Source: a virus. Taken from it: a stretch of 64,000 nt of DNA. Shown piece after piece: positions 1 to 64,000 of this stretch. The notes below the pieces were generated by a model, which was given only the letters and a program-made list of their open reading frames with translations, made no database searches and was not told the origin of the DNA. Both the position numbers and the translations under genes were made by a program. The stretch is from the IMG/VR virus record IMGVR_UViG_3300035698_019240, positions 1 through 64,000 of that record. One strand, given 5' to 3'. Every line of letters begins with the position of its first letter. Within the stretch, counting starts at the first letter, position 1.

Positions 1-1808
1 GTGTTGTTAGTTCCGTGCCTGTTGCCGTTGTATCATGGTCTGCAATTACCTGAGCGTCAACATATTCCTTAACGGCCTGTTCTGTTGGTACAGCGTCATC
101 ACTATTACCTGCTAATGTTCCGTCAATACTAAACTCGTTAATACCTGTACCTGAACCTAAAGTTATTTTACCAGCAGAATCGATACCCATTGCTGTAGTC
201 CAGGAAATTGCCGCATCGGCTGTTCCGCTAGTTTTAACATAAAAGACATGTGTTCCATCCATTTGTTGATATAATGAAGCTTCATCTGTATCTTGATATT
301 TATATCCACCACTATCTCGATAAGCATTTTGCATGATATTTAATATACCTGAAGCTCCAGCTGCCGTAACTGCTGAAAATGAACTATTACCACCTACTTG
401 TAATGCTGTATAAGAACTATGCCATGACTCAAGAGAAGTGTTTCCTATTCCAACATTCCGGTCTTTATCAATTCTTATTGCTTCATAAGAATGATTACCT
501 TGAGATACTATAAATCCTAATTCACTTATACCTCCAGTAGTATTTTGTGCAATTCCTACTATACCAGAGCCTTTTTCTGTATGTGTATCACTAGGACCTC
601 CCTGAAACATTATACCTGTCGCAACTCCAGTTACCTCGGCTTCTTTATGAATTCTAACATCTGCCCATGTTGAGAGGGTATTTGAATCAAAAGTAGCAGA
701 AGTAGCTGCTGATTGTACTTCAAATTTACCAGCAGGACTTGTTGTTCCTATTCCAACATGACCACTATCGTCAATCTTCATTCTATCAGCATTTGAAGTA
801 TTAAATGTTATTGTTCCGCCAGCAACATTACCGGCAGTTAAAATAAGTCTACCTGTTTGGACATGTTCGTTTCCATGAAAAGATACAAGTGCTCCACGAG
901 AACTACTAACATCACCACCACCACCTATCCTAACTACTTTTGTATCTGATCCATTCAAAGTATCCATATAGAGATCAAGATAAGTTGTATCTTCTCCTAT
1001 TATAGATTTATAAACATGTATCTTACCCGCAGAATCAACACTCAATGCAGGATCAGGATCACCATCACTTGCAACCAATTCACTATGCCTATGCAATGTG
1101 TCCGCAATAGAATTGTCGGTTAGTGTTGTTAGTTCCGTGCCTGTTGCCGTTGTATCATGGTCTACAATTACTTGAGAATCAACATATTCCTTAACGGCCT
1201 GTTCTGTTGGTACAGCGTCATCACTATTACCTGCTAATGTTCCGTCAATACTAAATTCATTGATACCAGTACCTGAGAGTAATGTAAGTTTACTATCATT
1301 ACCGATAGTCATTGCTGTAGTCCAGGAAATAGCCGTATCAGCTGTACCAGATGGCGCTACATAGAAATAATGTTTTCCAGAAGCTTGTTTATAATAACTG
1401 GCTTCATCTGTTGAAATGTATTTCCATTCTCCATCATAATAAGAATTTTGAGATATATATAATGAACCTCCTGCTGCAGCAGGAGTGGTAGAAAAAATTG
1501 AGCTATTACCACCTATTTGTAAGGCAGTAAAAATTGCATGCCATGACTCAAGAGAATTGTTTCCAATCCCAACATTACCAGTAGAATCAACGCTCAATGC
1601 AGGATCAGGAGCACCATCACTAGCCACTAATTCACTATGCCTATGTAGAGCATCCGCAATAGAATTGTCTGTTAGTGTTGTTAGTTCCGTGCCTGTTGCC
1701 GTTGTATCATGGTCAGCAATTACTTGAGCATCAACATATTCCTTAACGGCCTGTTCTGTTGGTACTGCGTCATCGCTATCACCTGCTAATGTTCCATCCG
1801 TGCTAAAT
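1..1808 (-). repeat. Three near-identical ~130-bp direct repeats in the fibre gene
   Basis: Stretches at about 1-140, 1115-1255 and 1668-1808 are almost identical at the DNA level. They encode AVPTEQAVKEYVDAQVI followed upstream and downstream by the same residues (DHDTTATGTELTTL). The longer blocks between copies one and two also resemble the block after copy three. Such homology invites recombination that changes fibre length. Confidence 0.8.
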
Positions 1809-4800
1809 TCGTTAATACTGGTACCTGATGTTAACTCTAGCTCACCTGTTATATTCATTCCTCCTTGATATAAATTATCATGAGGAATTTCATTTATTTC
1901 TGCTTTACCAGAAGTCATTACTCTATCTAGAGTACCTGAAGTAGATGTAGCTACAAATAAACCATTACCATAAGTAACTCCACCCCAATTGTTATTATTA
2001 GGAGTAACTCTACTTGTCCAATTAATACCATCAGGTGAGGTCATTACTCTATCAAGGGAACCTGTACTAGATACTGCTACAAATAAACCATTACCGTAAG
2101 TAATTCCATACCAATCATTATTATCAGGAGTAGTTCTACTTGTCCAGGTAATACCATCAGGAGAGGTCATTACCCTATCTAGAGTGCCTGAATAAGATGC
2201 AGCTACGAATAAACCATTACCATAAGTAACTCCACCCCAATTGTTATTATTAGGAGTAACTCTACTTGTCCAATTAATACCATCAGGTGAAGTCATTACT
2301 CTATCAAGGGAACCGTCATAAGATACAGCAACGAATAAACCATTACCGTAAGTAACTGATCGCCAATTATTATCAACAGTAGTAGTCCTACTTGTCCAGG
2401 TAATACCATCAGGTGAGGTCATTACTCTATCACTACCTGAAGTAGATGTAGCTACAAATAAACCATTACCATAAGTAACTGAAAACCAATTGTTATTATT
2501 AGGAGTAACTCTACTTGTCCAATTAATACCATCAGGTGAGGTCATTACTCTATCAAGATCACCCGAATTAGAAACAGCAACGAATAAACCATTACCATAA
2601 GTAACCGATGTCCAACCGTTATCAGCGGCACTAACTCTACTTGTCCAATTAACTCCATCAGGGGAGGTCATTATTCTATTATTGTTACCATCATAAGATG
2701 CAGCTACGAATAAACCATTACCATAAGTAACCGATAACCAACCATTATCACCACCACTAACAGTACTACTACTTGTCCAATCAGTACCTTTAGATATAAT
2801 ATCACCTATTACTTCTAACTTGTCTGTTGGTGTTGATGTTCCTATTCCAACATTACCAGAATCATCAATTCTCATTACTTCTACATTATCTGTTGTAAAT
2901 GTTATATATCCTGTCCCTGCATCTATACATTCAACCGATGTATCACCTTCAAAAATCCTATCCGATATTCCACCACTAACTGATGCAACATAAGTAGATA
3001 CATAAGTTGTAATTGCTTGTTCTGTTGGAACGGCAGTATTACTATTACCTGCAAAAGTTCCATCAGTACTAAACTCATCAACTCTTGCACCTGCTGAAAG
3101 ATATAATCCTGAATCATTAAGATCCATTCTTCTAAAACCACCAGTTGCAAAGCCTATATTATCAGAACCAATTCTATATAATCCTGTATTAACATCAGAA
3201 TTAAAGGCAAGTCCAGGCGTTGCTACTAAACCATCTGCTATTAATATTGTATCACCTGCATCATATTTTGATGAAAGTAATACATCAGTTTCAGTTTCAG
3301 TATAATATCTACCATCATGATAATGTGTTGTATTACTATCACCTGTAAGACCTAAATTGACTCTGGCCGCTGAAGCACTACTAGCACCTGTACCGCCATT
3401 TACAACTTCTAAGTCTGCGCCTAACCAGTCATTATCATTTACTGTACTTTGTATTGCAAGATCGCCAAGTCCTAAATTAGTTCTAGCTGTTGGGGCATCA
3501 CTAGCACCTGTACCGCCATTCACAACTGCCAAATCGGTGCCACTCCAATTATCATTATTGATAGTACTTAATACTGCTAAAGATCCAAGACCAAGGTTTG
3601 ATCTAGCTGTAACAGCACTAACAAGATCACTAAGGTTATTAGCCTCTAATAGAAATCTATCATTCGATTCCGTTTCAGTATAATATCTACTATCATGGTA
3701 ATGTGTTGTATTATCATCACCTGTGAGACCTAAATTGACTCTGGCCGCTGAAGCACTACTAGCACCTGTACCACCGTTCACAATTGCTAAATCCGTGCCA
3801 CTCCAGTTATCATCGTTAATAGAACTCAACAATGCAATAGTTCCAAGACCGAGGTTTGATCTAGCTGTAACAACATTATCAAGATCACTAAGGTTATTAG
3901 ATTCTAATAGAAATCTAGCATCCGATTCGGTTTCGGTAAAATAACGTCCATCATGGTAATGTGTTGTATTACTATCACCTGTAAGACCTAAATTAGTTCT
4001 AGCTGCCGAGGCATCTGTCAGATCACTAAGGTTATTAGATTCTAATAGAAATCTAGCATCCGATTCGGTTTCGGTAAAATAACGTCCATCATGGTAATGT
4101 GTTGTATTGCTATCACCTGTAAGACCTAAATTAGTTCTAGCTGTACCTACATCACTAGCACCGGTACCTCCATTTACAACTGCCAAATCCGTACCATTCC
4201 AATTATCATTGTTGATAGAACTCAACAATGCAATAGTTCCAAGACCTAAATTATCTCTGGCTGCTGATGGACTAACAAGATCACTAAGATTGTTAGATTC
4301 CAATAGAAATCTAGCATCCGATTCCGTTTCGGTAAAATATCGTTGGTCATGGTAATGAGAATCTTCATTATCACCACTTGTACGACCATCAACATAAGTT
4401 TTTATTGCAAGTTGTGTGCTTATTACATCATCGGATGATCCAAGACCTGTATTAGTTGATATATCATTAACATTTGTACCTGATTGTAATTGCATATCAC
4501 CATTTACATCAAGTGTTGCTGATGGACTTGGTTCATTTATACCAAGTCTATCATTTAAATCATCATATACTGAATTTTCACCAAGATTTATACTACCTTT
4601 AGTTCCATTAGATGTACTTTTTAATTGTAAGTCATCACCAGCCGCAGTACCACCATATAGTATTTGACCACCTGAACGACCATTTAAATAAGCATATTGT
4701 GTATGATCATCATCTGCAAGACCTAATAAATTACCATGAGTTGTTGTGGATCCAAATTTAACCCATACTGATCCGTTATATACATATAGAACATTCTCAT

Positions 4801-5368
4801 CTTCAACCCATGAAGCAAACCCTTCTGTAGGAACTACTTCAATCCATCCTGCACCAGAACTTTCATATATATTATTTGTAGTCCAACCACCACTTGTAGC
4901 AGTTGATATATATCTATTACCTAATGTTGAAACGGCACTACCCATAGGTATTCTACTTAATACAGATTCTTGCCAATCAATGCCTTGTGCAAAAGTATCA
5001 ACATATTCTTTTACTGCTTGTTCTGTTGGAACAGCATTATCACTATCTCCTGCTAATGTTCCATCAGTGCTAAATTCACTAATAGTTGTACCACTTGTAA
5101 GTTTTACACTGCCACCAGTTATGCTTACATTATTAGCATTTTGAGTACTCATTGTTCCGAGGCCATGCACAGCTGTTCCTGTATTACCTATATGGGTTTG
5201 TAAGGCTGCATCGTCTGCCATTTTTACCCAATCAGCTGATCCACCAATATACATTATATCATTTGTTGTGTCATATATTATTCTACCTTCATCGGCGGCT
5301 GTCCATGCAGGCAAGGCATTCATTTCTAAAATGAATTCACCTTTCATTTCAATTCCGTGAAATTCCAA
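1..5368 (-). CDS. Giant tail fibre protein, 3' end beyond left edge
   Basis: The reading frame runs at least 1,789 codons and leaves the window still open. I chose the TTG start at 5368 because GGAGG lies 8 nt upstream and the first ~30 residues (FHGIEM, WTAADEGRI) match the N-termini of the fibre genes at 7111 and 8432. The body is built from fibre-type repeats: HYHDGRYFTETESDARF units, NLSDL..AARTNLGL units, several DGTLAG.SD.AVPTEQAVKEYV units, seven ~41-residue Asp-box-like repeats (about 1905-2790) and GNVGIGTTSP segments. GNVGIG segments are common in fibres that end in a self-cleaving chaperone domain, but that end lies outside the window. It probably forms a trimeric long fibre for host recognition. 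Being the promoter-distal gene of the fibre cluster fits this role. Confidence 0.9.
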   Translation of the reverse strand, partial: MEFHGIEMKGEFILEMNALPAWTAADEGRIIYDTTNDIMYIGGSADWVKMADDAALQTHIGNTGTAVHGLGTMSTQNANNVSITGGSVKLTSGTTISEFSTDGTLAGDSDNAVPTEQAVKEYVDTFAQGIDWQESVLSRIPMGSAVSTLGNRYISTATSGGWTTNNIYESSGAGWIEVVPTEGFASWVEDENVLYVYNGSVWVKFGSTTTHGNLLGLADDDHTQYAYLNGRSGGQILYGGTAAGDDLQLKSTSNGTKGSINLGENSVYDDLNDRLGINEPSPSATLDVNGDMQLQSGTNVNDISTNTGLGSSDDVISTQLAIKTYVDGRTSGDNEDSHYHDQRYFTETESDARFLLESNNLSDLVSPSAARDNLGLGTIALLSSINNDNWNGTDLAVVNGGTGASDVGTARTNLGLTGDSNTTHYHDGRYFTETESDARFLLESNNLSDLTDASAARTNLGLTGDSNTTHYHDGRYFTETESDARFLLESNNLSDLDNVVTARSNLGLGTIALLSSINDDNWSGTDLAIVNGGTGASSASAARVNLGLTGDDNTTHYHDSRYYTETESNDRFLLEANNLSDLVSAVTARSNLGLGSLAVLSTINNDNWSGTDLAVVNGGTGASDAPTARTNLGLGDLAIQSTVNDNDWLGADLEVVNGGTGASSASAARVNLGLTGDSNTTHYHDGRYYTETETDVLLSSKYDAGDTILIADGLVATPGLAFNSDVNTGLYRIGSDNIGFATGGFRRMDLNDSGLYLSAGARVDEFSTDGTFAGNSNTAVPTEQAITTYVSTYVASVSGGISDRIFEGDTSVECIDAGTGYITFTTDNVEVMRIDDSGNVGIGTSTPTDKLEVIGDIISKGTDWTSSSTVSGGDNGWLSVTYGNGLFVAASYDGNNNRIMTSPDGVNWTSRVSAADNGWTSVTYGNGLFVAVSNSGDLDRVMTSPDGINWTSRVTPNNNNWFSVTYGNGLFVATSTSGSDRVMTSPDGITWTSRTTTVDNNWRSVTYGNGLFVAVSYDGSLDRVMTSPDGINWTSRVTPNNNNWGGVTYGNGLFVAASYSGTLDRVMTSPDGITWTSRTTPDNNDWYGITYGNGLFVAVSSTGSLDRVMTSPDGINWTSRVTPNNNNWGGVTYGNGLFVATSTSGTLDRVMTSGKAEINEIPHDNLYQGGMNITGELELTSGTSINEFSTDGTLAGDSDDAVPTEQAVKEYVDAQVIADHDTTATGTELTTLTDNSIADALHRHSELVASDGAPDPALSVDSTGNVGIGNNSLESWHAIFTALQIGGNSSIFSTTPAAAGGSLYISQNSYYDGEWKYISTDEASYYKQASGKHYFYVAPSGTADTAISWTTAMTIGNDSKLTLLSGTGINEFSIDGTLAGNSDDAVPTEQAVKEYVDSQVIVDHDTTATGTELTTLTDNSIADTLHRHSELVASDGDPDPALSVDSAGKIHVYKSIIGEDTTYLDLYMDTLNGSDTKVVRIGGGGDVSSSRGALVSFHGNEHVQTGRLILTAGNVAGGTITFNTSNADRMKIDDSGHVGIGTTSPAGKFEVQSAATSATFDSNTLSTWADVRIHKEAEVTGVATGIMFQGGPSDTHTEKGSGIVGIAQNTTGGISELGFIVSQGNHSYEAIRIDKDRNVGIGNTSLESWHSSYTALQVGGNSSFSAVTAAGASGILNIMQNAYRDSGGYKYQDTDEASLYQQMDGTHVFYVKTSGTADAAISWTTAMGIDSAGKITLGSGTGINEFSIDGTLAGNSDDAVPTEQAVKEYVDAQVIADHDTTATGTELTT
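1905..2790 (-). repeat. Seven tandem ~125-bp repeats encoding Asp-box-like propeller blades
   Basis: Within the giant fibre, a unit of roughly 41 residues recurs seven times. Each has an NGLFVA segment and a VMTSPDGINWTSR-type segment; the latter matches the Asp-box/BNR pattern S/T-x-D-x-G-x-T-W. The copy nearest the N-terminus has lost the Asp-box (GTDWTSS). Seven blades suit a beta-propeller that could bind a surface glycan. The fold is inferred. Confidence 0.7.
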
Positions 5369-5371
5369 TTA

Positions 5372-5483
5372 TTATTCCTCCAACTTGAATTTTATTGTTG
5401 TTAGTTCTTCTTTTAAGTTATTTACTTCAACACATAACTCTTGAACCGATTTTTACTAATAATGCTACTATAACTACTATCAT
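5372..5483 (-). pseudogene. Possible frameshifted mini membrane/coiled-coil protein
   Basis: An ATG at 5483 opens a hydrophobic frame (MIVVIVALLVK) that ends early. After an AAAAA run a second frame reads a charged, coiled-coil-like tail ending KFKLEE just before the fibre start. Removing one A would join them into a ~36-residue protein. No clear ribosome site is visible for the ATG. It could be a decayed gene, a sequence error or chance. Confidence 0.3.
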
Positions 5484-5522
5484 ATAATAGCCCCGTATAC
5501 TAATTTAATATTTTAAAATATC

Positions 5523-6437
5523 CTATTCAGAATAAGGTGAAGTTTCTAAATCAAAAGAAACTCCTTTATAACAAGCAGTGCCTACTACAATTCTCGCCTC
5601 ATCAATGTATCCGTCAAGATAATTACCACCAAAATTGATATAATTAATACTAGTGGGATTTATTATACCTGTAAATGATGTGCCAATATCCCATGTAACC
5701 TTATTACCATTTATATAACCATAAACATTGTCACCGTATCTCTCAACAGCAAAGTGATTCCAGGTGTTAGAAGTATATGCTTGAATTGATTTAAAGATAC
5801 ATGCTGTTGTTGTTGTATTCAAATACATAAGGAGCTTATCTCCATTTCCGATATACATTACAAAACTTCGATTACTACCAGAATCATAATATCTATAAAA
5901 TAACTTTCCTGTATCACTATAAAGAGCGTTAGGGTATACCCACGTATCCATAGTCCAATCATCAGAACCAAGAATATAATCTTCGATAGATGGCATTTGT
6001 ACTTCATCACCGCCTGAAAATCTACCTGAGTAAGTTCCAAATTTCTTTGTTCCACTTGAAAAAGACACTCCGCTATTAACAGGTATATTGTTTCCTGTTG
6101 CGTCATCAACATTATTATCTAAATGTAGTAATAAAGTTGAAAAAGTTGAAAAGGTCATTGTATTTAATTGACTCAACATGGTAGAGTGTAGAGTTGCTGT
6201 AATTATATTACCTGAGGATACTGTACCCTGTGTATCGTCCGACTCATTGGACAGAACCGATAGTTCATTATGTTTATTAATAAGTGTTGTATGCCATGAG
6301 GCTTGTATTAAATCACCTGATGATATATCACTTAAACCAGTTACATCAACTCCTGCTTCACCAGCCTTGGTATCACATAAATCTTTTAAAGCGTTTATGT
6401 CTGTTGTTGTTATTTTTTCACTTGAAGTTATTGCCAT
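5523..6437 (-). CDS. LamG/concanavalin A-like tail protein
   Basis: A 304-residue protein. The C-terminal ~200 residues have the laminin-G-like jelly-roll pattern: LLLHLDNNVDDATGN, then SGRFSGGDEVQMPS, DDWTMDTWVYP, NTWNHFAVERYGDNVYGYINGNK and DGYIDEARIVVG. The N-terminal ~90 residues look like a helical fibre stalk. Such domains on phage tails usually bind carbohydrate or decorate fibres. It lies between two fibre genes, so an adhesin or fibre tip role is likely. It ends 3 nt upstream of nothing recognisable but the mini-ORF near 5483; the start ATG has GGTAAAATAGGA upstream. Confidence 0.8.
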   Translation of the reverse strand: MAITSSEKITTTDINALKDLCDTKAGEAGVDVTGLSDISSGDLIQASWHTTLINKHNELSVLSNESDDTQGTVSSGNIITATLHSTMLSQLNTMTFSTFSTLLLHLDNNVDDATGNNIPVNSGVSFSSGTKKFGTYSGRFSGGDEVQMPSIEDYILGSDDWTMDTWVYPNALYSDTGKLFYRYYDSGSNRSFVMYIGNGDKLLMYLNTTTTACIFKSIQAYTSNTWNHFAVERYGDNVYGYINGNKVTWDIGTSFTGIINPTSINYINFGGNYLDGYIDEARIVVGTACYKGVSFDLETSPYSE

Positions 6438-6439
6438 TC

Positions 6440-7111
6440 CTATTTTACCTTAACCCAATGACGACCATTAACGTCTATATTTTCAGGTCCCCAATTTTTA
6501 GAATTTTCAGGTTTATGATACATTGCTGTTAATCTTCCTGGATACATAATTGTTTCTTCTTTGGTCATTTCAGTTAAATGACCATTTTCATCATTTGTTA
6601 ATATTGTACCACAAGGATATATTTGGTCTACATAAGCTAATACCCATCCTGAGATTGCAACTGGTAGTTTTTCTTTATTACTATCACTACCAACACTTAG
6701 ACCAAAAGTATCTGAAGCAATTCCAATAACTGCCATTTGACACCTTTCAGTACATAATTTAGCTCCTTCATATGAATCATAGTAACACATACCGGGGATT
6801 ACCTCATCAATAACATCATGAAAGTCTGCTATATCGTTATATACAGGATTAAAACATTTTGTAGCGTAGAAATAACCGTCATAATTCAATCTTGTTGATC
6901 CAGATGGATCAACTGTTCCTAAATAAAAGGATCCTGATGTTTTAGTTGTAAAAGTACTGTTAATACTTACCCATTCCGTACTATTACCCACCATTAATGT
7001 TTCAGTATCAGTATCATATATTATTCTACCTTCATCGGCAGCTGTCCATGATGGCAAGGCATTCATTTCTAAAATGAATTCACCTTTCATTTCAATTCCG
7101 TGAAATTCCAA
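6440..7111 (-). CDS. Short tail fibre with shared N-terminal attachment domain
   Basis: 223 residues from a TTG start at 7111 preceded by GGAGG. The first ~30 residues nearly repeat the N-terminus of the giant fibre (FHGIEM, ILEMNALPSWTAADEGRIIYD), pointing to a common attachment site on the baseplate. The C-terminal half (GIASDTFGLSV, PVAISGWVLAYVDQIYPCGTI, YPGRLTAMY) resembles the chaperone-type end domains of appendage proteins such as the Peptidase_G2 family, but this match is weak. Receptor-binding or accessory fibre function is inferred from context. Confidence 0.7.
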   Translation of the reverse strand: MEFHGIEMKGEFILEMNALPSWTAADEGRIIYDTDTETLMVGNSTEWVSINSTFTTKTSGSFYLGTVDPSGSTRLNYDGYFYATKCFNPVYNDIADFHDVIDEVIPGMCYYDSYEGAKLCTERCQMAVIGIASDTFGLSVGSDSNKEKLPVAISGWVLAYVDQIYPCGTILTNDENGHLTEMTKEETIMYPGRLTAMYHKPENSKNWGPENIDVNGRHWVKVK

Positions 7112-7114
7112 TTG

Positions 7115-7555
7115 TTATTCCTCCGTTTTTATATCTTGATATGTTTGATGACTTTCTAATTTTTTTTGAATTTGTTGATCTATCATTCTTTTCTCTATAT
7201 CTTTTTCATGCGTCTTTTTCATATCTTCAAGTAATGCCACTAATTGTTGTAATGCTGGATCAGGTTTAGGTATTGTGGTACCATTAGTTGTATTGAATAC
7301 CATTCCATTACGAAATGTTTCAATTGCTTGCTGATTACCTTCTAATAATCCTAAAGATTCCCATTGCATTCTAAACATAAAAATATCAAGACAATCTTTT
7401 ACTATATCTTTCTCCATTGGGTTATCTTTTTTTGGCATTGATACTTCTGTCCAAGCAGGACATCCTTCTTTACCATCCCAACACTTTTCCGGACAACCTT
7501 TTTTAAAAGCTGCTATATTTCTAATACATGGTCTTTTTTTTACACTTTTTAACAT
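7115..7555 (-). CDS. Cys-containing protein of the fibre cluster, unknown function
   Basis: 146 residues, not recognised. The N-terminal 40 residues carry CIRN, CPEKCWDGKEGCPAW, four clustered cysteines that could hold a metal. The C-terminal third is charged and likely coiled coil (QLVALLEDMKKTHEKDIEKRM). It sits between two fibre genes with 3-20 nt gaps, so it could be a small structural or fibre-assembly protein. Confidence 0.65.
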   Translation of the reverse strand: MLKSVKKRPCIRNIAAFKKGCPEKCWDGKEGCPAWTEVSMPKKDNPMEKDIVKDCLDIFMFRMQWESLGLLEGNQQAIETFRNGMVFNTTNGTTIPKPDPALQQLVALLEDMKKTHEKDIEKRMIDQQIQKKLESHQTYQDIKTEE

Positions 7556-7574
7556 ATTTTTAATTCTCCTTTAT

Positions 7575-8432
7575 TTAACTTTTTACAGCTACAATAACTG
7601 TTAGATATCGTGGATTTAATATTACTCCGCTTGAGCCTGTATTACCATGACCATGGGCATTACTACCACCAGAATAACCAACACCATTTCCTATATATGT
7701 TGCTCCTCCTGAACCACCCCAACTACCTTCAGCATAAGAGTGTGTACCAGAACCAGCACCATCTCTCCAAGGCCATTTCCATTGGGCATGAGTATGACTT
7801 GGCATTTCTGCATATGTTAATGAATGACTTGAGGTACTATGTAAATGTGACATACTTTTACCTATTAAATCCCAACTACCACCAGTTAAGGCTCCTGTTC
7901 CCCCAGTATTCGCTAACATTATTGCTCCTTTATATGATGAATGAGAATATGTTTCATCTCTTACCCATCCTGTAGGTGCCGAAGCTTGTGTAAATAACAT
8001 TTTCGTACTTGAAGGAAAAACATTTGCTGCTGTATATGAAGCTGTATATGTCTTTACTGCCTTTTCTGTAGGAACTACATCATCACTATTTCCTGCAAAT
8101 GTCCCATCAATACTAAATTCACTAATAGTTGTACCACTTGTAAGTTTTACACTGCCACCAGTTATGCTTACATTATTAGCATTTTGAGTACTCATTGTTC
8201 CGAGGCCATGCACAGCTGTTCCTGTATTACCTATATGTGTATTTGTATCGACTATATGAGATTGTAAGTCTGCATCATCTGTCATTTTTACCCAGTCAGT
8301 CGATCCACCAATATACATTATATCATTTGTTGTGTCATATGTTATTCTACCTTCATCGGCGGCTGTCCATGCAGGCAATGCCCTTTTCTCTAATATAAGT
8401 TGTCCTTGCATTTCAATTCCATGAAATTTCAT
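7575..8432 (-). CDS. Tail fibre with collar-type receptor-binding tip
   Basis: 285 residues. Residues 1-35 repeat the shared attachment domain (FHGIEMQGQLILEKRALPAWTAADEGRI, in part). Residues 60-130 share HIGNTGTAVHGLGTMST and SGTTISEFSIDGTFAG with the giant fibre. The C-terminal ~140 residues follow the phage tail-collar pattern: APTGWVRDETYS, GAIMLAN, EMPSHTHAQWKW, several G-rich and His loops, and PRYLTVIVAVK at the end. Collar-type tips with paired His residues bind metals in T4 gp12-like fibres. Likely a short tail fibre. Confidence 0.85.
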   Translation of the reverse strand: MKFHGIEMQGQLILEKRALPAWTAADEGRITYDTTNDIMYIGGSTDWVKMTDDADLQSHIVDTNTHIGNTGTAVHGLGTMSTQNANNVSITGGSVKLTSGTTISEFSIDGTFAGNSDDVVPTEKAVKTYTASYTAANVFPSSTKMLFTQASAPTGWVRDETYSHSSYKGAIMLANTGGTGALTGGSWDLIGKSMSHLHSTSSHSLTYAEMPSHTHAQWKWPWRDGAGSGTHSYAEGSWGGSGGATYIGNGVGYSGGSNAHGHGNTGSSGVILNPRYLTVIVAVKS

Positions 8433-8795
8433 TTAATTTTTCTCCTGTATTTGTTTTTCCACAGATGTCTGAGCTTTACCTATTTTATCACAAGCTTTAA
8501 AAAATTTCGCTTTTAAAACAGACCTCTTTCTTTCATTGAGTTTGATTTTATTTATTGATATTCCTTCATCAAGACAAAAATCAAATTTTAATTTACCTTT
8601 ATAAAACTTTCGTAATTGTTTGTTGAGACATTCTACAATTTCTATTACATCATTATCAATAATATATTTCTCTTGTACCTTTTCAACAGAATCTTTATAA
8701 TCTGTTTTACCATTCACCAATTTTACATTCATTGATCTAAAGATGTTGACATCTTTATCATCACACGACAATCCCATGTATTTGAATAATCTCAT
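8433..8795 (-). CDS. Unknown 120-residue protein in tail cluster
   Basis: Not recognised. Lys-rich (pattern KYIIDNDVIEIVECLNKQLRKFYKGKLKFDFC), mostly helical, no transmembrane segment. It directly precedes the collar-type fibre gene with no gap, so a small chaperone for fibre assembly is possible, by analogy with T4 gp57A/gp38 gene order only. Confidence 0.6.
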   Translation of the reverse strand: MRLFKYMGLSCDDKDVNIFRSMNVKLVNGKTDYKDSVEKVQEKYIIDNDVIEIVECLNKQLRKFYKGKLKFDFCLDEGISINKIKLNERKRSVLKAKFFKACDKIGKAQTSVEKQIQEKN

Positions 8796-8803
8796 TTATT
8801 TAC

Positions 8804-9814
8804 CTATCCCGCTACCGTTGCGTTTGATGTACCGAAAGTAGCAGGCACCGTAGCTATCCATAACCTTATTGTACTGGAACTTATATATTCTATATCAGCA
8901 GGCATTACTCTCATACTTGTACTATCTCTATAGAGTTCAACAACCGGATAATTCCACGGCCAAGTTGCATTCTCAGTATTTACTAAATCAGTTGAATAAG
9001 GACCTGTACCACTCCAACCACTTGTAGCTATACTAAACGATTCTCTATAAGGTCTTGTATACATCATGTTATTACTAACTACTTTATCTTTAACTGTGTC
9101 TGTATCAGTCTCGTCAACTTCTGTAATACCATGAGGATTACTTGTAGTGGTTATTGAATCTTTATGATCTTCCCAACCTTTAGCCAATAAGTTATTTAAT
9201 AATTTATTGTATGTTGCATCTGTATCAATCTCATCAACATCTGTTAAATCATGAGGATCACCAGTTGCATGGGTAAGGTCTTTATGGTCTTCCCAACCTT
9301 TAGCTAAATTATTACTTACAACCTTATTTAATGCTATTGTTGTGTCAGTTTCATCAACCTCTGTTATATCATGAGGAGTACTGGTTAATATAGACTCGTC
9401 TGCATGATCATTCCATTTTTTAGCAAGAAGGTTACTAAGCATTTTATTTTTTGTAGAGTCCGTACTAGTCTCATCAACCTCTGCTAACGCTACAAACACA
9501 TCTATATAATCTATTTGACCTGATGTTATACCTGTTTTATACCATGCCAGTTTAAATTTTTGTGTATTACCGTAACCAGACGTTTCATCTGTATCACCTA
9601 CCCAAAATTCAAAAAATCCATCAAGTCCTGTAAGTATAATATCTGATTCTGTTCCTCCATCTGCAACCGGATAAGTCTTAAATGCAGTTCCACCTGACTC
9701 ACTTGGATATAACCAAACAGCTTCGGTTAATGCTGCTTTATATACATATATTGAAGCGTTTGTAATTGGTTCACCTACTTCATTCACTAAATATTGCCAA
9801 TAGTGTTTCCTCAT
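8804..9814 (-). CDS. Baseplate/fibre protein with four ~45-residue repeats
   Basis: 336 residues. The N-terminus (YLVNEVGEPITNASIYVY) looks like a beta-sandwich of the carboxypeptidase-regulatory or fibre-anchor type often found at phage baseplates. Residues ~110-250 are four repeats of VDETDT...NKVVSNNLAKGWEDHKD...PH.ITE. The C-terminal 80 residues are beta-rich (RESFSIATSGWSGTGPYST). It lies between the tail-protein-I-like gene and the fibres, so it may connect fibres to the wedge. Confidence 0.7.
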   Translation of the reverse strand: MRKHYWQYLVNEVGEPITNASIYVYKAALTEAVWLYPSESGGTAFKTYPVADGGTESDIILTGLDGFFEFWVGDTDETSGYGNTQKFKLAWYKTGITSGQIDYIDVFVALAEVDETSTDSTKNKMLSNLLAKKWNDHADESILTSTPHDITEVDETDTTIALNKVVSNNLAKGWEDHKDLTHATGDPHDLTDVDEIDTDATYNKLLNNLLAKGWEDHKDSITTTSNPHGITEVDETDTDTVKDKVVSNNMMYTRPYRESFSIATSGWSGTGPYSTDLVNTENATWPWNYPVVELYRDSTSMRVMPADIEYISSSTIRLWIATVPATFGTSNATVAG

Positions 9815-9844
9815 ATTATCTCCTTCTCTCTTTCAATCTTTTCT

Positions 9845-12700
9845 TTATGTTCTTTTCTCTATCTTAAAATGAACTTTTAAATCCACAATTCTAGGTTTAT
9901 GTAAATTAGTCATTCTTGTATAGAATATTAAATAATCACTACTATTAAATATACCAAACTCTCTTATATCTTCTATAGGTTTATTAATATAATCCCAACT
10001 AATATAATAAAAATCTTTATCTTCTGCATATTCTAAATCTGTACCACTTGCAAACATACTTTGTAAAGATTTTGAATCTGGTAAAAATGTTGGATCATAT
10101 GTATTATCTGTACCATTTCCCATTTGCCAGTAGCCATTATTATATATATCTTCCATTATAAGTGAGTCATTTAAACCACCTGATACTTCTTTTAAAACAA
10201 CCCATCCTGATATTGCACTATTAAAAACCGCTACTAACTTCCTGGTATTTATAATTGTAACACTTTCAGGTATTATTAAATTATCTGAACTATCAAAGAA
10301 TTGTACAACAACACCTTCAACACCAAAATTATGTTGTATTGTCCATATATTAGAAGCAACTACTTGATCATAATTATAATCATTATCAACTATTATTGTT
10401 CTACCTATTACAGTACTATCCCATATGGCATTTACATTATTATTATTCATATTTTGTATAGATGGCACTATTTTTTCATAATTATCATCAAAATGTTGTG
10501 ATATTATTTCTTTTTTATTGAGAGTATGTGTTATATCCCAACTGGCCGAAGGTGTTAATGTATCTGTACCTTGGTCTACTGATGTAATGTATGCCTCACC
10601 AGCCACACCAGAATCAAATATAATTTTTATTGACTCATTGTTTATAATCTCTATAGTATTTGGTTCTATTTGTTCACTGTTTTCATTAAAACATTGTACT
10701 ATTAAATCTTTGGTACTAAGATCATGATATATATTCCATTCATCTTTAAAAGATTTTTGTAAATGTACGGTTGTTTCAACAGCAGCAGAAGCTGCTGATG
10801 TTACTGTTGATTCTGTAAATTCTGCAAATTCAGCTGTAAATTTTGTAACTAATGAATTTTGATGTGCATCTGTTGATCTCCATGTACCTGAAAAATCAAC
10901 TATTGGTGATATCACATAATTATAATGCGCATATCTTGATACAGGTTGTAATATTTCCCATTCAGCAAGTAATGCATTCATCATATCTTCACTCATTATT
11001 TCAGTATCTAACATAGGCTCATATGATAAATCAAGTTCTAATCTATAGTGAGGTGATAAAATCATACCACTTGGTCCATAAGTAGGTAATGGATATTCCA
11101 TAGATTTTTGTGTAGGTGTTTCTGTTATCAAAGCGTATCCACTTTGATTTGGTGAAAATGATGCTGATACATCAAGTGAAGTTGTTGCACTTGTACTAAC
11201 AGTATATGTTACACCAGAAGTTGCCATTTCTGTATGTGTTAAATCAAAGAATTGTACAATCGGTCTATTAATATCAGTACTACAATTTATGCTCCATGAA
11301 CTATCAGAAGATGGATGATAATGTAACCAATCTACATTATCATCATCTGTGCTGCCTGATACAGCATCACTCCAAGCTATATCTTGAGTACCGCCAGGCC
11401 ATACATTAGTAACATAATAATCAACTTTATTACTTAAATTGGTGTAATCAAAAAGACTTCTTTTCATTGTATATGATTCACCTGCTATGTAACCATTAAA
11501 TGTTAACACACTTACTAAGTTAGTAATATTACTAACATCTGGATAAATTCTATTACCAATATTATCATATACTTGTGTTATTAAATTAGTTGTTTCCATA
11601 TTATGATATATTGTCCATGGATTTTGCTGATATCTTTCTAAGTGATAAGGATTAGGATGTTTACCAAAAGACATATTATAATACTCACTACCTGCATAAC
11701 CTGTACCACTTACACCATAATTTAATGTATATAATAAATCCGTAAAATCATCTGTAGGATCACCTGATACACTTGGTGAATGCCATCTTTCATAAACATT
11801 TAATGGATTTAATGAGTAACCAAATAATACATTCCAAGGAATATATAATGCTGTATATGTTCCTTTTCTTTTTAGTAGTGATACAAGACTCTCAACCCAA
11901 TCTCTTTGAGACCTCTCACCTGTTGTTAAGTTGGAACTCATCTTATACATATTCGCTAAATATTCAAGATATACAATATCAATTTCTTTTGGATCAATAA
12001 GAGTATTAATATTTTTCATTTTATTATATATCTGTTGGTTTACTTGATCAAAATATACTTTAAGCCATTCAGTCATTCCATCTGTTCTATTATGTTCTGG
12101 TAAAGCAGATAATGTCCAATCTTTCATACCATTAAATTCAATATGATAATCATTAGGTTCGCCTATTTTATATATTTTACCGAAGTATATCCATTTTTTA
12201 TCTTGATTGACAAAAGGTTTATATAGCGGTTCTGTTGCTAACCATGTATGGAACGGACTACCTTTTCTAAAATATACCTCATCACCATTATTAAATACAC
12301 TTGTGGCGTCTGAATGAACAGATATTACATCTCCTTTCACAAAATTGAAAAAATTACCATTTATATGATTTTGGTTTGGAAATGGTACAAACTGATGTCC
12401 TATATATCCTACATCTTCTGTTTTTACATAAAGATCGTTCCAATAACCTGTCGCCACAATACACATCTCAGCGCCTCTTAAATACGATCTATATCCTAAT
12501 ACTTTAGTAGTAGTGTCCCAATAATTTGGAGTTGTCCATTCTATTCCATTTCTATTATGATAAAAATAGAAAAGATTTGTGGCTATAGTATTAATTTCTG
12601 GTAGTGTTAAATTTTCACCTATTTCTATTAAAGCACTACTAACTACAGAATTAAAATAATCTTCAAGTAAAAAATATGAACTATCACTAAAACGGCCCAT
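9845..12700 (-). CDS. Baseplate wedge protein, tail-protein-I/gp7-like
   Basis: 951 residues. Residues ~200-290 show the tail protein I pattern (DPKEIDIVYLEYLANMYKMSS, then RDWVESLVSLLKRKGTYTAL), which bridges wedge and fibres in P2- and T4-type baseplates. Five copies of a ~60-residue beta module follow (W.I.H.....LI.QFFD....I.P....I.N.......F.....G.....), at about residues 365, 465, 680, 735 and 790. These modules are typical of phage fibre-binding proteins. Its ATG shares one base with the stop of the upstream homing endonuclease gene. Confidence 0.8.
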   Translation of the reverse strand: MGRFSDSSYFLLEDYFNSVVSSALIEIGENLTLPEINTIATNLFYFYHNRNGIEWTTPNYWDTTTKVLGYRSYLRGAEMCIVATGYWNDLYVKTEDVGYIGHQFVPFPNQNHINGNFFNFVKGDVISVHSDATSVFNNGDEVYFRKGSPFHTWLATEPLYKPFVNQDKKWIYFGKIYKIGEPNDYHIEFNGMKDWTLSALPEHNRTDGMTEWLKVYFDQVNQQIYNKMKNINTLIDPKEIDIVYLEYLANMYKMSSNLTTGERSQRDWVESLVSLLKRKGTYTALYIPWNVLFGYSLNPLNVYERWHSPSVSGDPTDDFTDLLYTLNYGVSGTGYAGSEYYNMSFGKHPNPYHLERYQQNPWTIYHNMETTNLITQVYDNIGNRIYPDVSNITNLVSVLTFNGYIAGESYTMKRSLFDYTNLSNKVDYYVTNVWPGGTQDIAWSDAVSGSTDDDNVDWLHYHPSSDSSWSINCSTDINRPIVQFFDLTHTEMATSGVTYTVSTSATTSLDVSASFSPNQSGYALITETPTQKSMEYPLPTYGPSGMILSPHYRLELDLSYEPMLDTEIMSEDMMNALLAEWEILQPVSRYAHYNYVISPIVDFSGTWRSTDAHQNSLVTKFTAEFAEFTESTVTSAASAAVETTVHLQKSFKDEWNIYHDLSTKDLIVQCFNENSEQIEPNTIEIINNESIKIIFDSGVAGEAYITSVDQGTDTLTPSASWDITHTLNKKEIISQHFDDNYEKIVPSIQNMNNNNVNAIWDSTVIGRTIIVDNDYNYDQVVASNIWTIQHNFGVEGVVVQFFDSSDNLIIPESVTIINTRKLVAVFNSAISGWVVLKEVSGGLNDSLIMEDIYNNGYWQMGNGTDNTYDPTFLPDSKSLQSMFASGTDLEYAEDKDFYYISWDYINKPIEDIREFGIFNSSDYLIFYTRMTNLHKPRIVDLKVHFKIEKRT

Positions 12701-13578
12701 TATATTGTCTCTCTTATAAAAGAATGAATATTATTAACACATTCTTTTTTATTATTAATCCAGTCTTGTTCTTCTATTATCATCAAATTAATTCCTTTAT
12801 CTTCACACTGTATTATCTTCTGTTCATCTTTATATTTCATGTAATTACTACTATGCCAATATGTACCATTAAATTCTATAGCTTTATCCAATGCTGGAAT
12901 ATAAACATCCAATTCTAAATTCTTACCAGTCTTAGGGTTTATTATCTGTGTTCTATCATTTTCCATTACTAACTTATTAGTAAATGACTTTACTATCTCT
13001 AATACTTCTTTCTCTGGTTTTGAATGTGATGTTTCTTCCCAACATTCAGGACATCGTTGACCGATTTGAAAATTGTTCCAACGCATTTTAAATTTATGAC
13101 CTTTTGGACATTGTATTTTTAATTTTATGTGATTATTTTCGTATTCATTACTCAATAGTTTGTAACTTTCCTTTTCAATTTGTCCTTTTACATATTCATG
13201 TGTTAGTTTTTTCTTTCCAAAACACACAAAACATCCCTTGTTAAGTCGTAAATTGGTAAAAGACATTTTAAATTTATGACCTTTTGAACATTGTAATTCT
13301 AATTTTGAACCGCAACTATTATATGTTTTACTCAATAACTTATGTCCATAATTTTCAACAACCTGTTTTACATATTCATACGAATATTTATATGTGCCGA
13401 AACATTTAGGACACCCATGACCTTGTTGAAAATTATTCCAAGTCATTTTAAATATATGTCCTTTAGAGCATTGTAACTCCAATTTCGATATACTATTTTT
13501 ATACTCATCACTTTTCAATTTATATCTTGTATTTTCTATATGTTTCTTTACATAATCATATGAGATTATTTTACCCAT
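12700..13578 (-). CDS. Vsr/PD-(D/E)xK-type free-standing homing endonuclease
   Basis: 292 residues. Three ~60-residue zinc-ribbon-like repeats (CSKGHIFKMTWNNF..GHGCPKC; C-x-KGH and CP-x-C) occupy residues 1-180. The end is a nuclease domain with LELDVYIPALDKAIEFNG (D224, E235) and H242. This arrangement is known from the EDxHD homing endonucleases related to very-short-patch repair enzymes. It is wedged between two baseplate genes and overlaps each neighbour by one base (TAATG), which suggests precise insertion that kept translational coupling. Confidence 0.8.
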   Translation of the reverse strand: MGKIISYDYVKKHIENTRYKLKSDEYKNSISKLELQCSKGHIFKMTWNNFQQGHGCPKCFGTYKYSYEYVKQVVENYGHKLLSKTYNSCGSKLELQCSKGHKFKMSFTNLRLNKGCFVCFGKKKLTHEYVKGQIEKESYKLLSNEYENNHIKLKIQCPKGHKFKMRWNNFQIGQRCPECWEETSHSKPEKEVLEIVKSFTNKLVMENDRTQIINPKTGKNLELDVYIPALDKAIEFNGTYWHSSNYMKYKDEQKIIQCEDKGINLMIIEEQDWINNKKECVNNIHSFIRETI

Positions 13579-15287
13579 TAAACCACAGTCTCCTCATTTA
13601 TTATACTTAAAGTATCAAGACTTAATACAGGAAATTGATTTCTTCCTAATTCAACAGGTCTTAATATATTCTCATTACTCCAACTTGCTGTTGTATATTG
13701 TGGATAATTCCATACTTGATTATTAGGCTCATATACAGTTTTACTAATAACAATATCTCTTATATTTAAATTTCTTATCCCTTTTATATTTGTAAATGTA
13801 TCAGTAGGTGATGTTTCTGTTATATCCATTAAATATTCTTGAATATCCATAAAATTAATTTCTTGAGCAAATGATTTATTATCACTTCTAAACCAATAAT
13901 CTAATTTATTATATATATCTAACTGTACATCTGTAAATGTGTATAATCTTTTTAATCTCAAACCTATTTCAAAATAAAAATAAACTAGTTCAGGTGCCTG
14001 AAATGCCTCATATGTTGTTATTATTTTACGAGGTTCAAGATATGATGATAATGAACTTTGATAAGAACTTGAAAAATCATAAGGTGTTGATATACTACCA
14101 CTAACACCTAATGTTGGTGTCCATGTACTAGCTGATGTATTAATTGTATCAGTTTCCCATTGTGAGGGCATTACAGTAATATTAATTTTATTATATTCAT
14201 CTATATGTCCACCTGAAGGATATAAATCTTGTTCACCCCATACATTAGCTGTTATTATATCAGCCCTCTCTTGTAAATGGGATCTATAATCTTCTTTTGA
14301 TACATTTCTTTTTTGTGCATGTTGAATTGATTTTGCATTTTCTTTAATAGTACTAATAATTTCGGGATCTTCGGCACCTAAAGAAGCTGTAGAATTAGTT
14401 ACATTTATTACAGTATTATCAAGCCATGTATTGGTAGTTAAATTCTTTATAAAAACATCTTCAGGTGTTATTATAGTACCTGCTGCTGCACCACCGTTGA
14501 CACCTAAACTCTTTAAAGCTTTAATTGATATATCGTCTTCTATAATAGGCACATTTCTTGCCTCACTGAATATTATTTTATAGTTTTCATATTTATCATA
14601 TACAAACATGAAAACATCATTATCAACACCTAATGCTGAAATACCTTCATAGAAATCATCAACTCTTGTCCATGGTTCTTCGTTTACATATACTTCAATA
14701 ACGGGTTCAACATCCTCATATTCTGAATGTGTGAAATCATAATCAGGTAATAATAATTCATTATCAATCAAATCTCTACCTTTATATCCTGTTATTGGAT
14801 TTACAATACCTTGTATTACTTCTATATCAAAAGAATGATCACCACTTGATGTTACTGTTTCTGTATAAGCAGAGGTTGTTGCATACTTTATTGTTTCACT
14901 TTCATATGTTAAACTACTATCTATTTGTTTCCATGCAGGTATATAAAGTACATCACCTGTATTTACGGTACCACCACTTGTAGCCACTATTGTTATTGTT
15001 GCTTTAGCTGATCTATGACCTTTAGGATCATAACCTACTTGTCTTGCCAATCTACTAGCATTTTCATAAATATCTGTAGTTTCCATATATATATTCTTTG
15101 CTAATTTATTCAAAAAGTATGTATTTAATTCTCCTTGATATGACATTAATTCAATTAATACGGATATATTACTTCCTTCATAATTAAAATCATTAAAAAC
15201 TGTAGAATTCTGTAATTCTTCTCTTAATTTTGTTATTAATGAATTAAAATCTATACTGAGATACTCTGGGGTAAAATATTGAGACAT
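13578..15287 (-). CDS. Baseplate wedge protein, T4 gp6/gpJ-like
   Basis: 569 residues. The N-terminus (FNSLITKLREELQNSTVFNDF, NISVLIELMSYQGELNTYFLNK, SRLARQVGYDPKGHRSA) matches the conserved opening of T4 gp6, the wedge protein that dimerises to form the inner baseplate ring. The C-terminal part (LDIYNKLDYWFRS, IQEYLMDITE, NLNIRDIVI) is also of the J/gp6 family. Its start overlaps the stop of a 19-codon mini-ORF. Confidence 0.9.
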   Translation of the reverse strand: MSQYFTPEYLSIDFNSLITKLREELQNSTVFNDFNYEGSNISVLIELMSYQGELNTYFLNKLAKNIYMETTDIYENASRLARQVGYDPKGHRSAKATITIVATSGGTVNTGDVLYIPAWKQIDSSLTYESETIKYATTSAYTETVTSSGDHSFDIEVIQGIVNPITGYKGRDLIDNELLLPDYDFTHSEYEDVEPVIEVYVNEEPWTRVDDFYEGISALGVDNDVFMFVYDKYENYKIIFSEARNVPIIEDDISIKALKSLGVNGGAAAGTIITPEDVFIKNLTTNTWLDNTVINVTNSTASLGAEDPEIISTIKENAKSIQHAQKRNVSKEDYRSHLQERADIITANVWGEQDLYPSGGHIDEYNKINITVMPSQWETDTINTSASTWTPTLGVSGSISTPYDFSSSYQSSLSSYLEPRKIITTYEAFQAPELVYFYFEIGLRLKRLYTFTDVQLDIYNKLDYWFRSDNKSFAQEINFMDIQEYLMDITETSPTDTFTNIKGIRNLNIRDIVISKTVYEPNNQVWNYPQYTTASWSNENILRPVELGRNQFPVLSLDTLSIINEETVV

Positions 15288-15346
15288 TATACTATAACCT
15301 CCATAAATATTCTTATATCATTGTTATATTTATTTTTATTATCCAT
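15287..15346 (-). CDS. 19-residue leader-like mini-ORF before the gp6 gene
   Basis: ATG at 15346 has AGGAAAGAAGAA upstream. The peptide MDNKNKYNNDIRIFMEVIV ends in TAATG, sharing its last A with the gp6-like start. Inside it, GGAGG is the ribosome site for gp6. It may couple translation or be chance. Confidence 0.35.
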   Translation of the reverse strand: MDNKNKYNNDIRIFMEVIV

Positions 15347-15362
15347 TTCTTCTTTCCTTTTA

Positions 15363-15370
15363 TATTTATA
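15363..15370 (-). promoter_or_regulatory. TATAAATA box, possible late promoter for wedge genes
   Basis: An exact match to the T4 late promoter element lies just after the gp25-like stop and about 76 nt upstream of the gp6-like start. A single 8-mer is expected by chance several times in AT-rich DNA, so position is the main support. Confidence 0.35.
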
Positions 15371-15371
15371 T

Positions 15372-15749
15372 TTATTTGAGTACAAATTTAAGAGTTTCCG
15401 TTCTAACTGTGCCTTTAATTTGAAATACCATACTACACTTATATTGGCCTACATCAGGAAGTGGTTGAATTACAAAATCCAAAATATCAACACGATCATC
15501 CCAAAGTTCAATAGACCCCACTACTTGATCTGCTATTTGTCTTGCTGTGCTTTCATCAATAGGCTCAAATAAAAGTTTATGTATTTCAGTTGCAAATTCA
15601 GGTAACATCCTTCTATCACCTTGTATTGTAAGTACTATGTTCTTGAGTGAATTTCTTACAGCATCCTCATCTACATCTCGTTTCATGTCACCATCATTTT
15701 GTCTAATCATTTCCGGATCAAAATCCGAGAATACTGAATTTGTTGCCAT
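15372..15749 (-). CDS. Baseplate wedge protein, T4 gp25-like
   Basis: 125 residues, the usual size. SLKNIVLTIQGDRRMLPEFATEIHKLLFEPIDESTARQIADQVVGSIELWDDRVDI contains the gp25 family pattern (R..PEFG..L..LLFEP...W..R). gp25 sits where sheath meets wedge and starts sheath contraction. Neighbouring gp6 homologue fits the usual order. RBS AAGGAG precedes the ATG. Confidence 0.9.
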   Translation of the reverse strand: MATNSVFSDFDPEMIRQNDGDMKRDVDEDAVRNSLKNIVLTIQGDRRMLPEFATEIHKLLFEPIDESTARQIADQVVGSIELWDDRVDILDFVIQPLPDVGQYKCSMVFQIKGTVRTETLKFVLK

Positions 15750-15872
15750 AAAAATTCTCCTTAATTATTTCTTATTTAAATTTTAATTACTTAATTAAAT
15801 TTTAATTATTGCTGGTTTTACGCCTTTCTGGAGACCCTCCAGGAGCGCTTTTCTTTGCGTACTTACACACGC
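15750..15872 (-). other. Gene-free 120 nt leader with stem-loop
   Basis: Between the 231-residue protein gene and the gp25-like gene. On the plus strand CTGGAG-acc-CTCCAG (about 15832-15846) forms a perfect 6-bp stem and GCGT/ACGC pair around it. There is no U-run, so it is not a clear terminator. The AT-rich rest precedes the gp25 ribosome site. Confidence 0.4.
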
Positions 15873-16568
15873 CTAAAATAAATTTTCTGATACAACAGAT
15901 GGTATAAGTGCAGTGGCACCGCTCAGAATATCCATAGAGTCAGTCTTTACTTCATCCATCTTATTTGATATGTTTTGTATATTAGTTTTAACTGATCCAT
16001 CAAGACCAGGAACACTACTTAAAAAACTATCACTATCAAAAATTCCATCATCATCTAAATGTAGATAAACCATAACACTATTGATATCACTTATAGCTCC
16101 ACTTATATCATCTAAACATGTATCAATTCCTGCAACCTCTGTTAAACAGGTAGTTAATTCATCAACAGATGAAATTATATCAGGTATACTGAATCCTGAT
16201 ATTAAACCTTTAAGTCCCTCAAGTAACATACTTAATGGTTTTTCTACAATACCAGAAAGTGTATCATTTAAAAGTGTTTGTGTTAATGAATCAAATTCTC
16301 CCATAGCGTTTATAACATTACCTATTACTTTATCAAAACAACTTCCAGCAAATAGACTTGCTTCAACTCCTAAATCTTCTGTAAATCCAATTGCATCTGT
16401 GGTCATATCATTAATTTTATCACCAAGATTCGACGCAGGATCTGTCCAATCATTTAAATCATCATATAAACCATCAATAGAATCTTCACATTTACTCTTG
16501 ATTTCTAATAGTTTTGCGGCATGTGATTCTATTTTATCACACAAACCTTTACTTATATCAAACGTCAT
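15873..16568 (-). CDS. Baseplate-cluster protein, unknown
   Basis: 231 residues, acidic and mostly helical (IDGLYDDLNDWTDPASNLGDKI, LSMLLEGLKGLISGF), without transmembrane start. Not recognised by family. Lying between the gp5-like hub and gp25 homologues, it could be a hub accessory or a tail lysin substitute, but nothing in the sequence shows enzymatic residues. Confidence 0.65.
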   Translation of the reverse strand: MTFDISKGLCDKIESHAAKLLEIKSKCEDSIDGLYDDLNDWTDPASNLGDKINDMTTDAIGFTEDLGVEASLFAGSCFDKVIGNVINAMGEFDSLTQTLLNDTLSGIVEKPLSMLLEGLKGLISGFSIPDIISSVDELTTCLTEVAGIDTCLDDISGAISDINSVMVYLHLDDDGIFDSDSFLSSVPGLDGSVKTNIQNISNKMDEVKTDSMDILSGATALIPSVVSENLF

Positions 16569-16580
16569 TTATATTCTCCT

Positions 16581-16796
16581 TTATACAATGTGACCTTGAT
16601 GTTCACCATTCGGTGCTCCACTTGTAGTCACAACTACAGCACTGTCTTTTATATGATCAACTACTGCTTTTGCTATAGCTGCAGCAAATCCGACTTGCCA
16701 GTTAATACCATCTTTAACTCCTGCGTGTATTATGAATCCTCGATTTTCCATTTCTGCTAATATTGAAATTGTTAATGTAGTACTATTTAATGACAT
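16581..16796 (-). CDS. Small baseplate-associated protein
   Basis: 71 residues starting MSLNSTTLTISILAEM and ending GAPNGEHQGHIV. Gly/His-rich end and hydrophobic middle (WQVGFAAAIAKAVVDHI). I recall similar small proteins beside spike genes in other myoviruses, function unknown. It directly follows the gp5-like spike gene and is probably co-assembled with the hub. Confidence 0.65.
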   Translation of the reverse strand: MSLNSTTLTISILAEMENRGFIIHAGVKDGINWQVGFAAAIAKAVVDHIKDSAVVVTTSGAPNGEHQGHIV

Positions 16797-16820
16797 AATT
16801 TCCTCACTCTTTAAAATTTT

Positions 16821-17849
16821 TTAATAACTCGCCTTAACAGTAGAACTATAGTCACTCATTTTATTACCAGTTATTGGACAAATATGATCTCCTGTTACAA
16901 CTCCATTAATTATTGCTCCCCCACCATCTATTTCTACAATATTTGCTTTTACAGTACATTTTCCTGACACTGTAATATCACAAGTGCCTGATACCGTAAC
17001 ATCCCAATTTCCGCCTATTTCTTCTTGTTTGTCTGTTGCCACTTGTAAATAATCACTTATACCTATTTTTTCTCTTCTACTTTGATCTATATTAAGATTT
17101 GCATTTCCTTTTATATGTACATTTCTATTACCTATCGTTATTTCAAATTTATCTTTTTGATTCCTTATAACTATGTTACCATCATTATCTATTTCAATAT
17201 ATGTGTTAGAAGGGTGATAAACATGAAATCTCTTATTACCTGGTGTTGAGTCCCATTCTGTTAATAGACCACCGTGTGTTGCTAACATTGTATTGTGTGG
17301 GTATTCAGTAGCATATGGAGATACAGGTTCATCCCAACTTCCACTAAACGCTGTTGCTATACCAGTATCAACATTACTATTCTTAAAATCAACTATTGTA
17401 CCACTACTCTCTCCTCTTGCCAATCTATGAACATCGGACTCTCCCATTCTGGTAGTTGTTGGATAAGTGCCTGTAGGATCATTAAAACCTTTTGATGTAT
17501 CAGGTGCCTCTGTTGGTATACCAGGTAGTGTGCCCATATATCTTGGTTGATCTGGGTTACCATTCTCAAAAAATATGAGTATATGGGATCCTTGTAGAGG
17601 TACAGACCATAAACCAAAACCACTTATACTACCACCAATTAGTCCTTTTACAGGTTCAATCCATGGTAAATCAGCTGTTGGTATACCTTCTACTTCATCC
17701 TGAACCAATTTATCTGTATGAAGGCCCCAAATTCTGGCTTTTACTCGTTCACACTTGTCAGGATCTAAGTTGGATTCTACGACGCCACGCCAAAACCCAA
17801 ATAGCCTATCTTCGTGCAATTTTAAATCTTCTAATTGATTTTTTAACAT
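16821..17849 (-). CDS. Central spike/baseplate hub protein, gp5/gpV-like without lysozyme
   Basis: 342 residues. An OB-fold domain (GFWRGVVESNLDPDKCERVKARIWGLH, DLPWIEPV, GFGLWSVPLQGSHILIFFENGNPDQPRYMG) is followed by a repetitive beta-helix (NVHIKGNANLNIDQ, VTVSGTCDITVSGKCTVKANIVEIDGGG) that would form the membrane-piercing needle. The T4 gp5 lysozyme domain is absent. It overlaps nothing, and lies between the nitrilase-like gene and small hub genes. Confidence 0.85.
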   Translation of the reverse strand: MLKNQLEDLKLHEDRLFGFWRGVVESNLDPDKCERVKARIWGLHTDKLVQDEVEGIPTADLPWIEPVKGLIGGSISGFGLWSVPLQGSHILIFFENGNPDQPRYMGTLPGIPTEAPDTSKGFNDPTGTYPTTTRMGESDVHRLARGESSGTIVDFKNSNVDTGIATAFSGSWDEPVSPYATEYPHNTMLATHGGLLTEWDSTPGNKRFHVYHPSNTYIEIDNDGNIVIRNQKDKFEITIGNRNVHIKGNANLNIDQSRREKIGISDYLQVATDKQEEIGGNWDVTVSGTCDITVSGKCTVKANIVEIDGGGAIINGVVTGDHICPITGNKMSDYSSTVKASY

Positions 17850-17862
17850 ATATTTTCCTTAT

Positions 17863-18858
17863 TTATAGCCGTGTAAACGCTCTTTTACCTTTTATAACAT
17901 CATAAATCTTATCATGATCTATAGAATAATCAAAATCATCCTTCTCAAATTTCTTCTCACCTTTTATATCAACATTATGAATTATTAATAACTCATCAAT
18001 AGTATTTGACGCTTGTAATAATTTCAAACCTGAAGGAGCCCATAGTCCAGACCCACCCCAAAATTCTGCTTTACTTATAGCATGTGTGCCTACAGCGTTA
18101 GCGGCTATGACCCACATTTGATTTCTTGCAGCTGTACCATCCATAAGCATATTCCATAAATCACCATAATAGTTATTAGTAGAAACACCCATACCTGGAT
18201 AATCACGCTTTGAACTACCTCTCCATGATGCCAACTGTATAACTCCATCAACTTTATCAATTTGTGACATTTCATGAAATGATTGAGAAAAACAAAAATC
18301 ATAACATGTACTAAACCCAAACTTACCCCATTTTGTATCTATAATTAAAATATCTGTTTTACCTGAAACTGTATAATCATTCTCTATACCAGGTAGAAAT
18401 GTTTTATCATATATCCATTTAGGATTTTTGTAGTCCAACTTTTTATTGATAATATATGTTGAGTTAAGGTATTTTTTTGTTTTACCTTTTCTTATATTAT
18501 TAAAGATTATGAACTGTAAATCATCATCTAGTTGAGATTCTAATGAATCTTCTACCCAATCCCAATGATTGTCTATAACCGCTTGATCCATATAAGGCCA
18601 ACATGCCTTTTCATCTTCCCAGAAATAACCGGCTAAACAAAATTCAGGAAATAGAATCATGTTGATACCCTTATTTTTAAAGATTTCTACTGCTCTTTCT
18701 ATCTTATCTTTATTAGCGTCAATGTCTGGTACTGTAGCATGTATGTTAGCAATACCTATTGATAATCCTTTCTCATCATCACTAAATTTTCTCTCAACAA
18801 TACTAAAACCATCTTCATTGATGGCCTCTGTTTCATTTATGTAATTTTTAAATTTCAT
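17863..18858 (-). CDS. Nitrilase-superfamily (C-N) hydrolase with capsid-targeting-like N-terminus
   Basis: 331 residues. The carbon-nitrogen hydrolase triad is visible: E72 (LFPEFCLAGY), K152 (YDKTFLPG) and C185 (STCYDFCF), plus a second Glu-containing loop downstream. The family hydrolyses amides or nitriles, often releasing ammonia; the substrate here is unknown. The first 9 residues, MKFKNYINE, look like a T4 internal-protein targeting peptide with an I-N-E cleavage site. That would place a metabolic amidase in the capsid and then in the host. The gene sits between hub genes gp27-like and gp5-like with 1-13 nt gaps, so it is expressed with late structural genes. Confidence 0.85.
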   Translation of the reverse strand: MKFKNYINETEAINEDGFSIVERKFSDDEKGLSIGIANIHATVPDIDANKDKIERAVEIFKNKGINMILFPEFCLAGYFWEDEKACWPYMDQAVIDNHWDWVEDSLESQLDDDLQFIIFNNIRKGKTKKYLNSTYIINKKLDYKNPKWIYDKTFLPGIENDYTVSGKTDILIIDTKWGKFGFSTCYDFCFSQSFHEMSQIDKVDGVIQLASWRGSSKRDYPGMGVSTNNYYGDLWNMLMDGTAARNQMWVIAANAVGTHAISKAEFWGGSGLWAPSGLKLLQASNTIDELLIIHNVDIKGEKKFEKDDFDYSIDHDKIYDVIKGKRAFTRL

Positions 18859-18859
18859 C

Positions 18860-20131
18860 TTAGTTACCTGTCCTTACCGTTGTTTGGTCTGAATATAAAT
18901 TCATCTTACTAACACTTACTAAATCCTTCATATCCGAATCTTCAAAACCATTTTTAAGTAATACTAATCTTTGTCTATATGACATAGAGGTACCGCCTAA
19001 TAATTGATGTGTTATTGATTTTATTAACCATTTACCTTTCAACTGTTTATTAAATGATTTTGTTCTTTCTCTCTCATTACTTGGCCATTCTATTTCTATC
19101 TGCATGCCAGCGTGTCTTCTCTCAAAACCCCTTACTATGATATTTAGCACCTGTTGCATGCTGTATCTTCTCACCCAACCATCATATAATCTATTTTTTA
19201 TTATTTTTTCATCACTATCTCCCAACATATCGTATGTTGAAACATCTGATGATATATCAGTAAATAAAGATTTTTTACCAAGAACAGTTGTATCGTTAAT
19301 ACCATCTGTATATTGATATGATTCATCTAAAAATTTCTTTCTTGTATGATCGTATCCTTTCCAATGACCACCTCTTATACCTCTCATACCAAATCTATCT
19401 AAACCATTTATCCACCATTCAAATATTTTATTTTCTCTTACTTGATTAACATCTTCAAATACATAGTTTTCAGGATCAAGATATGATTCATTACTAAATA
19501 ATGAATTTAATGTCTTCATATTCATCATAGGTTTTTCGTTAGTATTCACGAAACAGAGATACCCAGATGTATCGGTTTCAGCACTTTTACCTCTTTTCAT
19601 TAGATACTTGATAGTTTGCATTGGTGTCCAATAAGGCATTATAAAATTCATTTTATTTTCAGTAGCCTCAATGTTTAAAAACTCACTCTCAACACCTATC
19701 ATATTAATGAAAATATGTTCAATTATATCAGATATTTTTGTATCAGTCCAACTTCGGCTAAATTTCATATGTGTCAATGGTTCAAATAAAGGATCGACAA
19801 GTATCATTTCTATTTGTTGTGCAGCTGTTGCATCTTGTACACTACCCTGTGTAATTTTGGAGATTTTGGATATATTTAATTTTAACTCTCTATCTTCTTT
19901 AACACCATATGATAATGTAACTGTTTCATTACCAGTAAGAGGACCATATTCCATAATACCATATCTATCATATATTATAACTTTACCTGTTAAACAGTAT
20001 GAGAATATATCTTCTATAAAGTAACACTCAGCCACATCCTTACTATCTATTATTACACCACCACTATCTAAATTGAGTATTAGTGAGAATATTCCCTTAT
20101 TTACTATATTATTTTCTAAAGCTTGTGTCAT
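18860..20131 (-). CDS. Baseplate hub protein, gp27/gpD-like
   Basis: 423 residues. Domain pattern of the trimeric hub ring that holds the spike: SYCLTGKVIIYDRYGIMEYGPLTGNETVTL at the start, VDPLFEPLTHMKFSRSWTDTKISDIIEHIF in the middle, and QQVLNIIVRGFERRHAGMQIEIEWP with KQLKGKWLIKSITHQL near the end, as in gp27/late control D proteins. It lies two genes from the gp5-like spike, as expected. Start ATG at 20131 follows the HNH stop by two bases. Confidence 0.8.
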   Translation of the reverse strand: MTQALENNIVNKGIFSLILNLDSGGVIIDSKDVAECYFIEDIFSYCLTGKVIIYDRYGIMEYGPLTGNETVTLSYGVKEDRELKLNISKISKITQGSVQDATAAQQIEMILVDPLFEPLTHMKFSRSWTDTKISDIIEHIFINMIGVESEFLNIEATENKMNFIMPYWTPMQTIKYLMKRGKSAETDTSGYLCFVNTNEKPMMNMKTLNSLFSNESYLDPENYVFEDVNQVRENKIFEWWINGLDRFGMRGIRGGHWKGYDHTRKKFLDESYQYTDGINDTTVLGKKSLFTDISSDVSTYDMLGDSDEKIIKNRLYDGWVRRYSMQQVLNIIVRGFERRHAGMQIEIEWPSNERERTKSFNKQLKGKWLIKSITHQLLGGTSMSYRQRLVLLKNGFEDSDMKDLVSVSKMNLYSDQTTVRTGN

Positions 20132-20133
20132 AT

Positions 20134-20982
20134 TTAAATTTCCTTATCCTTATCACATCTCATTTCATGATACCCACAACCGGGTATTTTGTGTATTTTC
20201 TTATGGCAATTCTTACAAACCGTGATACACATATCAACATCGGCAGATTGTAAAGGATCCCATCTTATTCCTTCTCTATGGTGACAATGTAAATTACCAC
20301 CTCTTGTATTACATTTCACACAGGTCCAATTATCACGCTCAAAGACCATTTGTCTTAGTTCAGGTTGGGTCTCACGGTTCAATTCAGATAAATCTAATCT
20401 CCCAGCTCTTAAAGCATCTTCTTTTATCAAAGATGTGGATTTTTTATTAAATACAGGACATTCTGTTTTACAACCATCAGAACAATAAAGTCTACATTCT
20501 CTACCTATATCCTTGTTTATAGCTCTTATTCTATTTTCTATGCTTGTTCTTTTAGATATATGCCATTTACCACAATAAGTACATTTAACTTCCATGATAA
20601 TAGGATCTTCCTCATTTCTTCTAACTTTTTCACACCATTCAATTTGATGTGCATAAGTATCATATAAAGGAATACCATCTTTCGTAACTCCACCTTTCCA
20701 TCTTCCATTATTTTTACCATGATTATTCGTATTAATTCTCATTGACCTTTTTGATTCCTCTGTATGTTTTCTACCATACATACCATTCTTTTCACCTGTA
20801 AAAGATTTTGTATTACTACACCCTACACTACACACATCTGTTTTTCTATATTTATTACATAAAAAATCGTCTCCACATATAATACATTTTCCTCCATGAA
20901 TTTGAAGATTCCATGAGCCTTCTTTTTTCCAATAGTTTTTATAGTATTTCCATCCATTTTCAATAGCTACATTTATTTTCAT
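20134..20982 (-). CDS. HNH homing endonuclease with NUMOD3 motif
   Basis: 282 residues. Zinc-ribbon start (CIICGDDFLC), NUMOD3 (GMYGRKHTEESKRSM, residues ~68-82), a second Cys cluster (CTYCGKW, LYCSDGCKTECPVF) and a C-terminal HNH (RDNWTCVKCNTRGGNLHCHHREG, NCHKKIH). It belongs to the same family as the genes at 33.2, 34.0 and 36.1 kb. Inserted upstream of the hub gene without disturbing it; free-standing intron-less homing element is the best reading. Confidence 0.85.
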   Translation of the reverse strand: MKINVAIENGWKYYKNYWKKEGSWNLQIHGGKCIICGDDFLCNKYRKTDVCSVGCSNTKSFTGEKNGMYGRKHTEESKRSMRINTNNHGKNNGRWKGGVTKDGIPLYDTYAHQIEWCEKVRRNEEDPIIMEVKCTYCGKWHISKRTSIENRIRAINKDIGRECRLYCSDGCKTECPVFNKKSTSLIKEDALRAGRLDLSELNRETQPELRQMVFERDNWTCVKCNTRGGNLHCHHREGIRWDPLQSADVDMCITVCKNCHKKIHKIPGCGYHEMRCDKDKEI

Positions 20983-21001
20983 TATTAATTTCTCCTGTAA
21001 C

Positions 21002-21009
21002 TATTTATA
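21002..21009 (-). promoter_or_regulatory. TATAAATA box upstream of HNH/hub genes
   Basis: Exact T4 late consensus 20 nt before the HNH start at 20982, in a 70-nt gap between genes. It could drive the HNH-hub-nitrilase run. One match alone is weak. Confidence 0.35.
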
Positions 21010-21052
21010 AAAGTCACGGAGAAATGTGATGTTTTCGGAGAAGCAATGGTGG

Positions 21053-21433
21053 TTATAGACTACTTATTGATTCCATATCGCGTAGTAGAGCATATAAATA
21101 TTCTTCTCTGAGATACTTTATAAAATCACCATCATTTAATTCTTCAAAAGGATTTACAACCTCATTCATTAAAGTAATAATCCACCACAAGAATGGTGTA
21201 CCATAAACATTATATGATATATTATCCCACCACTCATCATTACCTACTTCGTAAGTATTGTAGAAAGTGGCATCATTAACTATATCGTCATTAGTATTAA
21301 AAGACCTAAAAATATTCATGAATTTTGTACCGTCATGATCTTTTAGTATATTGAATAATTTTATAAAACTAGCATTGTTTAATTTTTTACCAGTTTCTTC
21401 ATAATAGCTTGTATTTGTTCTTGTTACAGTCAT
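21053..21433 (-). CDS. Baseplate wedge protein, T4 gp53-like
   Basis: 126 residues. NDEWWDNISYNVYGTPFLWWIITLMNEVVNPFEEL carries the W..IS...YG...LWWII...N....PFE pattern of gp53, the wedge protein next to gp25. It is the first gene after a strong terminator, so it needs its own promoter or late read-through. It marks the right edge of the left structural cluster. Confidence 0.85.
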   Translation of the reverse strand: MTVTRTNTSYYEETGKKLNNASFIKLFNILKDHDGTKFMNIFRSFNTNDDIVNDATFYNTYEVGNDEWWDNISYNVYGTPFLWWIITLMNEVVNPFEELNDGDFIKYLREEYLYALLRDMESISSL

Positions 21434-21448
21434 TGTCTGTTCTCCAAA

Positions 21449-21500
21449 TAAAAAAGTCTCAAAGGTATTTCACTTATAAGTGAGAAGCCCTTGAGACTTT
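21449..21500 (-). terminator. Rho-independent terminator
   Basis: AAGTCTCAAAGG pairs with CCCTTGAGACTT around an inner TCACTTATAAGTGA palindrome, followed on the minus strand by TTTTTT. It ends the small-gene block coming from the right and separates it from the baseplate genes. Confidence 0.85.
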
Positions 21501-21640
21501 AAAAAATTGTCCATTAGTTTGTAACTAAAGTGCGACTATTAATATTTATGTTGGAGTGTATGAATATATTTTATTATTTCCAAAATTTCTTGTATATATT
21601 AATATCTAAAATGTAATATTCCTTATAACCAAACCATATC

Positions 21641-22456
21641 TTATCCTTTCACCATTCCTTCCAAATTATTCATTAACTCATCAGTACTGTAAGTGTTTTC
21701 AATTTTTACCATTACTGATTTACCATCAGTCCATACTTCCCGCTCATCTCTAGGAAGTGGCTTACCAGCTGTTACTAACTTTATACCATTTTTATTAGGA
21801 TCAAAATCTTTGTTAAGAGTACTAACAGTATTACCGTCATAATTTTTTAACCATTTTACTGTAGAAGTCATATAATCCTCTGTAACTCGATCAATATTCC
21901 CTCTTTTTTCTACATATTCATCAAATTTTTTCATAGCAATCTTTAGTGTTTTCCAATCTTTATCTATACCTATACTATCTGGAGAATCATCATGCTTATC
22001 AAGAACATCTGCAAGCACATAATCAAAATTCTTGTTAAATACTCTTAAACTTCCAATCTCTTTGAAAGAAAACCATATATCTTCTTTAGATGCCACAGCT
22101 ATTTTAGATCCATCATACGGAAACACAGCGTAACCTATACCATGACCCGATGTTCTGCCTTGAAATGTTGTACATATAAGTGATCTACCTCTTTTTGGAA
22201 ATTTCTTCCAACTTGGTAAGTTATCCATTAAGAGTGTATAATGATTTGATGTGTTTGCTGATTCTCGTGGACTACCAGATTTAGGATCCACTAATAGGGC
22301 TTCTTTATTATTATTAATACCTCTATATATTCTTGCTGTATCTTTATGATATGCTTTAGCTGCCTTCATACACTTATTCTTTATAATATCATAAGCTTCA
22401 TCAAGTTCTATTTTTTTACTTCTGCCTTCTGTTAGTAGATATGATTCTAATCTCAT
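21641..22456 (-). CDS. ADP-ribosyltransferase-like protein, probably packaged
   Basis: 271 residues. Features consistent with an R-S-E class mono-ADP-ribosyltransferase: IYRG (residues 43-46) for the first Arg, RGRSLICTTFQ for the S-T-S-like strand, and RDEREVWTDG near the end for the E-x-E motif. The conserved-looking SPRESANTSNHYTLLMDNLP lies between. The N-terminus MRLESYLLTE resembles a capsid-targeting peptide with an L-T-E cleavage site. T4 Alt is the known precedent for an injected ART acting on RNA polymerase. The fold assignment is from motifs only. It overlaps the asparaginase-like gene by 4 nt. Confidence 0.6.
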   Translation of the reverse strand: MRLESYLLTEGRSKKIELDEAYDIIKNKCMKAAKAYHKDTARIYRGINNNKEALLVDPKSGSPRESANTSNHYTLLMDNLPSWKKFPKRGRSLICTTFQGRTSGHGIGYAVFPYDGSKIAVASKEDIWFSFKEIGSLRVFNKNFDYVLADVLDKHDDSPDSIGIDKDWKTLKIAMKKFDEYVEKRGNIDRVTEDYMTSTVKWLKNYDGNTVSTLNKDFDPNKNGIKLVTAGKPLPRDEREVWTDGKSVMVKIENTYSTDELMNNLEGMVKG

Positions 22457-22947
22457 CTGCTATATTTTCCTATGTCAAATAATTTACCGTTTGTCTTGAG
22501 AAAGTCATTACCAGGGAATACCTGCCCATGCATAACGGCATATACACCGTAAGGTAAACTCTGTACGGCATGTAATGCGTAGCCTATATTTATACATGTT
22601 TCTATTTTATTATCAATGTACGGAACCATTGATCCTGTTATTACTATTGTTTTGTCGCACTTGAGTGACACTAAGTTCCTTGCTGTGAAGTGCATTTTGT
22701 CCGTACCATGTGTTACGATTATTCTGTCACTCTCTAAACTTAGTACCTTACGAGCTACAGTGTCTCTATCAGCTTCACTCATGACAAGGCTATCCTTACT
22801 CATCAATTTGTGTATCTCATATTTCACATCTGTATGTTTCAATATATCTTCAATTACAGGTAAACCTACATGTAAAGGTGTTATTTTATCTAATGTACCG
22901 CCACATGTAATTATACTTATTATAGGGTCTTCTTTAAATTTTTTCAT
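22453..22947 (-). CDS. Single-domain L-asparaginase-like protein
   Basis: 164 residues covering only the N-terminal catalytic domain of type I/II asparaginases. TCGGTLDK (nucleophile Thr18), MSKDSLVMSEADR, VTHGTDKMHFTA (D83) and ITGSMVP are present; the C-terminal domain is missing. Full enzymes hydrolyse Asn to Asp and ammonia using residues of two domains, so activity or substrate may differ. It sits between the two ART-like genes and overlaps both, so it should be co-translated with them. Confidence 0.8.
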   Translation of the reverse strand: MKKFKEDPIISIITCGGTLDKITPLHVGLPVIEDILKHTDVKYEIHKLMSKDSLVMSEADRDTVARKVLSLESDRIIVTHGTDKMHFTARNLVSLKCDKTIVITGSMVPYIDNKIETCINIGYALHAVQSLPYGVYAVMHGQVFPGNDFLKTNGKLFDIGKYSR

Positions 22948-23548
22948 TAAAACACCTCTTTAAAGTAACTTCATATTTTCTATCTATAATATAATACCTG
23001 TTCACATCAAACATAATTTCATTTCCTGACATTGCAGCATCGTTTAATCTTTTAGATTTATATAGTTTAACTGTTTCTTTGGCCCAATTTTCAAGGCCTT
23101 CTTCTTTTGAACCTTCATAGTTATGAGTATAATTGGACTTGAAATCATCCAAATAACTATGAGTATAAAAATCTTTTATTTTAGGAGACCATATATATCT
23201 ATATTTACCTATTGGAAAGAAAAGATGTGGTATACCGTAAACTGTTGAGGTTCTACTATTACCTGTTGCAAAAACTCCTTGAGTTCTTGGCTTCCAACCA
23301 AATTTACTATTAAATGTATTATCAATCTCTCTAGTTACATCTTCTGGTGTATCAGTAGGTTTCCTATCCTTTCGTCTTTTTTTATTTTGAATACCATCAT
23401 GATCATTTGTCATTCTGGTACCTCTGTACAAAAATTTTGATGATACTGGAAATTCTTTTAGAAAAGGTTTACATTCTCTCCTTATTTTAACAACTATATA
23501 CTTAACAGCATCTTCAAAATCTTCATTTATGTAAGTTTCTAATCTCAT
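22934..23548 (-). CDS. Second ADP-ribosyltransferase-like protein with targeting-like N-terminus
   Basis: 204 residues. FLYRGTR (residues 39-45), GVFATGNSRTSTVYG and SGNEIMFD line up with the Arg, S-T-S and Glu motifs of the R-S-E transferases. The start MRLETYINE nearly copies the start of the 271-residue ART-like protein and that of the nitrilase homologue, with I-N-E as probable cleavage site. The rest is diverged, so this may be a different target specificity. It overlaps the upstream 72-codon gene by 4 nt. Confidence 0.55.
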   Translation of the reverse strand: MRLETYINEDFEDAVKYIVVKIRRECKPFLKEFPVSSKFLYRGTRMTNDHDGIQNKKRRKDRKPTDTPEDVTREIDNTFNSKFGWKPRTQGVFATGNSRTSTVYGIPHLFFPIGKYRYIWSPKIKDFYTHSYLDDFKSNYTHNYEGSKEEGLENWAKETVKLYKSKRLNDAAMSGNEIMFDVNRYYIIDRKYEVTLKRCFNEKI

Positions 23549-23763
23549 TCAATCTCCCACATACCATCCCATGACTTCTTATATTTTCTTTTCTTTATGA
23601 TATCTTCAAGTTTTTCTATATCACTTCCTACTACTTGTGGATACAGTGAACCTATCATTGTATTTATAAGGTATTCTCTTAACCTTATTTGTTCCTTTAT
23701 TTCTTCGTCTGATAATTTGTTACAATCATTCACATTCACATACAAAGTATTATTCACAATCAC
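23545..23763 (-). CDS. Unknown small protein
   Basis: 72 residues, not recognised. Helical middle (SDEEIKEQIRLREYLINTMIG) and a Trp-containing basic end (KKRKYKKSWDGMWEIE). Coupled by 4-nt overlaps to both neighbours. Confidence 0.65.
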   Translation of the reverse strand: MIVNNTLYVNVNDCNKLSDEEIKEQIRLREYLINTMIGSLYPQVVGSDIEKLEDIIKKRKYKKSWDGMWEIE

Positions 23764-23960
23764 TCTCCACCTACATATTCAAAATCGTGTTTCTTTAAAT
23801 AGGCTTTCAATTCTTTTTCATCTTTAAAATGTTCGTCTTTTTCAACACCATATGTATAATATTCTTCACCTCTTAATTCTACAAATAGTATCTCTCCATC
23901 CTCATTGATCCATTCTGATTCTTCAATCATAGTTTTCACATAATTATTAAATCTACTCAT
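23760..23960 (-). CDS. Small acidic protein
   Basis: 66 residues from the ATG at 23960, chosen because it shares an A with the upstream stop (TAATG); another in-frame ATG lies 9 nt upstream. MSRFNNYVKTMIEESEWINEDGE has a weak likeness to the targeting peptides nearby (WINE), followed by a compact alpha/beta segment (ELRGEEYYTYGVEKDEHF). Function unknown. Confidence 0.6.
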   Translation of the reverse strand: MSRFNNYVKTMIEESEWINEDGEILFVELRGEEYYTYGVEKDEHFKDEKELKAYLKKHDFEYVGGE

Positions 23961-24076
23961 TATTTCCATATCCTCTTAGCCAGATTATCAGGCAAACTTC
24001 GCCAACACCATAATATATAACACGCGATACTTCCTACAACCAATTGTAGGAAGAATATTGCCAGTTCTTCAAACAT
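23960..24076 (-). CDS. 38-residue single-span membrane protein
   Basis: ATG at 24076 follows GGAGGATAAGG. MFEELAIFFLQLVVGSIACYILWCW is a membrane segment followed by a basic tail. Stop and next start share an A. The leader at 24095-24111 has an AGTAGT/ACTACT stem. Confidence 0.7.
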   Translation of the reverse strand: MFEELAIFFLQLVVGSIACYILWCWRSLPDNLAKRIWK

Positions 24077-24131
24077 AACCTTATCCTCCCTCAGTAGTTA
24101 TTTACTACTCTATGATATTTATGCTAATCGT

Positions 24132-24320
24132 TCAACTTCTATTGTGATTTTTTTTACCACAATTTATACATTTCTCAGTAACAGCATATACATAATATTC
24201 TATAGGACAAATACTCGTTGGATTTAGTCTCTTTATACTTCTAAGAAAATCATTATGTGTATCTTTAAATATGTGACAACAAAAGAGTTGTTTGAAAAAT
24301 TTCTTTATTTTATGTATCAT
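24132..24320 (-). CDS. Small Cys/His protein
   Basis: 62 residues. Amphipathic basic start (MIHKIKKFFKQLF), then CCHIFKDTHNDFLRS and a terminal EKCINCGKKNH. The two Cys-His clusters could bind one zinc ion. Many phages carry comparable short proteins of unknown role. Confidence 0.65.
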   Translation of the reverse strand: MIHKIKKFFKQLFCCHIFKDTHNDFLRSIKRLNPTSICPIEYYVYAVTEKCINCGKKNHNRS

Positions 24321-24342
24321 CTATATTCATCCTTTCTTTATT

Positions 24343-24885
24343 TTATATATAATCTATTTCTACATGCATCCATTCATCATCATGTATAGCTGTAAATTTA
24401 CCAATCTTTACCTCTTTCCAGTTATCATTTAGTGTCAGTACATACTTAATCAACTCTTGAAAATCCCCAAGTGTTTCTATTGGTAAACTTAATATTAAAT
24501 CAGGTGTTGGTATTTTTAATGTCAACGGTGGTTTATCTCTATTTCTAAATCTTTCAACATATGGAGGTCCGTAATCTACCAAATGACACGGCTCTGGTGG
24601 CGGTGGCCATGGTCCATTTGGATGCACTTTATGTGTAGGCGGTGGTAGAGTAGGCTTATCAGGAACAGGCGGTGGTAGAGTAGGCTTATCAGGAACAGGC
24701 GGTGGCGGTGGACAAGGCATATTAGGAACTGTTGATGGTTGTTCTGGTTCATAACCTGATCCTCTTGGCCATGGTTCACTTGGTTGTATACCACATTGAT
24801 AAACTTTACCTGAATCTTTGATTTTACCTATAAGAAAATCAGTACTATTAGGCATATCAGGTCTTGCAGGGCTAATGTAAATCAA
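24343..24885 (-). CDS. Proline-rich protein, start uncertain
   Basis: 180 residues if read from a TTG at 24885 without ribosome site. Pro-rich centre with two tandem PPPVPDKPTL units (identical 30-bp DNA repeats at 24639-24700) and further PPPP runs. The C-terminal 60 residues look globular (DLILSLPIETLGDFQELIKYVL). The better start may be the ATG at 24928, whose short frame (see 24872..24928) would join this one by -1 shift at a T6 run. Function unknown; extended linker between two small domains. Confidence 0.6.
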   Translation of the reverse strand: MIYISPARPDMPNSTDFLIGKIKDSGKVYQCGIQPSEPWPRGSGYEPEQPSTVPNMPCPPPPPVPDKPTLPPPVPDKPTLPPPTHKVHPNGPWPPPPEPCHLVDYGPPYVERFRNRDKPPLTLKIPTPDLILSLPIETLGDFQELIKYVLTLNDNWKEVKIGKFTAIHDDEWMHVEIDYI

Positions 24886-24928
24886 AAAATTTCTTTATAA
24901 ATTTCCATATTTTCTTTAATTTTGTCAT
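24872..24928 (-). CDS. Short ORF coupled to methyltransferase-like gene; possible true N-terminus of the Pro-rich protein
   Basis: MTKLKKIWKFIKKFFDLH begins with ATGA overlapping the upstream stop, with AAAGGA 6 nt before. It runs 18 codons. One T fewer in TTTTTT would continue it straight into the Pro-rich frame. Programmed shift, sequence error or a real microprotein cannot be told apart. Confidence 0.4.
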   Translation of the reverse strand: MTKLKKIWKFIKKFFDLH

Positions 24929-25413
24929 ATTATTTTCCTTTCTATTATTGCTACCGTATCATGTATTGCTCCACCGTGACTCAAGAGTAACACTTCCTCT
25001 TGTTCAAAACCACGGGTCTTACCCATACTCACGGAGTGGTAGCCAAAGGTTATTACTATACCATCTTTAACTAATAAATCACTAAGGTTATTTTTCACAG
25101 CATTGAATGTACTCATTGTACGGCCACCGTACATCTCCATACTCTTTCTATATGAGTATGGGGGATCAAGTAACACTGTTTCAAATACTACATTATCTTT
25201 AAACAATTCAACTAATTGTAGACCATCCTCATGGTAATCTGATGGCGACTCTGGATCACTATCATTTCTTATTTCATTAACCCCTTCTAACTCAGTAATA
25301 CCTGCAAACAGGTTTAATGTTAAACCTTCACAACGACTTTCAACCCATTCCCGTATCCTTCTATTTCTAAAAGTGTATTTATACAGTGGTGTCTTCATGT
25401 ATGTAAATTTCAT
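24925..25413 (-). CDS. DPPY-type methyltransferase-like protein
   Basis: 162 residues. LTLNLFAGITELEGVNEI resembles a SAM-binding motif I (FAG, residues 36-38) and VLLDPPYSYR (83-89) is the catalytic motif of amino-methyltransferases acting on N6-adenine or related groups. The short length means no target-recognition domain. It could modify DNA, rRNA or a protein. It lies at the downstream end of the tailed-protein operon and lacks the tail. Confidence 0.7.
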   Translation of the reverse strand: MKFTYMKTPLYKYTFRNRRIREWVESRCEGLTLNLFAGITELEGVNEIRNDSDPESPSDYHEDGLQLVELFKDNVVFETVLLDPPYSYRKSMEMYGGRTMSTFNAVKNNLSDLLVKDGIVITFGYHSVSMGKTRGFEQEEVLLLSHGGAIHDTVAIIERKII

Positions 25414-25709
25414 ATCTCTATCTCCTTAAATAGTTCATCTACATCTATAATAGGTTTATCTTCTATCCAATTTTTATTACAAGCCCATGTATATCCTGAA
25501 ATTTTATCATATATCGCAAAATGATAAGTGGCACTATCATTATTATTGTAATATTTGTCTATAGTAAACTCTTTACCGAATATATGAAACATTTCACTGT
25601 CAATATAACTTTTATTTGCATGAAATCCTCCACATTTATCCTTTAGTATTTTAAATTCTTCTCTCATCTTATCCAGAGTTTTGAATTTTACCTTATCTCC
25701 TACTTTCAT
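25410..25709 (-). CDS. Tailed small protein, MF..FG body
   Basis: 99 residues. Body: KVGDKVKFKTLDKMREEFKI, GGFHANKSYID, EMFHIFGKEFTIDKYY and WACNKNWIED; tail [13 protein letters not shown]. Same body type as the proteins at 27209, 27871 and 28385. Body function is unknown. It ends in ATGA shared with the methyltransferase-like gene. Confidence 0.8.
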   Translation of the reverse strand: MKVGDKVKFKTLDKMREEFKILKDKCGGFHANKSYIDSEMFHIFGKEFTIDKYYNNNDSATYHFAIYDKISGYTWACNKNWIEDKPIIDVDELFKEIEI

Positions 25710-25951
25710 ATATCTATATCCTCAAACAATTCATTAACATTCATAATAAGATCATCCACCATAAACAAATCATTAAATGAGTAATTGTTTTCTTGTCCAT
25801 TATCCCATTCTATACTTATCCAGTCCTTAAAACCTTCTGTGTGATTTTTTACTGTACCCACTACCTTTGATTTGCTATACCAAGGATTAGATGGACGATT
25901 AAAATATCGATCATCTATAAGTCCTACTCTGTCTCCTATCTTAAATTTCAT
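25706..25951 (-). CDS. Tailed small protein, SH3-like body
   Basis: 81 residues. KIGDRVGLIDDRYFNRPSNPWYSKSKVVGTV and WDNGQENNYSFNDLFMV resemble the Mib/HERC2-type SH3 fold (G-x-x-V near the start, WD.G..N.Y..DL at the end). Tail is slightly divergent, IMNVNELFEDIDI. Confidence 0.8.
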   Translation of the reverse strand: MKFKIGDRVGLIDDRYFNRPSNPWYSKSKVVGTVKNHTEGFKDWISIEWDNGQENNYSFNDLFMVDDLIMNVNELFEDIDI

Positions 25952-26172
25952 ATATCTATATCCTTAAATAGATCATCAACATCAAGTAACATTGAATCCT
26001 TACACTCTTTATAAGTATGTTCACCACCAAATAGTGAACTAGTATTTTCACAATTCCATTCACATGAACGATTTGTTTTAATATGAGGCACTTTATGAAA
26101 ACATCCCACTACTGTACAATAATCATATGCACTACATATAACTTTATTCTTATACATTATAACACTTTTCAC
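25948..26172 (-). CDS. Tailed small protein, Cys/His body
   Basis: 74 residues from a GTG at 26172; homologues suggest the ATG five codons later (MYKNKVICSAYDYC). C-x(5)-C-x(4)-C-F-H-K-V-P-H and CEWNC suggest a small zinc module. Tail LLDVDDLFKDIDI. A TTTACA/TATAAT promoter overlaps its 5' end, so it may also need read-through from upstream. Confidence 0.75.
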   Translation of the reverse strand: MKSVIMYKNKVICSAYDYCTVVGCFHKVPHIKTNRSCEWNCENTSSLFGGEHTYKECKDSMLLDVDDLFKDIDI

Positions 26173-26184
26173 GCATATTGTAAA
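26156..26184 (-). promoter_or_regulatory. Sigma70-like early promoter inside the tailed-gene array
   Basis: -35 TTTACA at 26184-26179, 17-bp spacer, -10 TATAAT at 26161-26156, with the same GTGTTATAATG context as at 63310 and 32434. It overlaps the start of the downstream gene, so it probably serves the genes to its left. Confidence 0.6.
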
Positions 26185-26187
26185 TTT

Positions 26188-26328
26188 TTATTTAATTCCC
26201 CATGTGACGAATTTTTCTGCCAATCTTTCTGCTAATTTCATATATTTTAATAAAATCAATGTCATAACTATTACCCATACAGGTGCCAAACATGTGTAAA
26301 ATATAATATTTTTAATTCCTTTTCTCAT
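26188..26328 (-). CDS. 46-residue membrane protein within the tailed array
   Basis: ATG at 26328 overlaps the upstream stop as ATGA. IFYTCLAPVWVIVMTLILLKY is a single membrane span with a basic N-terminus (MRKGIK), then a short helix (KLAERLAEKFVTW). It has no shared tail, the only such member in the middle of this run. Confidence 0.7.
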   Translation of the reverse strand: MRKGIKNIIFYTCLAPVWVIVMTLILLKYMKLAERLAEKFVTWGIK

Positions 26329-26561
26329 ATATCTATCTCCTCAAATAGTTCATCTACATCAATAATAGGATCCTCATCTACTATAAATAATTGATGAGGT
26401 TCGTAATTGTTTTCTTGTCCATTATCCCATTCTACACTTACCCAATCCCATTTTGATAATAAAGTACCTATAATTCCAGTCTTACTATACCATGGATTAG
26501 CGGCTCTGTTAGTGTAAATATCATCATATAGACCTACCCTATCACCTACTTTAAATTTCAT
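26325..26561 (-). CDS. Tailed small protein, SH3-like body
   Basis: 78 residues: KVGDRVGLYDDIYTNRAANPWYSKTGIIGTL, WVSVEWDNGQENNYEPHQLF, tail IIDVDELFEEIDI. Close paralogue of the protein at 25706 (NPWYSK, WDNGQENNY shared). Confidence 0.8.
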   Translation of the reverse strand: MKFKVGDRVGLYDDIYTNRAANPWYSKTGIIGTLLSKWDWVSVEWDNGQENNYEPHQLFIVDEDPIIDVDELFEEIDI

Positions 26562-26815
26562 ATATCAATCTCCGAAAATAACTCGTCCACATCCATGATG
26601 TTTTCAATTACTTCAAACAGTTCGCCTCTACTGTATCCGTTTTTAAGTCCGTTATCCCACATTACAGATGGATGCCAACCAGACCTTAATATAGTACCTA
26701 CAATTCCAGTCTCACTATACCATGGATTATGGTCATTATTTGCGTATAAACCTACTCTATCACCAACTTCCCATTTTCTATTATCTTTTTTTCTTATATC
26801 TTTTCCTTTTATCAT
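26558..26815 (-). CDS. Tailed small protein, SH3-like body
   Basis: 85 residues: basic start (MIKGKDIRKKDNRKW), EVGDRVGLYANNDHNPWYSETGIVGTI, VMWDNGLKNGYSRGELF, tail IMDVDELFSEIDI. Confidence 0.8.
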   Translation of the reverse strand: MIKGKDIRKKDNRKWEVGDRVGLYANNDHNPWYSETGIVGTILRSGWHPSVMWDNGLKNGYSRGELFEVIENIMDVDELFSEIDI

Positions 26816-27027
26816 ATCTCTATATCCTCAAACAGTTCATCTACATCTATTATTATATTCACTTCTTCCTTACAAAATACAGCAATTTCCCACTTAAACC
26901 TGGCATGATAACATTCGTTACGCTTACACTCATCACCACTATTCATAGGTATATGAGGAGTTCTGTGAGAACATGTACGCCTATCACATTTATCACTATA
27001 TTCACATATAATTTTTTGTTCTATCAT
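26812..27027 (-). CDS. Tailed small protein, Cys/His body
   Basis: 71 residues: IICEYSDKCDRRTCSHRTPH, then CKRNECYH. The C-x5-C-x4-C-x-H spacing repeats in all proteins of this body type. Tail IIDVDELFEDIEI. Confidence 0.8.
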   Translation of the reverse strand: MIEQKIICEYSDKCDRRTCSHRTPHIPMNSGDECKRNECYHARFKWEIAVFCKEEVNIIIDVDELFEDIEI

Positions 27028-27212
27028 ATATCTATATCCTCAAACAACTCATCAACATCCATTAATTTTTCATCTAAAGGAACGCATTTATGATTAGTCT
27101 CTTGCATACAAATGGCTCCACATCGTAAAGATTTACAATGAGGCACCATGTGATTACACATATCACAATCTAATTTACATATGTTCGCTGATTCACATAT
27201 ATATAATGTCAT
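27024..27212 (-). CDS. Tailed small protein, Cys/His body
   Basis: 62 residues: YICESANICKLDCDMCNHMVPHC, CGAICMQETNHKC. At least seven Cys and three His, so one or two metal sites are possible. Tail LMDVDELFEDIDI. Confidence 0.8.
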   Translation of the reverse strand: MTLYICESANICKLDCDMCNHMVPHCKSLRCGAICMQETNHKCVPLDEKLMDVDELFEDIDI

Positions 27213-27514
27213 ATATCAATCTCCTTAAATAGGTCGTCTACATCCATTATGATTTCAATAAACGGTACAATCCAATCATACTTGAAACTCCAAAACCTCC
27301 TGTTTATTAGATCCCAGATTACAAAATCGTATTTAGAATACGGTTGTTTTACATACTGTATCGTCTGTTCCCAACCGAACATATGAAACATTTTCTTATT
27401 GATTAACCATCCACCAATAACAATACTTTCATCATCACGACAGTAACAATCATATTGTAGTTTTATATCTTCAAGAGTTTTTAACTTTATTATGTCATTT
27501 TTTACGTATGTCAT
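27209..27514 (-). CDS. Tailed small protein, MF..FG body
   Basis: 101 residues: KLKTLEDIKLQYDCYC, GGWLINKKMFHMFGWEQTIQYV, FWSFKYDWI, tail IMDVDDLFKEIDI. Its stop/start junction to the next tagged gene is ATGA. Confidence 0.8.
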   Translation of the reverse strand: MTYVKNDIIKLKTLEDIKLQYDCYCRDDESIVIGGWLINKKMFHMFGWEQTIQYVKQPYSKYDFVIWDLINRRFWSFKYDWIVPFIEIIMDVDDLFKEIDI

Positions 27515-27858
27515 TACACATCATCCGTATCATATAACAGGTTAATAACTATATTTGCTATATCAATTTTATGCTCGTTAATTGTTTTTTTAATAATTGG
27601 CATATGGTAATTTTTCTCATTTTTTGATATATACAAGGCCAAATTGTGTGTCTTTACTCGTATATGGTCAGTAATCATCAAATCCTTTACCACTTGTCCA
27701 ACCGGCACACATTCTTCCTTAACCATTCCATCGAAGTCGTTTCCATCAATCTTGTTACTCTCTTTATCATTAAACCATGATTCAACTCTTGCCATTCGTT
27801 GTTCCATTTTCTTCATCCATCTTTGTGTTATATTATCTGTCTTTTTAAGTTTCATCAT
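27514..27858 (-). CDS. Untailed protein inside the array
   Basis: 114 residues, not recognised. Starts with helical Met/Lys-rich segments (QRWMKKMEQRMARVESWF), ends IANIVINLLYDTDDV without the shared tail. It is followed by a 12-nt gap with its own ribosome site (AAAGGAGAGAAATT), unlike the coupled neighbours. Confidence 0.7.
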   Translation of the reverse strand: MMKLKKTDNITQRWMKKMEQRMARVESWFNDKESNKIDGNDFDGMVKEECVPVGQVVKDLMITDHIRVKTHNLALYISKNEKNYHMPIIKKTINEHKIDIANIVINLLYDTDDV

Positions 27859-27870
27859 AATTTCTCTCCT

Positions 27871-28167
27871 TTATATGTCTATACCCTCAAACAACTCATC
27901 AACATCAATGATAGTTTTATCTTCTATCCATTCTTTACAAAAACTCCATCCGAAATCATAATCATTTTCATATATCTCAAAGTCATAACCATCATAATTA
28001 TCATCATCATATACTCTATATATGATATTTGTATTTCCGAAAATGTGAAACATTTTCTTATTGATAAAATATCCGTTAACATGAATTCCGCTAAGGCCTT
28101 CGTCCCAAGGAAAAATTTCCTTTATCTTATCCAAACTCATTAGTTTTATCTTATCTCCTGCTTTCAT
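27871..28167 (-). CDS. Tailed small protein, MF..FG body
   Basis: 98 residues: KAGDKIKLMSLDKIKEIF, IHVNGYFINKKMFHIFGNTNIIYRVY, WSFCKEWIED, tail IIDVDELFEGIDI. Confidence 0.8.
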   Translation of the reverse strand: MKAGDKIKLMSLDKIKEIFPWDEGLSGIHVNGYFINKKMFHIFGNTNIIYRVYDDDNYDGYDFEIYENDYDFGWSFCKEWIEDKTIIDVDELFEGIDI

Positions 28168-28388
28168 ATCTCTATATCCTCAAACAATTCATCAACATCC
28201 ATTATTGAGTCTTCTTTAGGTTTACAACCATCAAATTTTCGGTCTTCACCACCTATAGTTACAGTACAATCTATTGCACAATCATTTGTATATTTATGTT
28301 TACCTCTATGACTGCAATGCATCAATGGACAATTCCCTTCTATCCAACCATCACATTCCACAATTTCATGATATTCAATATCTCTCAT
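28164..28388 (-). CDS. Tailed small protein, Cys/His body
   Basis: 74 residues: EIVECDGWIEGNCPLMHCSHRGKH, CAIDCTVTIGGEDRKFDGC, tail IMDVDELFEDIEI. Confidence 0.8.
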   Translation of the reverse strand: MRDIEYHEIVECDGWIEGNCPLMHCSHRGKHKYTNDCAIDCTVTIGGEDRKFDGCKPKEDSIMDVDELFEDIEI

Positions 28389-28690
28389 ATGTCTATCTCC
28401 GAGAATAAGTCGTCTACATCCATTATGATTTCCTTATCTATCCACTTTTCACTAAATGCCCAAATACCCTCAGGACCTATTATATCAAAATCATAACCTC
28501 TCCCATTATTATTTTTCAATAAGTTGTTGATTCTCCATGACTTCCCGAACATATCAAGCATAAAACCATTAATGTGTAGATTCCCAACATTAAAATTTCT
28601 ACTATTAAGTATCTCTTTCAAACTGTATTGTAATTTTATTTGTCTAAGAGTTTTCAGTTTTATCTTATCTCCTACTTTCATATCTTTCAT
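28385..28690 (-). CDS. Tailed small protein, MF..FG body
   Basis: 101 residues: MKVGDKIKLKTLRQIKLQYSL, NLHINGFMLDMFGKSWRINNLL, WAFSEKWIDKE, tail IMDVDDLFSEIDI. Confidence 0.8.
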   Translation of the reverse strand: MKDMKVGDKIKLKTLRQIKLQYSLKEILNSRNFNVGNLHINGFMLDMFGKSWRINNLLKNNNGRGYDFDIIGPEGIWAFSEKWIDKEIIMDVDDLFSEIDI

Positions 28691-28899
28691 ATCTCTATAT
28701 CCTCAAACAGTTTATCTACATCAATGATAGGACCATCATCTATTACTATCAATTCTGACTCAGTGTATATAACCGTATTTGGTTGATAATCCCATCTAAC
28801 ATGTATAGGATAATGCAACTCATAGTCAACTATCTTAACAGTTCCATGCCTCTTAAGGAGACCACTTTTTAACTTTACTCTATCATCGACTTTTATCAT
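28687..28899 (-). CDS. Tailed small protein, SH3-like body
   Basis: 70 residues, the most diverged SH3-like body of this arm: KVDDRVKLKSGLLKRHGTVKIV and IHVRWDYQPNTVIYTESELIVI. Tail IIDVDKLFEDIEI. First tailed gene after YqeY; its ATG shares one base with the YqeY stop. Confidence 0.8.
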   Translation of the reverse strand: MIKVDDRVKLKSGLLKRHGTVKIVDYELHYPIHVRWDYQPNTVIYTESELIVIDDGPIIDVDKLFEDIEI

Positions 28900-29312
28900 T
28901 ATTCAATAGCCATGAGTACTTTTTTTACCAGGCTTCCATCTACTGTTCCTTTCAATTCTTTCATTATTGGTCCCATTGCTTTCATCTTATTATGAAATTT
29001 ACTCAAGTCTACATTGGTCTTGATATACTCTTTTATGTCATCCTCGGATAGCAAATTTTCTTCCGGCAAGTATCCTTCAACTATATCAAGATATGTAGAA
29101 GTTTTATATTTCTTAGCATCAAGTACCATCTTTTCGTTTTTCCTTAGACCTTTCAGGATGTATACCAATTCGGCATCTGTTACTACTTCACCTACCTTTT
29201 TGTTCAACCGTGGTACCTCACCAAGTATGACCCGTATAGCACTACTCCTCAATGGCGTCTCGGCCTTCATACTTTCTTTTAAGTCTTTTCGTAATCTTTC
29301 ATATATAGTCAT
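28899..29312 (-). CDS. yqeY: YqeY/GatB-tail-like protein
   Basis: 137 residues, near full family length (~150). SMKAETPLRSSAIRVILGEVPRLNKK, VYILKGLRKNEKMVLDAKKY, EGYLPEENLLSEDDIKEYI, LSKFHNKMKAMGPIMKELKGTVDGSLV match the YqeY family. The family is related to the C-terminal tRNA-binding domain of GatB, with unclear role, and is uncommon in phages. It leads the tailed-protein run, coupled to it. Confidence 0.85.
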   Translation of the reverse strand: MTIYERLRKDLKESMKAETPLRSSAIRVILGEVPRLNKKVGEVVTDAELVYILKGLRKNEKMVLDAKKYKTSTYLDIVEGYLPEENLLSEDDIKEYIKTNVDLSKFHNKMKAMGPIMKELKGTVDGSLVKKVLMAIE

Positions 29313-29330
29313 TTACTAACTCCTTTCTTA

Positions 29331-29495
29331 TTACAGTTTAATTGTTATAATTTCACGATCCTCATCACTAGGTACCTCATGTTCAGCACACCATTCGTTG
29401 AACATACCTGTTGTTATATCAAATCCATCCTCCCAGTCTGTTACCTTTTTACAAACAGTACAGTATTTTCTAAGTTGTTCATCATTGAAGTCCAT
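29331..29495 (-). CDS. 54-residue acidic protein with CxxC
   Basis: ATG at 29495 with AGAAAGGA upstream. YCTVCKKVTDWEDGFD, WCAEHEVPSDEDREI; three Cys and one His may hold a metal. Not recognised. Confidence 0.7.
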   Translation of the reverse strand: MDFNDEQLRKYCTVCKKVTDWEDGFDITTGMFNEWCAEHEVPSDEDREIITIKL

Positions 29496-29497
29496 AG

Positions 29498-29905
29498 TTA
29501 TATCCTTTCTACAAAAAATGGTAAACAGAAATTGAATGTATGTTTACAGTCGGCACACATTACATTTATTGACATTCCCCCTCTTGGTCCTCCACATATG
29601 TACTCACAACCACAATCAGGACAACACCTTTCTAATAGTATCCTTTTGAGTAGAGTGTCACTATCCATTTCAATTTTATCACATAAGGAGTCACATTCTT
29701 TCTCGCAGGGTTTACATGGGTATTTTACCTCAAGTATATCACCTCTAAGGGCTTCAGGAACTCTAACAAATCCCATCGACTTCCATCTTGGGTCTCCTGG
29801 CTGTATATCTTCATTAACCTTTTCTTTATTTTTAAGTATTGCTTCGACAAATACAAACACAAAAAATAATATCAAACCTATCAAACCTATTGTTGTCCAT
29901 TCCAT
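29498..29905 (-). CDS. Membrane-anchored zinc-ribbon protein
   Basis: 135 residues: an N-terminal span (IGLIGLILFFVFVFVEAIL), then CKPCEKECDSLC, CCPDCGCEYIC and CADCKHTF. Paralogue of the 135-residue protein at 32499 with the same cysteine order. It should sit in the host membrane with the metal domain inside. Function unknown. Confidence 0.75.
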   Translation of the reverse strand: MEWTTIGLIGLILFFVFVFVEAILKNKEKVNEDIQPGDPRWKSMGFVRVPEALRGDILEVKYPCKPCEKECDSLCDKIEMDSDTLLKRILLERCCPDCGCEYICGGPRGGMSINVMCADCKHTFNFCLPFFVERI

Positions 29906-29909
29906 TCCA

Positions 29910-30047
29910 TTACTCTCCTTTATTCAATTTATTCTTAGCACGTTCATAGTTGTTCGTCCTATTAAGTAGTTCAGTATACTTATCCTTTTCTATACTATTG
30001 TAAAGTCCTAAAGCAATCAATATTAATACCATTAAAATATATTCCAT
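29910..30047 (-). CDS. 45-residue single-span membrane protein
   Basis: ATG at 30047 after AAGGAGTAACTGATA. MEYILMVLILIALGLYNS is the span, followed by a charged helix (EKDKYTELLNRTNNYERAKNK). Stop TAATG couples it to the zinc-ribbon gene. Confidence 0.7.
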   Translation of the reverse strand: MEYILMVLILIALGLYNSIEKDKYTELLNRTNNYERAKNKLNKGE

Positions 30048-30053
30048 TATCAG

Positions 30054-30245
30054 TTACTCCTTTATTATATATTGTCTTTCACATTGATAACATTTCAAAC
30101 CTTCAGGCAGTGTAACACCACAACTGGGACAATCAATATCATTTTCACTAATGAAGTGATCATTTTTCCTCAGGTTTTCAAGTCGTGTGATACCACCTAT
30201 GCAATACTTTATCGTATCTAATATGTCTATCAAAAATCGTTTCAT
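30054..30245 (-). CDS. Small zinc-ribbon protein
   Basis: 63 residues: hydrophobic/basic start (MKRFLIDILDTIKYCIGGI) and a C-terminal CPSCGVTLPEGLKCYQC ribbon, the classic CxxC-x10-CxxC spacing. Role unknown. Confidence 0.75.
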   Translation of the reverse strand: MKRFLIDILDTIKYCIGGITRLENLRKNDHFISENDIDCPSCGVTLPEGLKCYQCERQYIIKE

Positions 30246-30246
30246 A

Positions 30247-30540
30247 TTATACCCTCGTATGACATTTATGTTCCCTACGTGCTTTGAAACTTCCCCTTAA
30301 TTCCTCAACCAAAGACTCACACTCTTTACAAATGTATATTTCTATACCCTCTTCCTTCTTATCATACCATACAAATCGACTCTCTACCAGTTCACATTCC
30401 AATCGTTCCAGTTCACGTTCATAATTTTTGACTCGGTGCATTTGAGTCTTTGACATCTGTTTCCTTTCTAAGATAATAATACCTTTAGAAATAAATACAC
30501 CCAGTAAACAAAACACTATTGCAATTAAAATTATTTCCAT
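30247..30540 (-). CDS. Membrane-anchored coiled-coil zinc protein
   Basis: 97 residues: span IILIAIVFCLLGVFISKG, coiled coil (NYERELERLECELVES), then YICKECESLVEEL and REHKCHTRV. Same plan as the proteins at 30531 and 31062: anchor, helix, CxxC, H-x-C. Confidence 0.75.
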   Translation of the reverse strand: MEIILIAIVFCLLGVFISKGIIILERKQMSKTQMHRVKNYERELERLECELVESRFVWYDKKEEGIEIYICKECESLVEELRGSFKARREHKCHTRV

Positions 30541-30845
30541 TTTGTATCCTCATCTTCATCCTCTTCTCCATTATATTTTGCACATTCATGAATACTTCGT
30601 TGATACATGCTACCTATTTCCTCCTCAACCACTGTGCCACATACCAAACACATGTATCGGTAATTACCCTTTTCATCTGTCCTAACAAAATGGAACATAT
30701 TCTTTAACCGTTCACGTTCCAGCCGTGCCTTTATAGCTTCATAACTATCGGTTCGGGAATACAGTATCTTTCTCCACCTTTTTCTCTCCTTTTCGCTATA
30801 AACTATAATACATAAACATACAATTACAAACAATATCCATTCCAT
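30531..30845 (-). CDS. Membrane-anchored coiled-coil zinc protein
   Basis: 104 residues: span WILFVIVCLCIIVY, helix (AIKARLERERLKNMF), then YMCLVCGTVVEEE and SIHEC, with a strongly acidic end (EEDEDEDTKW). Overlaps the next gene by 10 nt. Confidence 0.75.
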   Translation of the reverse strand: MEWILFVIVCLCIIVYSEKERKRWRKILYSRTDSYEAIKARLERERLKNMFHFVRTDEKGNYRYMCLVCGTVVEEEIGSMYQRSIHECAKYNGEEDEDEDTKWK

Positions 30846-30861
30846 TATATTATCTCCTTTA

Positions 30862-30933
30862 TCATTTAAGTCCTAACCGTAATACTATCCACCATACGAT
30901 GAAAAATATTACAAAATATATCCATTCACTCAT
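30862..30933 (-). CDS. 23-residue membrane microprotein
   Basis: ATG at 30933 after AAAGGGAATAGAC. MSEWIYFVIFFIVWWIVLRL is almost all membrane span. Too short for certainty, but the ribosome site and composition support it. Confidence 0.5.
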   Translation of the reverse strand: MSEWIYFVIFFIVWWIVLRLGLK

Positions 30934-30945
30934 TGTCTATTCCCT

Positions 30946-31060
30946 TTATATTAGGTACATCACTCCTATCTTGATGGCTCCTATTAGCCACATGATTATC
31001 TTCACTACGCCTATTAGCCACGGGGCTATCAGGCATATAATACAACCAGGTACATCCAGT
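30946..31060 (-). other. Hydrophobic open frame without a start codon
   Basis: A frame overlapping the end of the gene at 31062 reads PGCIICLIAPWLIGVVKIIM and further hydrophobic residues to a TAA at 30948, looking like real membrane protein coding. No ATG/GTG/TTG with a ribosome site opens it. It would be reached by a -1 shift near AAGAAAAAT at the end of the upstream gene. Speculative. Confidence 0.3.
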
Positions 31061-31061
31061 T

Positions 31062-31316
31062 TTAATTTTTCTTCTGAAGGTTTTTTCCTTCATCCTCAAC
31101 AGCCTTACTTTTGTATATTGGATGTCTCTGTCCACATGAAAGGCACATATATGTGTCCTTTTCAACGGCCTTACCCTTCTCTATCATACGAATTTTTAAT
31201 ATCATATCATACAATTCCTTATACTCTCTTACATGTTCTCCCTTATGACTTCTATTATGATATATATCCTTCACCCATAGAAATACTAACACGATTACCA
31301 ATACCATATACTCCAT
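31062..31316 (-). CDS. Membrane-anchored zinc protein
   Basis: 84 residues: span YMVLVIVLVFLWV, helix (REYKELYDMILKIRMI), then YMCLSCGQRHPIY. Same plan as the genes at 30247 and 30531 but with the second half of the metal site reduced to His. Couples to the upstream gene by a one-base overlap. Confidence 0.7.
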   Translation of the reverse strand: MEYMVLVIVLVFLWVKDIYHNRSHKGEHVREYKELYDMILKIRMIEKGKAVEKDTYMCLSCGQRHPIYKSKAVEDEGKNLQKKN

Positions 31317-31588
31317 TATATCACATCCTTTATATACTTATCCGGCTCGTCAAACGCCCACTCTGGTATGGTTATATTGTTGACCAATGTCCAAGCGTCA
31401 TCCAGTCTAACACCACTCTTGTATAAATCAATGTGCCCTATCCATTTTTCATTCAACACAAACTGGTCTGAATCAATCTTATACTTTTTACAGTAATACT
31501 TAACTATTATTTCGGCCGCCTTATTCATTTCCCATAAGGCATCTTTCCCTTTCCCTTGTGCTACCAGTAAATCTGTCACTAATCCCAT
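31316..31588 (-). CDS. Unknown 90-residue protein
   Basis: Not recognised. LWEMNKAAEIIVKYYCKKYKI and DDAWTLVNNITIPEWAFDEP suggest a compact helical protein. No tail, no membrane span. Confidence 0.65.
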   Translation of the reverse strand: MGLVTDLLVAQGKGKDALWEMNKAAEIIVKYYCKKYKIDSDQFVLNEKWIGHIDLYKSGVRLDDAWTLVNNITIPEWAFDEPDKYIKDVI

Positions 31589-31590
31589 TT

Positions 31591-31914
31591 TTATATCTCC
31601 TTTTTTCTTAAATGTTTATAGTAAGCTTTTATTAATTTATTTATTTTTTTCCATACCGAATCAGGTCTTGGCATATTAACATATTCAAATGTAGGCGGTT
31701 TCTCCAAATACCTTTTCAATTCAAAGTACTTGCATTTACCATCTGAGTTTAGATCAGTACATTTCAATCTAACAATATTTCCAGTAATAGGACAGATGTT
31801 ACTCTTATCATGCTTACACCTGTAACCAGATGCCCCAAATTCAACAGAAGGATTATACAAACTATGTTTACATTCTTGACATATTATCATTTTATCTTTT
31901 GTTCTTTTACCCAT
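31591..31914 (-). CDS. Cys-rich protein
   Basis: 107 residues: IICQECKHSLYN, YRCKHDKSNICPITGN, LKCTDLNSDGKCKYFELKRYLEK. Pattern of a two-metal cysteine protein with a basic C-terminal helix (KINKLIKAYYKHLRKK). Family not recognised. Confidence 0.7.
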   Translation of the reverse strand: MGKRTKDKMIICQECKHSLYNPSVEFGASGYRCKHDKSNICPITGNIVRLKCTDLNSDGKCKYFELKRYLEKPPTFEYVNMPRPDSVWKKINKLIKAYYKHLRKKEI

Positions 31915-31951
31915 AATACATTTCCTTTACTGTTAAAGTTTTTATATACTT

Positions 31952-32239
31952 CTACCATTTCCATCCGATAGTAATTTTATCGTACTGTTCAACCAAACCA
32001 CCACTGTCCACTGGATGCCAACACATATGAGACATTTCAAAATACATACCCTGTTTGAAGATATCTACAGTTAATCCCAGGTCATATTTCACACTTGCTG
32101 GATGGAATCGTGTACTCTCACCCTCACCAACCGAGTCATCCATTAAGGTACTGATATTAGCCCATGGACGAAACATAAAATTCTTAGTATTAAACTTTCA
32201 CCCTACCTCAATCTCCGCTATATACTCCGCCACATTCAT
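31952..32239 (-). pseudogene. Small protein gene interrupted by in-frame TGA
   Basis: ATG at 32239 overlaps the upstream stop as ATGA and reads MNVAEYIAEIEVG, then TGA (32200-32198), then the same frame continues KFNTKNFMFRPWANISTLMDD for 86 more codons. The downstream part has an ATG at 32176 but no ribosome site. A one-base change from TGG (Trp) to TGA explains it; readthrough or an error would also. The protein is otherwise unrecognised. Confidence 0.5.
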
Positions 32240-32403
32240 ACTTTCAATTCTTTAACTATCATCATACTTTCATATAACGGACACTTCTCTAATTTCTCCA
32301 GTGATATATTCTGATCCTCACCACACTCGTAAACACCTGCATCCGTATCGGCAGGGGTAAGCAACATTTCACATCCGTTTTCTTTACAATATTCTACATC
32401 CAT
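32236..32403 (-). CDS. 55-residue Cys-containing acidic protein
   Basis: Start ATG at 32403 chosen because AAAGGA lies 8 nt upstream and an earlier in-frame ATG overlaps the -10 box. MDVEYCKENGCEMLLTPADT, VYECGEDQ and EKCPLYE give four Cys. First gene after its own promoter. Confidence 0.7.
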   Translation of the reverse strand: MDVEYCKENGCEMLLTPADTDAGVYECGEDQNISLEKLEKCPLYESMMIVKELKV

Positions 32404-32433
32404 TTTATATTCCTTTCTCTCATTTATGTATCC

Positions 32434-32462
32434 ATTATAACACACGATGACCTATTTGTAAA
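32434..32462 (-). promoter_or_regulatory. Sigma70-like early promoter
   Basis: TTTACA (32462-32457), 17 bp, TATAAT (32439-32434), in the gap between the genes at 32499 and 32403. Transcription runs left into the small-gene block. Confidence 0.75.
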
Positions 32463-32498
32463 TCCACCATTTTACACTGTCCTTTCAGTCACTTACTG

Positions 32499-32906
32499 CT
32501 ACAGGCTCATCTTACTACACTTTAATCCTAAGAACATCCTCTCCACACGTGTAGGTTGTTCAAATCTGAAGCCATTAATATGAAAATAATGGCCGCAATC
32601 CTCACATTTCACATCTATTGTCCCTGGTCCACGACGCATCACAGGAACGAACAATGACCCACAATCCGGACAGCACATGTGATTTGTTATCTTTTCCCTC
32701 AAGACATATTCATCCCTCTCCAGCAAGGAGCATAACTTTTCACACCCTGAATTGTACATAAGACAACTCTTACATGGATATAACAAATCCTCCTTCATTT
32801 TCCGTTCATCCTTACATATATCCACCTTCAACTTTCTTATCATCCTCAACTTCTGAATGATCATCACTATCAATATCATTATTAAACTTATCGTAATTAA
32901 TTCCAT
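32499..32906 (-). CDS. Membrane-anchored zinc-ribbon protein
   Basis: 135 residues: span ITISLIMILIVMII, then CKSCLMYNSGCEKLC, CCPDCGSLFVPVMRRGPGTIDVKC and CGHYFH. Paralogue of the gene at 29498. Its ATG lies inside the tail codons of the upstream gene (GATATGGAA). Confidence 0.75.
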   Translation of the reverse strand: MELITISLIMILIVMIIQKLRMIRKLKVDICKDERKMKEDLLYPCKSCLMYNSGCEKLCSLLERDEYVLREKITNHMCCPDCGSLFVPVMRRGPGTIDVKCEDCGHYFHINGFRFEQPTRVERMFLGLKCSKMSL

Positions 32907-33064
32907 ATCTCTATCTCCTTAAATAGTTCATCCACATCCATTATTGGTACTTCTTTAGGTATAAACATATCAAAAACAAAATCAGGAGTAGTCTTACATT
33001 CCTTACAGGGAGACAATCTCCAATTACGTCCTGAATAATAACATGTTGTACAATTCCTTTCCAT
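32897..33064 (-). CDS. Tailed small protein, Cys body, outlying copy
   Basis: 55 residues from an ATG at 33064: NCTTCYYSGRNW, CKECKTTPDF, tail [13 protein letters not shown]. Here the usual TGA is TGG, adding Trp-Asn before the stop, so this is the one copy whose tail is not quite C-terminal. It lies 4 kb from the main array. Confidence 0.75.
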   Translation of the reverse strand: MERNCTTCYYSGRNWRLSPCKECKTTPDFVFDMFIPKEVPIMDVDELFKEIEIWN

Positions 33065-33070
33065 AATCCC

Positions 33071-33202
33071 TTACTTTCGTCTCCGTATACCTTTCTTATT
33101 TCTCTTATTCATATAACAATCCACAACTATCACTATCAAAGCTATACCCCACATCACCAGGACAGCAACTCTTAGTTTTAGTATTATCGTAATTAATTCC
33201 AT
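33071..33202 (-). CDS. 43-residue single-span membrane protein
   Basis: Starts at 33202 directly after the HNH stop. LRVAVLVMWGIALIVIVVDC is the span and NKRNKKGIRRRK the basic tail. The first 19 bases equal those of the gene at 32906, suggesting duplication of the gene start. Confidence 0.65.
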   Translation of the reverse strand: MELITIILKLRVAVLVMWGIALIVIVVDCYMNKRNKKGIRRRK

Positions 33203-33820
33203 TTAATTCACCAACCTTATGATAGGACCACACACATCCTTTGCTAAGTTACCATAACTGATATCCTTACCGGCGGCATGTTTCCTTTTATGACATGGTA
33301 CACACAAGCACTGTCCGTTCGGTGGGTCAAGAGCTAAATACTTCTTTCTCTTTACAGGCTCTATATGGTGTACTTCCTCCGCCTGTCGTCCACACTCCTC
33401 ACAGGTGGGATAATTCTTTTTATACTTCGCCATATTCCGTCGTCCAACTTCTTTCCTCCACGCCGCCCTTTCCGAACTTATGGTAACTACACCTATCCAC
33501 TCTTCCGTCTCAACACCCAGTCTACTCCTCTCGCCCGCTTTCTCCAGGTAATCAAGACCTTTACCAAATACAGGACAGGAATGTTTACATCCATCACTGC
33601 AATAGAAATTATTACTCCCCGGCAGCCTCCCCTTTAAGACACCACTTCTATGTAGTACCTGATTCATCGTAGGTCGGAACACCTTCTCACACCCACTATA
33701 GTAACATCTAACATTCAGGACATCACTATCCTCAGGGTCCCGGAAACATTCATTAGCAGGATACAACTGTGGCTGATACAATTTATAACTCGGTAACTTA
33801 TCACCATACTTCCATCCCAT
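33203..33820 (-). CDS. HNH homing endonuclease
   Basis: 205 residues from the ATG at 33820 (GGAGATAAC upstream; ten further in-frame codons lie before it). LYPANECFRDPEDSDVLNVRCYYSGC, FYCSDGCKHSCPVFGK and the HNH core CEECGRQAEEVHHIEP, CVPCHKRKHAAGKD. Shorter than its relatives, lacking the NUMOD3 region. Confidence 0.8.
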   Translation of the reverse strand: MGWKYGDKLPSYKLYQPQLYPANECFRDPEDSDVLNVRCYYSGCEKVFRPTMNQVLHRSGVLKGRLPGSNNFYCSDGCKHSCPVFGKGLDYLEKAGERSRLGVETEEWIGVVTISSERAAWRKEVGRRNMAKYKKNYPTCEECGRQAEEVHHIEPVKRKKYLALDPPNGQCLCVPCHKRKHAAGKDISYGNLAKDVCGPIIRLVN

Positions 33821-33824
33821 ATCG

Positions 33825-33995
33825 TTATCTCCTCCACGGTAGGAAATCACAAATACAAACCAACACTACATCCATAATAGTCACTAAGACCAACGCTATA
33901 TTCATCACCATTTCCACTAACACATCAACCACTCTCACCAAGACCGTTATACAGTCCATCAATATATAAGCTATCACTTCAAGTACCGCCATCAT
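33825..33995 (-). CDS. 56-residue hydrophobic protein between two HNH genes
   Basis: ATG ATG at 33995 after AAAGGTGTAGGG. Val/Ile/Leu/Met-rich over its whole length (VLEVIAYILMDCITVLV, NIALVLVTIMDVVLVC), ending DFLPWRR. Two membrane spans possible. Confidence 0.55.
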   Translation of the reverse strand: MMAVLEVIAYILMDCITVLVRVVDVLVEMVMNIALVLVTIMDVVLVCICDFLPWRR

Positions 33996-33998
33996 ACC

Positions 33999-34907
33999 CT
34001 ACACCTTTCTTTTACATATTTTATTTGCTAACATTCCCGTACTACAGTCCTTATCTCCGGCAGGATGTCCTATTTTGTAGTGACACCTTTTACATAAGCA
34101 CATACCGTTATTTGGATCCATTGCCTGTTCAGGATGTGTCTTAACCGGATGTATATGGTGCACAACTTCTGCCGGCTCCTCACATTTCTCACAGGTAGGA
34201 TGGAAATTATCGTATATCACTATGTTCCGTTCAATAACCTCAGTTCTCCATATGACCCTCTCCGAAGCCGTGTATATAGTACCTTCCCATTCGTTATCTT
34301 CATCATGACCATTGTGTATCTTTATCAACGCTTCTTCCGCTCCCTTCACCGATTTACCATATATAGGACACATATCCTTACAACCATCACTACAATAAAG
34401 ATCACCACTTTTCCCACATGTTTTCATCGCATTAATCCTACGCCACACTTGACCTCTTGTAGGTCTGAACACCTTCCCACAACCACTATAGTAACATTTC
34501 ACATTCAAAATATTACCATCCTCCGGGTCACGGGAACACTCATATCCAAGCAACTGTTCCGCATATAAATCATATCTCGGTATATCTCTTGTACCATACC
34601 CACCCTTCCAAGTAGGATTATTCACTCCACTAACTTTCCCCTTCGTCTCCTCAGTATGTTTTTTTCCATACATAGGATGATTTTTTCCTCCACTCACAAC
34701 ACATTTATTATCACAATAATGAAATTTAGATTTACTACCTTTACTATAAAACATTTTTCCACCACAATTCCGACATATTCCTTCAAGATATAAATTAAAA
34801 TCTATTTTACCACCCTTACCAACACCCTTTTTCCTCCATACTCCTTTCAATTTCAGGTGAGGTATCAAGATTTCTATACCAGTTTTATATTTCATTATTT
34901 TATCCAC
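33999..34907 (-). CDS. HNH homing endonuclease with NUMOD3
   Basis: 302 residues from GTG at 34907, or 298 from the ATG at 34895 (MKYKTG as in the 55264 gene). CRNCGGKMFYSKG, NUMOD3 (HPMYGKKHTEETKGKV), ECSRDPEDGNILNVKCYYSGC, FRPTRGQVWRRI, LYCSDGCKDMCPIYGK and HNH (CEKCEEPAEVVHHIHP). Nearest relative in the window is the plus-strand gene at 36083. It is first in the leftward operon behind the strand-switch promoter. Confidence 0.85.
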   Translation of the reverse strand: MDKIMKYKTGIEILIPHLKLKGVWRKKGVGKGGKIDFNLYLEGICRNCGGKMFYSKGSKSKFHYCDNKCVVSGGKNHPMYGKKHTEETKGKVSGVNNPTWKGGYGTRDIPRYDLYAEQLLGYECSRDPEDGNILNVKCYYSGCGKVFRPTRGQVWRRINAMKTCGKSGDLYCSDGCKDMCPIYGKSVKGAEEALIKIHNGHDEDNEWEGTIYTASERVIWRTEVIERNIVIYDNFHPTCEKCEEPAEVVHHIHPVKTHPEQAMDPNNGMCLCKRCHYKIGHPAGDKDCSTGMLANKICKRKV

Positions 34908-34930
34908 TTTCCTTTCACTTTTACACTATA

Positions 34931-34959
34931 AGGATAACACATTTTTTACCCATTGTAAA
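34931..34959 (-). promoter_or_regulatory. Sigma70-like leftward promoter at the strand switch
   Basis: TTTACA (34959-34954), 17 bp ending TGTGT, TATCCT (34936-34931), 24 nt before the HNH start. The spacer end matches the other early promoters. Confidence 0.6.
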
Positions 34960-36020
34960 TCTATTACATCTAAAATTTTGTGCGGACGGAAGTTGAATGT
35001 CCTAAGGTTTAACAGGTGTATTTGTAGTGTAGTCAAACGCACCTTCATATCCGTCATCGCAAAAATTAGAAAATTTAGTGGCCTAAAGGTTTGGAGCAAA
35101 GGAGCACGCTCTCCGGTATAATCACAACCGCCTCAGACGCACGGGATTTCTTTTTCCTGTTCCAATCTTGCTCCAATCTCCCGTTAGTCACTATCACATC
35201 ACGGCTACTGGGTTACTGTTCTCCTTTCTCACATCCCATACCACGGGATACACATTACTCATGCACTTATTGATCAGGAGCACAGAGGCCTCGATCCTCT
35301 ACACACCCAATACCATATTCCCGCAGGATAACATTTTTCCTGTGGGAAATGAGGAAATGTGTGGGATATTGAGATAATAAGACCCACGGCGCACAGGACT
35401 CGTTGGATATCGTTGGGATGGTGCGCGGTCTTCCACATGTGAAAGGAGGTCAATGGGTGTCAGAGTGTATGATCACTCGGACTCGCGTCAGCATATACAG
35501 AATCACGATGAAATCTGCTCCAGAATCCGGGAGGGGCCCGGAATTCAATCCTCACTACATCTTGCGCAAACCTCTCAAAAACCACTAAACCGCCCTTTAC
35601 TCACCCATATAATATAAGCAAAAACACACATTTTCCTGCTCCCGGAATCCTGGAGGGGAGGATTTGCGGTAAAGCCATGGTGTCAAAAGTTCCGACGATC
35701 TTTACCTGTCTCACTATCCGTCATTTTGCGCAGTTTATACTTTTCAATCCGGATTCCGGGAAAATCCACGATTCCCATCGGAGAATGCGTTTTTAGTGTC
35801 CAGACCCCTGGATATCTATAGTACATAACTTCTTTAATACTTGGAAAGTATATAAATATTGCTTTTCCTTTATATTTGCTTATTTTTCACTGGATTCACG
35901 AAATCCTTAGATTAACACAAATGTCCTGATACTCTTTTCCTACTTTTCAATGGTATTTGCGTAAATTGTCAAAATAGTCCCGGGCCAGCTCAATTTCAAA
36001 ACGCCGGAAATGAAGGTTAC
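34960..36020. other. 1.1-kb gene-free, G+C-richer strand-switch region
   Basis: No convincing gene on either strand. Lines I counted run 37-55% G+C, against about 30% in flanking genes. Words CCGGAAT/ATTCCGG recur near 35524, 35641 and 35752; the first two share CTGCTCC...AATCC..GGAGGGG. Palindromes such as GAGGCCTC and several GGAG/CTCC stems occur near 35100 and 35290. Transcription diverges from it. Candidates are a replication origin, a transfer/terminus region or non-coding RNAs. Confidence 0.6.
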
Positions 36021-36029
36021 AATATTATG

Positions 36030-36058
36030 TTTACATTTTATCAAAAATAATGTATAAT
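36030..36058 (+). promoter_or_regulatory. Sigma70-like rightward promoter at the strand switch
   Basis: TTTACA (36030-36035), 17-bp spacer, perfect TATAAT (36053-36058), 25 nt before the HNH start. It starts the rightward small-gene operon. Confidence 0.75.
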
Positions 36059-36082
36059 AGGTATATGAAATAAAGGAATAAA

Positions 36083-36820
36083 GTGCAAATGAAATATAGT
36101 GGGAAAAAATCTAAACCATTTACTTTCTTACATAGTGGTGTCAAGCTTTTAAAAAACACACCTGCAAAAATAAGAGAAAGTAAAAATAAAAGTACTAAGA
36201 ATAGGTGCTATGGAGAAAATCATCCTGGATGGAAAGGTGGTTATAGTATAAAAGGTATACCAACATATGATACTTACGCTCCTAAACTCTTTGCGGATGA
36301 GTGTTCCCGTGACCCGGAGGATGGTAATATCTTGAATGTGAAATGTTACTATAGTGGTTGTAAAGAATGTTTTAGGCCAAGTATAGGACAAGTCAGTGCA
36401 CGACTAACTGTTATAAAAATAGGAAATGATGGTAGAAATTTCTACTGCTCGGAAGAGTGTAAAAAATCTTGTTCTGTGTATCACATGAGAGTTGAATGGA
36501 TTATGAACCAGAATGATGGTAGAAATTTTTCAGATAATGAGGATAGATGGTATAGAGACACCCAACCAGAATTACGGGCCATGTGCTTGGAAAGAGATGG
36601 TTATATTTGTCAAACATGTGGAAAGCATGAGAGTGATCTTGATGTTTCATTACACTGTCATCATAGAGAAGGTGTATTTTGGGAACCATTGATGTCTGCT
36701 GATTTAGATATGGTTTTGACCGAGTGTGAAACATGTCATTATGATATACATAGAAAAGAAGGATGTAGGTCAGTGGATATGCAATGTCCATTTCTTGGAG
36801 CAGAAGGAGCGGATATATAG
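36083..36820 (+). CDS. HNH homing endonuclease
   Basis: 245 residues from GTG at 36083 (AAAGGA upstream) or ATG two codons later. Contains the family blocks YDTYAPKLFADECSRDPEDG, VKCYYSGCKECFRPSIGQV, FYCSEECKKSCSVY and a C-terminal HNH (RDGYICQTCGKHESD, LHCHHREG, CETCHYDIHRKEGC). The HNH end is closer to the 20134 gene, the middle to the 34.0 kb gene, so it looks mosaic. Confidence 0.85.
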   Translation: MQMKYSGKKSKPFTFLHSGVKLLKNTPAKIRESKNKSTKNRCYGENHPGWKGGYSIKGIPTYDTYAPKLFADECSRDPEDGNILNVKCYYSGCKECFRPSIGQVSARLTVIKIGNDGRNFYCSEECKKSCSVYHMRVEWIMNQNDGRNFSDNEDRWYRDTQPELRAMCLERDGYICQTCGKHESDLDVSLHCHHREGVFWEPLMSADLDMVLTECETCHYDIHRKEGCRSVDMQCPFLGAEGADI

Positions 36821-36894
36821 GTGTGAATAATGGGGGTCCGTTAGGAATCGAAACAACGATGTCCGAGGAATCGGAAAAGGAAAGGGCGTGAGTT

Positions 36895-37107
36895 ATGAAA
36901 AAAATAACAGTATGGAATCGGTTAGGAGAAAATGGTTGGAATCACAATCATATTGAGGACGGATGGGTTGAAGGATCTAAACCAAAGGCGAAAAAAGCTG
37001 AATTCAAAAGGCAGATTAGTGGTTGGAAAAATAATTTGTGGAGAAAGTCATATGAGTATTTGACTGTTGATAATAAAGTAATATGGTGGAATGGTGAAAA
37101 TAAATGA
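36895..37107 (+). CDS. Unknown 70-residue protein
   Basis: Trp/Lys-rich: WNRLGENGWNHNHIEDGWVEG and WWNGENK. Not recognised. A 75-nt gap with only a 10-codon frame separates it from the HNH gene. Confidence 0.65.
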   Translation: MKKITVWNRLGENGWNHNHIEDGWVEGSKPKAKKAEFKRQISGWKNNLWRKSYEYLTVDNKVIWWNGENK

Positions 37108-37373
37108 AGAGAAAGATCATGAAAAAAGGAAGCATTATAGTATTAAAAACTTTGGAAGAATTAAAGAAGGGAAAAACATGTGTTGCTGATAGAGGTGGTA
37201 TTTCAATAGATGGAAAATATATACGTCCGGATATGTACAACATGTTTGGGAAAAAGCATGTGATAGAAGACATATATTATGTATGGAATGGTAGTATTAT
37301 TGAAATAAAACATGAACGAAGTAATTGGTATATAAGAGAAGAATGGATTGAAAAGGTATTGAAAGGAAAATAG
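37104..37373 (+). CDS. Untailed relative of the MF..FG proteins
   Basis: 89 residues: KKGSIIVLKTLEELKKGKTCV, GGISIDGKYIRPDMYNMFGKKHVIEDIYYV, WYIREEWIEKV then stop, with LKGK where tailed relatives carry the peptide. It shows the body can exist without the tail. Confidence 0.75.
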   Translation: MKRKIMKKGSIIVLKTLEELKKGKTCVADRGGISIDGKYIRPDMYNMFGKKHVIEDIYYVWNGSIIEIKHERSNWYIREEWIEKVLKGK

Positions 37374-37374
37374 T

Positions 37375-37551
37375 ATGGAAAAGTATTCAAGAAAGTGGAA
37401 GTATGTTAGTAATGACAATGGTATAATTACCAAGAGATTGAAGGTTCCTAACGGTTGGATAGTTAAGTCCTGGATGGATGGTAGTCCTGATTCGTTGAAT
37501 ATGTTATTTGTTCCAGAAGATCAGGCACATTACTGGGAGTTAGAAAAATAA
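37375..37551 (+). CDS. 58-residue small protein
   Basis: MEKYSRKWKYVSNDNGIITK, VPNGWIVKSWMDGSPDS, HYWELEK. Starts two bases after the previous stop and ends TAA directly before the next ATG. Not recognised. Confidence 0.65.
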   Translation: MEKYSRKWKYVSNDNGIITKRLKVPNGWIVKSWMDGSPDSLNMLFVPEDQAHYWELEK

Positions 37552-37803
37552 ATGAGTGCCATTCAAATAGGAGATAGAGTAATATTAACAACTGATAGGT
37601 ACGATAGTAGTGCTATGAATCCTCGTTATGATAAAACAGGAATTAAAGGAAATGTAACGAGGATAGTATATATGGACAGAAAAACAAGGATATATGTTAA
37701 ATGGGATACTGGAAGGAATAATGGATATGATGTGTCGGACTTAGAAGTTGCTGATAACATCATCATTGATGTGGATGACCTGTTCTCGGAGATTGATATA
37801 TGA
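37552..37803 (+). CDS. Tailed small protein, SH3-like body
   Basis: 83 residues: QIGDRVILTTDRYDSSAMNPRYDKTGIKGNV, IYVKWDTGRNNGYDVSDLEV, tail IIDVDDLFSEIDI. First tailed gene of this arm. Confidence 0.8.
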   Translation: MSAIQIGDRVILTTDRYDSSAMNPRYDKTGIKGNVTRIVYMDRKTRIYVKWDTGRNNGYDVSDLEVADNIIIDVDDLFSEIDI

Positions 37804-38027
37804 TAGTTGGAGATACAGTAAGGTTAACGACCGACAGGTATGGTAATTGTGATGTAAATCCTTGTTATGATAAAACAGGAGTTGAAGGAGAAGTAACTGA
37901 TATAGAAGAAGGTACTATATATGTTAAATGGGATAATGGAAGGAATAATGTATATGTTAAGTCGGACTTAGGAGTTATTCTTCCTATTATAGATGTGGAC
38001 GACCTGTTCTCGGAGATTGAGATATGA
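37800..38027 (+). CDS. Tailed small protein, SH3-like body
   Basis: 75 residues: VGDTVRLTTDRYGNCDVNPCYDKTGVEGEV, YVKWDNGRNNVYVKSDL, tail IIDVDDLFSEIEI. Closest paralogue is its upstream neighbour, a recent tandem duplication. Confidence 0.8.
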   Translation: MIVGDTVRLTTDRYGNCDVNPCYDKTGVEGEVTDIEEGTIYVKWDNGRNNVYVKSDLGVILPIIDVDDLFSEIEI

Positions 38028-38266
38028 AGTTTAAAGTTGGAGATAGAGTAAAACTAATAACAAAAAGACATGGTGTAGGTTATTCTAATCCTTATTGGCC
38101 AAAATATGGAATAGAAGGTGTTATAACGGAAACATGGCAGGACATAACTTTTTATGTCAAATGGGATAATACGGGGAAAAATAGTTATAGTTCTAATGAT
38201 TTGGAATTAGTAGATGTTAAACCTCTTATAGATGTGGATGAACTGTTTGAAGGGATAGAGATATGA
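38024..38266 (+). CDS. Tailed small protein, SH3-like body
   Basis: 80 residues: KVGDRVKLITKRHGVGYSNPYWPKYGIEGVI, YVKWDNTGKNSYSSNDLELV, tail LIDVDELFEGIEI. The NPYWP segment links it to the protein at 40794. Confidence 0.8.
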   Translation: MKFKVGDRVKLITKRHGVGYSNPYWPKYGIEGVITETWQDITFYVKWDNTGKNSYSSNDLELVDVKPLIDVDELFEGIEI

Positions 38267-38508
38267 AAGTCGGAGATAGAGTAAGGTTAACAAAGGATCG
38301 TTTTACATTGTGTGAGGAAAATCCAAAATGGCCTGAGTATGATGTTCTTGGTGTTATTGCTTATATCGGAAATTCAAATATGGAAATGAATATAAGGGTA
38401 GATTGGGATAATGGACATAATAATATTTATGATAACTTTGATTTAAGAATTATAGAAGATAAACCTATTATAGATGTAGATGAACTATTTAAGGAGATAG
38501 AGATATGA
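38263..38508 (+). CDS. Tailed small protein, SH3-like body
   Basis: 81 residues: KVGDRVRLTKDRFTLCEENPKWPEYDVLGVI, RVDWDNGHNNIYDNFDLRII, tail [13 protein letters not shown]. Its tail codons (AAGGAGATAGAGATATGA) supply the ribosome site and ATGA start of alanine dehydrogenase. Confidence 0.8.
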   Translation: MKVGDRVRLTKDRFTLCEENPKWPEYDVLGVIAYIGNSNMEMNIRVDWDNGHNNIYDNFDLRIIEDKPIIDVDELFKEIEI

Positions 38509-39617
38509 TAGTTGGAATTTTAAAAGAGATTATGGATAGTGAAAATCGTGTTTCAATGACTCCGGCAGGAGTCGAGGTAATTAAAAAGAATGGTCATACT
38601 GTTCTAATAGAAAAGGATGCCGGTAAAAAAAGTGGTTTTGAAAACAGTGAATATGTTAAGGCAGGAGGCAACATTGTATTAAAACCTGATGATATCTATA
38701 AATGCGCTGATATGGTAATGCATGTTAAAGAACCTCTACCTGTTGAATATGGATATTTCAGAAAAGATCAGATTATCTTTACATTTTTACACTTGGCTGC
38801 AAAAAAAGAACTCACTAATACCCTTATAAGAAAACGTTCTGTTGCTATTGCATATGAAACCATTCAAAAAAAGGATGGCTCTTTACCATTGCTTATACCC
38901 ATGAGTGAGGTGGCTGGAAGGATGTCTATTCAGGCGGGAGCGAAGTGTCTTGAAATGACCTATGGTGGTCAGGGCATACTACTCGGTGGAGTTCCCGGTG
39001 TACAGCCCGGCATGGTTGTAATTTTAGGCGGTGGTGTAGCCGGTGTAAATGCGGCGAAGATAGCATCAGGTTTTGGTGCAAGGGTTTACCTATTGGATAT
39101 TAATCAGGAACGCCTACGATATTTGAGTGATGTTATGCCGAAAAATTGTTTTCCTATAATGTCAAGTCCTTCAAAAATTCGTGAGTTATTAAAGGAAGCC
39201 GATCTTGTTGTAGGTGCTGTTCTAATACCAGGAGCCAAGGCCCCTAAACTTGTAACAAGAGAAATATTAAAGACCATGAAAAAAGGTTCCGTTATAGTTG
39301 ATATTGCTATAGACCAGGGAGGGTGTTTTGAAACATCCAAACCCACTACACATTCAAACCCGACTTACATTGTAGACGGTGTTATTCATTATTGTGTTGC
39401 AAATATGCCCGGAGCTGTGGCAAAAACTTCAACCCTTGCCCTTACTAATGTTACATTACCTTATGCTGTTGATATAGCAAATAAGGGATGGGAAAAAGCG
39501 GCCAGGGAAAATCCTGAAATCATGATGGGATTGAATGTGGTAAAAGGAAAGGTAACATGTAAAGGTGTGGCAGATGCTTTTAAACTTGAATATGCTCCTA
39601 TTGAAAGTTGGGGATAG
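38505..39617 (+). CDS. ald: Alanine dehydrogenase
   Basis: 370 residues, full length for the family. Catalytic residues known from Bacillus/Mycobacterium enzymes are in register: R15 (ENRVSM), K75 (HVKEP), H96 (FTFLHLAA) and D270 (DIAIDQGG). The NAD-binding loop reads [16 protein letters not shown] (173-188). It interconverts L-alanine with pyruvate and ammonia using NAD. The gene is translationally coupled inside the tailed-protein array, carries no tail, and looks intact, so an active phage-borne enzyme is likely. G+C-richer codons than neighbours suggest later acquisition. Confidence 0.95.
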
Positions 39618-39795
39618 AGTATATAACCAGAATCATGAGGGAATCGTTGTACGGATTGATTATAATTTACGTCATCCAATATATGTTGAATGGGATGGTT
39701 CTTGTTTTCATTATTGCTACTATGCTAACGAATTGGGATTGTTGATTGAAAACATCATAGATGTTGATGAGTTGTTTGAGGATATAGAGATATGA
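39592..39795 (+). CDS. Tailed small protein, SH3-like body
   Basis: About 67 residues from ATG 39592 (or TTG 39601, MKVGDRV), overlapping the alanine dehydrogenase end by ~26 nt. [37 protein letters not shown], tail IIDVDELFEDIEI. Confidence 0.75.
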   Translation: MLLLKVGDRVYNQNHEGIVVRIDYNLRHPIYVEWDGSCFHYCYYANELGLLIENIIDVDELFEDIEI

Positions 39796-40064
39796 ATGCA
39801 ATAACTGTTGAAATATTGATGAGTATATTTGGGGTTCTTACTTCTTTTCAAATAATACCTCAATGTGTTAGGATACATCGTAGAAGAAAAAGTGACGATC
39901 TTAGCCTTTGGACTATGTATATTAGTATAATACAACAGGTTTTATGGTTAGGATATGCTATTTGGAAACCTGTTATATGTCTAGTTGTAACAGAAGGTGT
40001 TTGGTTAACACTTTTAATAGTCTTGTTATGTTTTATATTTAAATATAGAGGAAAAAGAGATTGA
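39792..40064 (+). CDS. PQ-loop (SemiSWEET-like) membrane protein
   Basis: 90 residues with three predicted spans: VEILMSIFGVLTSFQIIPQ, LWTMYISIIQQVLWLGYAIW and VICLVVTEGVWLTLLIVLLC. The PQ motif (Q20-IIPQ-24) followed by RIHRRRKSDDLSLW matches the signature of SemiSWEET/PQ-loop proteins, which dimerise to transport sugars or other small solutes. Size fits a bacterial SemiSWEET (~90). Substrate unknown. Coupled to the tailed array. Confidence 0.8.
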   Translation: MNAITVEILMSIFGVLTSFQIIPQCVRIHRRRKSDDLSLWTMYISIIQQVLWLGYAIWKPVICLVVTEGVWLTLLIVLLCFIFKYRGKRD

Positions 40065-40067
40065 TAT

Positions 40068-40340
40068 ATGAGTACATTTATTGTTGAACTATTTATGACT
40101 ATATTAGGCACAATTGGTGCTTGTCAAATAATACCTCAATGTGTTAGGATACATCGTAGAGAAAAAAGTGATGATATTAGCTTTTGGACTATTGGTATTA
40201 ATATAATGTCCCAGTCAGTGTGGTTAGTGTATTCCTTTTGGAAATTTGTACCATGTATGATTATATCCGGTTCCGTTTGGTTAACACTTTTACTGATAAT
40301 GTTAGGATTGGTAGTGAAGCATAGAGGGGAAAATAAATGA
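40068..40340 (+). CDS. Second PQ-loop (SemiSWEET-like) membrane protein
   Basis: 90 residues, paralogue of its left neighbour: IVELFMTILGTIGACQIIPQCVRIHRREKSDD is shared in part, spans 2 and 3 diverged. Two different subunits side by side could form a heterodimer, as tandem fused halves do in SWEETs. Stop ATGA couples it to the next tailed gene. Confidence 0.8.
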   Translation: MSTFIVELFMTILGTIGACQIIPQCVRIHRREKSDDISFWTIGINIMSQSVWLVYSFWKFVPCMIISGSVWLTLLLIMLGLVVKHRGENK

Positions 40341-40585
40341 AAAAATGGAAAGTAGGAGATAGGGTAGTACTGAATAACAACATTTATGGTGATAGTCCTA
40401 GTAACCCTTTTATAGACCAAACAGAAGGTACAATTAGAGAGGTTGATGATCCTTCTTTTTATGGTCAAAATATAGTAGTGGACTGGTTGAATGGTAGTCA
40501 TAATTGTTATTATTCTAGTGATTTAAAGGAAGTTGAAGAAAATATAATAGATGTTGATGAACTATTTTCGGAGATAGATATATGA
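40337..40585 (+). CDS. Tailed small protein, SH3-like body
   Basis: 82 residues: KVGDRVVLNNNIYGDSPSNPFIDQTEGTI, VVDWLNGSHNCYYSSDL, tail IIDVDELFSEIDI. Confidence 0.8.
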   Translation: MKKWKVGDRVVLNNNIYGDSPSNPFIDQTEGTIREVDDPSFYGQNIVVDWLNGSHNCYYSSDLKEVEENIIDVDELFSEIDI

Positions 40586-40797
40586 AGTTAAAAATTGGAA
40601 ACAGAGTGGCATGGTATGGAGATCAAAGTTTTACTCGTAAAGGAACAGTAAAGAATATATCAAATATTTCCAAGTTTCCTTATTTAATACTATGGGATGA
40701 TGGAAGTCGTGGATGGTACAGTGAATCATTTATAGTATTAATGGATGATGATAAAATTATGGATGTTGAAGAATTATTTAAGGAGATTGAGATATGA
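40582..40797 (+). CDS. Tailed small protein, SH3-like body
   Basis: 71 residues, diverged: KIGNRVAWYGDQSFTRKGTV, LILWDDGSRGWYSESFIVL, tail [13 protein letters not shown]. Confidence 0.8.
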   Translation: MKLKIGNRVAWYGDQSFTRKGTVKNISNISKFPYLILWDDGSRGWYSESFIVLMDDDKIMDVEELFKEIEI

Positions 40798-41045
40798 AGT
40801 TAAAAATTGGAGATGAGGTAAAATTAATAACCAAAAAGCATGGTATTAGTAATAATAATCCTTACTGGCCCGATTATAAAAAAATAGGAACTATTGATCG
40901 TATACATAATACAGGGGGTCTGAATATTAGAGTTGTGTGGGAATTAGGAGGTATGTGTCATAATGTTTATAGTAGTTCAGATTTAGAATTGGTAGATGAA
41001 CCTATTATGGATGTTGAAGAATTATTTGGAGATATAGATATATAA
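40794..41045 (+). CDS. Tailed small protein, SH3-like body
   Basis: 83 residues: KIGDEVKLITKKHGISNNNPYWPDYKKIGTI, HNVYSSSDLELV, tail IMDVEELFGDIDI. Junction here is TAATG rather than ATGA. Confidence 0.8.
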   Translation: MKLKIGDEVKLITKKHGISNNNPYWPDYKKIGTIDRIHNTGGLNIRVVWELGGMCHNVYSSSDLELVDEPIMDVEELFGDIDI

Positions 41046-41278
41046 TGCGGAAAGTAGGAGATAGAGTAAAATTAACAAGTATAGTTCACGGTATATCTGA
41101 TAGTAATCCATATTTTCTAAAATACAAAATCTTGGGAACCGTTTATAAAGTTTTAGGTTTAGAATGGACTTGTCCATTTAAAGTTAAATGGGATAATGGT
41201 ATAAAGAATGGATATAATTCATGGGATCTAGAAGACTCGGAATATATTATTGGTCTTGATGAGTTGTTTGAATTATGA
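41045..41278 (+). CDS. SH3-like small protein with shortened tail
   Basis: 77 residues: KVGDRVKLTSIVHGISDSNPYFLKYKILGTV, FKVKWDNGIKNGYNSWDL, ending IIGLDELFEL. The tail lacks the last four residues. Good natural test of which tail positions matter. Confidence 0.8.
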   Translation: MRKVGDRVKLTSIVHGISDSNPYFLKYKILGTVYKVLGLEWTCPFKVKWDNGIKNGYNSWDLEDSEYIIGLDELFEL

Positions 41279-41448
41279 TGATTTGTCCCATGGCTGATAA
41301 ATGTATATGTTATACATGTACTCATAGAATACCTCATAAACACTGTGACGGTCTATCATGTTTAAGACATGTTGATAATAAATGGCCTCATGTTTGTATA
41401 CCACTTATCATTGATATAGATGATTTATTTTCTGATGTTGAAGTATAA
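41275..41448 (+). CDS. Tailed small protein, Cys/His body
   Basis: 57 residues: ICPMADKCICYTCTHRIPHKHC, CLRHVDNKWPHVC, tail IIDIDDLFSDVEV, a conservative variant. Last gene before a new promoter. Confidence 0.75.
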   Translation: MMICPMADKCICYTCTHRIPHKHCDGLSCLRHVDNKWPHVCIPLIIDIDDLFSDVEV

Positions 41449-41472
41449 ACCATATTTGAAATAAATGCTTTA

Positions 41473-41501
41473 TTTACATTTTGTTTATTTTATGTTAAAC
41501 T
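41473..41501 (+). promoter_or_regulatory. Sigma70-like early promoter
   Basis: TTTACA (41473-41478), 17 bp ending ATGT, TAAACT (41496-41501), 27 nt before the ATG at 41528. Confidence 0.65.
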
Positions 41502-41527
41502 AGATATAGAATTTAAAGGAGAATATA

Positions 41528-41740
41528 ATGGGTGAAAAGTTATTAGATAATGGAGATCAATATTTACCAGAGCAGTATATTAAATACTGTGACAATTTAC
41601 AGGAAGACAGTGAGGTCACATGGGACGATTTTTTTGATCATGTTAATCTTTCAAGTGATAAGAGGTCAGACTTTCTTATAGCTGCTATATATAAACAAGC
41701 ACTGGAGACATTAAGTGTGGAAGTAGACTATCAAATATAA
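41528..41740 (+). CDS. Unknown 70-residue acidic protein
   Basis: Helical: YLPEQYIKYCDNLQEDSEVTW, DFLIAAIYKQALETL. Not recognised. RBS AAAGGAGAATATA. One-base overlap with the next gene. Confidence 0.7.
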   Translation: MGEKLLDNGDQYLPEQYIKYCDNLQEDSEVTWDDFFDHVNLSSDKRSDFLIAAIYKQALETLSVEVDYQI

Positions 41741-41976
41741 TGAGAAAAGGATTAAATATAAATTGTATTCATTTTAAAGGTCCTTCAAGTTGTCCACGAA
41801 AACCTAAAAGACTTGGATTTTTAATGGCTAAATGTCATTTGGCTAACGATCTTACAAAAACTTGTGCTATTCAGGAAAAATACCCAAGACCATCCCATCC
41901 ACCTCCACCTCCACCACCAAAGAGAGTTATCAGTGAAGATGTAGGTTGGAAATATATAAAGAGAAGGAAAGGATAA
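41740..41976 (+). CDS. Small Cys- and Pro-rich protein
   Basis: 78 residues: NCIHFKGPSSCPRKPKRLGFLMAKCHLANDLTKTC holds four Cys with His, followed by HPPPPPPPKR and a basic end. Likely one metal site. Function unknown. Confidence 0.7.
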   Translation: MRKGLNINCIHFKGPSSCPRKPKRLGFLMAKCHLANDLTKTCAIQEKYPRPSHPPPPPPPKRVISEDVGWKYIKRRKG

Positions 41977-42147
41977 ATGTGGATAGATGATAAAAGTGAT
42001 GGCTGTGTTTACGATACGGTAGACTGTGACCATAATTGTCTTGGATGTAACCATGGCTCTATGCAATGTACATCATGTGGACTTATTGTATATTATCCCG
42101 ATAATAAATGTGACTGTGGTCATGTTTTGGAAGACAGAGATTTCTAA
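41977..42147 (+). CDS. 56-residue Cys/His-rich protein
   Basis: GCVYDTVDCDHNCLGCNHGSMQCTSCGL and KCDCGHVLED give nine Cys and three His, enough for two zinc ions. It starts one base after the previous stop and ends directly before the next ATG. Confidence 0.7.
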   Translation: MWIDDKSDGCVYDTVDCDHNCLGCNHGSMQCTSCGLIVYYPDNKCDCGHVLEDRDF

Positions 42148-42354
42148 ATGGAAGATTATGTAATATGTGATGCGTATGTAATTTGTGATTGGCATGGTAA
42201 ATGTCATCATAAAAAACCTCATATTAAAGATTCTATGTGTGATATCAATGGATGTAATTGTGTAGATGGAAATGTTAGTTGTTCTCCTGTAAACACTGTT
42301 GATATATTGGATAAAAATGAAGTGGATGAATGGTTCAGAGAAATAGAATTGTAA
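42148..42354 (+). CDS. Cys/His small protein with decayed tail
   Basis: 68 residues: VICDAYVICDWHGKCHHKKPH matches the Cys/His body type. The end NEVDEWFREIEL keeps the spacing of the shared tail with Trp-Phe for Leu-Phe and Leu for the last Ile. Confidence 0.75.
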   Translation: MEDYVICDAYVICDWHGKCHHKKPHIKDSMCDINGCNCVDGNVSCSPVNTVDILDKNEVDEWFREIEL

Positions 42355-42383
42355 TTTACATAATTACATTTATATGATATAAT
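42355..42383 (+). promoter_or_regulatory. Sigma70-like early promoter
   Basis: TTTACA (42355-42360), 17 bp, TATAAT (42378-42383), 27 nt before the NIF3-like start. It overlaps the stop of the preceding gene. Confidence 0.75.
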
Positions 42384-42409
42384 AAAAGGTGATAAAAAAA
42401 GGAGATTAA

Positions 42410-43342
42410 ATGAAGACAGCTGAAATTTTTAATAAGGCAATAGCAACAGGAATGGAGTTTGATCCTAGAGGTTTTAAAGAAGTAAGGAAGATTCTTGTAG
42501 ATACAAAAAAACAATGGGATAAACTTAAAGAAAAGGATAAGGAATATTTTGATACAGATAAATTATTGAATCCATATCCTGATTCAAGAATTCTATTTAA
42601 CTTAGAAGATGGTGTTTCAAATGTGAAGAAGATACTTGTTGGTATTGATCTTGAAGGTCCTGAATTACTTCTCGCAAGTCATATAGGTGTTGATTTGGCT
42701 ATAGCTCATCATCCAGAAGGTATGGGTTATGCAGGGCTTCCTGATGTTATGAGTATGCAAGCCGATGTTCATCATCAATTAGGTGTTCCTATCAGTACCG
42801 CAACAGGACTTATACGGCATAGACAAAACGAGGTAAGAAAAAGTATAATGGGGTCAAACTTTTCAAGACCTATTGATTTTGCAAGAATTCTAGGAATACC
42901 ATATATTTGTCTACACACTCCAGCAGATAATATGGTTCAGGCAAATGTACAGAGTACGATTGATAAAGCTTCTCCTGAAACCCTTGGAGATATAATTGAT
43001 ATTCTTCTTGAGTATCCTGAATATAAAAAAGGTAAGAAAATGGGAGAGGGTCCTGTTATTCATGTTGGTTCAAAATCTAATAAAGCCGGTAAAGTATTTG
43101 TTGAATTCACAGGAGGTACAAGTGGAAACAAAAACATTTATCAGAGGTTGTCTTATGCAGGTGTTGATACAATAGTTGGAATGCATATGGGTACTGAACA
43201 TGAAAAAGAAGTTAAAAAATATAACATGAATGTTATTATTGCAGGACATTATTCAAGTGATTCAATTGGTATTACAAAACTTCTTGAGCAGATTTTACCA
43301 AAAGATGTTGAGATAATAAAATGTTCAGGTTACATAAGATAA
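42410..43342 (+). CDS. NIF3/DUF34-like metal-binding protein
   Basis: 310 residues. VGIDLEGPELLLASHIGVDLAIAHHPEG (HHPEG at 100-104), CLHTPADN (168-174) and IIAGHYSSDSIGITKLLEQIL (H280, D284) correspond to the metal-site motifs of the NIF3 family. The first ~70 residues, helical, are extra. The family forms hexamers with a two-metal centre; proposed activities include cyclohydrolase or metal-chaperone roles, none settled. The second family-typical Glu is Asp here. First gene behind its own promoter. Confidence 0.75.
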   Translation: MKTAEIFNKAIATGMEFDPRGFKEVRKILVDTKKQWDKLKEKDKEYFDTDKLLNPYPDSRILFNLEDGVSNVKKILVGIDLEGPELLLASHIGVDLAIAHHPEGMGYAGLPDVMSMQADVHHQLGVPISTATGLIRHRQNEVRKSIMGSNFSRPIDFARILGIPYICLHTPADNMVQANVQSTIDKASPETLGDIIDILLEYPEYKKGKKMGEGPVIHVGSKSNKAGKVFVEFTGGTSGNKNIYQRLSYAGVDTIVGMHMGTEHEKEVKKYNMNVIIAGHYSSDSIGITKLLEQILPKDVEIIKCSGYIR

Positions 43343-43343
43343 G

Positions 43344-43529
43344 ATGTCAAGGAGAAGGAAGAAACAAAAGCGTAATAAAGTAAGATGTGATAATCACGAG
43401 CTTTGTTTAATAAAAGATTGTTTTCACAGATTTTTTCATAAAGGATTTAAAGGCTGTAAAGAAAAGTGTCCATATTATGGTGGTGGATATAAATGTATGA
43501 CTGAGGAGGAAATGAATGGGAAAGTATGA
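43344..43529 (+). CDS. Untailed Cys/His small protein
   Basis: 61 residues: very basic start (MSRRRKKQKRNK), then CDNHELCLIKDCFHRFFH and CKEKCPYY. The same C-x5-C-x4-C-x-H body as the tailed Cys/His proteins, but the end is EEEMNGKV, so it lacks the tail. Confidence 0.7.
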   Translation: MSRRRKKQKRNKVRCDNHELCLIKDCFHRFFHKGFKGCKEKCPYYGGGYKCMTEEEMNGKV

Positions 43530-43725
43530 TGATAAAAAAATGACATATAGAAGTGAGGATCTTAGTAATACTCGTAAAATAAAGGTACAGAATATACTAT
43601 GTGACATTGCAAGTGAGATAACGGAACTCAAAGAAGTGGTGGATAGTTTTTCGAAAGCATGTGAACAACCACGACCAAAGCGTGAGAGTTGGTTTAAAAG
43701 ATTAATAAAATGGGGTGAAAGATAA
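43516..43725 (+). CDS. Unknown 69-residue protein
   Basis: Helical, mixed charge: KIKVQNILCDIASEITELKEVVDSFSKAC, ending in RESWFKRLIKWGER. Overlaps the previous gene by 14 nt. Confidence 0.65.
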   Translation: MGKYDDKKMTYRSEDLSNTRKIKVQNILCDIASEITELKEVVDSFSKACEQPRPKRESWFKRLIKWGER

Positions 43726-43877
43726 TGGATATTGAAAGAAAAATAGAATTGGAAAATGTTAACACCGCAAAGCAGTTAGGAATGATAAGTACCGAAAAGG
43801 CTATTAAAATGAGAAAGAAAATTTATAAAAAAATATTTGAAGATGATATAAAAGAAGGAGAGAAAAATGGTAGATGA
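43725..43877 (+). CDS. 50-residue helical protein
   Basis: Starts at TAATG. MDIERKIELENVNTAKQLGM, Lys-rich helix KMRKKIYKKIFEDDIKEGEK. Not recognised. Confidence 0.65.
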   Translation: MDIERKIELENVNTAKQLGMISTEKAIKMRKKIYKKIFEDDIKEGEKNGR

Positions 43878-44091
43878 TTTTGAAGACTTAGAAACTATTC
43901 TAAGTAGAAACATGGAAGAGGAACTTAAAGATGCCATGGATGCTGGAATAATTGATATTAAAATCAATGGTAAAAAGGCTACAGATGTTGATATAGCTGT
44001 TGATGAGGATACAGGAGCAATCGTTATTACTAACGGTGATGGTGATACAACTGAAATTATAATTAATGGAACAGGAGAGCATATAATATAA
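43867..44091 (+). CDS. Unknown 74-residue acidic protein
   Basis: Helix then beta strands: DFEDLETILSRNMEEELKDAM, IDIKINGKKATDVDIAVDED, TEIIINGTGEHII. Strong RBS (AAGGAGAGAAAA). Not recognised. Confidence 0.65.
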   Translation: MVDDFEDLETILSRNMEEELKDAMDAGIIDIKINGKKATDVDIAVDEDTGAIVITNGDGDTTEIIINGTGEHII

Positions 44092-44093
44092 TC

Positions 44094-44324
44094 ATGAGTG
44101 TTAATAAAACTCTTTGTAGTAAATGCGATAATTTATTTTTTGTACGATTACAAGTACAATGGAGTAATGGTGGTAAAGGTAAGGTATCAGGATCATGTTT
44201 ATTACAACCAAATTTTTTTGAGAAAACTAAAAAAATTAAGGGTGTAATGTTCGATGGAAATGGATTACCAGTTATATTAAAATGTGGTAAGTTTAGAATT
44301 AAAAAAGGAGTAGTAAATGTTTAA
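44094..44324 (+). CDS. Small CxxC protein
   Basis: 76 residues: LCSKCDNLFFVRLQVQW near the start, then SGSCLL and KCGKFRIK. A short zinc-binding beta protein is plausible. Confidence 0.65.
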   Translation: MSVNKTLCSKCDNLFFVRLQVQWSNGGKGKVSGSCLLQPNFFEKTKKIKGVMFDGNGLPVILKCGKFRIKKGVVNV

Positions 44325-44553
44325 TGATATAATAGATGGTTCAACGGGACCATGGAAAAGAAATGGTAATAATGAATGGTATCATATTGATAATATGATT
44401 ATTAGATTATGTAAGAGATCATTGGTGATATATGACCTGTACTATAATGTTAATAAAACAAAAGTAGTTATAAGTAAAGTGATTGTAGGAAGAACGGAAG
44501 ACGAGGCTAAGGATAAAGCGGAAAGTTATTTAAAGAAAAGAAAAATAATATAA
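44317..44553 (+). CDS. Unknown 78-residue protein
   Basis: Beta-rich (GPWKRNGNNEWYHIDNMIIRL, LVIYDLYYNV) with a C-terminal helix (DEAKDKAESYLKKRK). Double-stranded RNA-binding-like composition but no clear match. Confidence 0.6.
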   Translation: MFNDIIDGSTGPWKRNGNNEWYHIDNMIIRLCKRSLVIYDLYYNVNKTKVVISKVIVGRTEDEAKDKAESYLKKRKII

Positions 44554-44567
44554 GAAAGGAAAATACA

Positions 44568-44771
44568 ATGGATTGGAAGTTAGATACAGAATTAATAAAA
44601 ATGTTTCTTGAAGAATGTGGAACAGATGGTGATAAATGGGAAAGTAAGTTCAATAAAATTCCCAATGAAGAAAGACAAATAAGTTTTGATTTTATATGTC
44701 CTGTAGAGAGGAAAAAAATAAATCTCAAATTTGGTATAACCGTTAACAATGTTACACTTACGGAGGTTTAA
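44568..44771 (+). CDS. Unknown 67-residue protein
   Basis: MDWKLDTELIKMFLEECGTD, SFDFICPVERKKINLKFGITV. Not recognised. RBS AGAAAGGAAAATAC. Confidence 0.65.
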   Translation: MDWKLDTELIKMFLEECGTDGDKWESKFNKIPNEERQISFDFICPVERKKINLKFGITVNNVTLTEV

Positions 44772-44945
44772 ATGTTTTACATTCACGTAAAGAATTTTCC
44801 ACTATTAACACTTGATGAAATAAAAGAACAGATAAATATGAGAATAAATGGACTCAAGAATCAAAGAGGTACAGGTATACCAAGAAAAGATGTACTGATT
44901 TCTGAAATTACAACTTTAAAAAAATTATGGAGGAAAAAGAAATGA
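44772..44945 (+). CDS. 57-residue basic protein
   Basis: MFYIHVKNFPLLTLDEIKEQ, then helical LISEITTLKKLWRKKK. Starts directly after the previous TAA and ends ATGA. Confidence 0.65.
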   Translation: MFYIHVKNFPLLTLDEIKEQINMRINGLKNQRGTGIPRKDVLISEITTLKKLWRKKK

Positions 44946-45085
44946 CAACTATACTTATTATACTTATTATAATTACTATAGGTTCATCTATACACTTTTA
45001 CTATAAAGGACTAAAAAGGGGATATGATGACGGATGGAAAGACGCTGGTGGTGATAATATTCCAGAAGAGGAAAAGAATTACTAA
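44942..45085 (+). CDS. 47-residue membrane protein, last gene of the plus block
   Basis: Span TILIILIIITIGSSIHFYY, then GLKRGYDDGWKDAGGDN and an acidic end. Its stop overlaps the stop of the convergent gp48/54-like gene by 4 nt; no terminator fits between. Confidence 0.7.
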   Translation: MTTILIILIIITIGSSIHFYYKGLKRGYDDGWKDAGGDNIPEEEKNY

Positions 45086-45912
45086 CCAACAGTTTTTCCA
45101 TTTTCATCAACAACCCTTATAATACCACCTTTTTTAATTGTAGTTCTATAAAGAGGTGACATGTCAGAGAAACTTAAAGTTAATTCACATCTTGTTGGCA
45201 GTCCATTTATATATGGTTGTTGCCATGTAGGTTGTACAGAAGTCAGAGCCGCAAATTGACATATTATGAGTTCATTCGGATGTGTTTTTAATTCAAAAAT
45301 CCACGGAAGTTCAATACCTATATTCCAATCCCTAATTTCAGGTGAGGAATATTTCATAAGGTCTTTTACTGGTTCCACTACATCTAGAGAAGGATTACTT
45401 TGTGATATCAAATTAAAAAGAAAATTCCATTCTCTTCTTCCAGAACCTGTAAATGTTAAAGGAGAATCAATCTTTTCTGTAGGTACTTTTGTTGCAAGTC
45501 CATTTGATATTTCATTAAATGCGGATCTTGCCCCAGAACCTAATTCTTTCCTTTTGGCTGAATCTCCAAGGGTATTTTTAATATTTTTTCCTATGGTTTT
45601 TACATCCCTAACAGTTTTTGAAGCTGTGATAGCTTTATTGGCAAGTGAGTTGACCGTTGAGTTTTCATAAGGAGACCAATCATTTCTAATTGTTTCCTGT
45701 ATTACCTCAGGTGCTAAGAATTTAAAAGTTGGTCCTGTTTTACCTCTTGTTATTCCCCCACCTTTTGATAGAGTTGTTTGATATTTCAATTCTATTGCTT
45801 TCATTGTTATCCATAAAGCATTATCACCAAATGAACCTTGAGGAATTGTAGCACTTTCTTTTGGTCTTTGTATAGTTTGTGTTCCTGTATATGTAAAAGT
45901 ATCCTTGGCCAT
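45082..45912 (-). CDS. Tail tube-baseplate junction protein, gp48/gp54-like
   Basis: 276 residues. The C-terminal half (VKDLMKYSSPEIRDWNIGIELPWIFELKTHP, LTSVQPTWQQPYINGLPTRCELTLSFSDMSPLYR) follows the tube-initiator pattern of T4 gp48/gp54, which resembles tube proteins. Located right after the tape measure gene as in other myoviruses. Start at 45912 shares a base with the tape measure stop. Confidence 0.75.
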   Translation of the reverse strand: MAKDTFTYTGTQTIQRPKESATIPQGSFGDNALWITMKAIELKYQTTLSKGGGITRGKTGPTFKFLAPEVIQETIRNDWSPYENSTVNSLANKAITASKTVRDVKTIGKNIKNTLGDSAKRKELGSGARSAFNEISNGLATKVPTEKIDSPLTFTGSGRREWNFLFNLISQSNPSLDVVEPVKDLMKYSSPEIRDWNIGIELPWIFELKTHPNELIICQFAALTSVQPTWQQPYINGLPTRCELTLSFSDMSPLYRTTIKKGGIIRVVDENGKTVG

Positions 45913-47798
45913 TAATAAGCTCCTTGTACAGCTAGTGATGTTATTATATTATCCACTTCATCAGGTATTGGTCTTTCACTATCACCACCACCTTGTATAT
46001 TACTTATAGCAGTTACAACTGAAACATTACCTTCTTGTGTCATTATTTCTGTTTTTTCCATAGCTTTTAATTGTTTTTCTTGTATCTTTCTATTCATATC
46101 TGATACATTTTTTTTATCAATTATACTGGATTGTATAACTACTTTTTTCATTTTATTTATTTCGGTAAAATCTGATTTTCTTTTTACCGATTGTGGTAAA
46201 TCAACAACATCTGCAGGTAAAACTCTTTCACCTCTATGTAGATTAACAAGTCCTGTTTTAACTATATCTCCACCTATTCTTCTACTTGGTATTTCTGTGA
46301 CTTCAAGCTCTCCTTCCTTTTTTACTTTTCCACCAAATCCAAACATTCCTTTTAATTTACCGAACATTTCTTTACCAGGAATAAGATCAGTAAAAAAATT
46401 AATAAGATTTTCAGTGGCGTCTTTGATAAGATCCAAGAATGAGAAGTCTTCCCACATAGTTTTTATTCCGTCTAAACCAGTTTTCAAACTATCAATAGGA
46501 TGAAAAAATACATCTAAGATTCCATGTATAAAAGATTCAGCTTTTTCTGTAACCAAATTTATCTTTTCAATAATGTGTTCCATTCCAAAATCAAGTTTAA
46601 CACCTTTTAAAAAATCTTCTCCAAATACTTTTCTTGAAAGCCATAGTAATCCATTACCTATCATTTCAGGTATTGCTAATATAGGATCTAATAATCCAGC
46701 TGACATACCGAGTAATTTATCTCTAATAGTATCACCTTGAAAAATACCTGTAACGGCCTTTACTATCATTTCTACAGGTAATAATACCTTACCTATTATT
46801 TTACCTACTGAGAAAAACTTTCCCATTTTTCCAAAAATCCCTGTAAATTTGGTAATGAATTTCATTGTAGATTCCACGAATTTACCTTTCATTAAATTAC
46901 CAGCTTTAGAGAATGTACCACTAACGGTCTTTGTAAATTTTGTAAGTGATTTTCCTATACTACGAGCCTTGAACTTATTCAGTTTGCCTCTCAGTTCCGT
47001 TATTCTATCAAATTTCCAGCCATGAAATGCTTCTTGCATCTTAAAAATTTTAGAGCCTATAATACCGTTACCACCAAACATACTTGTTATTTTACCAAGT
47101 TTTGTACCTACACCTGTTCTAAATTTTATTAATATTTTTCCAAAAGATTTATTAAACTTTGTCAGTGTTTTTCCAAAAACTTTGTTAAATTTAGTCATGG
47201 ACTTAAAGAATGGAGGAAAAACATCTTTGAACTTTGAAATATAACCTACTATAATACCTGAAAGTAATGCGCCTGTAAAAAGAAGATATTTAAACACACC
47301 ATCATCTTTAAATCCTTTATCACTTTGAAGATCCCATCTCTTTTGTTCCATTTTAAAATGATCTACAATTTGTCCAAGCATGGTATTTCTATTTTTATCA
47401 GTTTTAGATTCTTCCTCGTCATCCTCACCTTTACCAAACAATGCTTTTCCAATACCAACAGTCGATTTAAGTGAACCTATAGCAACACTACTAACTTTAG
47501 TTAATTCTGGACCTAATACATCAGATGTTTGAGAGGCGACCTCTCCAACAACTTTATCCATATCTCCCTTTATTATATTAGATATTGCTGAGGCTGTTGC
47601 TGACATTTCTTTACCAGCAACCTCTGCTACTTGTTTTCCAACTTCATCACCAGCCTTTTTAACATCATTTTTTATTACATCAGAAGTGTTGGAGAATTTT
47701 TTTAATATTCCACTAAAAAATCCTCTTGTTTGTTTCTGTGATGTCTCATTAGCTTGTTTTTGATTTTGTAGAATTTTTTCTAATTCTTCGTTAGCCAT
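45912..47798 (-). CDS. Tail tape measure protein
   Basis: 628 residues. Long helical start (ETSQKQTRGFFSGILKKFSN), spans at 150-190 (FKYLLFTGALLSGIIVGYI) and 330-390 (VGKIIGKVLLPVEMIVKAV), Lys/Phe-rich repeats KFNK.FGK in between, then a soluble C-terminus. This plan and the site between tail chaperone and tube-initiator genes identify it. At ~628 residues it predicts a tail near 90-100 nm by the usual 0.15 nm per residue. Confidence 0.85.
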   Translation of the reverse strand: MANEELEKILQNQKQANETSQKQTRGFFSGILKKFSNTSDVIKNDVKKAGDEVGKQVAEVAGKEMSATASAISNIIKGDMDKVVGEVASQTSDVLGPELTKVSSVAIGSLKSTVGIGKALFGKGEDDEEESKTDKNRNTMLGQIVDHFKMEQKRWDLQSDKGFKDDGVFKYLLFTGALLSGIIVGYISKFKDVFPPFFKSMTKFNKVFGKTLTKFNKSFGKILIKFRTGVGTKLGKITSMFGGNGIIGSKIFKMQEAFHGWKFDRITELRGKLNKFKARSIGKSLTKFTKTVSGTFSKAGNLMKGKFVESTMKFITKFTGIFGKMGKFFSVGKIIGKVLLPVEMIVKAVTGIFQGDTIRDKLLGMSAGLLDPILAIPEMIGNGLLWLSRKVFGEDFLKGVKLDFGMEHIIEKINLVTEKAESFIHGILDVFFHPIDSLKTGLDGIKTMWEDFSFLDLIKDATENLINFFTDLIPGKEMFGKLKGMFGFGGKVKKEGELEVTEIPSRRIGGDIVKTGLVNLHRGERVLPADVVDLPQSVKRKSDFTEINKMKKVVIQSSIIDKKNVSDMNRKIQEKQLKAMEKTEIMTQEGNVSVVTAISNIQGGGDSERPIPDEVDNIITSLAVQGAY

Positions 47799-47808
47799 AT
47801 ACTCTCCA

Positions 47809-47850
47809 TAAAAAAAGGTCTAAAGAACTGTACGCCCTTTAGACCTTTAA
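47809..47850 (-). terminator. Rho-independent terminator before the tape measure gene
   Basis: AAAGGTCTAAAG (47814-47825) pairs with CTTTAGACCTTT (47837-47848) and is followed on the minus strand by a T7 run only 10 nt before the tape measure start. It would attenuate tape measure expression relative to tube and sheath. Confidence 0.85.
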
Positions 47851-47884
47851 AGTCCGTTGAGTTGCCTCAAGTGTGGCTTATTTA

Positions 47885-48058
47885 CTATAATTCAGATTCC
47901 TCTTTCAAGTCATTTTTTAACATATTAATGTAAGCTTCTCTTTCAAAGTCTGGTAAATAACTACTTTCAGTAATACTTATACCCGCTTTTCGCGATAGAT
48001 AGTATTGTTCTTCCACAATAGTTTCAAGACTTACATTAGTAAACAGATTAACTAGACG
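47885..48058 (-). CDS. Frameshift extension of the tail assembly chaperone
   Basis: 57 codons in the -1 frame beginning at the slippery site and running to TAG at 47887-47885. Sequence includes SLETIVEEQYYLSRKAG and YLPDFEREAYINMLKNDLKEE, protein-like with helical charge pattern. No start codon with ribosome site opens it. It should appear as a 305-residue fusion with the gp26-like protein. Confidence 0.65.
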   Translation of the reverse strand, partial: RLVNLFTNVSLETIVEEQYYLSRKAGISITESSYLPDFEREAYINMLKNDLKEESEL

Positions 48059-48801
48059 AAAAAACCTTCAGTAGGTACATTCACCGTTTCCTTTCTCTTA
48101 CAATGGACACATTTAAAAATAAATTTAAATTCCATTCCAAAGTCATTATCTTTATGCCATTTTTTAACTTTATCATAACCGTCTGTTGGACAATTTTCTA
48201 AAAGAAATTGTTTGTCCAATAACTCTGGTGCTTCTTTACCTTTAGGTGTTTTTACAGATTCAATAGAAGCGGCATGTGTTAATATGGTCATTTCTGTATC
48301 TTTTTGTGTTTTAGTCATTTCATTATAACTTTCAATATTTTTAAGGGTTTCAAATGCTTCAATATTATGTTTCCTTTTTATATATACAAGTTTTACAGAA
48401 ATGTCTTTATCCACTTTTACCCATTGATCTACTTTTGTAGGTTTCTTAACCTTCATTTTACCTATATCAATAGATTGAAGTGTGTCAGATTTACACTTTT
48501 TATTATTACATGTATGTGTAAATGTATATTTACTTCCTTTTGTTCTTTTTCTTATTTCTACAAGAAGTTGAAATCTATCTTGTAAGTATAAATCCGTTAT
48601 ATCAAAATCTTCCGTTATGATAGCTGAGGACATTAGTTTATCTAATGCTTCCTCTATTACCATAGGATCGGTTTCACCTTCATATGTCAAAAGAGTTTTC
48701 AATTGACCGGTAGTGATGGGTTTAAATTTAACCTTTTTACCACTACCTGGTAAAACACAATCAAATTCATACACATTTAAAAATTCACGAAAATCACTCA
48801 T
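48052..48801 (-). CDS. Tail assembly chaperone / T4 gp26-like protein
   Basis: 249 residues. The N-terminus (LPGSGKKVKFKPITTGQLKTLLTYEG, ALDKLMSSAIITEDFDI, LYLQDRFQLLVEIRK) matches the T4_baseplate gp26 family. Two Cys pairs (CNNKKC, CVHC) may bind zinc. In lambda-like and P2-like phages the gene before the tape measure encodes a chaperone made in two lengths through -1 frameshifting; position and slippery site support the same role. Confidence 0.75.
   Translation of the reverse strand: MSDFREFLNVYEFDCVLPGSGKKVKFKPITTGQLKTLLTYEGETDPMVIEEALDKLMSSAIITEDFDITDLYLQDRFQLLVEIRKRTKGSKYTFTHTCNNKKCKSDTLQSIDIGKMKVKKPTKVDQWVKVDKDISVKLVYIKRKHNIEAFETLKNIESYNEMTKTQKDTEMTILTHAASIESVKTPKGKEAPELLDKQFLLENCPTDGYDKVKKWHKDNDFGMEFKFIFKCVHCKRKETVNVPTEGFFV
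48058..48064 (-). other. T_TTT_TTC slippery heptamer for -1 frameshifting
   Basis: The zero frame reads GGT TTT TTC GTC TAG. Slipping back one base after TTC puts ribosomes into the 57-codon extension frame exactly (CGT CTA ...). The stop two codons later marks the end of the unshifted product. Confidence 0.65.
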
Positions 48802-48832
48802 TATTATCTCCTACAATTTTTTTTTATTTTTT

Positions 48833-49351
48833 TTATTCTATAGTATGATATTGATAACCAAATGTTATATCAAACTGTGCTGTATCATTTGAAGAATAAT
48901 CTAATGTAACAGCACCCAAAGTTTTTGGATAACTGTGATGAAGTTTATAATCTATTAATGATGCTCCATCCATGGATAAAAGCTGTAATCTTTGTACGGG
49001 TACCATATAATCATCTATACTACCATGTACATTTGTAACAGGATTATGTATTAGTGTTAACCAATTATTATATTTTTTTAAAATAGCAGCATCTTTATCA
49101 ACATTAAATGTAACTGTAAAATCTGCAAAAGTATGTTTACCTGCCATCTTGAAATCATATCCTTGCCAGTTCGTTGTTATATCTTCCAACGACATTTCTG
49201 GTAAAGTAGTACTTCGTACAAGATATGTAACTTTCTCACTTGTTAACCCTCCTGAAATAGCTCCAGGAAATGTAGGTAAGAAGTAGAAAAGGTACGCTCT
49301 TGCTCCGCCTTCAAAATTAGCTTTAAAACTTTCTATGTCAAAATTAGGCAT
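48833..49351 (-). CDS. Tail tube protein, gp19-like
   Basis: 172 residues. RAYLFYFLPTFPGAISGGLTSEKVTYLVRSTTLPEMSLEDITTNWQGYDFKMAGKHTFADFTVTFNVD follows the T4_gp19 tube pattern (LP......W.G...K..G...F....V.F..D). It follows the sheath gene, the usual tube position. Confidence 0.85.
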   Translation of the reverse strand: MPNFDIESFKANFEGGARAYLFYFLPTFPGAISGGLTSEKVTYLVRSTTLPEMSLEDITTNWQGYDFKMAGKHTFADFTVTFNVDKDAAILKKYNNWLTLIHNPVTNVHGSIDDYMVPVQRLQLLSMDGASLIDYKLHHSYPKTLGAVTLDYSSNDTAQFDITFGYQYHTIE

Positions 49352-49369
49352 GTTTTTCCTCCTTAATTA

Positions 49370-51133
49370 TTACGGTGTAACCGCCGTTACTAATTCTGTA
49401 AACGACGCACCTGTTTTAGTTGCGATAAAATTCAATACGATGAACTCAGAAGACCTGGTAGGCTTAACATAAATATCTAACCAAAGTTCATTACGATCAA
49501 CTCTTTCTGGTGTATTATTTCTTTCATCACATACAACTAAGAAATCATAAACACCTCTTCTTGCTTTAACATCTCTCAAAAAAGGTTCTACCATATCAAT
49601 TAAAAGAAGTCTTGTATAGTCATCATTAGGCTCAAATAAGAAATACTTAGCGGCTGTTGCTATAGCCTTCTCAAGAACTATAAATAATCTACGAACATTA
49701 ATTCTATTGAATGCTGATGATTTATCTAATAGGTTCTTTTGACCCCATATAACTTTACCTTGACCAGAAAACGATACAACTGGGTTGATACCGTTCTTAT
49801 AGAGAATGTCTCTATGTCCTTGGGTTGGATTCCATGCAAGTTTTCTAATGCCTGTTAGAATTGCTCTATTGAGTCCTGCTGGAGCGAACCAAGGATCACT
49901 AACATCATCCGTATTAGCAAAAATTCCTGCAGCATGTCCTGACATTGGAATCCATCTATATTGTGCATTCCATTTATCATAAACATTCAACCAATTACCA
50001 TAGAGAACAGCGTAACTTGTATTCTCATTAAGAGTTGTTGTTCTATAATCTCTAAGGTCAGTTGTTTCAGAACCTTTGTTATTTATTACTGATGTACTAA
50101 GACAATCAAGTATTGCAACTGAATCTAATCTAGCTTCACAAATCTCTATGAGGCTTGATTTTACTGTAGTTGATTTATTAGAGTCAATGAAAATATTAAC
50201 ATCAATTTCCTCAGGACTTTCATATAATTCAAATGCTTCAATAATGTTTGCATCTGATACAACATCAGCTACATGACTATCATCACTATTCTGACCACCG
50301 GCAAAACTTTGATAATCAAGATGACCCATAACGGATACATCAGTATTATTTGTTGCTGCCGATATAGCAACTCTTATATAATTAGATTCTTGATTGATTA
50401 CATTTTCTATAAAAATATTTCTACCTTCATCATCTTTTTTATTTGGATCAACAGATGTGTAAAATGTTTCTTTAACAGAATATGTAGTTTTCCCTTGACT
50501 CATAACACTTACAAGTATCATAAGATCAGTTGTTTCATCAAGTGTCATATCAACATCAATTACATCATTGTAAAGTGTTGTTGAAAGACCTGTTGTGTTT
50601 AATGTATCGCCTGCGTTTGCTTTAACTTCATCAAATTTTGTTTTACCAAGAACAGCTACTCTTATGTTATTACCCCATGCACCTCTTGAAGAGGCAATGA
50701 ATGCAATATTTGAAGTTAGTTCAGGAGAAGCTGCTCCGAACGCTTCATCAGCGAATTCATCTGGATCTGTACTATCAAAATCACCTAAGATATAGGCGTT
50801 TGCTGTAGAGTATGATGTTGCTGTAGTACCAGATGCCGCAGATGTGTACATTCCGGAAAATGTTGAATCATCTGACATACATCTTGTACAATATAATGTG
50901 TTACCAAATTTTAAATATCCTGTCGCAGTAAGAATATCAACATATGATCTTGTTTCTGGTTCACCAAATATATCTATAAGTTCATCAACCGTGGTTATTA
51001 ATTGTCTTTTTAACTCAGGACCTTTATAAGTGTCACGGAGTACAGTTACAGCAATTGATGTTGCTACTGCTGGAATTGTTGTGGATAAGTCAATCTCGTT
51101 TACATCTACTAATGGGCTTAAATATAGTGCCAT
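49370..51133 (-). CDS. Tail sheath protein
   Basis: 587 residues. Start LSPLVDVNEIDLSTTIPAVATSIAVTVLRDTYKGPEL and end region (LFIVLEKAIATAAKYFLFEPNDDYTRLLLIDMVEPFLRDVKARRGVYDFLVVCDERNNTPE) are diagnostic of contractile sheath proteins; the C-terminal GVYDF.VVCDE.NNTP block is especially clear. It has strong RBS AAAAGGAGAAAAA and a triple late promoter upstream, fitting very high expression. Confidence 0.95.
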   Translation of the reverse strand: MALYLSPLVDVNEIDLSTTIPAVATSIAVTVLRDTYKGPELKRQLITTVDELIDIFGEPETRSYVDILTATGYLKFGNTLYCTRCMSDDSTFSGMYTSAASGTTATSYSTANAYILGDFDSTDPDEFADEAFGAASPELTSNIAFIASSRGAWGNNIRVAVLGKTKFDEVKANAGDTLNTTGLSTTLYNDVIDVDMTLDETTDLMILVSVMSQGKTTYSVKETFYTSVDPNKKDDEGRNIFIENVINQESNYIRVAISAATNNTDVSVMGHLDYQSFAGGQNSDDSHVADVVSDANIIEAFELYESPEEIDVNIFIDSNKSTTVKSSLIEICEARLDSVAILDCLSTSVINNKGSETTDLRDYRTTTLNENTSYAVLYGNWLNVYDKWNAQYRWIPMSGHAAGIFANTDDVSDPWFAPAGLNRAILTGIRKLAWNPTQGHRDILYKNGINPVVSFSGQGKVIWGQKNLLDKSSAFNRINVRRLFIVLEKAIATAAKYFLFEPNDDYTRLLLIDMVEPFLRDVKARRGVYDFLVVCDERNNTPERVDRNELWLDIYVKPTRSSEFIVLNFIATKTGASFTELVTAVTP

Positions 51134-51188
51134 ATTATTTTTCTCCTTTTCATTATGCAGTAATCTGCATAAGCATATTCATTACTAT

Positions 51189-51220
51189 TATTTATACTAT
51201 TATTTATAAAATTATTTATA
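51189..51220 (-). promoter_or_regulatory. Three tandem TATAAATA late promoter boxes
   Basis: Boxes at 51220-51213, 51208-51201 and 51196-51189, spaced 12 bp centre to centre, 57-88 nt before the sheath ATG. TATAAATA is the T4 late promoter consensus read by the gp55 sigma factor. Three in 32 bp is far beyond chance for this composition. Confidence 0.7.
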
Positions 51221-51228
51221 AAATTATC

Positions 51229-51738
51229 TTATTCAATAGCACGAATTTCAAATCTATTATATACAAATGACGCCTGACATTCTAAAAGACTTTCACCTTC
51301 TCTTTGGGATAATGATACCTCGCCTAACATATTAGGCCAAACATCTACAAAAAAGATTTTTAAAGTTTCATTGTGAAAATTATCAATAATTCTTAATGTT
51401 GCGTCTACTGTATAATTTTTATAATCTTCTGAAAATTTATCTTTAGAATTATTGATGTACATTATCCATTTAAATAGTAACTGCCAGTTTTTAAATTCCG
51501 AATCAACAAGGAAATTTACATTCCATTGTTCCCATTCTGCTTTACCTGTAGCCTTTGTTCTTTTTGTTCCCATCCAATCATCAATACCTGTTTCTAATGT
51601 TAAACTAGGAATGATTGTTGAAAATATATTTAAAGTGAGTTCATCATTATCTTTAAAACCAGCAGCTCTTGGTATAAGAGGAAATACTAATTCAAAATTT
51701 GTTGGCGAACTTTTATTTACTTGTGTAGCGAGAGCCAT
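51229..51738 (-). CDS. Tube-like tail protein, second gp19-type copy
   Basis: 169 residues: NFELVFPLIPRAAGFKDNDELTLNIFSTIIPSLTLETG, WEQWNVNFLVDSEFKNWQLLFKWI, VWPNMLGEVSLSQREGESLLECQASF. Paralogous in pattern to the tube at 48833. It may be the tube terminator or a second tube type; its place beside gp15 suggests the tail's head-proximal end. Confidence 0.75.
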   Translation of the reverse strand: MALATQVNKSSPTNFELVFPLIPRAAGFKDNDELTLNIFSTIIPSLTLETGIDDWMGTKRTKATGKAEWEQWNVNFLVDSEFKNWQLLFKWIMYINNSKDKFSEDYKNYTVDATLRIIDNFHNETLKIFFVDVWPNMLGEVSLSQREGESLLECQASFVYNRFEIRAIE

Positions 51739-51746
51739 TTATACTC

Positions 51747-52613
51747 CTATTGGTAGATGCTATCTAAAAATCCATCGTCACCAAATTCGGCAAGATGTGT
51801 ATTTCCATGATTTTCATTACCATCAAATATTTCATAATCTAACATTTTACCTGCTTCTGTTTCCCATGGTGTGGAACCTTCTATTACTAATGATTCAGCT
51901 TCATGACCACTAGCACCAGATGTAAACATACTTGTAGGATCTTCATATCTATGTTCTTCCCAAGTATCTTTGTCCGTATAAAATCTTGTTATCATTTTCT
52001 CAACAACCCCACCATTAGTGCCTCCAAGAATTTCAAGAGGTTTAAACATGTATGTATGAACCATAAAATCAATATTCCATTTTATAACTCTTGGTTCATC
52101 ATCAGCCATGATATCGTTAACTTCAGGAGAGCAAGCCAGAAATATTACTTTGGTATCAATAGATGCATCATATTCTGGAATATTAACTCTCATCATTATT
52201 TCAGGTGCAAAATAAGGAAGTATTTGCTCAAGTATTTGATCTACATCAACCATATGAAGAGACCATAGACTTATTGTAAATGATATATTGTATGGTGTTG
52301 TATTAGGAAATCTTTCCAATCTACCAGCACTTGGTGTTGAACTCTTTAAAATAGTGCTTAATCTATTACCAAGTCTATCAGCTGCAAATTCAATAGAAGT
52401 TATTGATGCTGACATTATAGGAAGAACTTCTTCACTCTTTCTCTCATTTACCCAATACCATATCTTCTCTTTAGGTCCATATTTTAATGGAACCTTTATT
52501 CTTGATCGTCTGCTTCCATCTCTGTTATATCTTACAATTTTGATATCATTGAAAAGATCCAAAAATTGGATTATATTTTTTCTTAGAATGTTATTATAAT
52601 AGTATTTTTTCAT
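51747..52613 (-). CDS. Tail sheath stabiliser/terminator, T4 gp15-like
   Basis: 288 residues. YYYNNILRKNIIQFLDLFNDIKIVRYNRDGS, VPLKYGPKEKIWYWV, RFPNTTPYNISFTISLWSLHMVDVDQILEQILPYFAPEIMMRVN follow T4 gp15 closely in layout. gp15 caps the tail before head joining. Order with gp13/gp14 homologues is canonical. Confidence 0.85.
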   Translation of the reverse strand: MKKYYYNNILRKNIIQFLDLFNDIKIVRYNRDGSRRSRIKVPLKYGPKEKIWYWVNERKSEEVLPIMSASITSIEFAADRLGNRLSTILKSSTPSAGRLERFPNTTPYNISFTISLWSLHMVDVDQILEQILPYFAPEIMMRVNIPEYDASIDTKVIFLACSPEVNDIMADDEPRVIKWNIDFMVHTYMFKPLEILGGTNGGVVEKMITRFYTDKDTWEEHRYEDPTSMFTSGASGHEAESLVIEGSTPWETEAGKMLDYEIFDGNENHGNTHLAEFGDDGFLDSIYQ

Positions 52614-52623
52614 TTATTAATTC

Positions 52624-53229
52624 CTAATAGCCGTAAGTCTCGGTATCTACATCTGAATAATCATCAATGACATCGGAAGCATCTTCTATAAATTCATTGT
52701 CTCCCCATGCTGAAATAGGAGCAGATTCGGTTATGTCTGCTGAATCTGATTGATCTGAGAATCTGAAAGGCTTTAAAATAAATTCCCATATTAATTTTTC
52801 CAATTGAAATATTTGTGATTCTTCATGAACATCTACAACCTCATATACTTGATTGTTCCAAAGAGTTTTCAATACATCTCCTGGTTTTGGACTGTAAGAA
52901 CCAGATACATCTCTTGAGAAAGTAAATTTTGGTATTGAGGCAAATTGCACCATGTCCTCTGATGTTATACCAAATCCTGTGGTAGATGTTACTTCCTCTG
53001 TAGGTTCATATATAATTTTTGTTCTTAATGCATCCAAGTATTCTGTGTTTGTGGACTCTCCATAGAGTTGGTCCATAGCAATACTTTCATCTCTGATATA
53101 ATAATCTATAGCAATACCACTGATGTCCGTAAATTCTGTGATATAGCCTACGAATAACTTATGCTCTGGATTGTCTTCCAGATCGTACATATTCCATTCA
53201 GGTTTACTACTTTCGAAAGGGTTAGCCAT
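52624..53229 (-). CDS. Neck protein, T4 gp14-like
   Basis: 201 residues. FVGYITEFTDISGIAIDYYIRDESIAMDQLYGES, FGITSEDMVQFASIPKFTF, KPGDVLKTLWNNQVYEVVDVHEESQIFQL mirror gp14 (SI.M....YYV.RE, LIFGE, GDLIYFP.....EI..VE....FYQLG). Acidic C-terminus. Confidence 0.75.
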   Translation of the reverse strand: MANPFESSKPEWNMYDLEDNPEHKLFVGYITEFTDISGIAIDYYIRDESIAMDQLYGESTNTEYLDALRTKIIYEPTEEVTSTTGFGITSEDMVQFASIPKFTFSRDVSGSYSPKPGDVLKTLWNNQVYEVVDVHEESQIFQLEKLIWEFILKPFRFSDQSDSADITESAPISAWGDNEFIEDASDVIDDYSDVDTETYGY

Positions 53230-53232
53230 TAA

Positions 53233-53469
53233 TTATACCTCTACTCCAGCATTTCTTAAAAAATCACGAAGGTCATTTCCTGCTTTAACAAACTTTTTTC
53301 TTAAAGTGTGAAACTTAGAATTTTTTATTTCTGAGAAATTACTATAATCCATAAATCCATAACCAAATCCTTCATTATCCATAATACCTGATAAATCTTC
53401 AACATCCTCATCACTCAATTCTTTTTTTATAACTTCATTTATATACTCATCTATTTTTTCAGTTATCAT
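53233..53469 (-). CDS. Small protein with targeting-like N-terminus
   Basis: 78 residues: MITEKIDEYINE then EVIKKELSDEDVEDLSGIMDNEGFGYGF and KFHTLRKKFVKAGNDLRDFLRNAG. Paralogue of its upstream neighbour, sharing KFHxLRKKF. I-N-E could be a prohead protease site. Confidence 0.7.
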   Translation of the reverse strand: MITEKIDEYINEVIKKELSDEDVEDLSGIMDNEGFGYGFMDYSNFSEIKNSKFHTLRKKFVKAGNDLRDFLRNAGVEV

Positions 53470-53478
53470 TGTTGCTCC

Positions 53479-53688
53479 TTAATAAATATAACCTTTTAAT
53501 TCATTTGTAGCTTTAATAAACTTTTTTCTTAAAGCGTGAAATTTTTTATCTTGTATATTTTTAAAACTTGATCCAAAATCAAGAAATGCTTGTTCAAATC
53601 CTTCCTTCTCTATAATCGTATCTATATATTCAAAATCATCTTCACTCAATCCTTCGTTTAAATACTCATCTATTTTTTCTGTTATCAT
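53479..53688 (-). CDS. Small protein with targeting-like N-terminus
   Basis: 69 residues: MITEKIDEYLNE, then EDDFEYIDTIIEKEGFEQAFLDF and KFHALRKKFIKATNELKGYI. Tandem duplicate of the gene at 53233. Confidence 0.7.
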   Translation of the reverse strand: MITEKIDEYLNEGLSEDDFEYIDTIIEKEGFEQAFLDFGSSFKNIQDKKFHALRKKFIKATNELKGYIY

Positions 53689-53702
53689 ATTAATTTCCTT
53701 TT

Positions 53703-53930
53703 CTATAAAAAATCTATCATTGACTTTAGATGTTTAATTTCATTATCCATATTATAAATTAAATCAAAAGCTTCCGCTTCCTTTCCACTTTTTATTTTCT
53801 TCTTTACATTATTTAACTGTTTAATAATATCATCTATCATATTAATTTTTCTTTTTTGACCGGTTTTCACTTCATCAACCTTTTTATCGTTAGCTTCATT
53901 TAAATATTCATCTATTTTTTCTGTTATCAT
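53703..53930 (-). CDS. Small protein with targeting-like N-terminus, different body
   Basis: 75 residues: identical MITEKIDEYLNE joined to an unrelated helical body (DDIIKQLNNVKKKIKSGKEAEAF). A constant N-terminus on a changed body points to a signal function of those 12 residues. Confidence 0.7.
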   Translation of the reverse strand: MITEKIDEYLNEANDKKVDEVKTGQKRKINMIDDIIKQLNNVKKKIKSGKEAEAFDLIYNMDNEIKHLKSMIDFL

Positions 53931-53931
53931 A

Positions 53932-54135
53932 TTAGTCAGCCTGTCTTTTCATCAATTTTAGTAAAGATTCTATCTTATCCATTCTTTGTTCAAGTTTTTT
54001 AACTCTTTGTTCAAGGTTTGTACCTGGCGATCCACCATCTCTTCCAAACTCATCAACCTTTTGTTCAGGTTTAATTATTTGTTTAATTGTTCCTTCACTC
54101 ATCATTTTTTCATATGCTGATTGTACTTTATTCAT
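53932..54135 (-). CDS. Small coiled-coil protein
   Basis: 67 residues: MNKVQSAYEKMMSEG, Gly/Pro turn (EFGRDGGSPGTNL), then a heptad coiled coil (EQRVKKLEQRMDKIESLLKL). First of four tiny genes between the gp13 and gp14 homologues. A TATAAATA box (54153-54146) lies just upstream. Confidence 0.65.
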   Translation of the reverse strand: MNKVQSAYEKMMSEGTIKQIIKPEQKVDEFGRDGGSPGTNLEQRVKKLEQRMDKIESLLKLMKRQAD

Positions 54136-54180
54136 TTTAAACTCCTATTTATATTTTCATCAATCTCATTATCCTTTATA

Positions 54181-54999
54181 TTACCCAAAAAGTATACCAT
54201 ATCCATCAAATGCCTCTTCCAGGTGTAATTTTTCCTCAAGAGCAAGAACTTTCTCATTACCCTCGGAGATTAGAGAATCACCATCAAGTGATATTCCAAC
54301 ATTACCAATTGACGCAAAATTGGCAAATTTATTTCTGATGCGTCCAATAATTACCATACTCTGTGCAAATGCATAATCTAATATCCAATCCTCACCATAA
54401 AAATCAGTATTACTGTCGCCAGTTTCCCAATCAGAATATGTAGATCCTTCAATCATGTAACCCTTCAACAAAATAAATCCCGGTGAGTCAATCACTATTG
54501 TTCCACCTGATGCGTTTAATACCTCTAATGATGACCCAGAAGATGGTGCCGGATGAATTTCTAATTGATTTGAATATCGGTGATACTTCCAGTTATACGA
54601 ATCAGGAGTATATTTTCTTAGCGTCTCCAAAAAGTCCAAAGCTATATGATAATCAATCATAGAATATGGATTACCAGATGTTGTTCGCATACCATCATAT
54701 AGTCCCTGATTATACATGTAATTGTCTATAGTAAACAGCGTATTAATCCCACCTGTAGAAAAGTCCGATAGATAGGCTACTATTTCAGTAACACCTATAG
54801 GTAGATCGTAAAAATTTTGACCACCAGAGAGTGCAATTGTGAAGAAAACCTCGTGTGTACTTTGTCCTACTGCCCATTTTATCCACTTTTGACGAGCAAA
54901 ATCAATCGAATCAAAAATTTGTGAGTTATCTAACTCCACTTTTACCATGGGGTGTCCAAATCTTCTTCTTATTTTTTCCGCAAGTTCTATTTTTGTCAT
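54181..54999 (-). CDS. Neck protein, T4 gp13-like
   Basis: 272 residues. IRRRFGHPMVKVELDNSQIFDSIDFARQKWIKWAVG, FYDLPIGVTEIVAYL, YHIALDFLETLRKYTPDSYNWKYHRYSNQLEIHPAP and a late WILDYAFAQSMVIIGRIRNKF follow the gp13 head-completion family. Next to gp14-like gene as in T4. Confidence 0.8.
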   Translation of the reverse strand: MTKIELAEKIRRRFGHPMVKVELDNSQIFDSIDFARQKWIKWAVGQSTHEVFFTIALSGGQNFYDLPIGVTEIVAYLSDFSTGGINTLFTIDNYMYNQGLYDGMRTTSGNPYSMIDYHIALDFLETLRKYTPDSYNWKYHRYSNQLEIHPAPSSGSSLEVLNASGGTIVIDSPGFILLKGYMIEGSTYSDWETGDSNTDFYGEDWILDYAFAQSMVIIGRIRNKFANFASIGNVGISLDGDSLISEGNEKVLALEEKLHLEEAFDGYGILFG

Positions 55000-55091
55000 A
55001 TTATTTCCTTTATATTTTTATAAATAATTTTACCCGTTTTTTTACTGGATTTTTTAAAAATCCTCAAAAAAAGTAAACCTACCACTCATTA

Positions 55092-55099
55092 TATTTATA
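55092..55099 (-). promoter_or_regulatory. TATAAATA box upstream of the neck genes
   Basis: Exact late consensus in the 260-nt gap, 93 nt before the gp13-like start. The gap also holds stems ACTACC/GGTAGT (~55150) and AGTCCAA/TTGGACT (~55202-55229). Confidence 0.45.
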
Positions 55100-55263
55100 T
55101 AAAAAAATCTGAATATAAAAAAGTGTTTAAGTATTTTTAGTAAGTTTACTACCTGTCGTGGTAGTATATAATGGAGGTGGAATAAAAATAAATGGGTGTG
55201 AAAGTCCAAGTTTTATCATTTTAATTGGACTTACCACCACCTTACTAATATAAAGGATAATAA

Positions 55264-56055
55264 GTGAAATATAAAGATGGAATAGCAAAAGGATTAACGA
55301 AACATCCAACGATTGAAGGGATGTGGAGGGATAAAAATAGGAAACACTACCTTATAGGTGTATGCCATCGTTGTGGCTCCAAAATGTTTTATTATAAGGG
55401 AAATAAGGGAAGTAAGGTGAAGAATAACTATTGTGATAAGAAATGTATCAGTAAAGACCGTGAGTTATCCGAAGAACATAAAAGAAATATAGGTAAAGCA
55501 AGGAAAGGTCGGAAACATTCAGAAGAAACTAAAAGGAAAATGAGTGAGGTAAAGAAAGGTTGTAAAGGTCGGAAACAGTCAGAAGAAACCAAAAAGAAGT
55601 TGAGTTCTTATATGCAAGGAAGGTATGTCGGAGATAAACATCCTTTTTATGGGAAGAAACACTCGGAGGAAAGTAAAAGGAAAATGAGTGTTTCTACTAG
55701 TGGTAAGAGTCATCCTTTGTATATAGACGGACAAGGTAATTACCCATACACATCCGACTTTACGAAGGAATTGAAGGTAAAAATAAAAGTAAGGGATGGT
55801 GGTGTTTGTCAAGGTCGTAAGTGTAGCAGTAAAAGTAAAAATTATTGCGTCCACCACGTAGATAGAAACCATATAAATTGTAATGAGTGGAACCTGATTT
55901 ATATTTGTTTATCGTGTAATATGAAGGCGGCCCATAATTTAATAAAGGATTATATATACTATACTTCTATAATGGGACATTTTGACCCAGGAGTGGTAGA
56001 AGCATTTGAAAGGATTGAATTGGAGAGGAAGCAAAGGAAGGTAAATAGAAATTAA
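55264..56055 (+). CDS. HNH homing endonuclease, opposite strand, three NUMOD3 repeats
   Basis: 263 residues from GTG at 55264 (AAGGATAATAA upstream). CHRCGSKMFYYKG ribbon, three NUMOD3 units (EEHKRNIGKARKGRKHS; EETKRKMSEVKKGCKGRKQS; FYGKKHSEESKRKMS), then HNH (RDGGVCQGRKCSSK, CVHHVDRNHINCNEWNL). It is inserted against the transcription direction between terminase and gp13 genes, and its end overlaps the terminase end by 4 nt. Confidence 0.85.
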   Translation: MKYKDGIAKGLTKHPTIEGMWRDKNRKHYLIGVCHRCGSKMFYYKGNKGSKVKNNYCDKKCISKDRELSEEHKRNIGKARKGRKHSEETKRKMSEVKKGCKGRKQSEETKKKLSSYMQGRYVGDKHPFYGKKHSEESKRKMSVSTSGKSHPLYIDGQGNYPYTSDFTKELKVKIKVRDGGVCQGRKCSSKSKNYCVHHVDRNHINCNEWNLIYICLSCNMKAAHNLIKDYIYYTSIMGHFDPGVVEAFERIELERKQRKVNRN

Positions 56056-57599
56056 TCGTATAATGAACTATCGGTAACCCACGACCAATCTTCTACTTCA
56101 CTTTCTATATCTGATAATATACCCCATATTTCTTCTTCACTATCTTTCTTTTCTTCAAAAGAAAAAGATTCATCAAAAATATTCATTTCTAAGATATAAG
56201 ATCCCCAATATAAAGCACTTACACAGTCATCAGGTTTATCTTTACCAAAGAATTTACCCTTTTCTTCAATGAATGATCCTAATTCCTCTATAGTTTCTTT
56301 ATCTATAAGTTCAATACTTCCATCTTCTATAAGTTTTTTCATGAGTAGAACAGCCTTAGGTTTAGTTGTTTTTGTTGCACGAATTCCAAGATTAGCTGTT
56401 TTCATTCCAGTATTAACAAGATTTTCATTTTCATGTTCCCACCAAATTCTTTGTATAACAGCAGAACCTTCTCCATTATTTTCACACATAATATGTGCGT
56501 TGTTATAATAATATGATATACGATTTATAATATCAGAAAAATCATACACATCTGTTTGGTTATGTCTGAAAACGGCAACCTGTTTCATTTTAATAGGTGT
56601 CATTCTTATAAGTTTTAAAACTTGTATAACTGACCAGTTTTCACCAGTACCCTTTGCAGGATCAACACCAAGAACATATTTTGCATCTTTTTCAGGTTTT
56701 TCATAAATTGATAATCTATCTTGTAAATCCATTATCTCTGGTTCTTTACTAATAGAAAGTAATACTTTCAAAACTTCAGGAGATATAACGGTATTTGTAG
56801 AACCTACAAATTCAACATTAAACTCTTGAGCAAACTTAATTTTACCAAGATTTTTTACTTGCTCCTCAGCCCATTCTATATCTCTTCCTGGGACATCACT
56901 CCATGTAACCTTCTTATGTTTGAATGTATTGAGGCCTGCTTCGGATTGACTATAGATTCTATGGAATATATTGAATAGACCGTTAGGTGTGGATATAATT
57001 ATAATTTTGGCTTTCTTTGATGCGGAAATTGTTGGATAATTTGCTGCCCAGAATTCTTCTGCTTGACTACCAGGTACGAAAGCAAACTCGTCACAAATTA
57101 ATAGATTCATGGATTCACCACGAAAAGCGTCAGCAGATGTAGCTGATATAAAAATTCGCGTCCCGTTATCAAAGGTCACGAACATTTTGGAATATTCGGA
57201 TGCTCCTGGTTTTAGCCATAGTGGAAGTCCCTCCCACATTCTTTTCAATCTGGCCAATATCATTTTTGCTGAGGATTCTTTATTGGAAACGATACCTATA
57301 TTCTTATCCTTATTGAAAAGGGCGTACCATAAAGCGTATACACATACTGTCGTGGTTTTACCACTTTGACGTGAGCATAAAGATACAGAGAATCTATTAT
57401 TCTTATAAAGTTTCAGGAGGTCTCTTTGATAGTCGTAAGGCTCGTAAAGCATTTCTCCTTCATCAGGATTGATGATTTTGACATATTTCATAAAATAGAA
57501 TAAACTATCACGGCATTTGCCTAATTCTACTATATCTTCTGGTGAATATTCTATCTCCTCTCCAGGTCTTTTAACAAATTGATCATATTTCACCGGCAT
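56052..57599 (-). CDS. Terminase large subunit
   Basis: 515 residues. ATPase: SRQSGKT Walker A (76-82), LLICDE Walker B (166-171), STPNG coupling motif (203-207). Nuclease: VDPAKGTG (D313), MCENNGEG and KPDDCVSALYWG (second and third acidic motifs). Packages DNA into proheads. T4 gp17 layout; T4-like headful packaging is inferred. Confidence 0.95.
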   Translation of the reverse strand: MPVKYDQFVKRPGEEIEYSPEDIVELGKCRDSLFYFMKYVKIINPDEGEMLYEPYDYQRDLLKLYKNNRFSVSLCSRQSGKTTTVCVYALWYALFNKDKNIGIVSNKESSAKMILARLKRMWEGLPLWLKPGASEYSKMFVTFDNGTRIFISATSADAFRGESMNLLICDEFAFVPGSQAEEFWAANYPTISASKKAKIIIISTPNGLFNIFHRIYSQSEAGLNTFKHKKVTWSDVPGRDIEWAEEQVKNLGKIKFAQEFNVEFVGSTNTVISPEVLKVLLSISKEPEIMDLQDRLSIYEKPEKDAKYVLGVDPAKGTGENWSVIQVLKLIRMTPIKMKQVAVFRHNQTDVYDFSDIINRISYYYNNAHIMCENNGEGSAVIQRIWWEHENENLVNTGMKTANLGIRATKTTKPKAVLLMKKLIEDGSIELIDKETIEELGSFIEEKGKFFGKDKPDDCVSALYWGSYILEMNIFDESFSFEEKKDSEEEIWGILSDIESEVEDWSWVTDSSLYD

Positions 57600-57631
57600 C
57601 TAAATCACCCCCTACGTTTCAACACATCTTC

Positions 57632-58159
57632 TTATTTTATATATATATTTCCTTTAACTTTACTTACCTTTCTTACATCTTCTTCTGTAAATTCTTTTGT
57701 GTTACCACTACACCTAAAATTACCATCAACTATCTTTGGTGCTCCGTCCAATGATGTAAGTTTATTCTCAGTACAGTCAAAAAATCCACCAACACTCTTT
57801 GGTGATCCTTTAAGTGAAGTTAGTCTATTATTACTACACCAAAAAATTCCATCAACATTCTTTGGTGATCCTTCTAATGAGGTTAGTTTATTACCACGAC
57901 ACCAAAAATCTCCACCAACATTCTTTGGTGATCCTTTAAGTGAGATTAATTTGTTACCATTACATTTAAAATTACCTTTTACACTATATTCCCCTAAATC
58001 TTTAAGTTCTTGTGGTAATTCTTTAAGATTGAGATTACTAATATCTATCTTATTAAATACACTTACATTTCCTTTAATATTATATTTTAAAGATTTACCA
58101 TTAATTTTTAAATATTCTTCACAAATAAAATATATATTTATTCTTTCTATTATATCCAT
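57632..58159 (-). CDS. LRR-like repeat protein
   Basis: Start ATG 58159 (MDIIERINIYFICEEYLK) chosen because AGGAG lies 7 nt upstream; the in-frame ATG at 58174 overlaps that site. 175 residues with four ~23-residue repeats (LTSLEGSPKNVGGDFWCRGNK type), a Leu/Cys ladder seen in many large phages. Shares start, repeats and end (FTEEDVRKVSKVKG) with the next gene; lacks its middle domain. Confidence 0.75.
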   Translation of the reverse strand: MDIIERINIYFICEEYLKINGKSLKYNIKGNVSVFNKIDISNLNLKELPQELKDLGEYSVKGNFKCNGNKLISLKGSPKNVGGDFWCRGNKLTSLEGSPKNVDGIFWCSNNRLTSLKGSPKSVGGFFDCTENKLTSLDGAPKIVDGNFRCSGNTKEFTEEDVRKVSKVKGNIYIK

Positions 58160-58190
58160 ATTACATCTCCTCACATTAAATTCTAAGCAT

Positions 58191-58238
58191 AAAAAAACCT
58201 TCTATCATTCCTTATTTAGAACAAGTAGAAGGCTTTTT
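58191..58238 (-). terminator. Terminator between the two LRR-like genes
   Basis: CCTTCTA pairs with TAGAAGG and is followed on the minus strand by T7. The stem-loop sequence nearly copies that at 59514. Confidence 0.75.
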
Positions 58239-58259
58239 ACTTAATTTATCTATATATCC

Positions 58260-59483
58260 TTACCACTTTATTGTTACTTTTCTCTTTACCTTACTTATCT
58301 TTCTTACTTCCTTTCTTGTAAATTGTTTTGTATTATTAGAACAGTCGAAGTTCCCACCGACAATCTTTGGTGCACCTTTCAATGTTGTAAGTTTATTATC
58401 ATTACAATGAAAATTCTTACCAACATTCTCTGGTGCACCTTTCAATGTTGTAAGTTTATTATTATCACAATGAAAATCACCACCAACACTCTTTGGTGCA
58501 CCTTCTAATGAAGTTAAATTATTACTATTACAATAAAAATCACTATTCATAATCTTTGGTGCATATTTCAATGATGTAAGTTTATTTTGGCCACACCTAA
58601 AAAGTCCACCTATACTTGTTGGTATTCCTTCTAATGATGTAAGTTTATTAATGCTACAATCAAAGTATCCTCTCACATGATATTCACCAAGATCCTTCAA
58701 TTCTTGTGGTATTTCTTTAAGGTTTGCATCATCAATGTTCATCTCAGCAAACACATAAACACCATTTTTTATTTCATAGTGAAATCTCCTACCAAGTACT
58801 CTGAATGTGTCTAATATCTTTAATCCTATTTTATCCACAAAGAACTTTCCTAACTTTTCATTTTCCTTAAAGAAATCTTCCAAATCCATTGTATCATCGT
58901 TTCTTCTGTCTTGTATTTCAGTATCTATATTGTTTTTATTAATAAACAATTGATACAACTCCTTATTAGGTTTATTCTTATTCCTTATAACATATAATTT
59001 TCCTTTTTTGTTATAACTTTTCCAATGTGTAGGACCTCTACTTTTACTGGCCGTACACCATGATGTTATTTTTCCATAAGCACCACAAGAGCTTTCAAAG
59101 TCTTTAGGTATTTCCACAATCCATTGTGAATCTGAATATATAACCTCATTAGATTCGTTACTTGATAGTTCCGCCAATTCGTCAAAAGATTTTAACCTAC
59201 TTATATCTCCTTTAAAGTTTATAAGTTTTTTTCTTAGACTATCTAAATTTTTAATTTCCAGTTTTCCTTTTTTATACCAATTCAATATAGTATTGGAAAA
59301 TTTTCCAAGTTTTTTAATCACCTTTCCTTTTATTTTTGAGGTTGGATCTGCACTTACAATTGCCATAAAAGTATTTATAGGCATGTAGTTATAGAATTTA
59401 TCATATGCTATTTCTCCTGATATTTCGGTTAGCATATATTCTTCACCGATAAGATATATATCTATAGTTTTTATTATATCCAA
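58260..59483 (-). CDS. LRR-like repeat protein with WCTA domain
   Basis: About 407 residues from TTG 59483 (MDIIKTIDIYLIGEEYMLTE) with AGGAG upstream; ATG 59498 is an alternative. Residues ~120-210 hold SQWIVEIPKDFESSCGAYGKITSWCTASK and YNKKGKLYVIRNKNKPNKELYQLF, a domain I recall beside LRR-like repeats in large phages, of unknown function. Six repeats LTSLEGAPKSVGGDFHCDNNK follow. The start YLIGEEYMLTE has an L-T-E that might be a prohead protease site. Confidence 0.75.
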   Translation of the reverse strand: MDIIKTIDIYLIGEEYMLTEISGEIAYDKFYNYMPINTFMAIVSADPTSKIKGKVIKKLGKFSNTILNWYKKGKLEIKNLDSLRKKLINFKGDISRLKSFDELAELSSNESNEVIYSDSQWIVEIPKDFESSCGAYGKITSWCTASKSRGPTHWKSYNKKGKLYVIRNKNKPNKELYQLFINKNNIDTEIQDRRNDDTMDLEDFFKENEKLGKFFVDKIGLKILDTFRVLGRRFHYEIKNGVYVFAEMNIDDANLKEIPQELKDLGEYHVRGYFDCSINKLTSLEGIPTSIGGLFRCGQNKLTSLKYAPKIMNSDFYCNSNNLTSLEGAPKSVGGDFHCDNNKLTTLKGAPENVGKNFHCNDNKLTTLKGAPKIVGGNFDCSNNTKQFTRKEVRKISKVKRKVTIKW

Positions 59484-59513
59484 GTTACATCTCCTCATAT
59501 TAAGTTCAAAGCA

Positions 59514-59562
59514 TAAAAAAGCCTTCTATTATCCTTATTTAGAACAAGTAGAAGGCTTTTTA
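59514..59562 (-). terminator. Terminator downstream of SpoVR-like gene
   Basis: AAAAAGCCTTCTA pairs with TAGAAGGCTTTTTT, U-run on the minus strand. It ends the PrkA-YeaH-SpoVR side operon. Confidence 0.85.
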
Positions 59563-59587
59563 CCTAATTAATGTGAGAATTATATGT

Positions 59588-61222
59588 CTATTTTTCTATC
59601 ATCACATATGTTGTGTCCACTTCCATGGGATTATATCCCTTGTTGTTTGGTTTGTTCAGTGTATTGCCAGGTATATCAGTCAAACCTTGTGACATTTGAA
59701 CTAATGGTTTTCCACTCATATTCAAGCTTGGAGCTTGATCTTTTGAACATACTTTGTATGATACAACCTTTTTATCAATCTGAGTGGTCAGCGTTACAGG
59801 TCTACCCCATAATCTCCATATATGTTTCAAAGTTTCCTCTGAATATACCTTATCAAGGTTTGCTCCACTCCATTTATGTTCAAGTAACATTTCACCTGTA
59901 TTATTAAAGTTACCGTTGGTAACCTCGATCTTTGGTATGTTACTATGGGCAAAGCTATTGATTATAATCTGGGCAACCTCTTTTGCTTGGTGGCCTGTGA
60001 TGACAAAATCCGTATGTGAATATTCTTCTTTTGCCATATAGATATAAAGCTTGAGTTTATCCACAACTTCTTGTGTCAAGAAACTTTGCATGAAGAACCA
60101 GTCAGTCTGAGTTCTCATTGACTCAAACAATTTTTCAGTACCTTTATCTTCTTTTGTATCCCAGTTCTTTTTTTCTTCTCTGTTATCACAGTTTTCATAC
60201 TCACGACCGTGACGACCTTTATCCCATCTTTCTTTAATGTCTTCCCACATACCACTACCTATATGGTAAGGATTCATACCACCAGGATTCATGGCTTTAA
60301 CAAGTGAGTTGGAATAATTGTACTGAGCATGATCAGAAACACTCAAAAGTTCCTCTTTGAATAATGTACCCATCATTTTTTCATGCCAATATGTAGCCCA
60401 ACCTTCATTCATATACTTTGTTTTCATCTGAGGCCAGTAATACTGACCTTCAATTCTCAAAACTTCAAGTATATCTTTATGCCAGTCTTCAAGTTGAGGA
60501 GAATTATCAATAACATATCTCAAAATATCCTCAGTAGGCTCAACAGGCGTTTGAAGTTTAAGATATCTGTAAAGTTTCTGGTTATAAAGATGTACTTCTT
60601 CACCAGGATCAGGCTTATTACTTTCTACCAAATCTCCAAATTGCTCTCCGGGGCCTTTTTTATTTGTAAGTTTTTTCTGTCTAAAACACCTTTCAAGCTT
60701 TTCTTTTTCCGTTTCCGTATCAAATGGACTTGAGTGTAACTGTAACGCATGTCCTGCGTCAATCACTGCTTCAACTTCATCAATACCGTACATAATTTCA
60801 AATTTGTTAAAACGCTTACTGGCTTCTGACATAATTTCCACAATGTCTCGCCTTGTCTCACAAAAATGTTTATTTTCAGTGAAAAAATTAACATGTCCTA
60901 TAACATGAGCCATAACCAGAGCTTGTACTGCGAAGGTATTTTCCTTCATGAGATAAGCTCTTGAAGGATTAGAGTTAATAACAACTTCATATGGTAAACC
61001 ACCTGAACCGTTTTCATATATAGTTCTTTGTCTTTCATAATCTCTACCATATTTCCAGTTTGATACGTTGGTAGGCATGTGGTACGCCATTATTTCTAAC
61101 ATTTTCTGAGGAGGTATAATATCAAATTCTATTGGACAATATTTCATTCCAAGATCATCTGTTGCAATTTGATTTAATCTATCCTCAATTTTTATCAGTC
61201 TTCCAAGTTCACTTTTCTGCAT
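59588..61222 (-). CDS. SpoVR/YcgB family protein
   Basis: 544 residues, near bacterial length (~500). YCPIEFDIIPPQKMLEIMAYHMPTNVSNWKYGRDYERQR, YEVVINSNPSRAYLMKENTFAVQALVMAHVIGHVNFF and KYMNEGWATYWHEKMM are family signatures. In Bacillus SpoVR affects spore cortex; in enterobacteria YcgB works with YeaG/YeaH in stationary phase, mechanism unknown. It overlaps nothing but directly follows the YeaH-like gene. Confidence 0.95.
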   Translation of the reverse strand: MQKSELGRLIKIEDRLNQIATDDLGMKYCPIEFDIIPPQKMLEIMAYHMPTNVSNWKYGRDYERQRTIYENGSGGLPYEVVINSNPSRAYLMKENTFAVQALVMAHVIGHVNFFTENKHFCETRRDIVEIMSEASKRFNKFEIMYGIDEVEAVIDAGHALQLHSSPFDTETEKEKLERCFRQKKLTNKKGPGEQFGDLVESNKPDPGEEVHLYNQKLYRYLKLQTPVEPTEDILRYVIDNSPQLEDWHKDILEVLRIEGQYYWPQMKTKYMNEGWATYWHEKMMGTLFKEELLSVSDHAQYNYSNSLVKAMNPGGMNPYHIGSGMWEDIKERWDKGRHGREYENCDNREEKKNWDTKEDKGTEKLFESMRTQTDWFFMQSFLTQEVVDKLKLYIYMAKEEYSHTDFVITGHQAKEVAQIIINSFAHSNIPKIEVTNGNFNNTGEMLLEHKWSGANLDKVYSEETLKHIWRLWGRPVTLTTQIDKKVVSYKVCSKDQAPSLNMSGKPLVQMSQGLTDIPGNTLNKPNNKGYNPMEVDTTYVMIEK

Positions 61223-62542
61223 TTATTTTGCTCCTTTCTTCTCAAATAAGAAGTGTTTTAATGTCTCCCATATATGTTCTTTTTTCTTTATTACGGCTAA
61301 CAGTAATCTATGTTCGTCATTTTTATAAAAATTCGTTCCCTGTCTTGATGTTACTTTGAAGGGCCATTTATTCTTTATGGTTGTTAACAGTCCGTTAGTT
61401 GATGAGTAGTAACCCCCACCAGTTTGTATCTCTGCATATGCTAACATGTTTATGTTCTTACTTACCATTTCTTCAATCTTTGGAATTGTTTCCTGTGGAC
61501 TCCAATCTTCTCCGTCTCCAAGATATACACAATATACATTCCACGAGTCTAATGGGAACTCTGTATCTATCATGTAGTTGGCTTTTTCAAATGCTGAACC
61601 ACACATTGTGCCACCACTTTCTCCCTTGTGGAAGAATGTGTCTTCATCAACAACTTGGGCTGTCGTGGTATGAGTAATGAACTTAATTTGAACATTATCA
61701 TAACATTTCTTTAAGAATTCTACAAGCCAGAATAACATTGAACGAGCCAGATATTTTTTATCACTGGTCATTGAACCAGATACATCCATCATTGCTATAA
61801 CAACAGCGTTAGAACAATACTCCTCATCGTGTTCAATTTGTTTGTACCTCATATCATCATCTTCAATCATGATATTACTTCTAGTTTCAGTGAGCTTGCC
61901 TTCTTTCATAATATCAATTGCATCATTGATATCACCTTTTGACTGCATCAAAGCTCTACGAGCCTCATCCTCAGTACATCCAGTTTCATCTACAATCTCT
62001 GCTTCATAAGAGACCATTCTTTTGATTGCTTCCATTATGGTTCTCTTTTTATGAACTCTTGGCATAATACCTGTTTTTGAAATTGACTCAAATTTCCACC
62101 CTTTAGGTACAAGGGTTTCCTTTCTTGTTTTTTCCTCGATATAAGGAAGACCAAGATCGTCAAACATTATCTTGATAAGGTAATCAATATCAACTTCGGT
62201 TTCCATGTAATCATTACCCTGTTTGTTTCCTGCTTTATCGCCTTCACCCTGACCCTGGCCATCTTTTTTTTGTCTACCTATGATATCACCACCTTCTCCA
62301 TCACCTTGGCCGACACCAGAACCACCGCCTTCTCCATCATTACCATAAACAAAACGATAATCTTTAAGACCTTTTACAGGAATACGAACTTTCTTACCTT
62401 TTCGTTTGGTGATAATGGATTCTTCACCGATAACATCCTTTACACTCTTCCTGATTGCATCATCAATTTTTTCTTGATGTCTTTCTGCGTCTTTTTTACC
62501 TTTTTCACTTAGCTCCCAATCATCATGATGTACGATACCCAT
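61223..62542 (-). CDS. YeaH/YhbH (DUF444) family protein
   Basis: 439 residues. MIDAS motif DVSGSM (253-258) in a vWA-like domain, plus VPVKGLKDYRF-type and GGGYYSSTNGL family blocks. A Gly-rich linker (70-110) is usual. Unusual is residues ~183-214 (VDETGCTEDEARRALMQSKGDINDAIDIM), which looks like a UBA/TS-N three-helix domain. Partner of PrkA/YeaG kinase in bacteria. Confidence 0.9.
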   Translation of the reverse strand: MGIVHHDDWELSEKGKKDAERHQEKIDDAIRKSVKDVIGEESIITKRKGKKVRIPVKGLKDYRFVYGNDGEGGGSGVGQGDGEGGDIIGRQKKDGQGQGEGDKAGNKQGNDYMETEVDIDYLIKIMFDDLGLPYIEEKTRKETLVPKGWKFESISKTGIMPRVHKKRTIMEAIKRMVSYEAEIVDETGCTEDEARRALMQSKGDINDAIDIMKEGKLTETRSNIMIEDDDMRYKQIEHDEEYCSNAVVIAMMDVSGSMTSDKKYLARSMLFWLVEFLKKCYDNVQIKFITHTTTAQVVDEDTFFHKGESGGTMCGSAFEKANYMIDTEFPLDSWNVYCVYLGDGEDWSPQETIPKIEEMVSKNINMLAYAEIQTGGGYYSSTNGLLTTIKNKWPFKVTSRQGTNFYKNDEHRLLLAVIKKKEHIWETLKHFLFEKKGAK

Positions 62543-62544
62543 TC

Positions 62545-62829
62545 TTAATCTCCTTCCTTTATCTCTATTTCAAGCCAATCGGCTTTTAAACCACTATTAT
62601 TTAAAATTGCAAACCATTCACACTTACAATCATCACAAAACATTTTTTGTCTAAAAGAAGTTCTGGACATAAATTTTCCACCATTGAATCTTATATTGGT
62701 AGACCCACATAATAGACATGTAGAAGGCGAATTGTTATAAGAACTTGTGTCCTTTATAATCTTTAACCTCTTACCCTTTTTAGTCTTTTTTTCCTCTTTT
62801 GTTATTACTATTAAATCATCGTTTATCAT
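62545..62829 (-). CDS. Zinc-ribbon protein 1 of 3
   Basis: 94 residues: Lys-rich start, CLLCGSTNIRFNG, MFCDDCKCEWFA. The two CxxC knuckles fit a rubredoxin-like ribbon. C-terminal tail WLEIEIKEGD is unlike the shared DVDELF tail. Confidence 0.75.
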   Translation of the reverse strand: MINDDLIVITKEEKKTKKGKRLKIIKDTSSYNNSPSTCLLCGSTNIRFNGGKFMSRTSFRQKMFCDDCKCEWFAILNNSGLKADWLEIEIKEGD

Positions 62830-62833
62830 TCTA

Positions 62834-63052
62834 TTACCTTATAGGTACAAGTGAGTTACATGTTACATACCATTTTAAACCACATGTACTGCAGACCATT
62901 TTTTTATTAAAGAACTGATTTACCATTCCTCTGGGTTCTTCCTGTATATTTTTTGAACCACAATCTATACATTTTGGATCTTTAAGATATCCCTTTATAT
63001 CCCATATAATTCCTGTGGTTCTTTTTTCCTTCTTCACCAAATCCTCAAACAT
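62834..63052 (-). CDS. Zinc-ribbon protein 2 of 3
   Basis: 72 residues from the ATG at 63052 (AGGAGAGAGTAT upstream, MFEDLVKKEKRTTG as in its neighbour). CIDCGSKNIQEE and MVCSTCGLKWYV. Tandem paralogue of the genes on both sides. Confidence 0.75.
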   Translation of the reverse strand: MFEDLVKKEKRTTGIIWDIKGYLKDPKCIDCGSKNIQEEPRGMVNQFFNKKMVCSTCGLKWYVTCNSLVPIR

Positions 63053-63066
63053 ATACTCTCTCCTCA

Positions 63067-63282
63067 TTATACTGGTAATACAACCCAAGAAAAATTACAA
63101 TTCAAACATCTCATTACTTTCATATTGAAATATGGTGGAATATTTTCATATCCTGTTGATATAACATTAACCGACTTACATTTAGGACATTGTTTATCAT
63201 TATATGTATCTTTCCTGTCTTTTATATTTTCTGGTTTCTTACCAGTTTTATTTTTTCCTTCACTTATCATATCATCAAACAT
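63067..63282 (-). CDS. Zinc-ribbon protein 3 of 3
   Basis: 71 residues: MFDDMISEGKNKTG, CPKCKSVNVIS, MRCLNCNFSWVV. First gene behind the promoter at 63310. Confidence 0.75.
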   Translation of the reverse strand: MFDDMISEGKNKTGKKPENIKDRKDTYNDKQCPKCKSVNVISTGYENIPPYFNMKVMRCLNCNFSWVVLPV

Positions 63283-63309
63283 TCTTAATCCTCACTCAAT
63301 CGTATGTCC

Positions 63310-63338
63310 ATTATAACACATTACTAACACAAAGTAAA
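63310..63338 (-). promoter_or_regulatory. Sigma70-like promoter for zinc-ribbon/YeaH/SpoVR genes
   Basis: TTTACT (63338-63333), 17 bp ending TGTGT, TATAAT (63315-63310) with extended -10 TG. It lies directly after the PrkA terminator, so YeaH and SpoVR are transcribed apart from PrkA. Confidence 0.8.
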
Positions 63339-63341
63339 CGC

Positions 63342-63380
63342 AAAAAAAAGGTGCGGCCTATAAAAGGCCGCACCTTTTTT
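63342..63380. terminator. Strong bidirectional terminator
   Basis: AAAAAAGGTGCGGCC and GGCCGCACCTTTTTT form a perfect 15-bp stem around TATAAAA. The flanking T-runs work on either strand; it ends the PrkA-like gene. Confidence 0.9.
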
Positions 63381-63396
63381 GTTGAATTATGGAAAA

Positions 63397-64000
63397 CTAG
63401 TTTTCCTTTCTTATTACTTCTCCAACAAACTGTAGTAAAACGCTGGCACAGTGATCACAATATCCCTTAGCTATAAGCCTGTTCATCGCCTCACTTCTCC
63501 GTTTTACACCCTTTGGATCAGTGTTTGTTGTATCTGATATTGAAAGTGAAACAACAGACTTGAGGTCGTTCATGAGTTTCTTTTCAATCGCCTCACGAAC
63601 AGGATCGTAATCCTTGAATGTGAACTTTTTACCTTCGCTGAGATATTCTGCCTTATAGACAAAGATGCCATTTCTGAAGGTCTCTTTTGAGTTCACTGGG
63701 ATACTTATAAGTTCTTCGATTGACCTCATAAGTTTTTCATCGGCATCAGAATATTCACCGGTGATCTTATCTTGAACCTTATCTTTCTTACAGAAAGCTG
63801 TTACATTGGTCATGTAGTTATCAAAAAGGTTCTGTGCTTGATCTTCATAAGCCGCCAAGAATGACATATTAACCTCTTTTTTGGCGATCTCTTTATACTC
63901 GTCTGCAACAGAGTTTTTATCACCTGCGAGGATGTTCAAATATGTTGCTGTATCCTCTTCGGTTATACCGATGTGATGGTTGAAGTTCTCACGAAGGGCT
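63397..64000 (-). CDS. PrkA/YeaG serine kinase-like protein, C-terminal part
   Basis: The frame is open through the right edge (ALRENFNHHIGITEED continues upstream of MNILAGDK), so only the last ~200 residues are seen. KITGEYSDADEKLMRSIEELISIPVNSKETFRNGI, AIEKKLMNDLKSVVSLSISDTTNTDP and RLIAKGYCDHCASVLLQFVGEV match the PrkA C-terminal domain. The AAA+ kinase part lies outside. Family members respond to starvation in bacteria; here it neighbours YeaH and SpoVR homologues. Confidence 0.9.
   Translation of the reverse strand, partial: ALRENFNHHIGITEEDTATYLNILAGDKNSVADEYKEIAKKEVNMSFLAAYEDQAQNLFDNYMTNVTAFCKKDKVQDKITGEYSDADEKLMRSIEELISIPVNSKETFRNGIFVYKAEYLSEGKKFTFKDYDPVREAIEKKLMNDLKSVVSLSISDTTNTDPKGVKRRSEAMNRLIAKGYCDHCASVLLQFVGEVIRKEN

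What the first reader, a model, noticed from the sequence alone, without database searches (positions are those of the whole stretch)
21641..23548. Two candidate injected ADP-ribosyltransferases flank an asparaginase
Both proteins have a YRG motif ~35 residues after the targeting-like start, a Ser/Thr strand and a late Glu motif (EREVW; GNEIMF). T4 Alt is the model of an injected transferase that modifies host RNA polymerase. Two such genes co-translated with an asparaginase-like protein is an unusual host-takeover cassette.
Basis: inference. Interest (0 to 1): 0.65.

Follow-up and report, generated by a model that had tools for sequence, protein, structure and literature searches.

The report
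Head-packaged ADP-ribosyltransferase-like proteins of giant phages
Two related genes of a giant T4-like bacterial virus carry a short address tag like the one T4 uses to pack proteins into its head for injection, and probably encode enzymes that chemically modify host proteins; relatives form large, fast-diverging gene arrays in many giant phages.

Summary
In detail: both proteins exist at the stated places, with YRG, Ser/Thr strand and late Glu, in a run of overlapping genes with a single-domain asparaginase between them. They are ancient paralogues (profile E about 1e-17 to 1e-24) of a phage family with no assigned function: 239 ORFs (redundant) in 66 loci, tandem in 39, 11 in Agrobacterium phage Atu_ph07, none found in bacterial genomes. 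The 'targeting-like start' is the best-supported part. It matches the T4 capsid-targeting sequence (relatives MITFKQFITEE, T4 IPIII MKTYQEFIAEA) and also heads unrelated enzymes nearby (zeta-like kinases, amidoligases, a C39 peptidase; a nitrilase and a HAD protein in this contig). The contig encodes a T4 gp21-type protease. The Atu_ph07 array lies inside a mass-spectrometry-defined virion cluster. ART identity is likely but unproven: Arg and Glu are nearly invariant and the predicted secondary-structure order fits, but Foldseek finds no ART, Pfam none, and profile comparison with T4 Alt/Mod is at the limit of power (the true Alt-Mod pair scores no better). The arginine-ART ExE motif is not conserved. 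The asparaginase has no leader, has no relative in any related locus examined, and is probably incidental.

The parts
21641..22456 (-). ART-like protein A, 271 aa, subfamily A (phrog_12810)
   Evidence: ORF; PHROG E 3.4e-37; AlphaFold pLDDT 83, pTM 0.83; subfamily A clade support 100/99
22427..22456 (-). leader of A, MRLESYLLTE, with gp21-type site LTE at residues 8-10
   Evidence: sequence; model confidence 47 for residues 1-10, 88 or more for the next blocks
22322..22324 (-). Arg45 of A (YRG), putative NAD-binding Arg
   Evidence: 87/92 Arg, 5 Lys
22166..22183 (-). Ser/Thr strand of A, residues 92-97 (SLICTT)
   Evidence: S92 99/103, T97 T/S in 82 of 103; strand 93-96 in the model
21737..21739 (-). 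Glu240 of A (EREVW), putative catalytic Glu
   Evidence: 104/104 Glu; strand 240-243
22934..23548 (-). ART-like protein B, 204 aa, subfamily B (phrog_11975)
   Evidence: PHROG E 2.9e-34; AlphaFold pLDDT 85.6, pTM 0.82; BFVD Foldseek 27 hits E<=0.001, those with a name being uncharacterised or tentatively named phage proteins
23522..23548 (-). leader of B, MRLETYINE, with gp21-type site INE at residues 7-9
   Evidence: sequence
23423..23425 (-). Arg42 of B (YRG)
   Evidence: 22/22 in the first alignment; 47/57 in the broad one
23018..23020 (-). Glu177 of B (NEIMF)
   Evidence: 22/22; 60/61
22453..22947 (-). single-domain asparaginase-like protein between A and B; no leader
   Evidence: Pfam Asparaginase 2.7e-18; best PDB match 185-residue asparaginases E 2.3e-21; GGT and HGTD motifs present in sequence; no relative in neighbour sets or viral contigs
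17863..18858 (-). carbon-nitrogen hydrolase (nitrilase superfamily) with the same leader, MKFKNYINE, ahead of the domain
   Evidence: PF00795 E 7.6e-19 over residues 41-297; leader scan
23545..23763 (-). small ORF overlapping B by 4 nt; same overlapping gene run
   Evidence: ORF
23760..23969 (-). first gene of the overlapping run, 69 aa
   Evidence: ORF

Best explanation
The two genes encode paralogous mono-ADP-ribosyltransferase-like effectors. A short N-terminal leader docks them onto the scaffold core during head assembly; the gp21-type protease cuts after [LI]-x-E (LLTE in A, INE in B); the mature enzymes are packed with the DNA and ejected into the next host, where they transfer ADP-ribose (or a related NAD-type group) from NAD to host macromolecules at the start of infection, as T4 Alt does. 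Expansion and divergence of the family in each phage suggests different targets per copy, kept under arms-race selection. Shown here: genes, paralogy, leader, co-resident T4-type protease and capsid genes, conserved Arg and Glu, arrays. Inferred: packaging in this phage, ART fold, NAD chemistry, targets.
For: Leader: enriched at true N-termini (non-ART neighbours 84/852 against 93/3577 internal Met, p 3e-18; 17.9% within 1 kb of family genes against 5.9% at 3-9 kb); strict T4-type pattern 27/1036 against 0/4795, and T4 IPIII reads MKTYQEFIAEAS. The leader sits on unrelated folds. T4 Alt is cut after ITE-6, and the first 10 residues of IPIII suffice for packaging (PMC5694885; PMC9026906; T4 Alt MELITE). 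Contig has prohead protease S77 E 1.2e-27, Gp23 1.7e-103, T4 portal 1.5e-97. Atu_ph07 array = CDS 53-63, inside CDS 31-76 where 29 proteins were found in virions. ART: R and E nearly invariant; strand order YRG, [ST][ST], helix, strand, strand, helices, E hairpin; A profile against T4 Alt ART profile beats 100/100 shuffles with YRG on YRG.
Against: No ART among significant Foldseek PDB hits; BFVD hits show only the same family. Pfam finds no ART family except one sub-threshold DRAT match in one relative, not in register. B profile against T4 Mod/Alt is within the shuffle range, and A against Mod is 10/100. The Glu two residues before the catalytic Glu is not conserved. The Atu_ph07 peptide table could not be read, so virion presence of the array itself is not verified.
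Confidence: 0.6

Rival explanations
1. Head-packaged and injected, but not ADP-ribosyltransferases: a phage-only enzyme or binding fold whose conserved Arg/Arg/Ser/Asp/Glu residues do other chemistry.
For: Foldseek finds no solved fold; profiles do not reach significance with T4 ARTs in most comparisons; extra invariant residues beyond R-S-E: R64, R89, D126 in A and R62, R88, D126 in B.
Against: Motif order and secondary-structure order follow R-S-E ARTs; local profile matches fall on YRG or the Ser/Thr-helix-strand segment in register; the known pair T4 Alt-Mod is equally weak by this method, so absence of a hit is uninformative.
Confidence: 0.27
2. ART fold, but acting as NAD glycohydrolase or on RNA/DNA rather than as protein mono-ART, for example to counter or trigger NAD-based defence.
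For: The residue two before the catalytic Glu is variable, unlike the [QE]xE of arginine/asparagine ARTs; NAD-centred conflict systems are common in jumbo phages (PMC7824862; PMC9503650).
Against: Many diversified copies per genome suggest target diversification rather than one shared NADase activity; none of this was assayed.
Confidence: 0.2
3. The leader is not a head-packaging signal; the proteins are expressed in the cell only, or attach elsewhere in the virion.
For: The gene run sits among baseplate and tail genes (gp53 at 21053-21433); Atu_ph07 proteomics does not separate head from tail; not all copies in arrays match the leader pattern (89 of 184 predicted N-termini).
Against: Near identity of leader form to the T4 IPIII CTS in relatives, [LI]xE sites, gp21-type protease present, unrelated folds carrying it, none at internal Met. 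Many non-matching starts are probably mis-called starts (for example L002 rows).
Confidence: 0.1
4. ART-asparaginase-ART is a specific functional host-takeover cassette.
For: Overlapping gene order in this contig.
Against: Asparaginase has no leader, no relative in ORFs of related loci, none in viral contigs, and only host-type matches in phage records.
Confidence: 0.05

Closest known systems
T4 Alt (gpalt), head-packaged, injected RNA polymerase ADP-ribosyltransferase
   Same: Short N-terminal leader ending in [LI]-x-E (MELITE), cut by gp21 (PMC5694885); YRG/YRS ... STS ... E order; late Glu motif (NEMEV in Alt, NEIMF in B); T4-type head genes
   Different: Alt is 682 aa with one ART domain and a conserved ExE; these are 204-271 aa single-domain proteins, in multi-copy arrays, without conserved ExE, and without significant sequence similarity
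T4 ModA/ModB
   Same: Size, L[YW]RG, S[FA][TS] strand, helix, strand, late E[WV]M; ModA and ModB adjacent paralogues
   Different: ModA/B have no capsid leader and are made after infection; profile similarity not significant for most comparisons
T4 internal proteins IPI, IPII, IPIII
   Same: Leader: IPIII MKTYQEFIAEAS against relatives MITFKQFITEES, MKTFKQYIQEAS
   Different: IPs are small basic proteins without enzyme motifs; here the leader heads several enzyme folds
ARTs of jumbo phages and polyvalent proteins (Iyer/Aravind surveys, PMC7824862, PMC9503650)
   Same: ARTs predicted to be injected with DNA; frequent in jumbo myoviruses
   Different: The passages of those papers' main text found here name none of these loci or accessions (supplements not read); delivery there is inferred from fusion or neighbourhood, not from a targeting leader
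Atu_ph07 CDS 53-63 (AUZ94865-AUZ94875)
   Same: Direct homologues, 11-gene tandem array, leader MRWxQLxE
   Different: Longer array, with GNAT-ART, ART-ART and ART-zeta fusions; 'hypothetical' in the record; genome paper gives no function

Membership tests
R-S-E clade ADP-ribosyltransferase | Arg at end of first core strand (YRG) | tested here: met
   Arg 87/92 A (others Lys), 47/57 B; strand 44-47 in A, 41-44 in B
R-S-E clade ADP-ribosyltransferase | Ser/Thr-rich strand (STS) | tested here: inconclusive
   A: S92 and [TS]96-T97 well kept; B: F-x-[TS]-[GS], less strict
R-S-E clade ADP-ribosyltransferase | Catalytic Glu on late strand | tested here: met
   104/104 A, 60/61 B; strands 240-243 (A, holding E240) and 178-181 (B, just after E177)
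R-S-E clade ADP-ribosyltransferase | [QE]-x-E motif (characterised R-S-E mono-ARTs of T4 and toxin type) | tested here: not met
   Position -2 variable (D, N, E, Y, K, H, G) in A and variable in B; window A itself has E-R-E
R-S-E clade ADP-ribosyltransferase | Recognisable sequence or fold similarity to known ARTs | tested here: inconclusive
   No Foldseek PDB hit, no Pfam ART in register; weak hhalign, A-Alt 0/100 shuffles but others within null; positive control Alt-Mod equally weak (106)
R-S-E clade ADP-ribosyltransferase | Arg, Ser and Glu converge on one NAD site | not testable with these tools
   Model coordinates are not released to the session
R-S-E clade ADP-ribosyltransferase | NAD-dependent transferase activity | not testable with these tools
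   needs an assay
T4-type capsid-targeted (CTS) internal proteins | Short N-terminal leader with aromatic/hydrophobic positions, ending in [LI]-x-E | tested here: met
   MRLESYLLTE, MRLETYINE; enrichment; T4 IPIII
T4-type capsid-targeted (CTS) internal proteins | gp21-type protease and gp22/gp23/gp20-type head in same genome | tested here: met
   S77 protease 1.2e-27, Gp23 1.7e-103, Portal_T4 1.5e-97, T4_CASP 2.7e-7
T4-type capsid-targeted (CTS) internal proteins | Present in virion, leader removed | not tested
L-asparaginase family (middle gene) | N-terminal domain with GGT and HGTD catalytic motifs | tested here: met
   Pfam 2.7e-18; single-domain 185-residue asparaginases E 2.3e-21

The most novel reading that the evidence does not exclude
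T4-like jumbo phages use one short, genome-specific capsid-targeting leader as a modular address tag on a whole arsenal of unrelated enzymes (ART-like arrays, zeta-like kinases, amidoligases, C39 peptidase, nitrilase, HAD, GNAT fusions), clustered in islands, so that the injected effector set of an uncultured phage can be read from its N-termini; the ART-like arrays are the largest part and diversify per phage like an effector repertoire.
Probability: 0.6. Interest if true: 0.8.

Novelty: new variant of a known kind. Interest (0 to 1): 0.66.

Why it matters
What large phages inject with their DNA is mostly unknown. A leader that can be read from sequence, tied to a known T4 packaging and processing route, turns this into a list of testable candidates and gives virion proteomics a specific prediction (mature N-termini after [LI]-x-E). 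Arrays of up to 11 diverged copies of one enzyme-like family suggest host-target diversification at the first minutes of infection.

Tried and rejected
Pfam, PHROGs and PDB sequence profiles for an ART name: nothing significant. The weak hit of profile A3 to a botulinum-like chain (E 0.006) covers only the N-terminal part and is lost with the deeper profile: chance. The DRAT hit (E 0.0025, one relative) is out of register: rejected. The first hhalign null (0/40) looked strong for B; a better null and deeper profiles removed it, so it is not used as proof. The B global alignment pairing Arg42 and Glu177 with ModA residues was not reproduced with the deeper profile. T4 late promoter TATAAATA: 20 found, 17 expected, uninformative; sigma-70 scan likewise. 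Asparaginase as a partner: no support. Family in cellular genomes: none found in GTDB contigs at pattern sensitivity.

Full report
WHAT IS THERE. The window is the first 64 kb of a 92,055-base viral record of a T4-like jumbo-type phage: baseplate, sheath, tube, neck and terminase genes in the window, and portal, S77 prohead protease, scaffold and Gp23 capsid genes at 66-72 kb of the contig. The finding's two ORFs and the asparaginase between them are real, overlapping, and part of a five-gene overlapping run from 23969 down to 21641.

FAMILY. A and B hit a common PHROG (phrog_11975), and their other good PHROG matches also have no known function. Relatives occur in Atu_ph07, Salicola phage SCTP-2 and uncultured huge phages; a search with a conserved-motif alignment returned 57 viral loci. 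hhalign A against B gives E 1.1e-17 to 2.9e-24. The tree separates A and B fully (100/99) and mostly places copies of one phage together, with about one change per site between them. Iterated HMMs find 239 ORFs in 66 loci (some contigs overlap), with same-strand runs of two or more in 39 loci and of 11 in Atu_ph07. No relative was found in 84,980 species genomes at that sensitivity. Foldseek of B against viral models finds 27 significant hits; those with a name are uncharacterised or tentatively named phage proteins.

LEADER. A starts MRLESYLLTE, B MRLETYINE. In the same contig the same start heads a carbon-nitrogen hydrolase (MKFKNYINE, Pfam domain from residue 41), a HAD-like protein at 82088-82762 (MRLKNYINE) and a 213-aa membrane-type protein at 74921-75562 (MRLEEYLNE). 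Seven of 102 genes match a loose [RK]..[LI]xE pattern, against 6 of 525 internal methionines. In related loci non-family genes match at 84/852 against 93/3577 internal (p 3e-18), rising to 17.9% within 1 kb of family genes. A strict pattern modelled on T4 gives 27 N-termini and 0 of 4795 internal, such as MKTFKQYIQEAS beside T4 IPIII MKTYQEFIAEAS. Leader-bearing neighbours include zeta/AAA_33 kinases, amidoligases and a C39-like peptidase. In T4 the first 10 residues of IPIII suffice for packaging (PMC9026906), and Alt is cut after ITE-6 (PMC5694885; MELITE read here). In model A the leader has low confidence (mean 47) and the body does not. In Atu_ph07 the array is CDS 53-63 (AUZ94813 is CDS 1; checked by gp70 = helicase/primase), inside CDS 31-76, where 29 proteins were found in virions (PMC6102473). 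Which ones could not be read.

IS IT AN ART? For: Arg and Glu nearly invariant; the order of strands and helices in both models is that expected for ARTs: YRG strand, Ser/Thr strand, helix, two strands, helices, Glu strand pair (comparison with ART topology rests on general knowledge). The A profile against T4 Alt is better than 100 of 100 shuffles, with YRG on YRG. Against or neutral: no ART in PDB Foldseek (Arr-2 at rank 25 for B is noise), no Pfam ART, other profile comparisons within the null. The known pair Alt-Mod gives E 0.004 by the same method, so the test has little power. The [QE]xE motif is not conserved, so arginine-specific protein ART activity should not be assumed. I put ART fold and NAD chemistry at about 0.7, packaging and injection at about 0.85, both together at 0.6.

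ASPARAGINASE. It looks like a complete single-domain asparaginase by similarity to 185-residue solved enzymes, with GGT and HGTD motifs, but without the leader and without relatives near other family members. It is best seen as a separate gene in the same run.

VERDICT. The more general result is a leader-tagged set of candidate injected enzymes in T4-like jumbo phages, with this phage-specific ART-like family as the largest component. No paper in the searched library was found that links these, though jumbo-phage ARTs (PMC7824862, PMC9503650) and the T4 CTS are each known.

Noticed in passing
17863-18858 (-): Nitrilase-superfamily enzyme with the same capsid-type leader, placed among baseplate genes: a further candidate injected enzyme.
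   Followed up: partly
contig 82088-82762 (+) and 83690-84253 (+), outside the window: HAD-like protein (MRLKNYINE) and a 187-aa protein (MRLKEYIKD) with leader-like starts.
   Followed up: partly
contig 74921-75562 (-), outside the window: 213-aa protein with leader MRLEEYLNE and a hydrophobic stretch, near probable prohead core genes.
   Followed up: no
L002:2188-3276, 9464-10936, 10960-13296 (Atu_ph07): Fusions of the family domain: GNAT-like plus ART-like (weak GNAT match), two ART-like domains, ART-like plus zeta kinase.
   Followed up: partly
L039, L041, L047, L053, L055, L058, L065, L068, L075, L076, L079, L082, L083, L085: A recurrent P-loop kinase (GIFKAVFMAGxPGSGKS) near ART-like genes, in most cases behind a leader-like start.
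   Followed up: partly
L045:3091-4173, L045:4170-5825, L058:3462-4790, L096:12358-13905: Amidoligase_2 enzymes with leader-like starts beside the arrays.
   Followed up: partly
L094:3439-3861: Leader MRLFDLFEN followed by a MYHVTSxxNVxxIxxxGI start that resembles KptA/ART-type openings; no Pfam hit.
   Followed up: no
25410-26561 (-): Series of short paralogous ORFs (MKFKxGDRVGLxDDxY...), unannotated.
   Followed up: no
20134-20982 and 12700-13578 (-): HNH/NUMOD3 homing-type endonuclease ORFs between baseplate genes.
   Followed up: no
about 21455-21510: Inverted repeat AGTCTCAAGG/CCTTTGAGACT followed by a T run on the - strand between ART-A and gp53; possible terminator of the gene run, not reported by the scan.
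   Followed up: no
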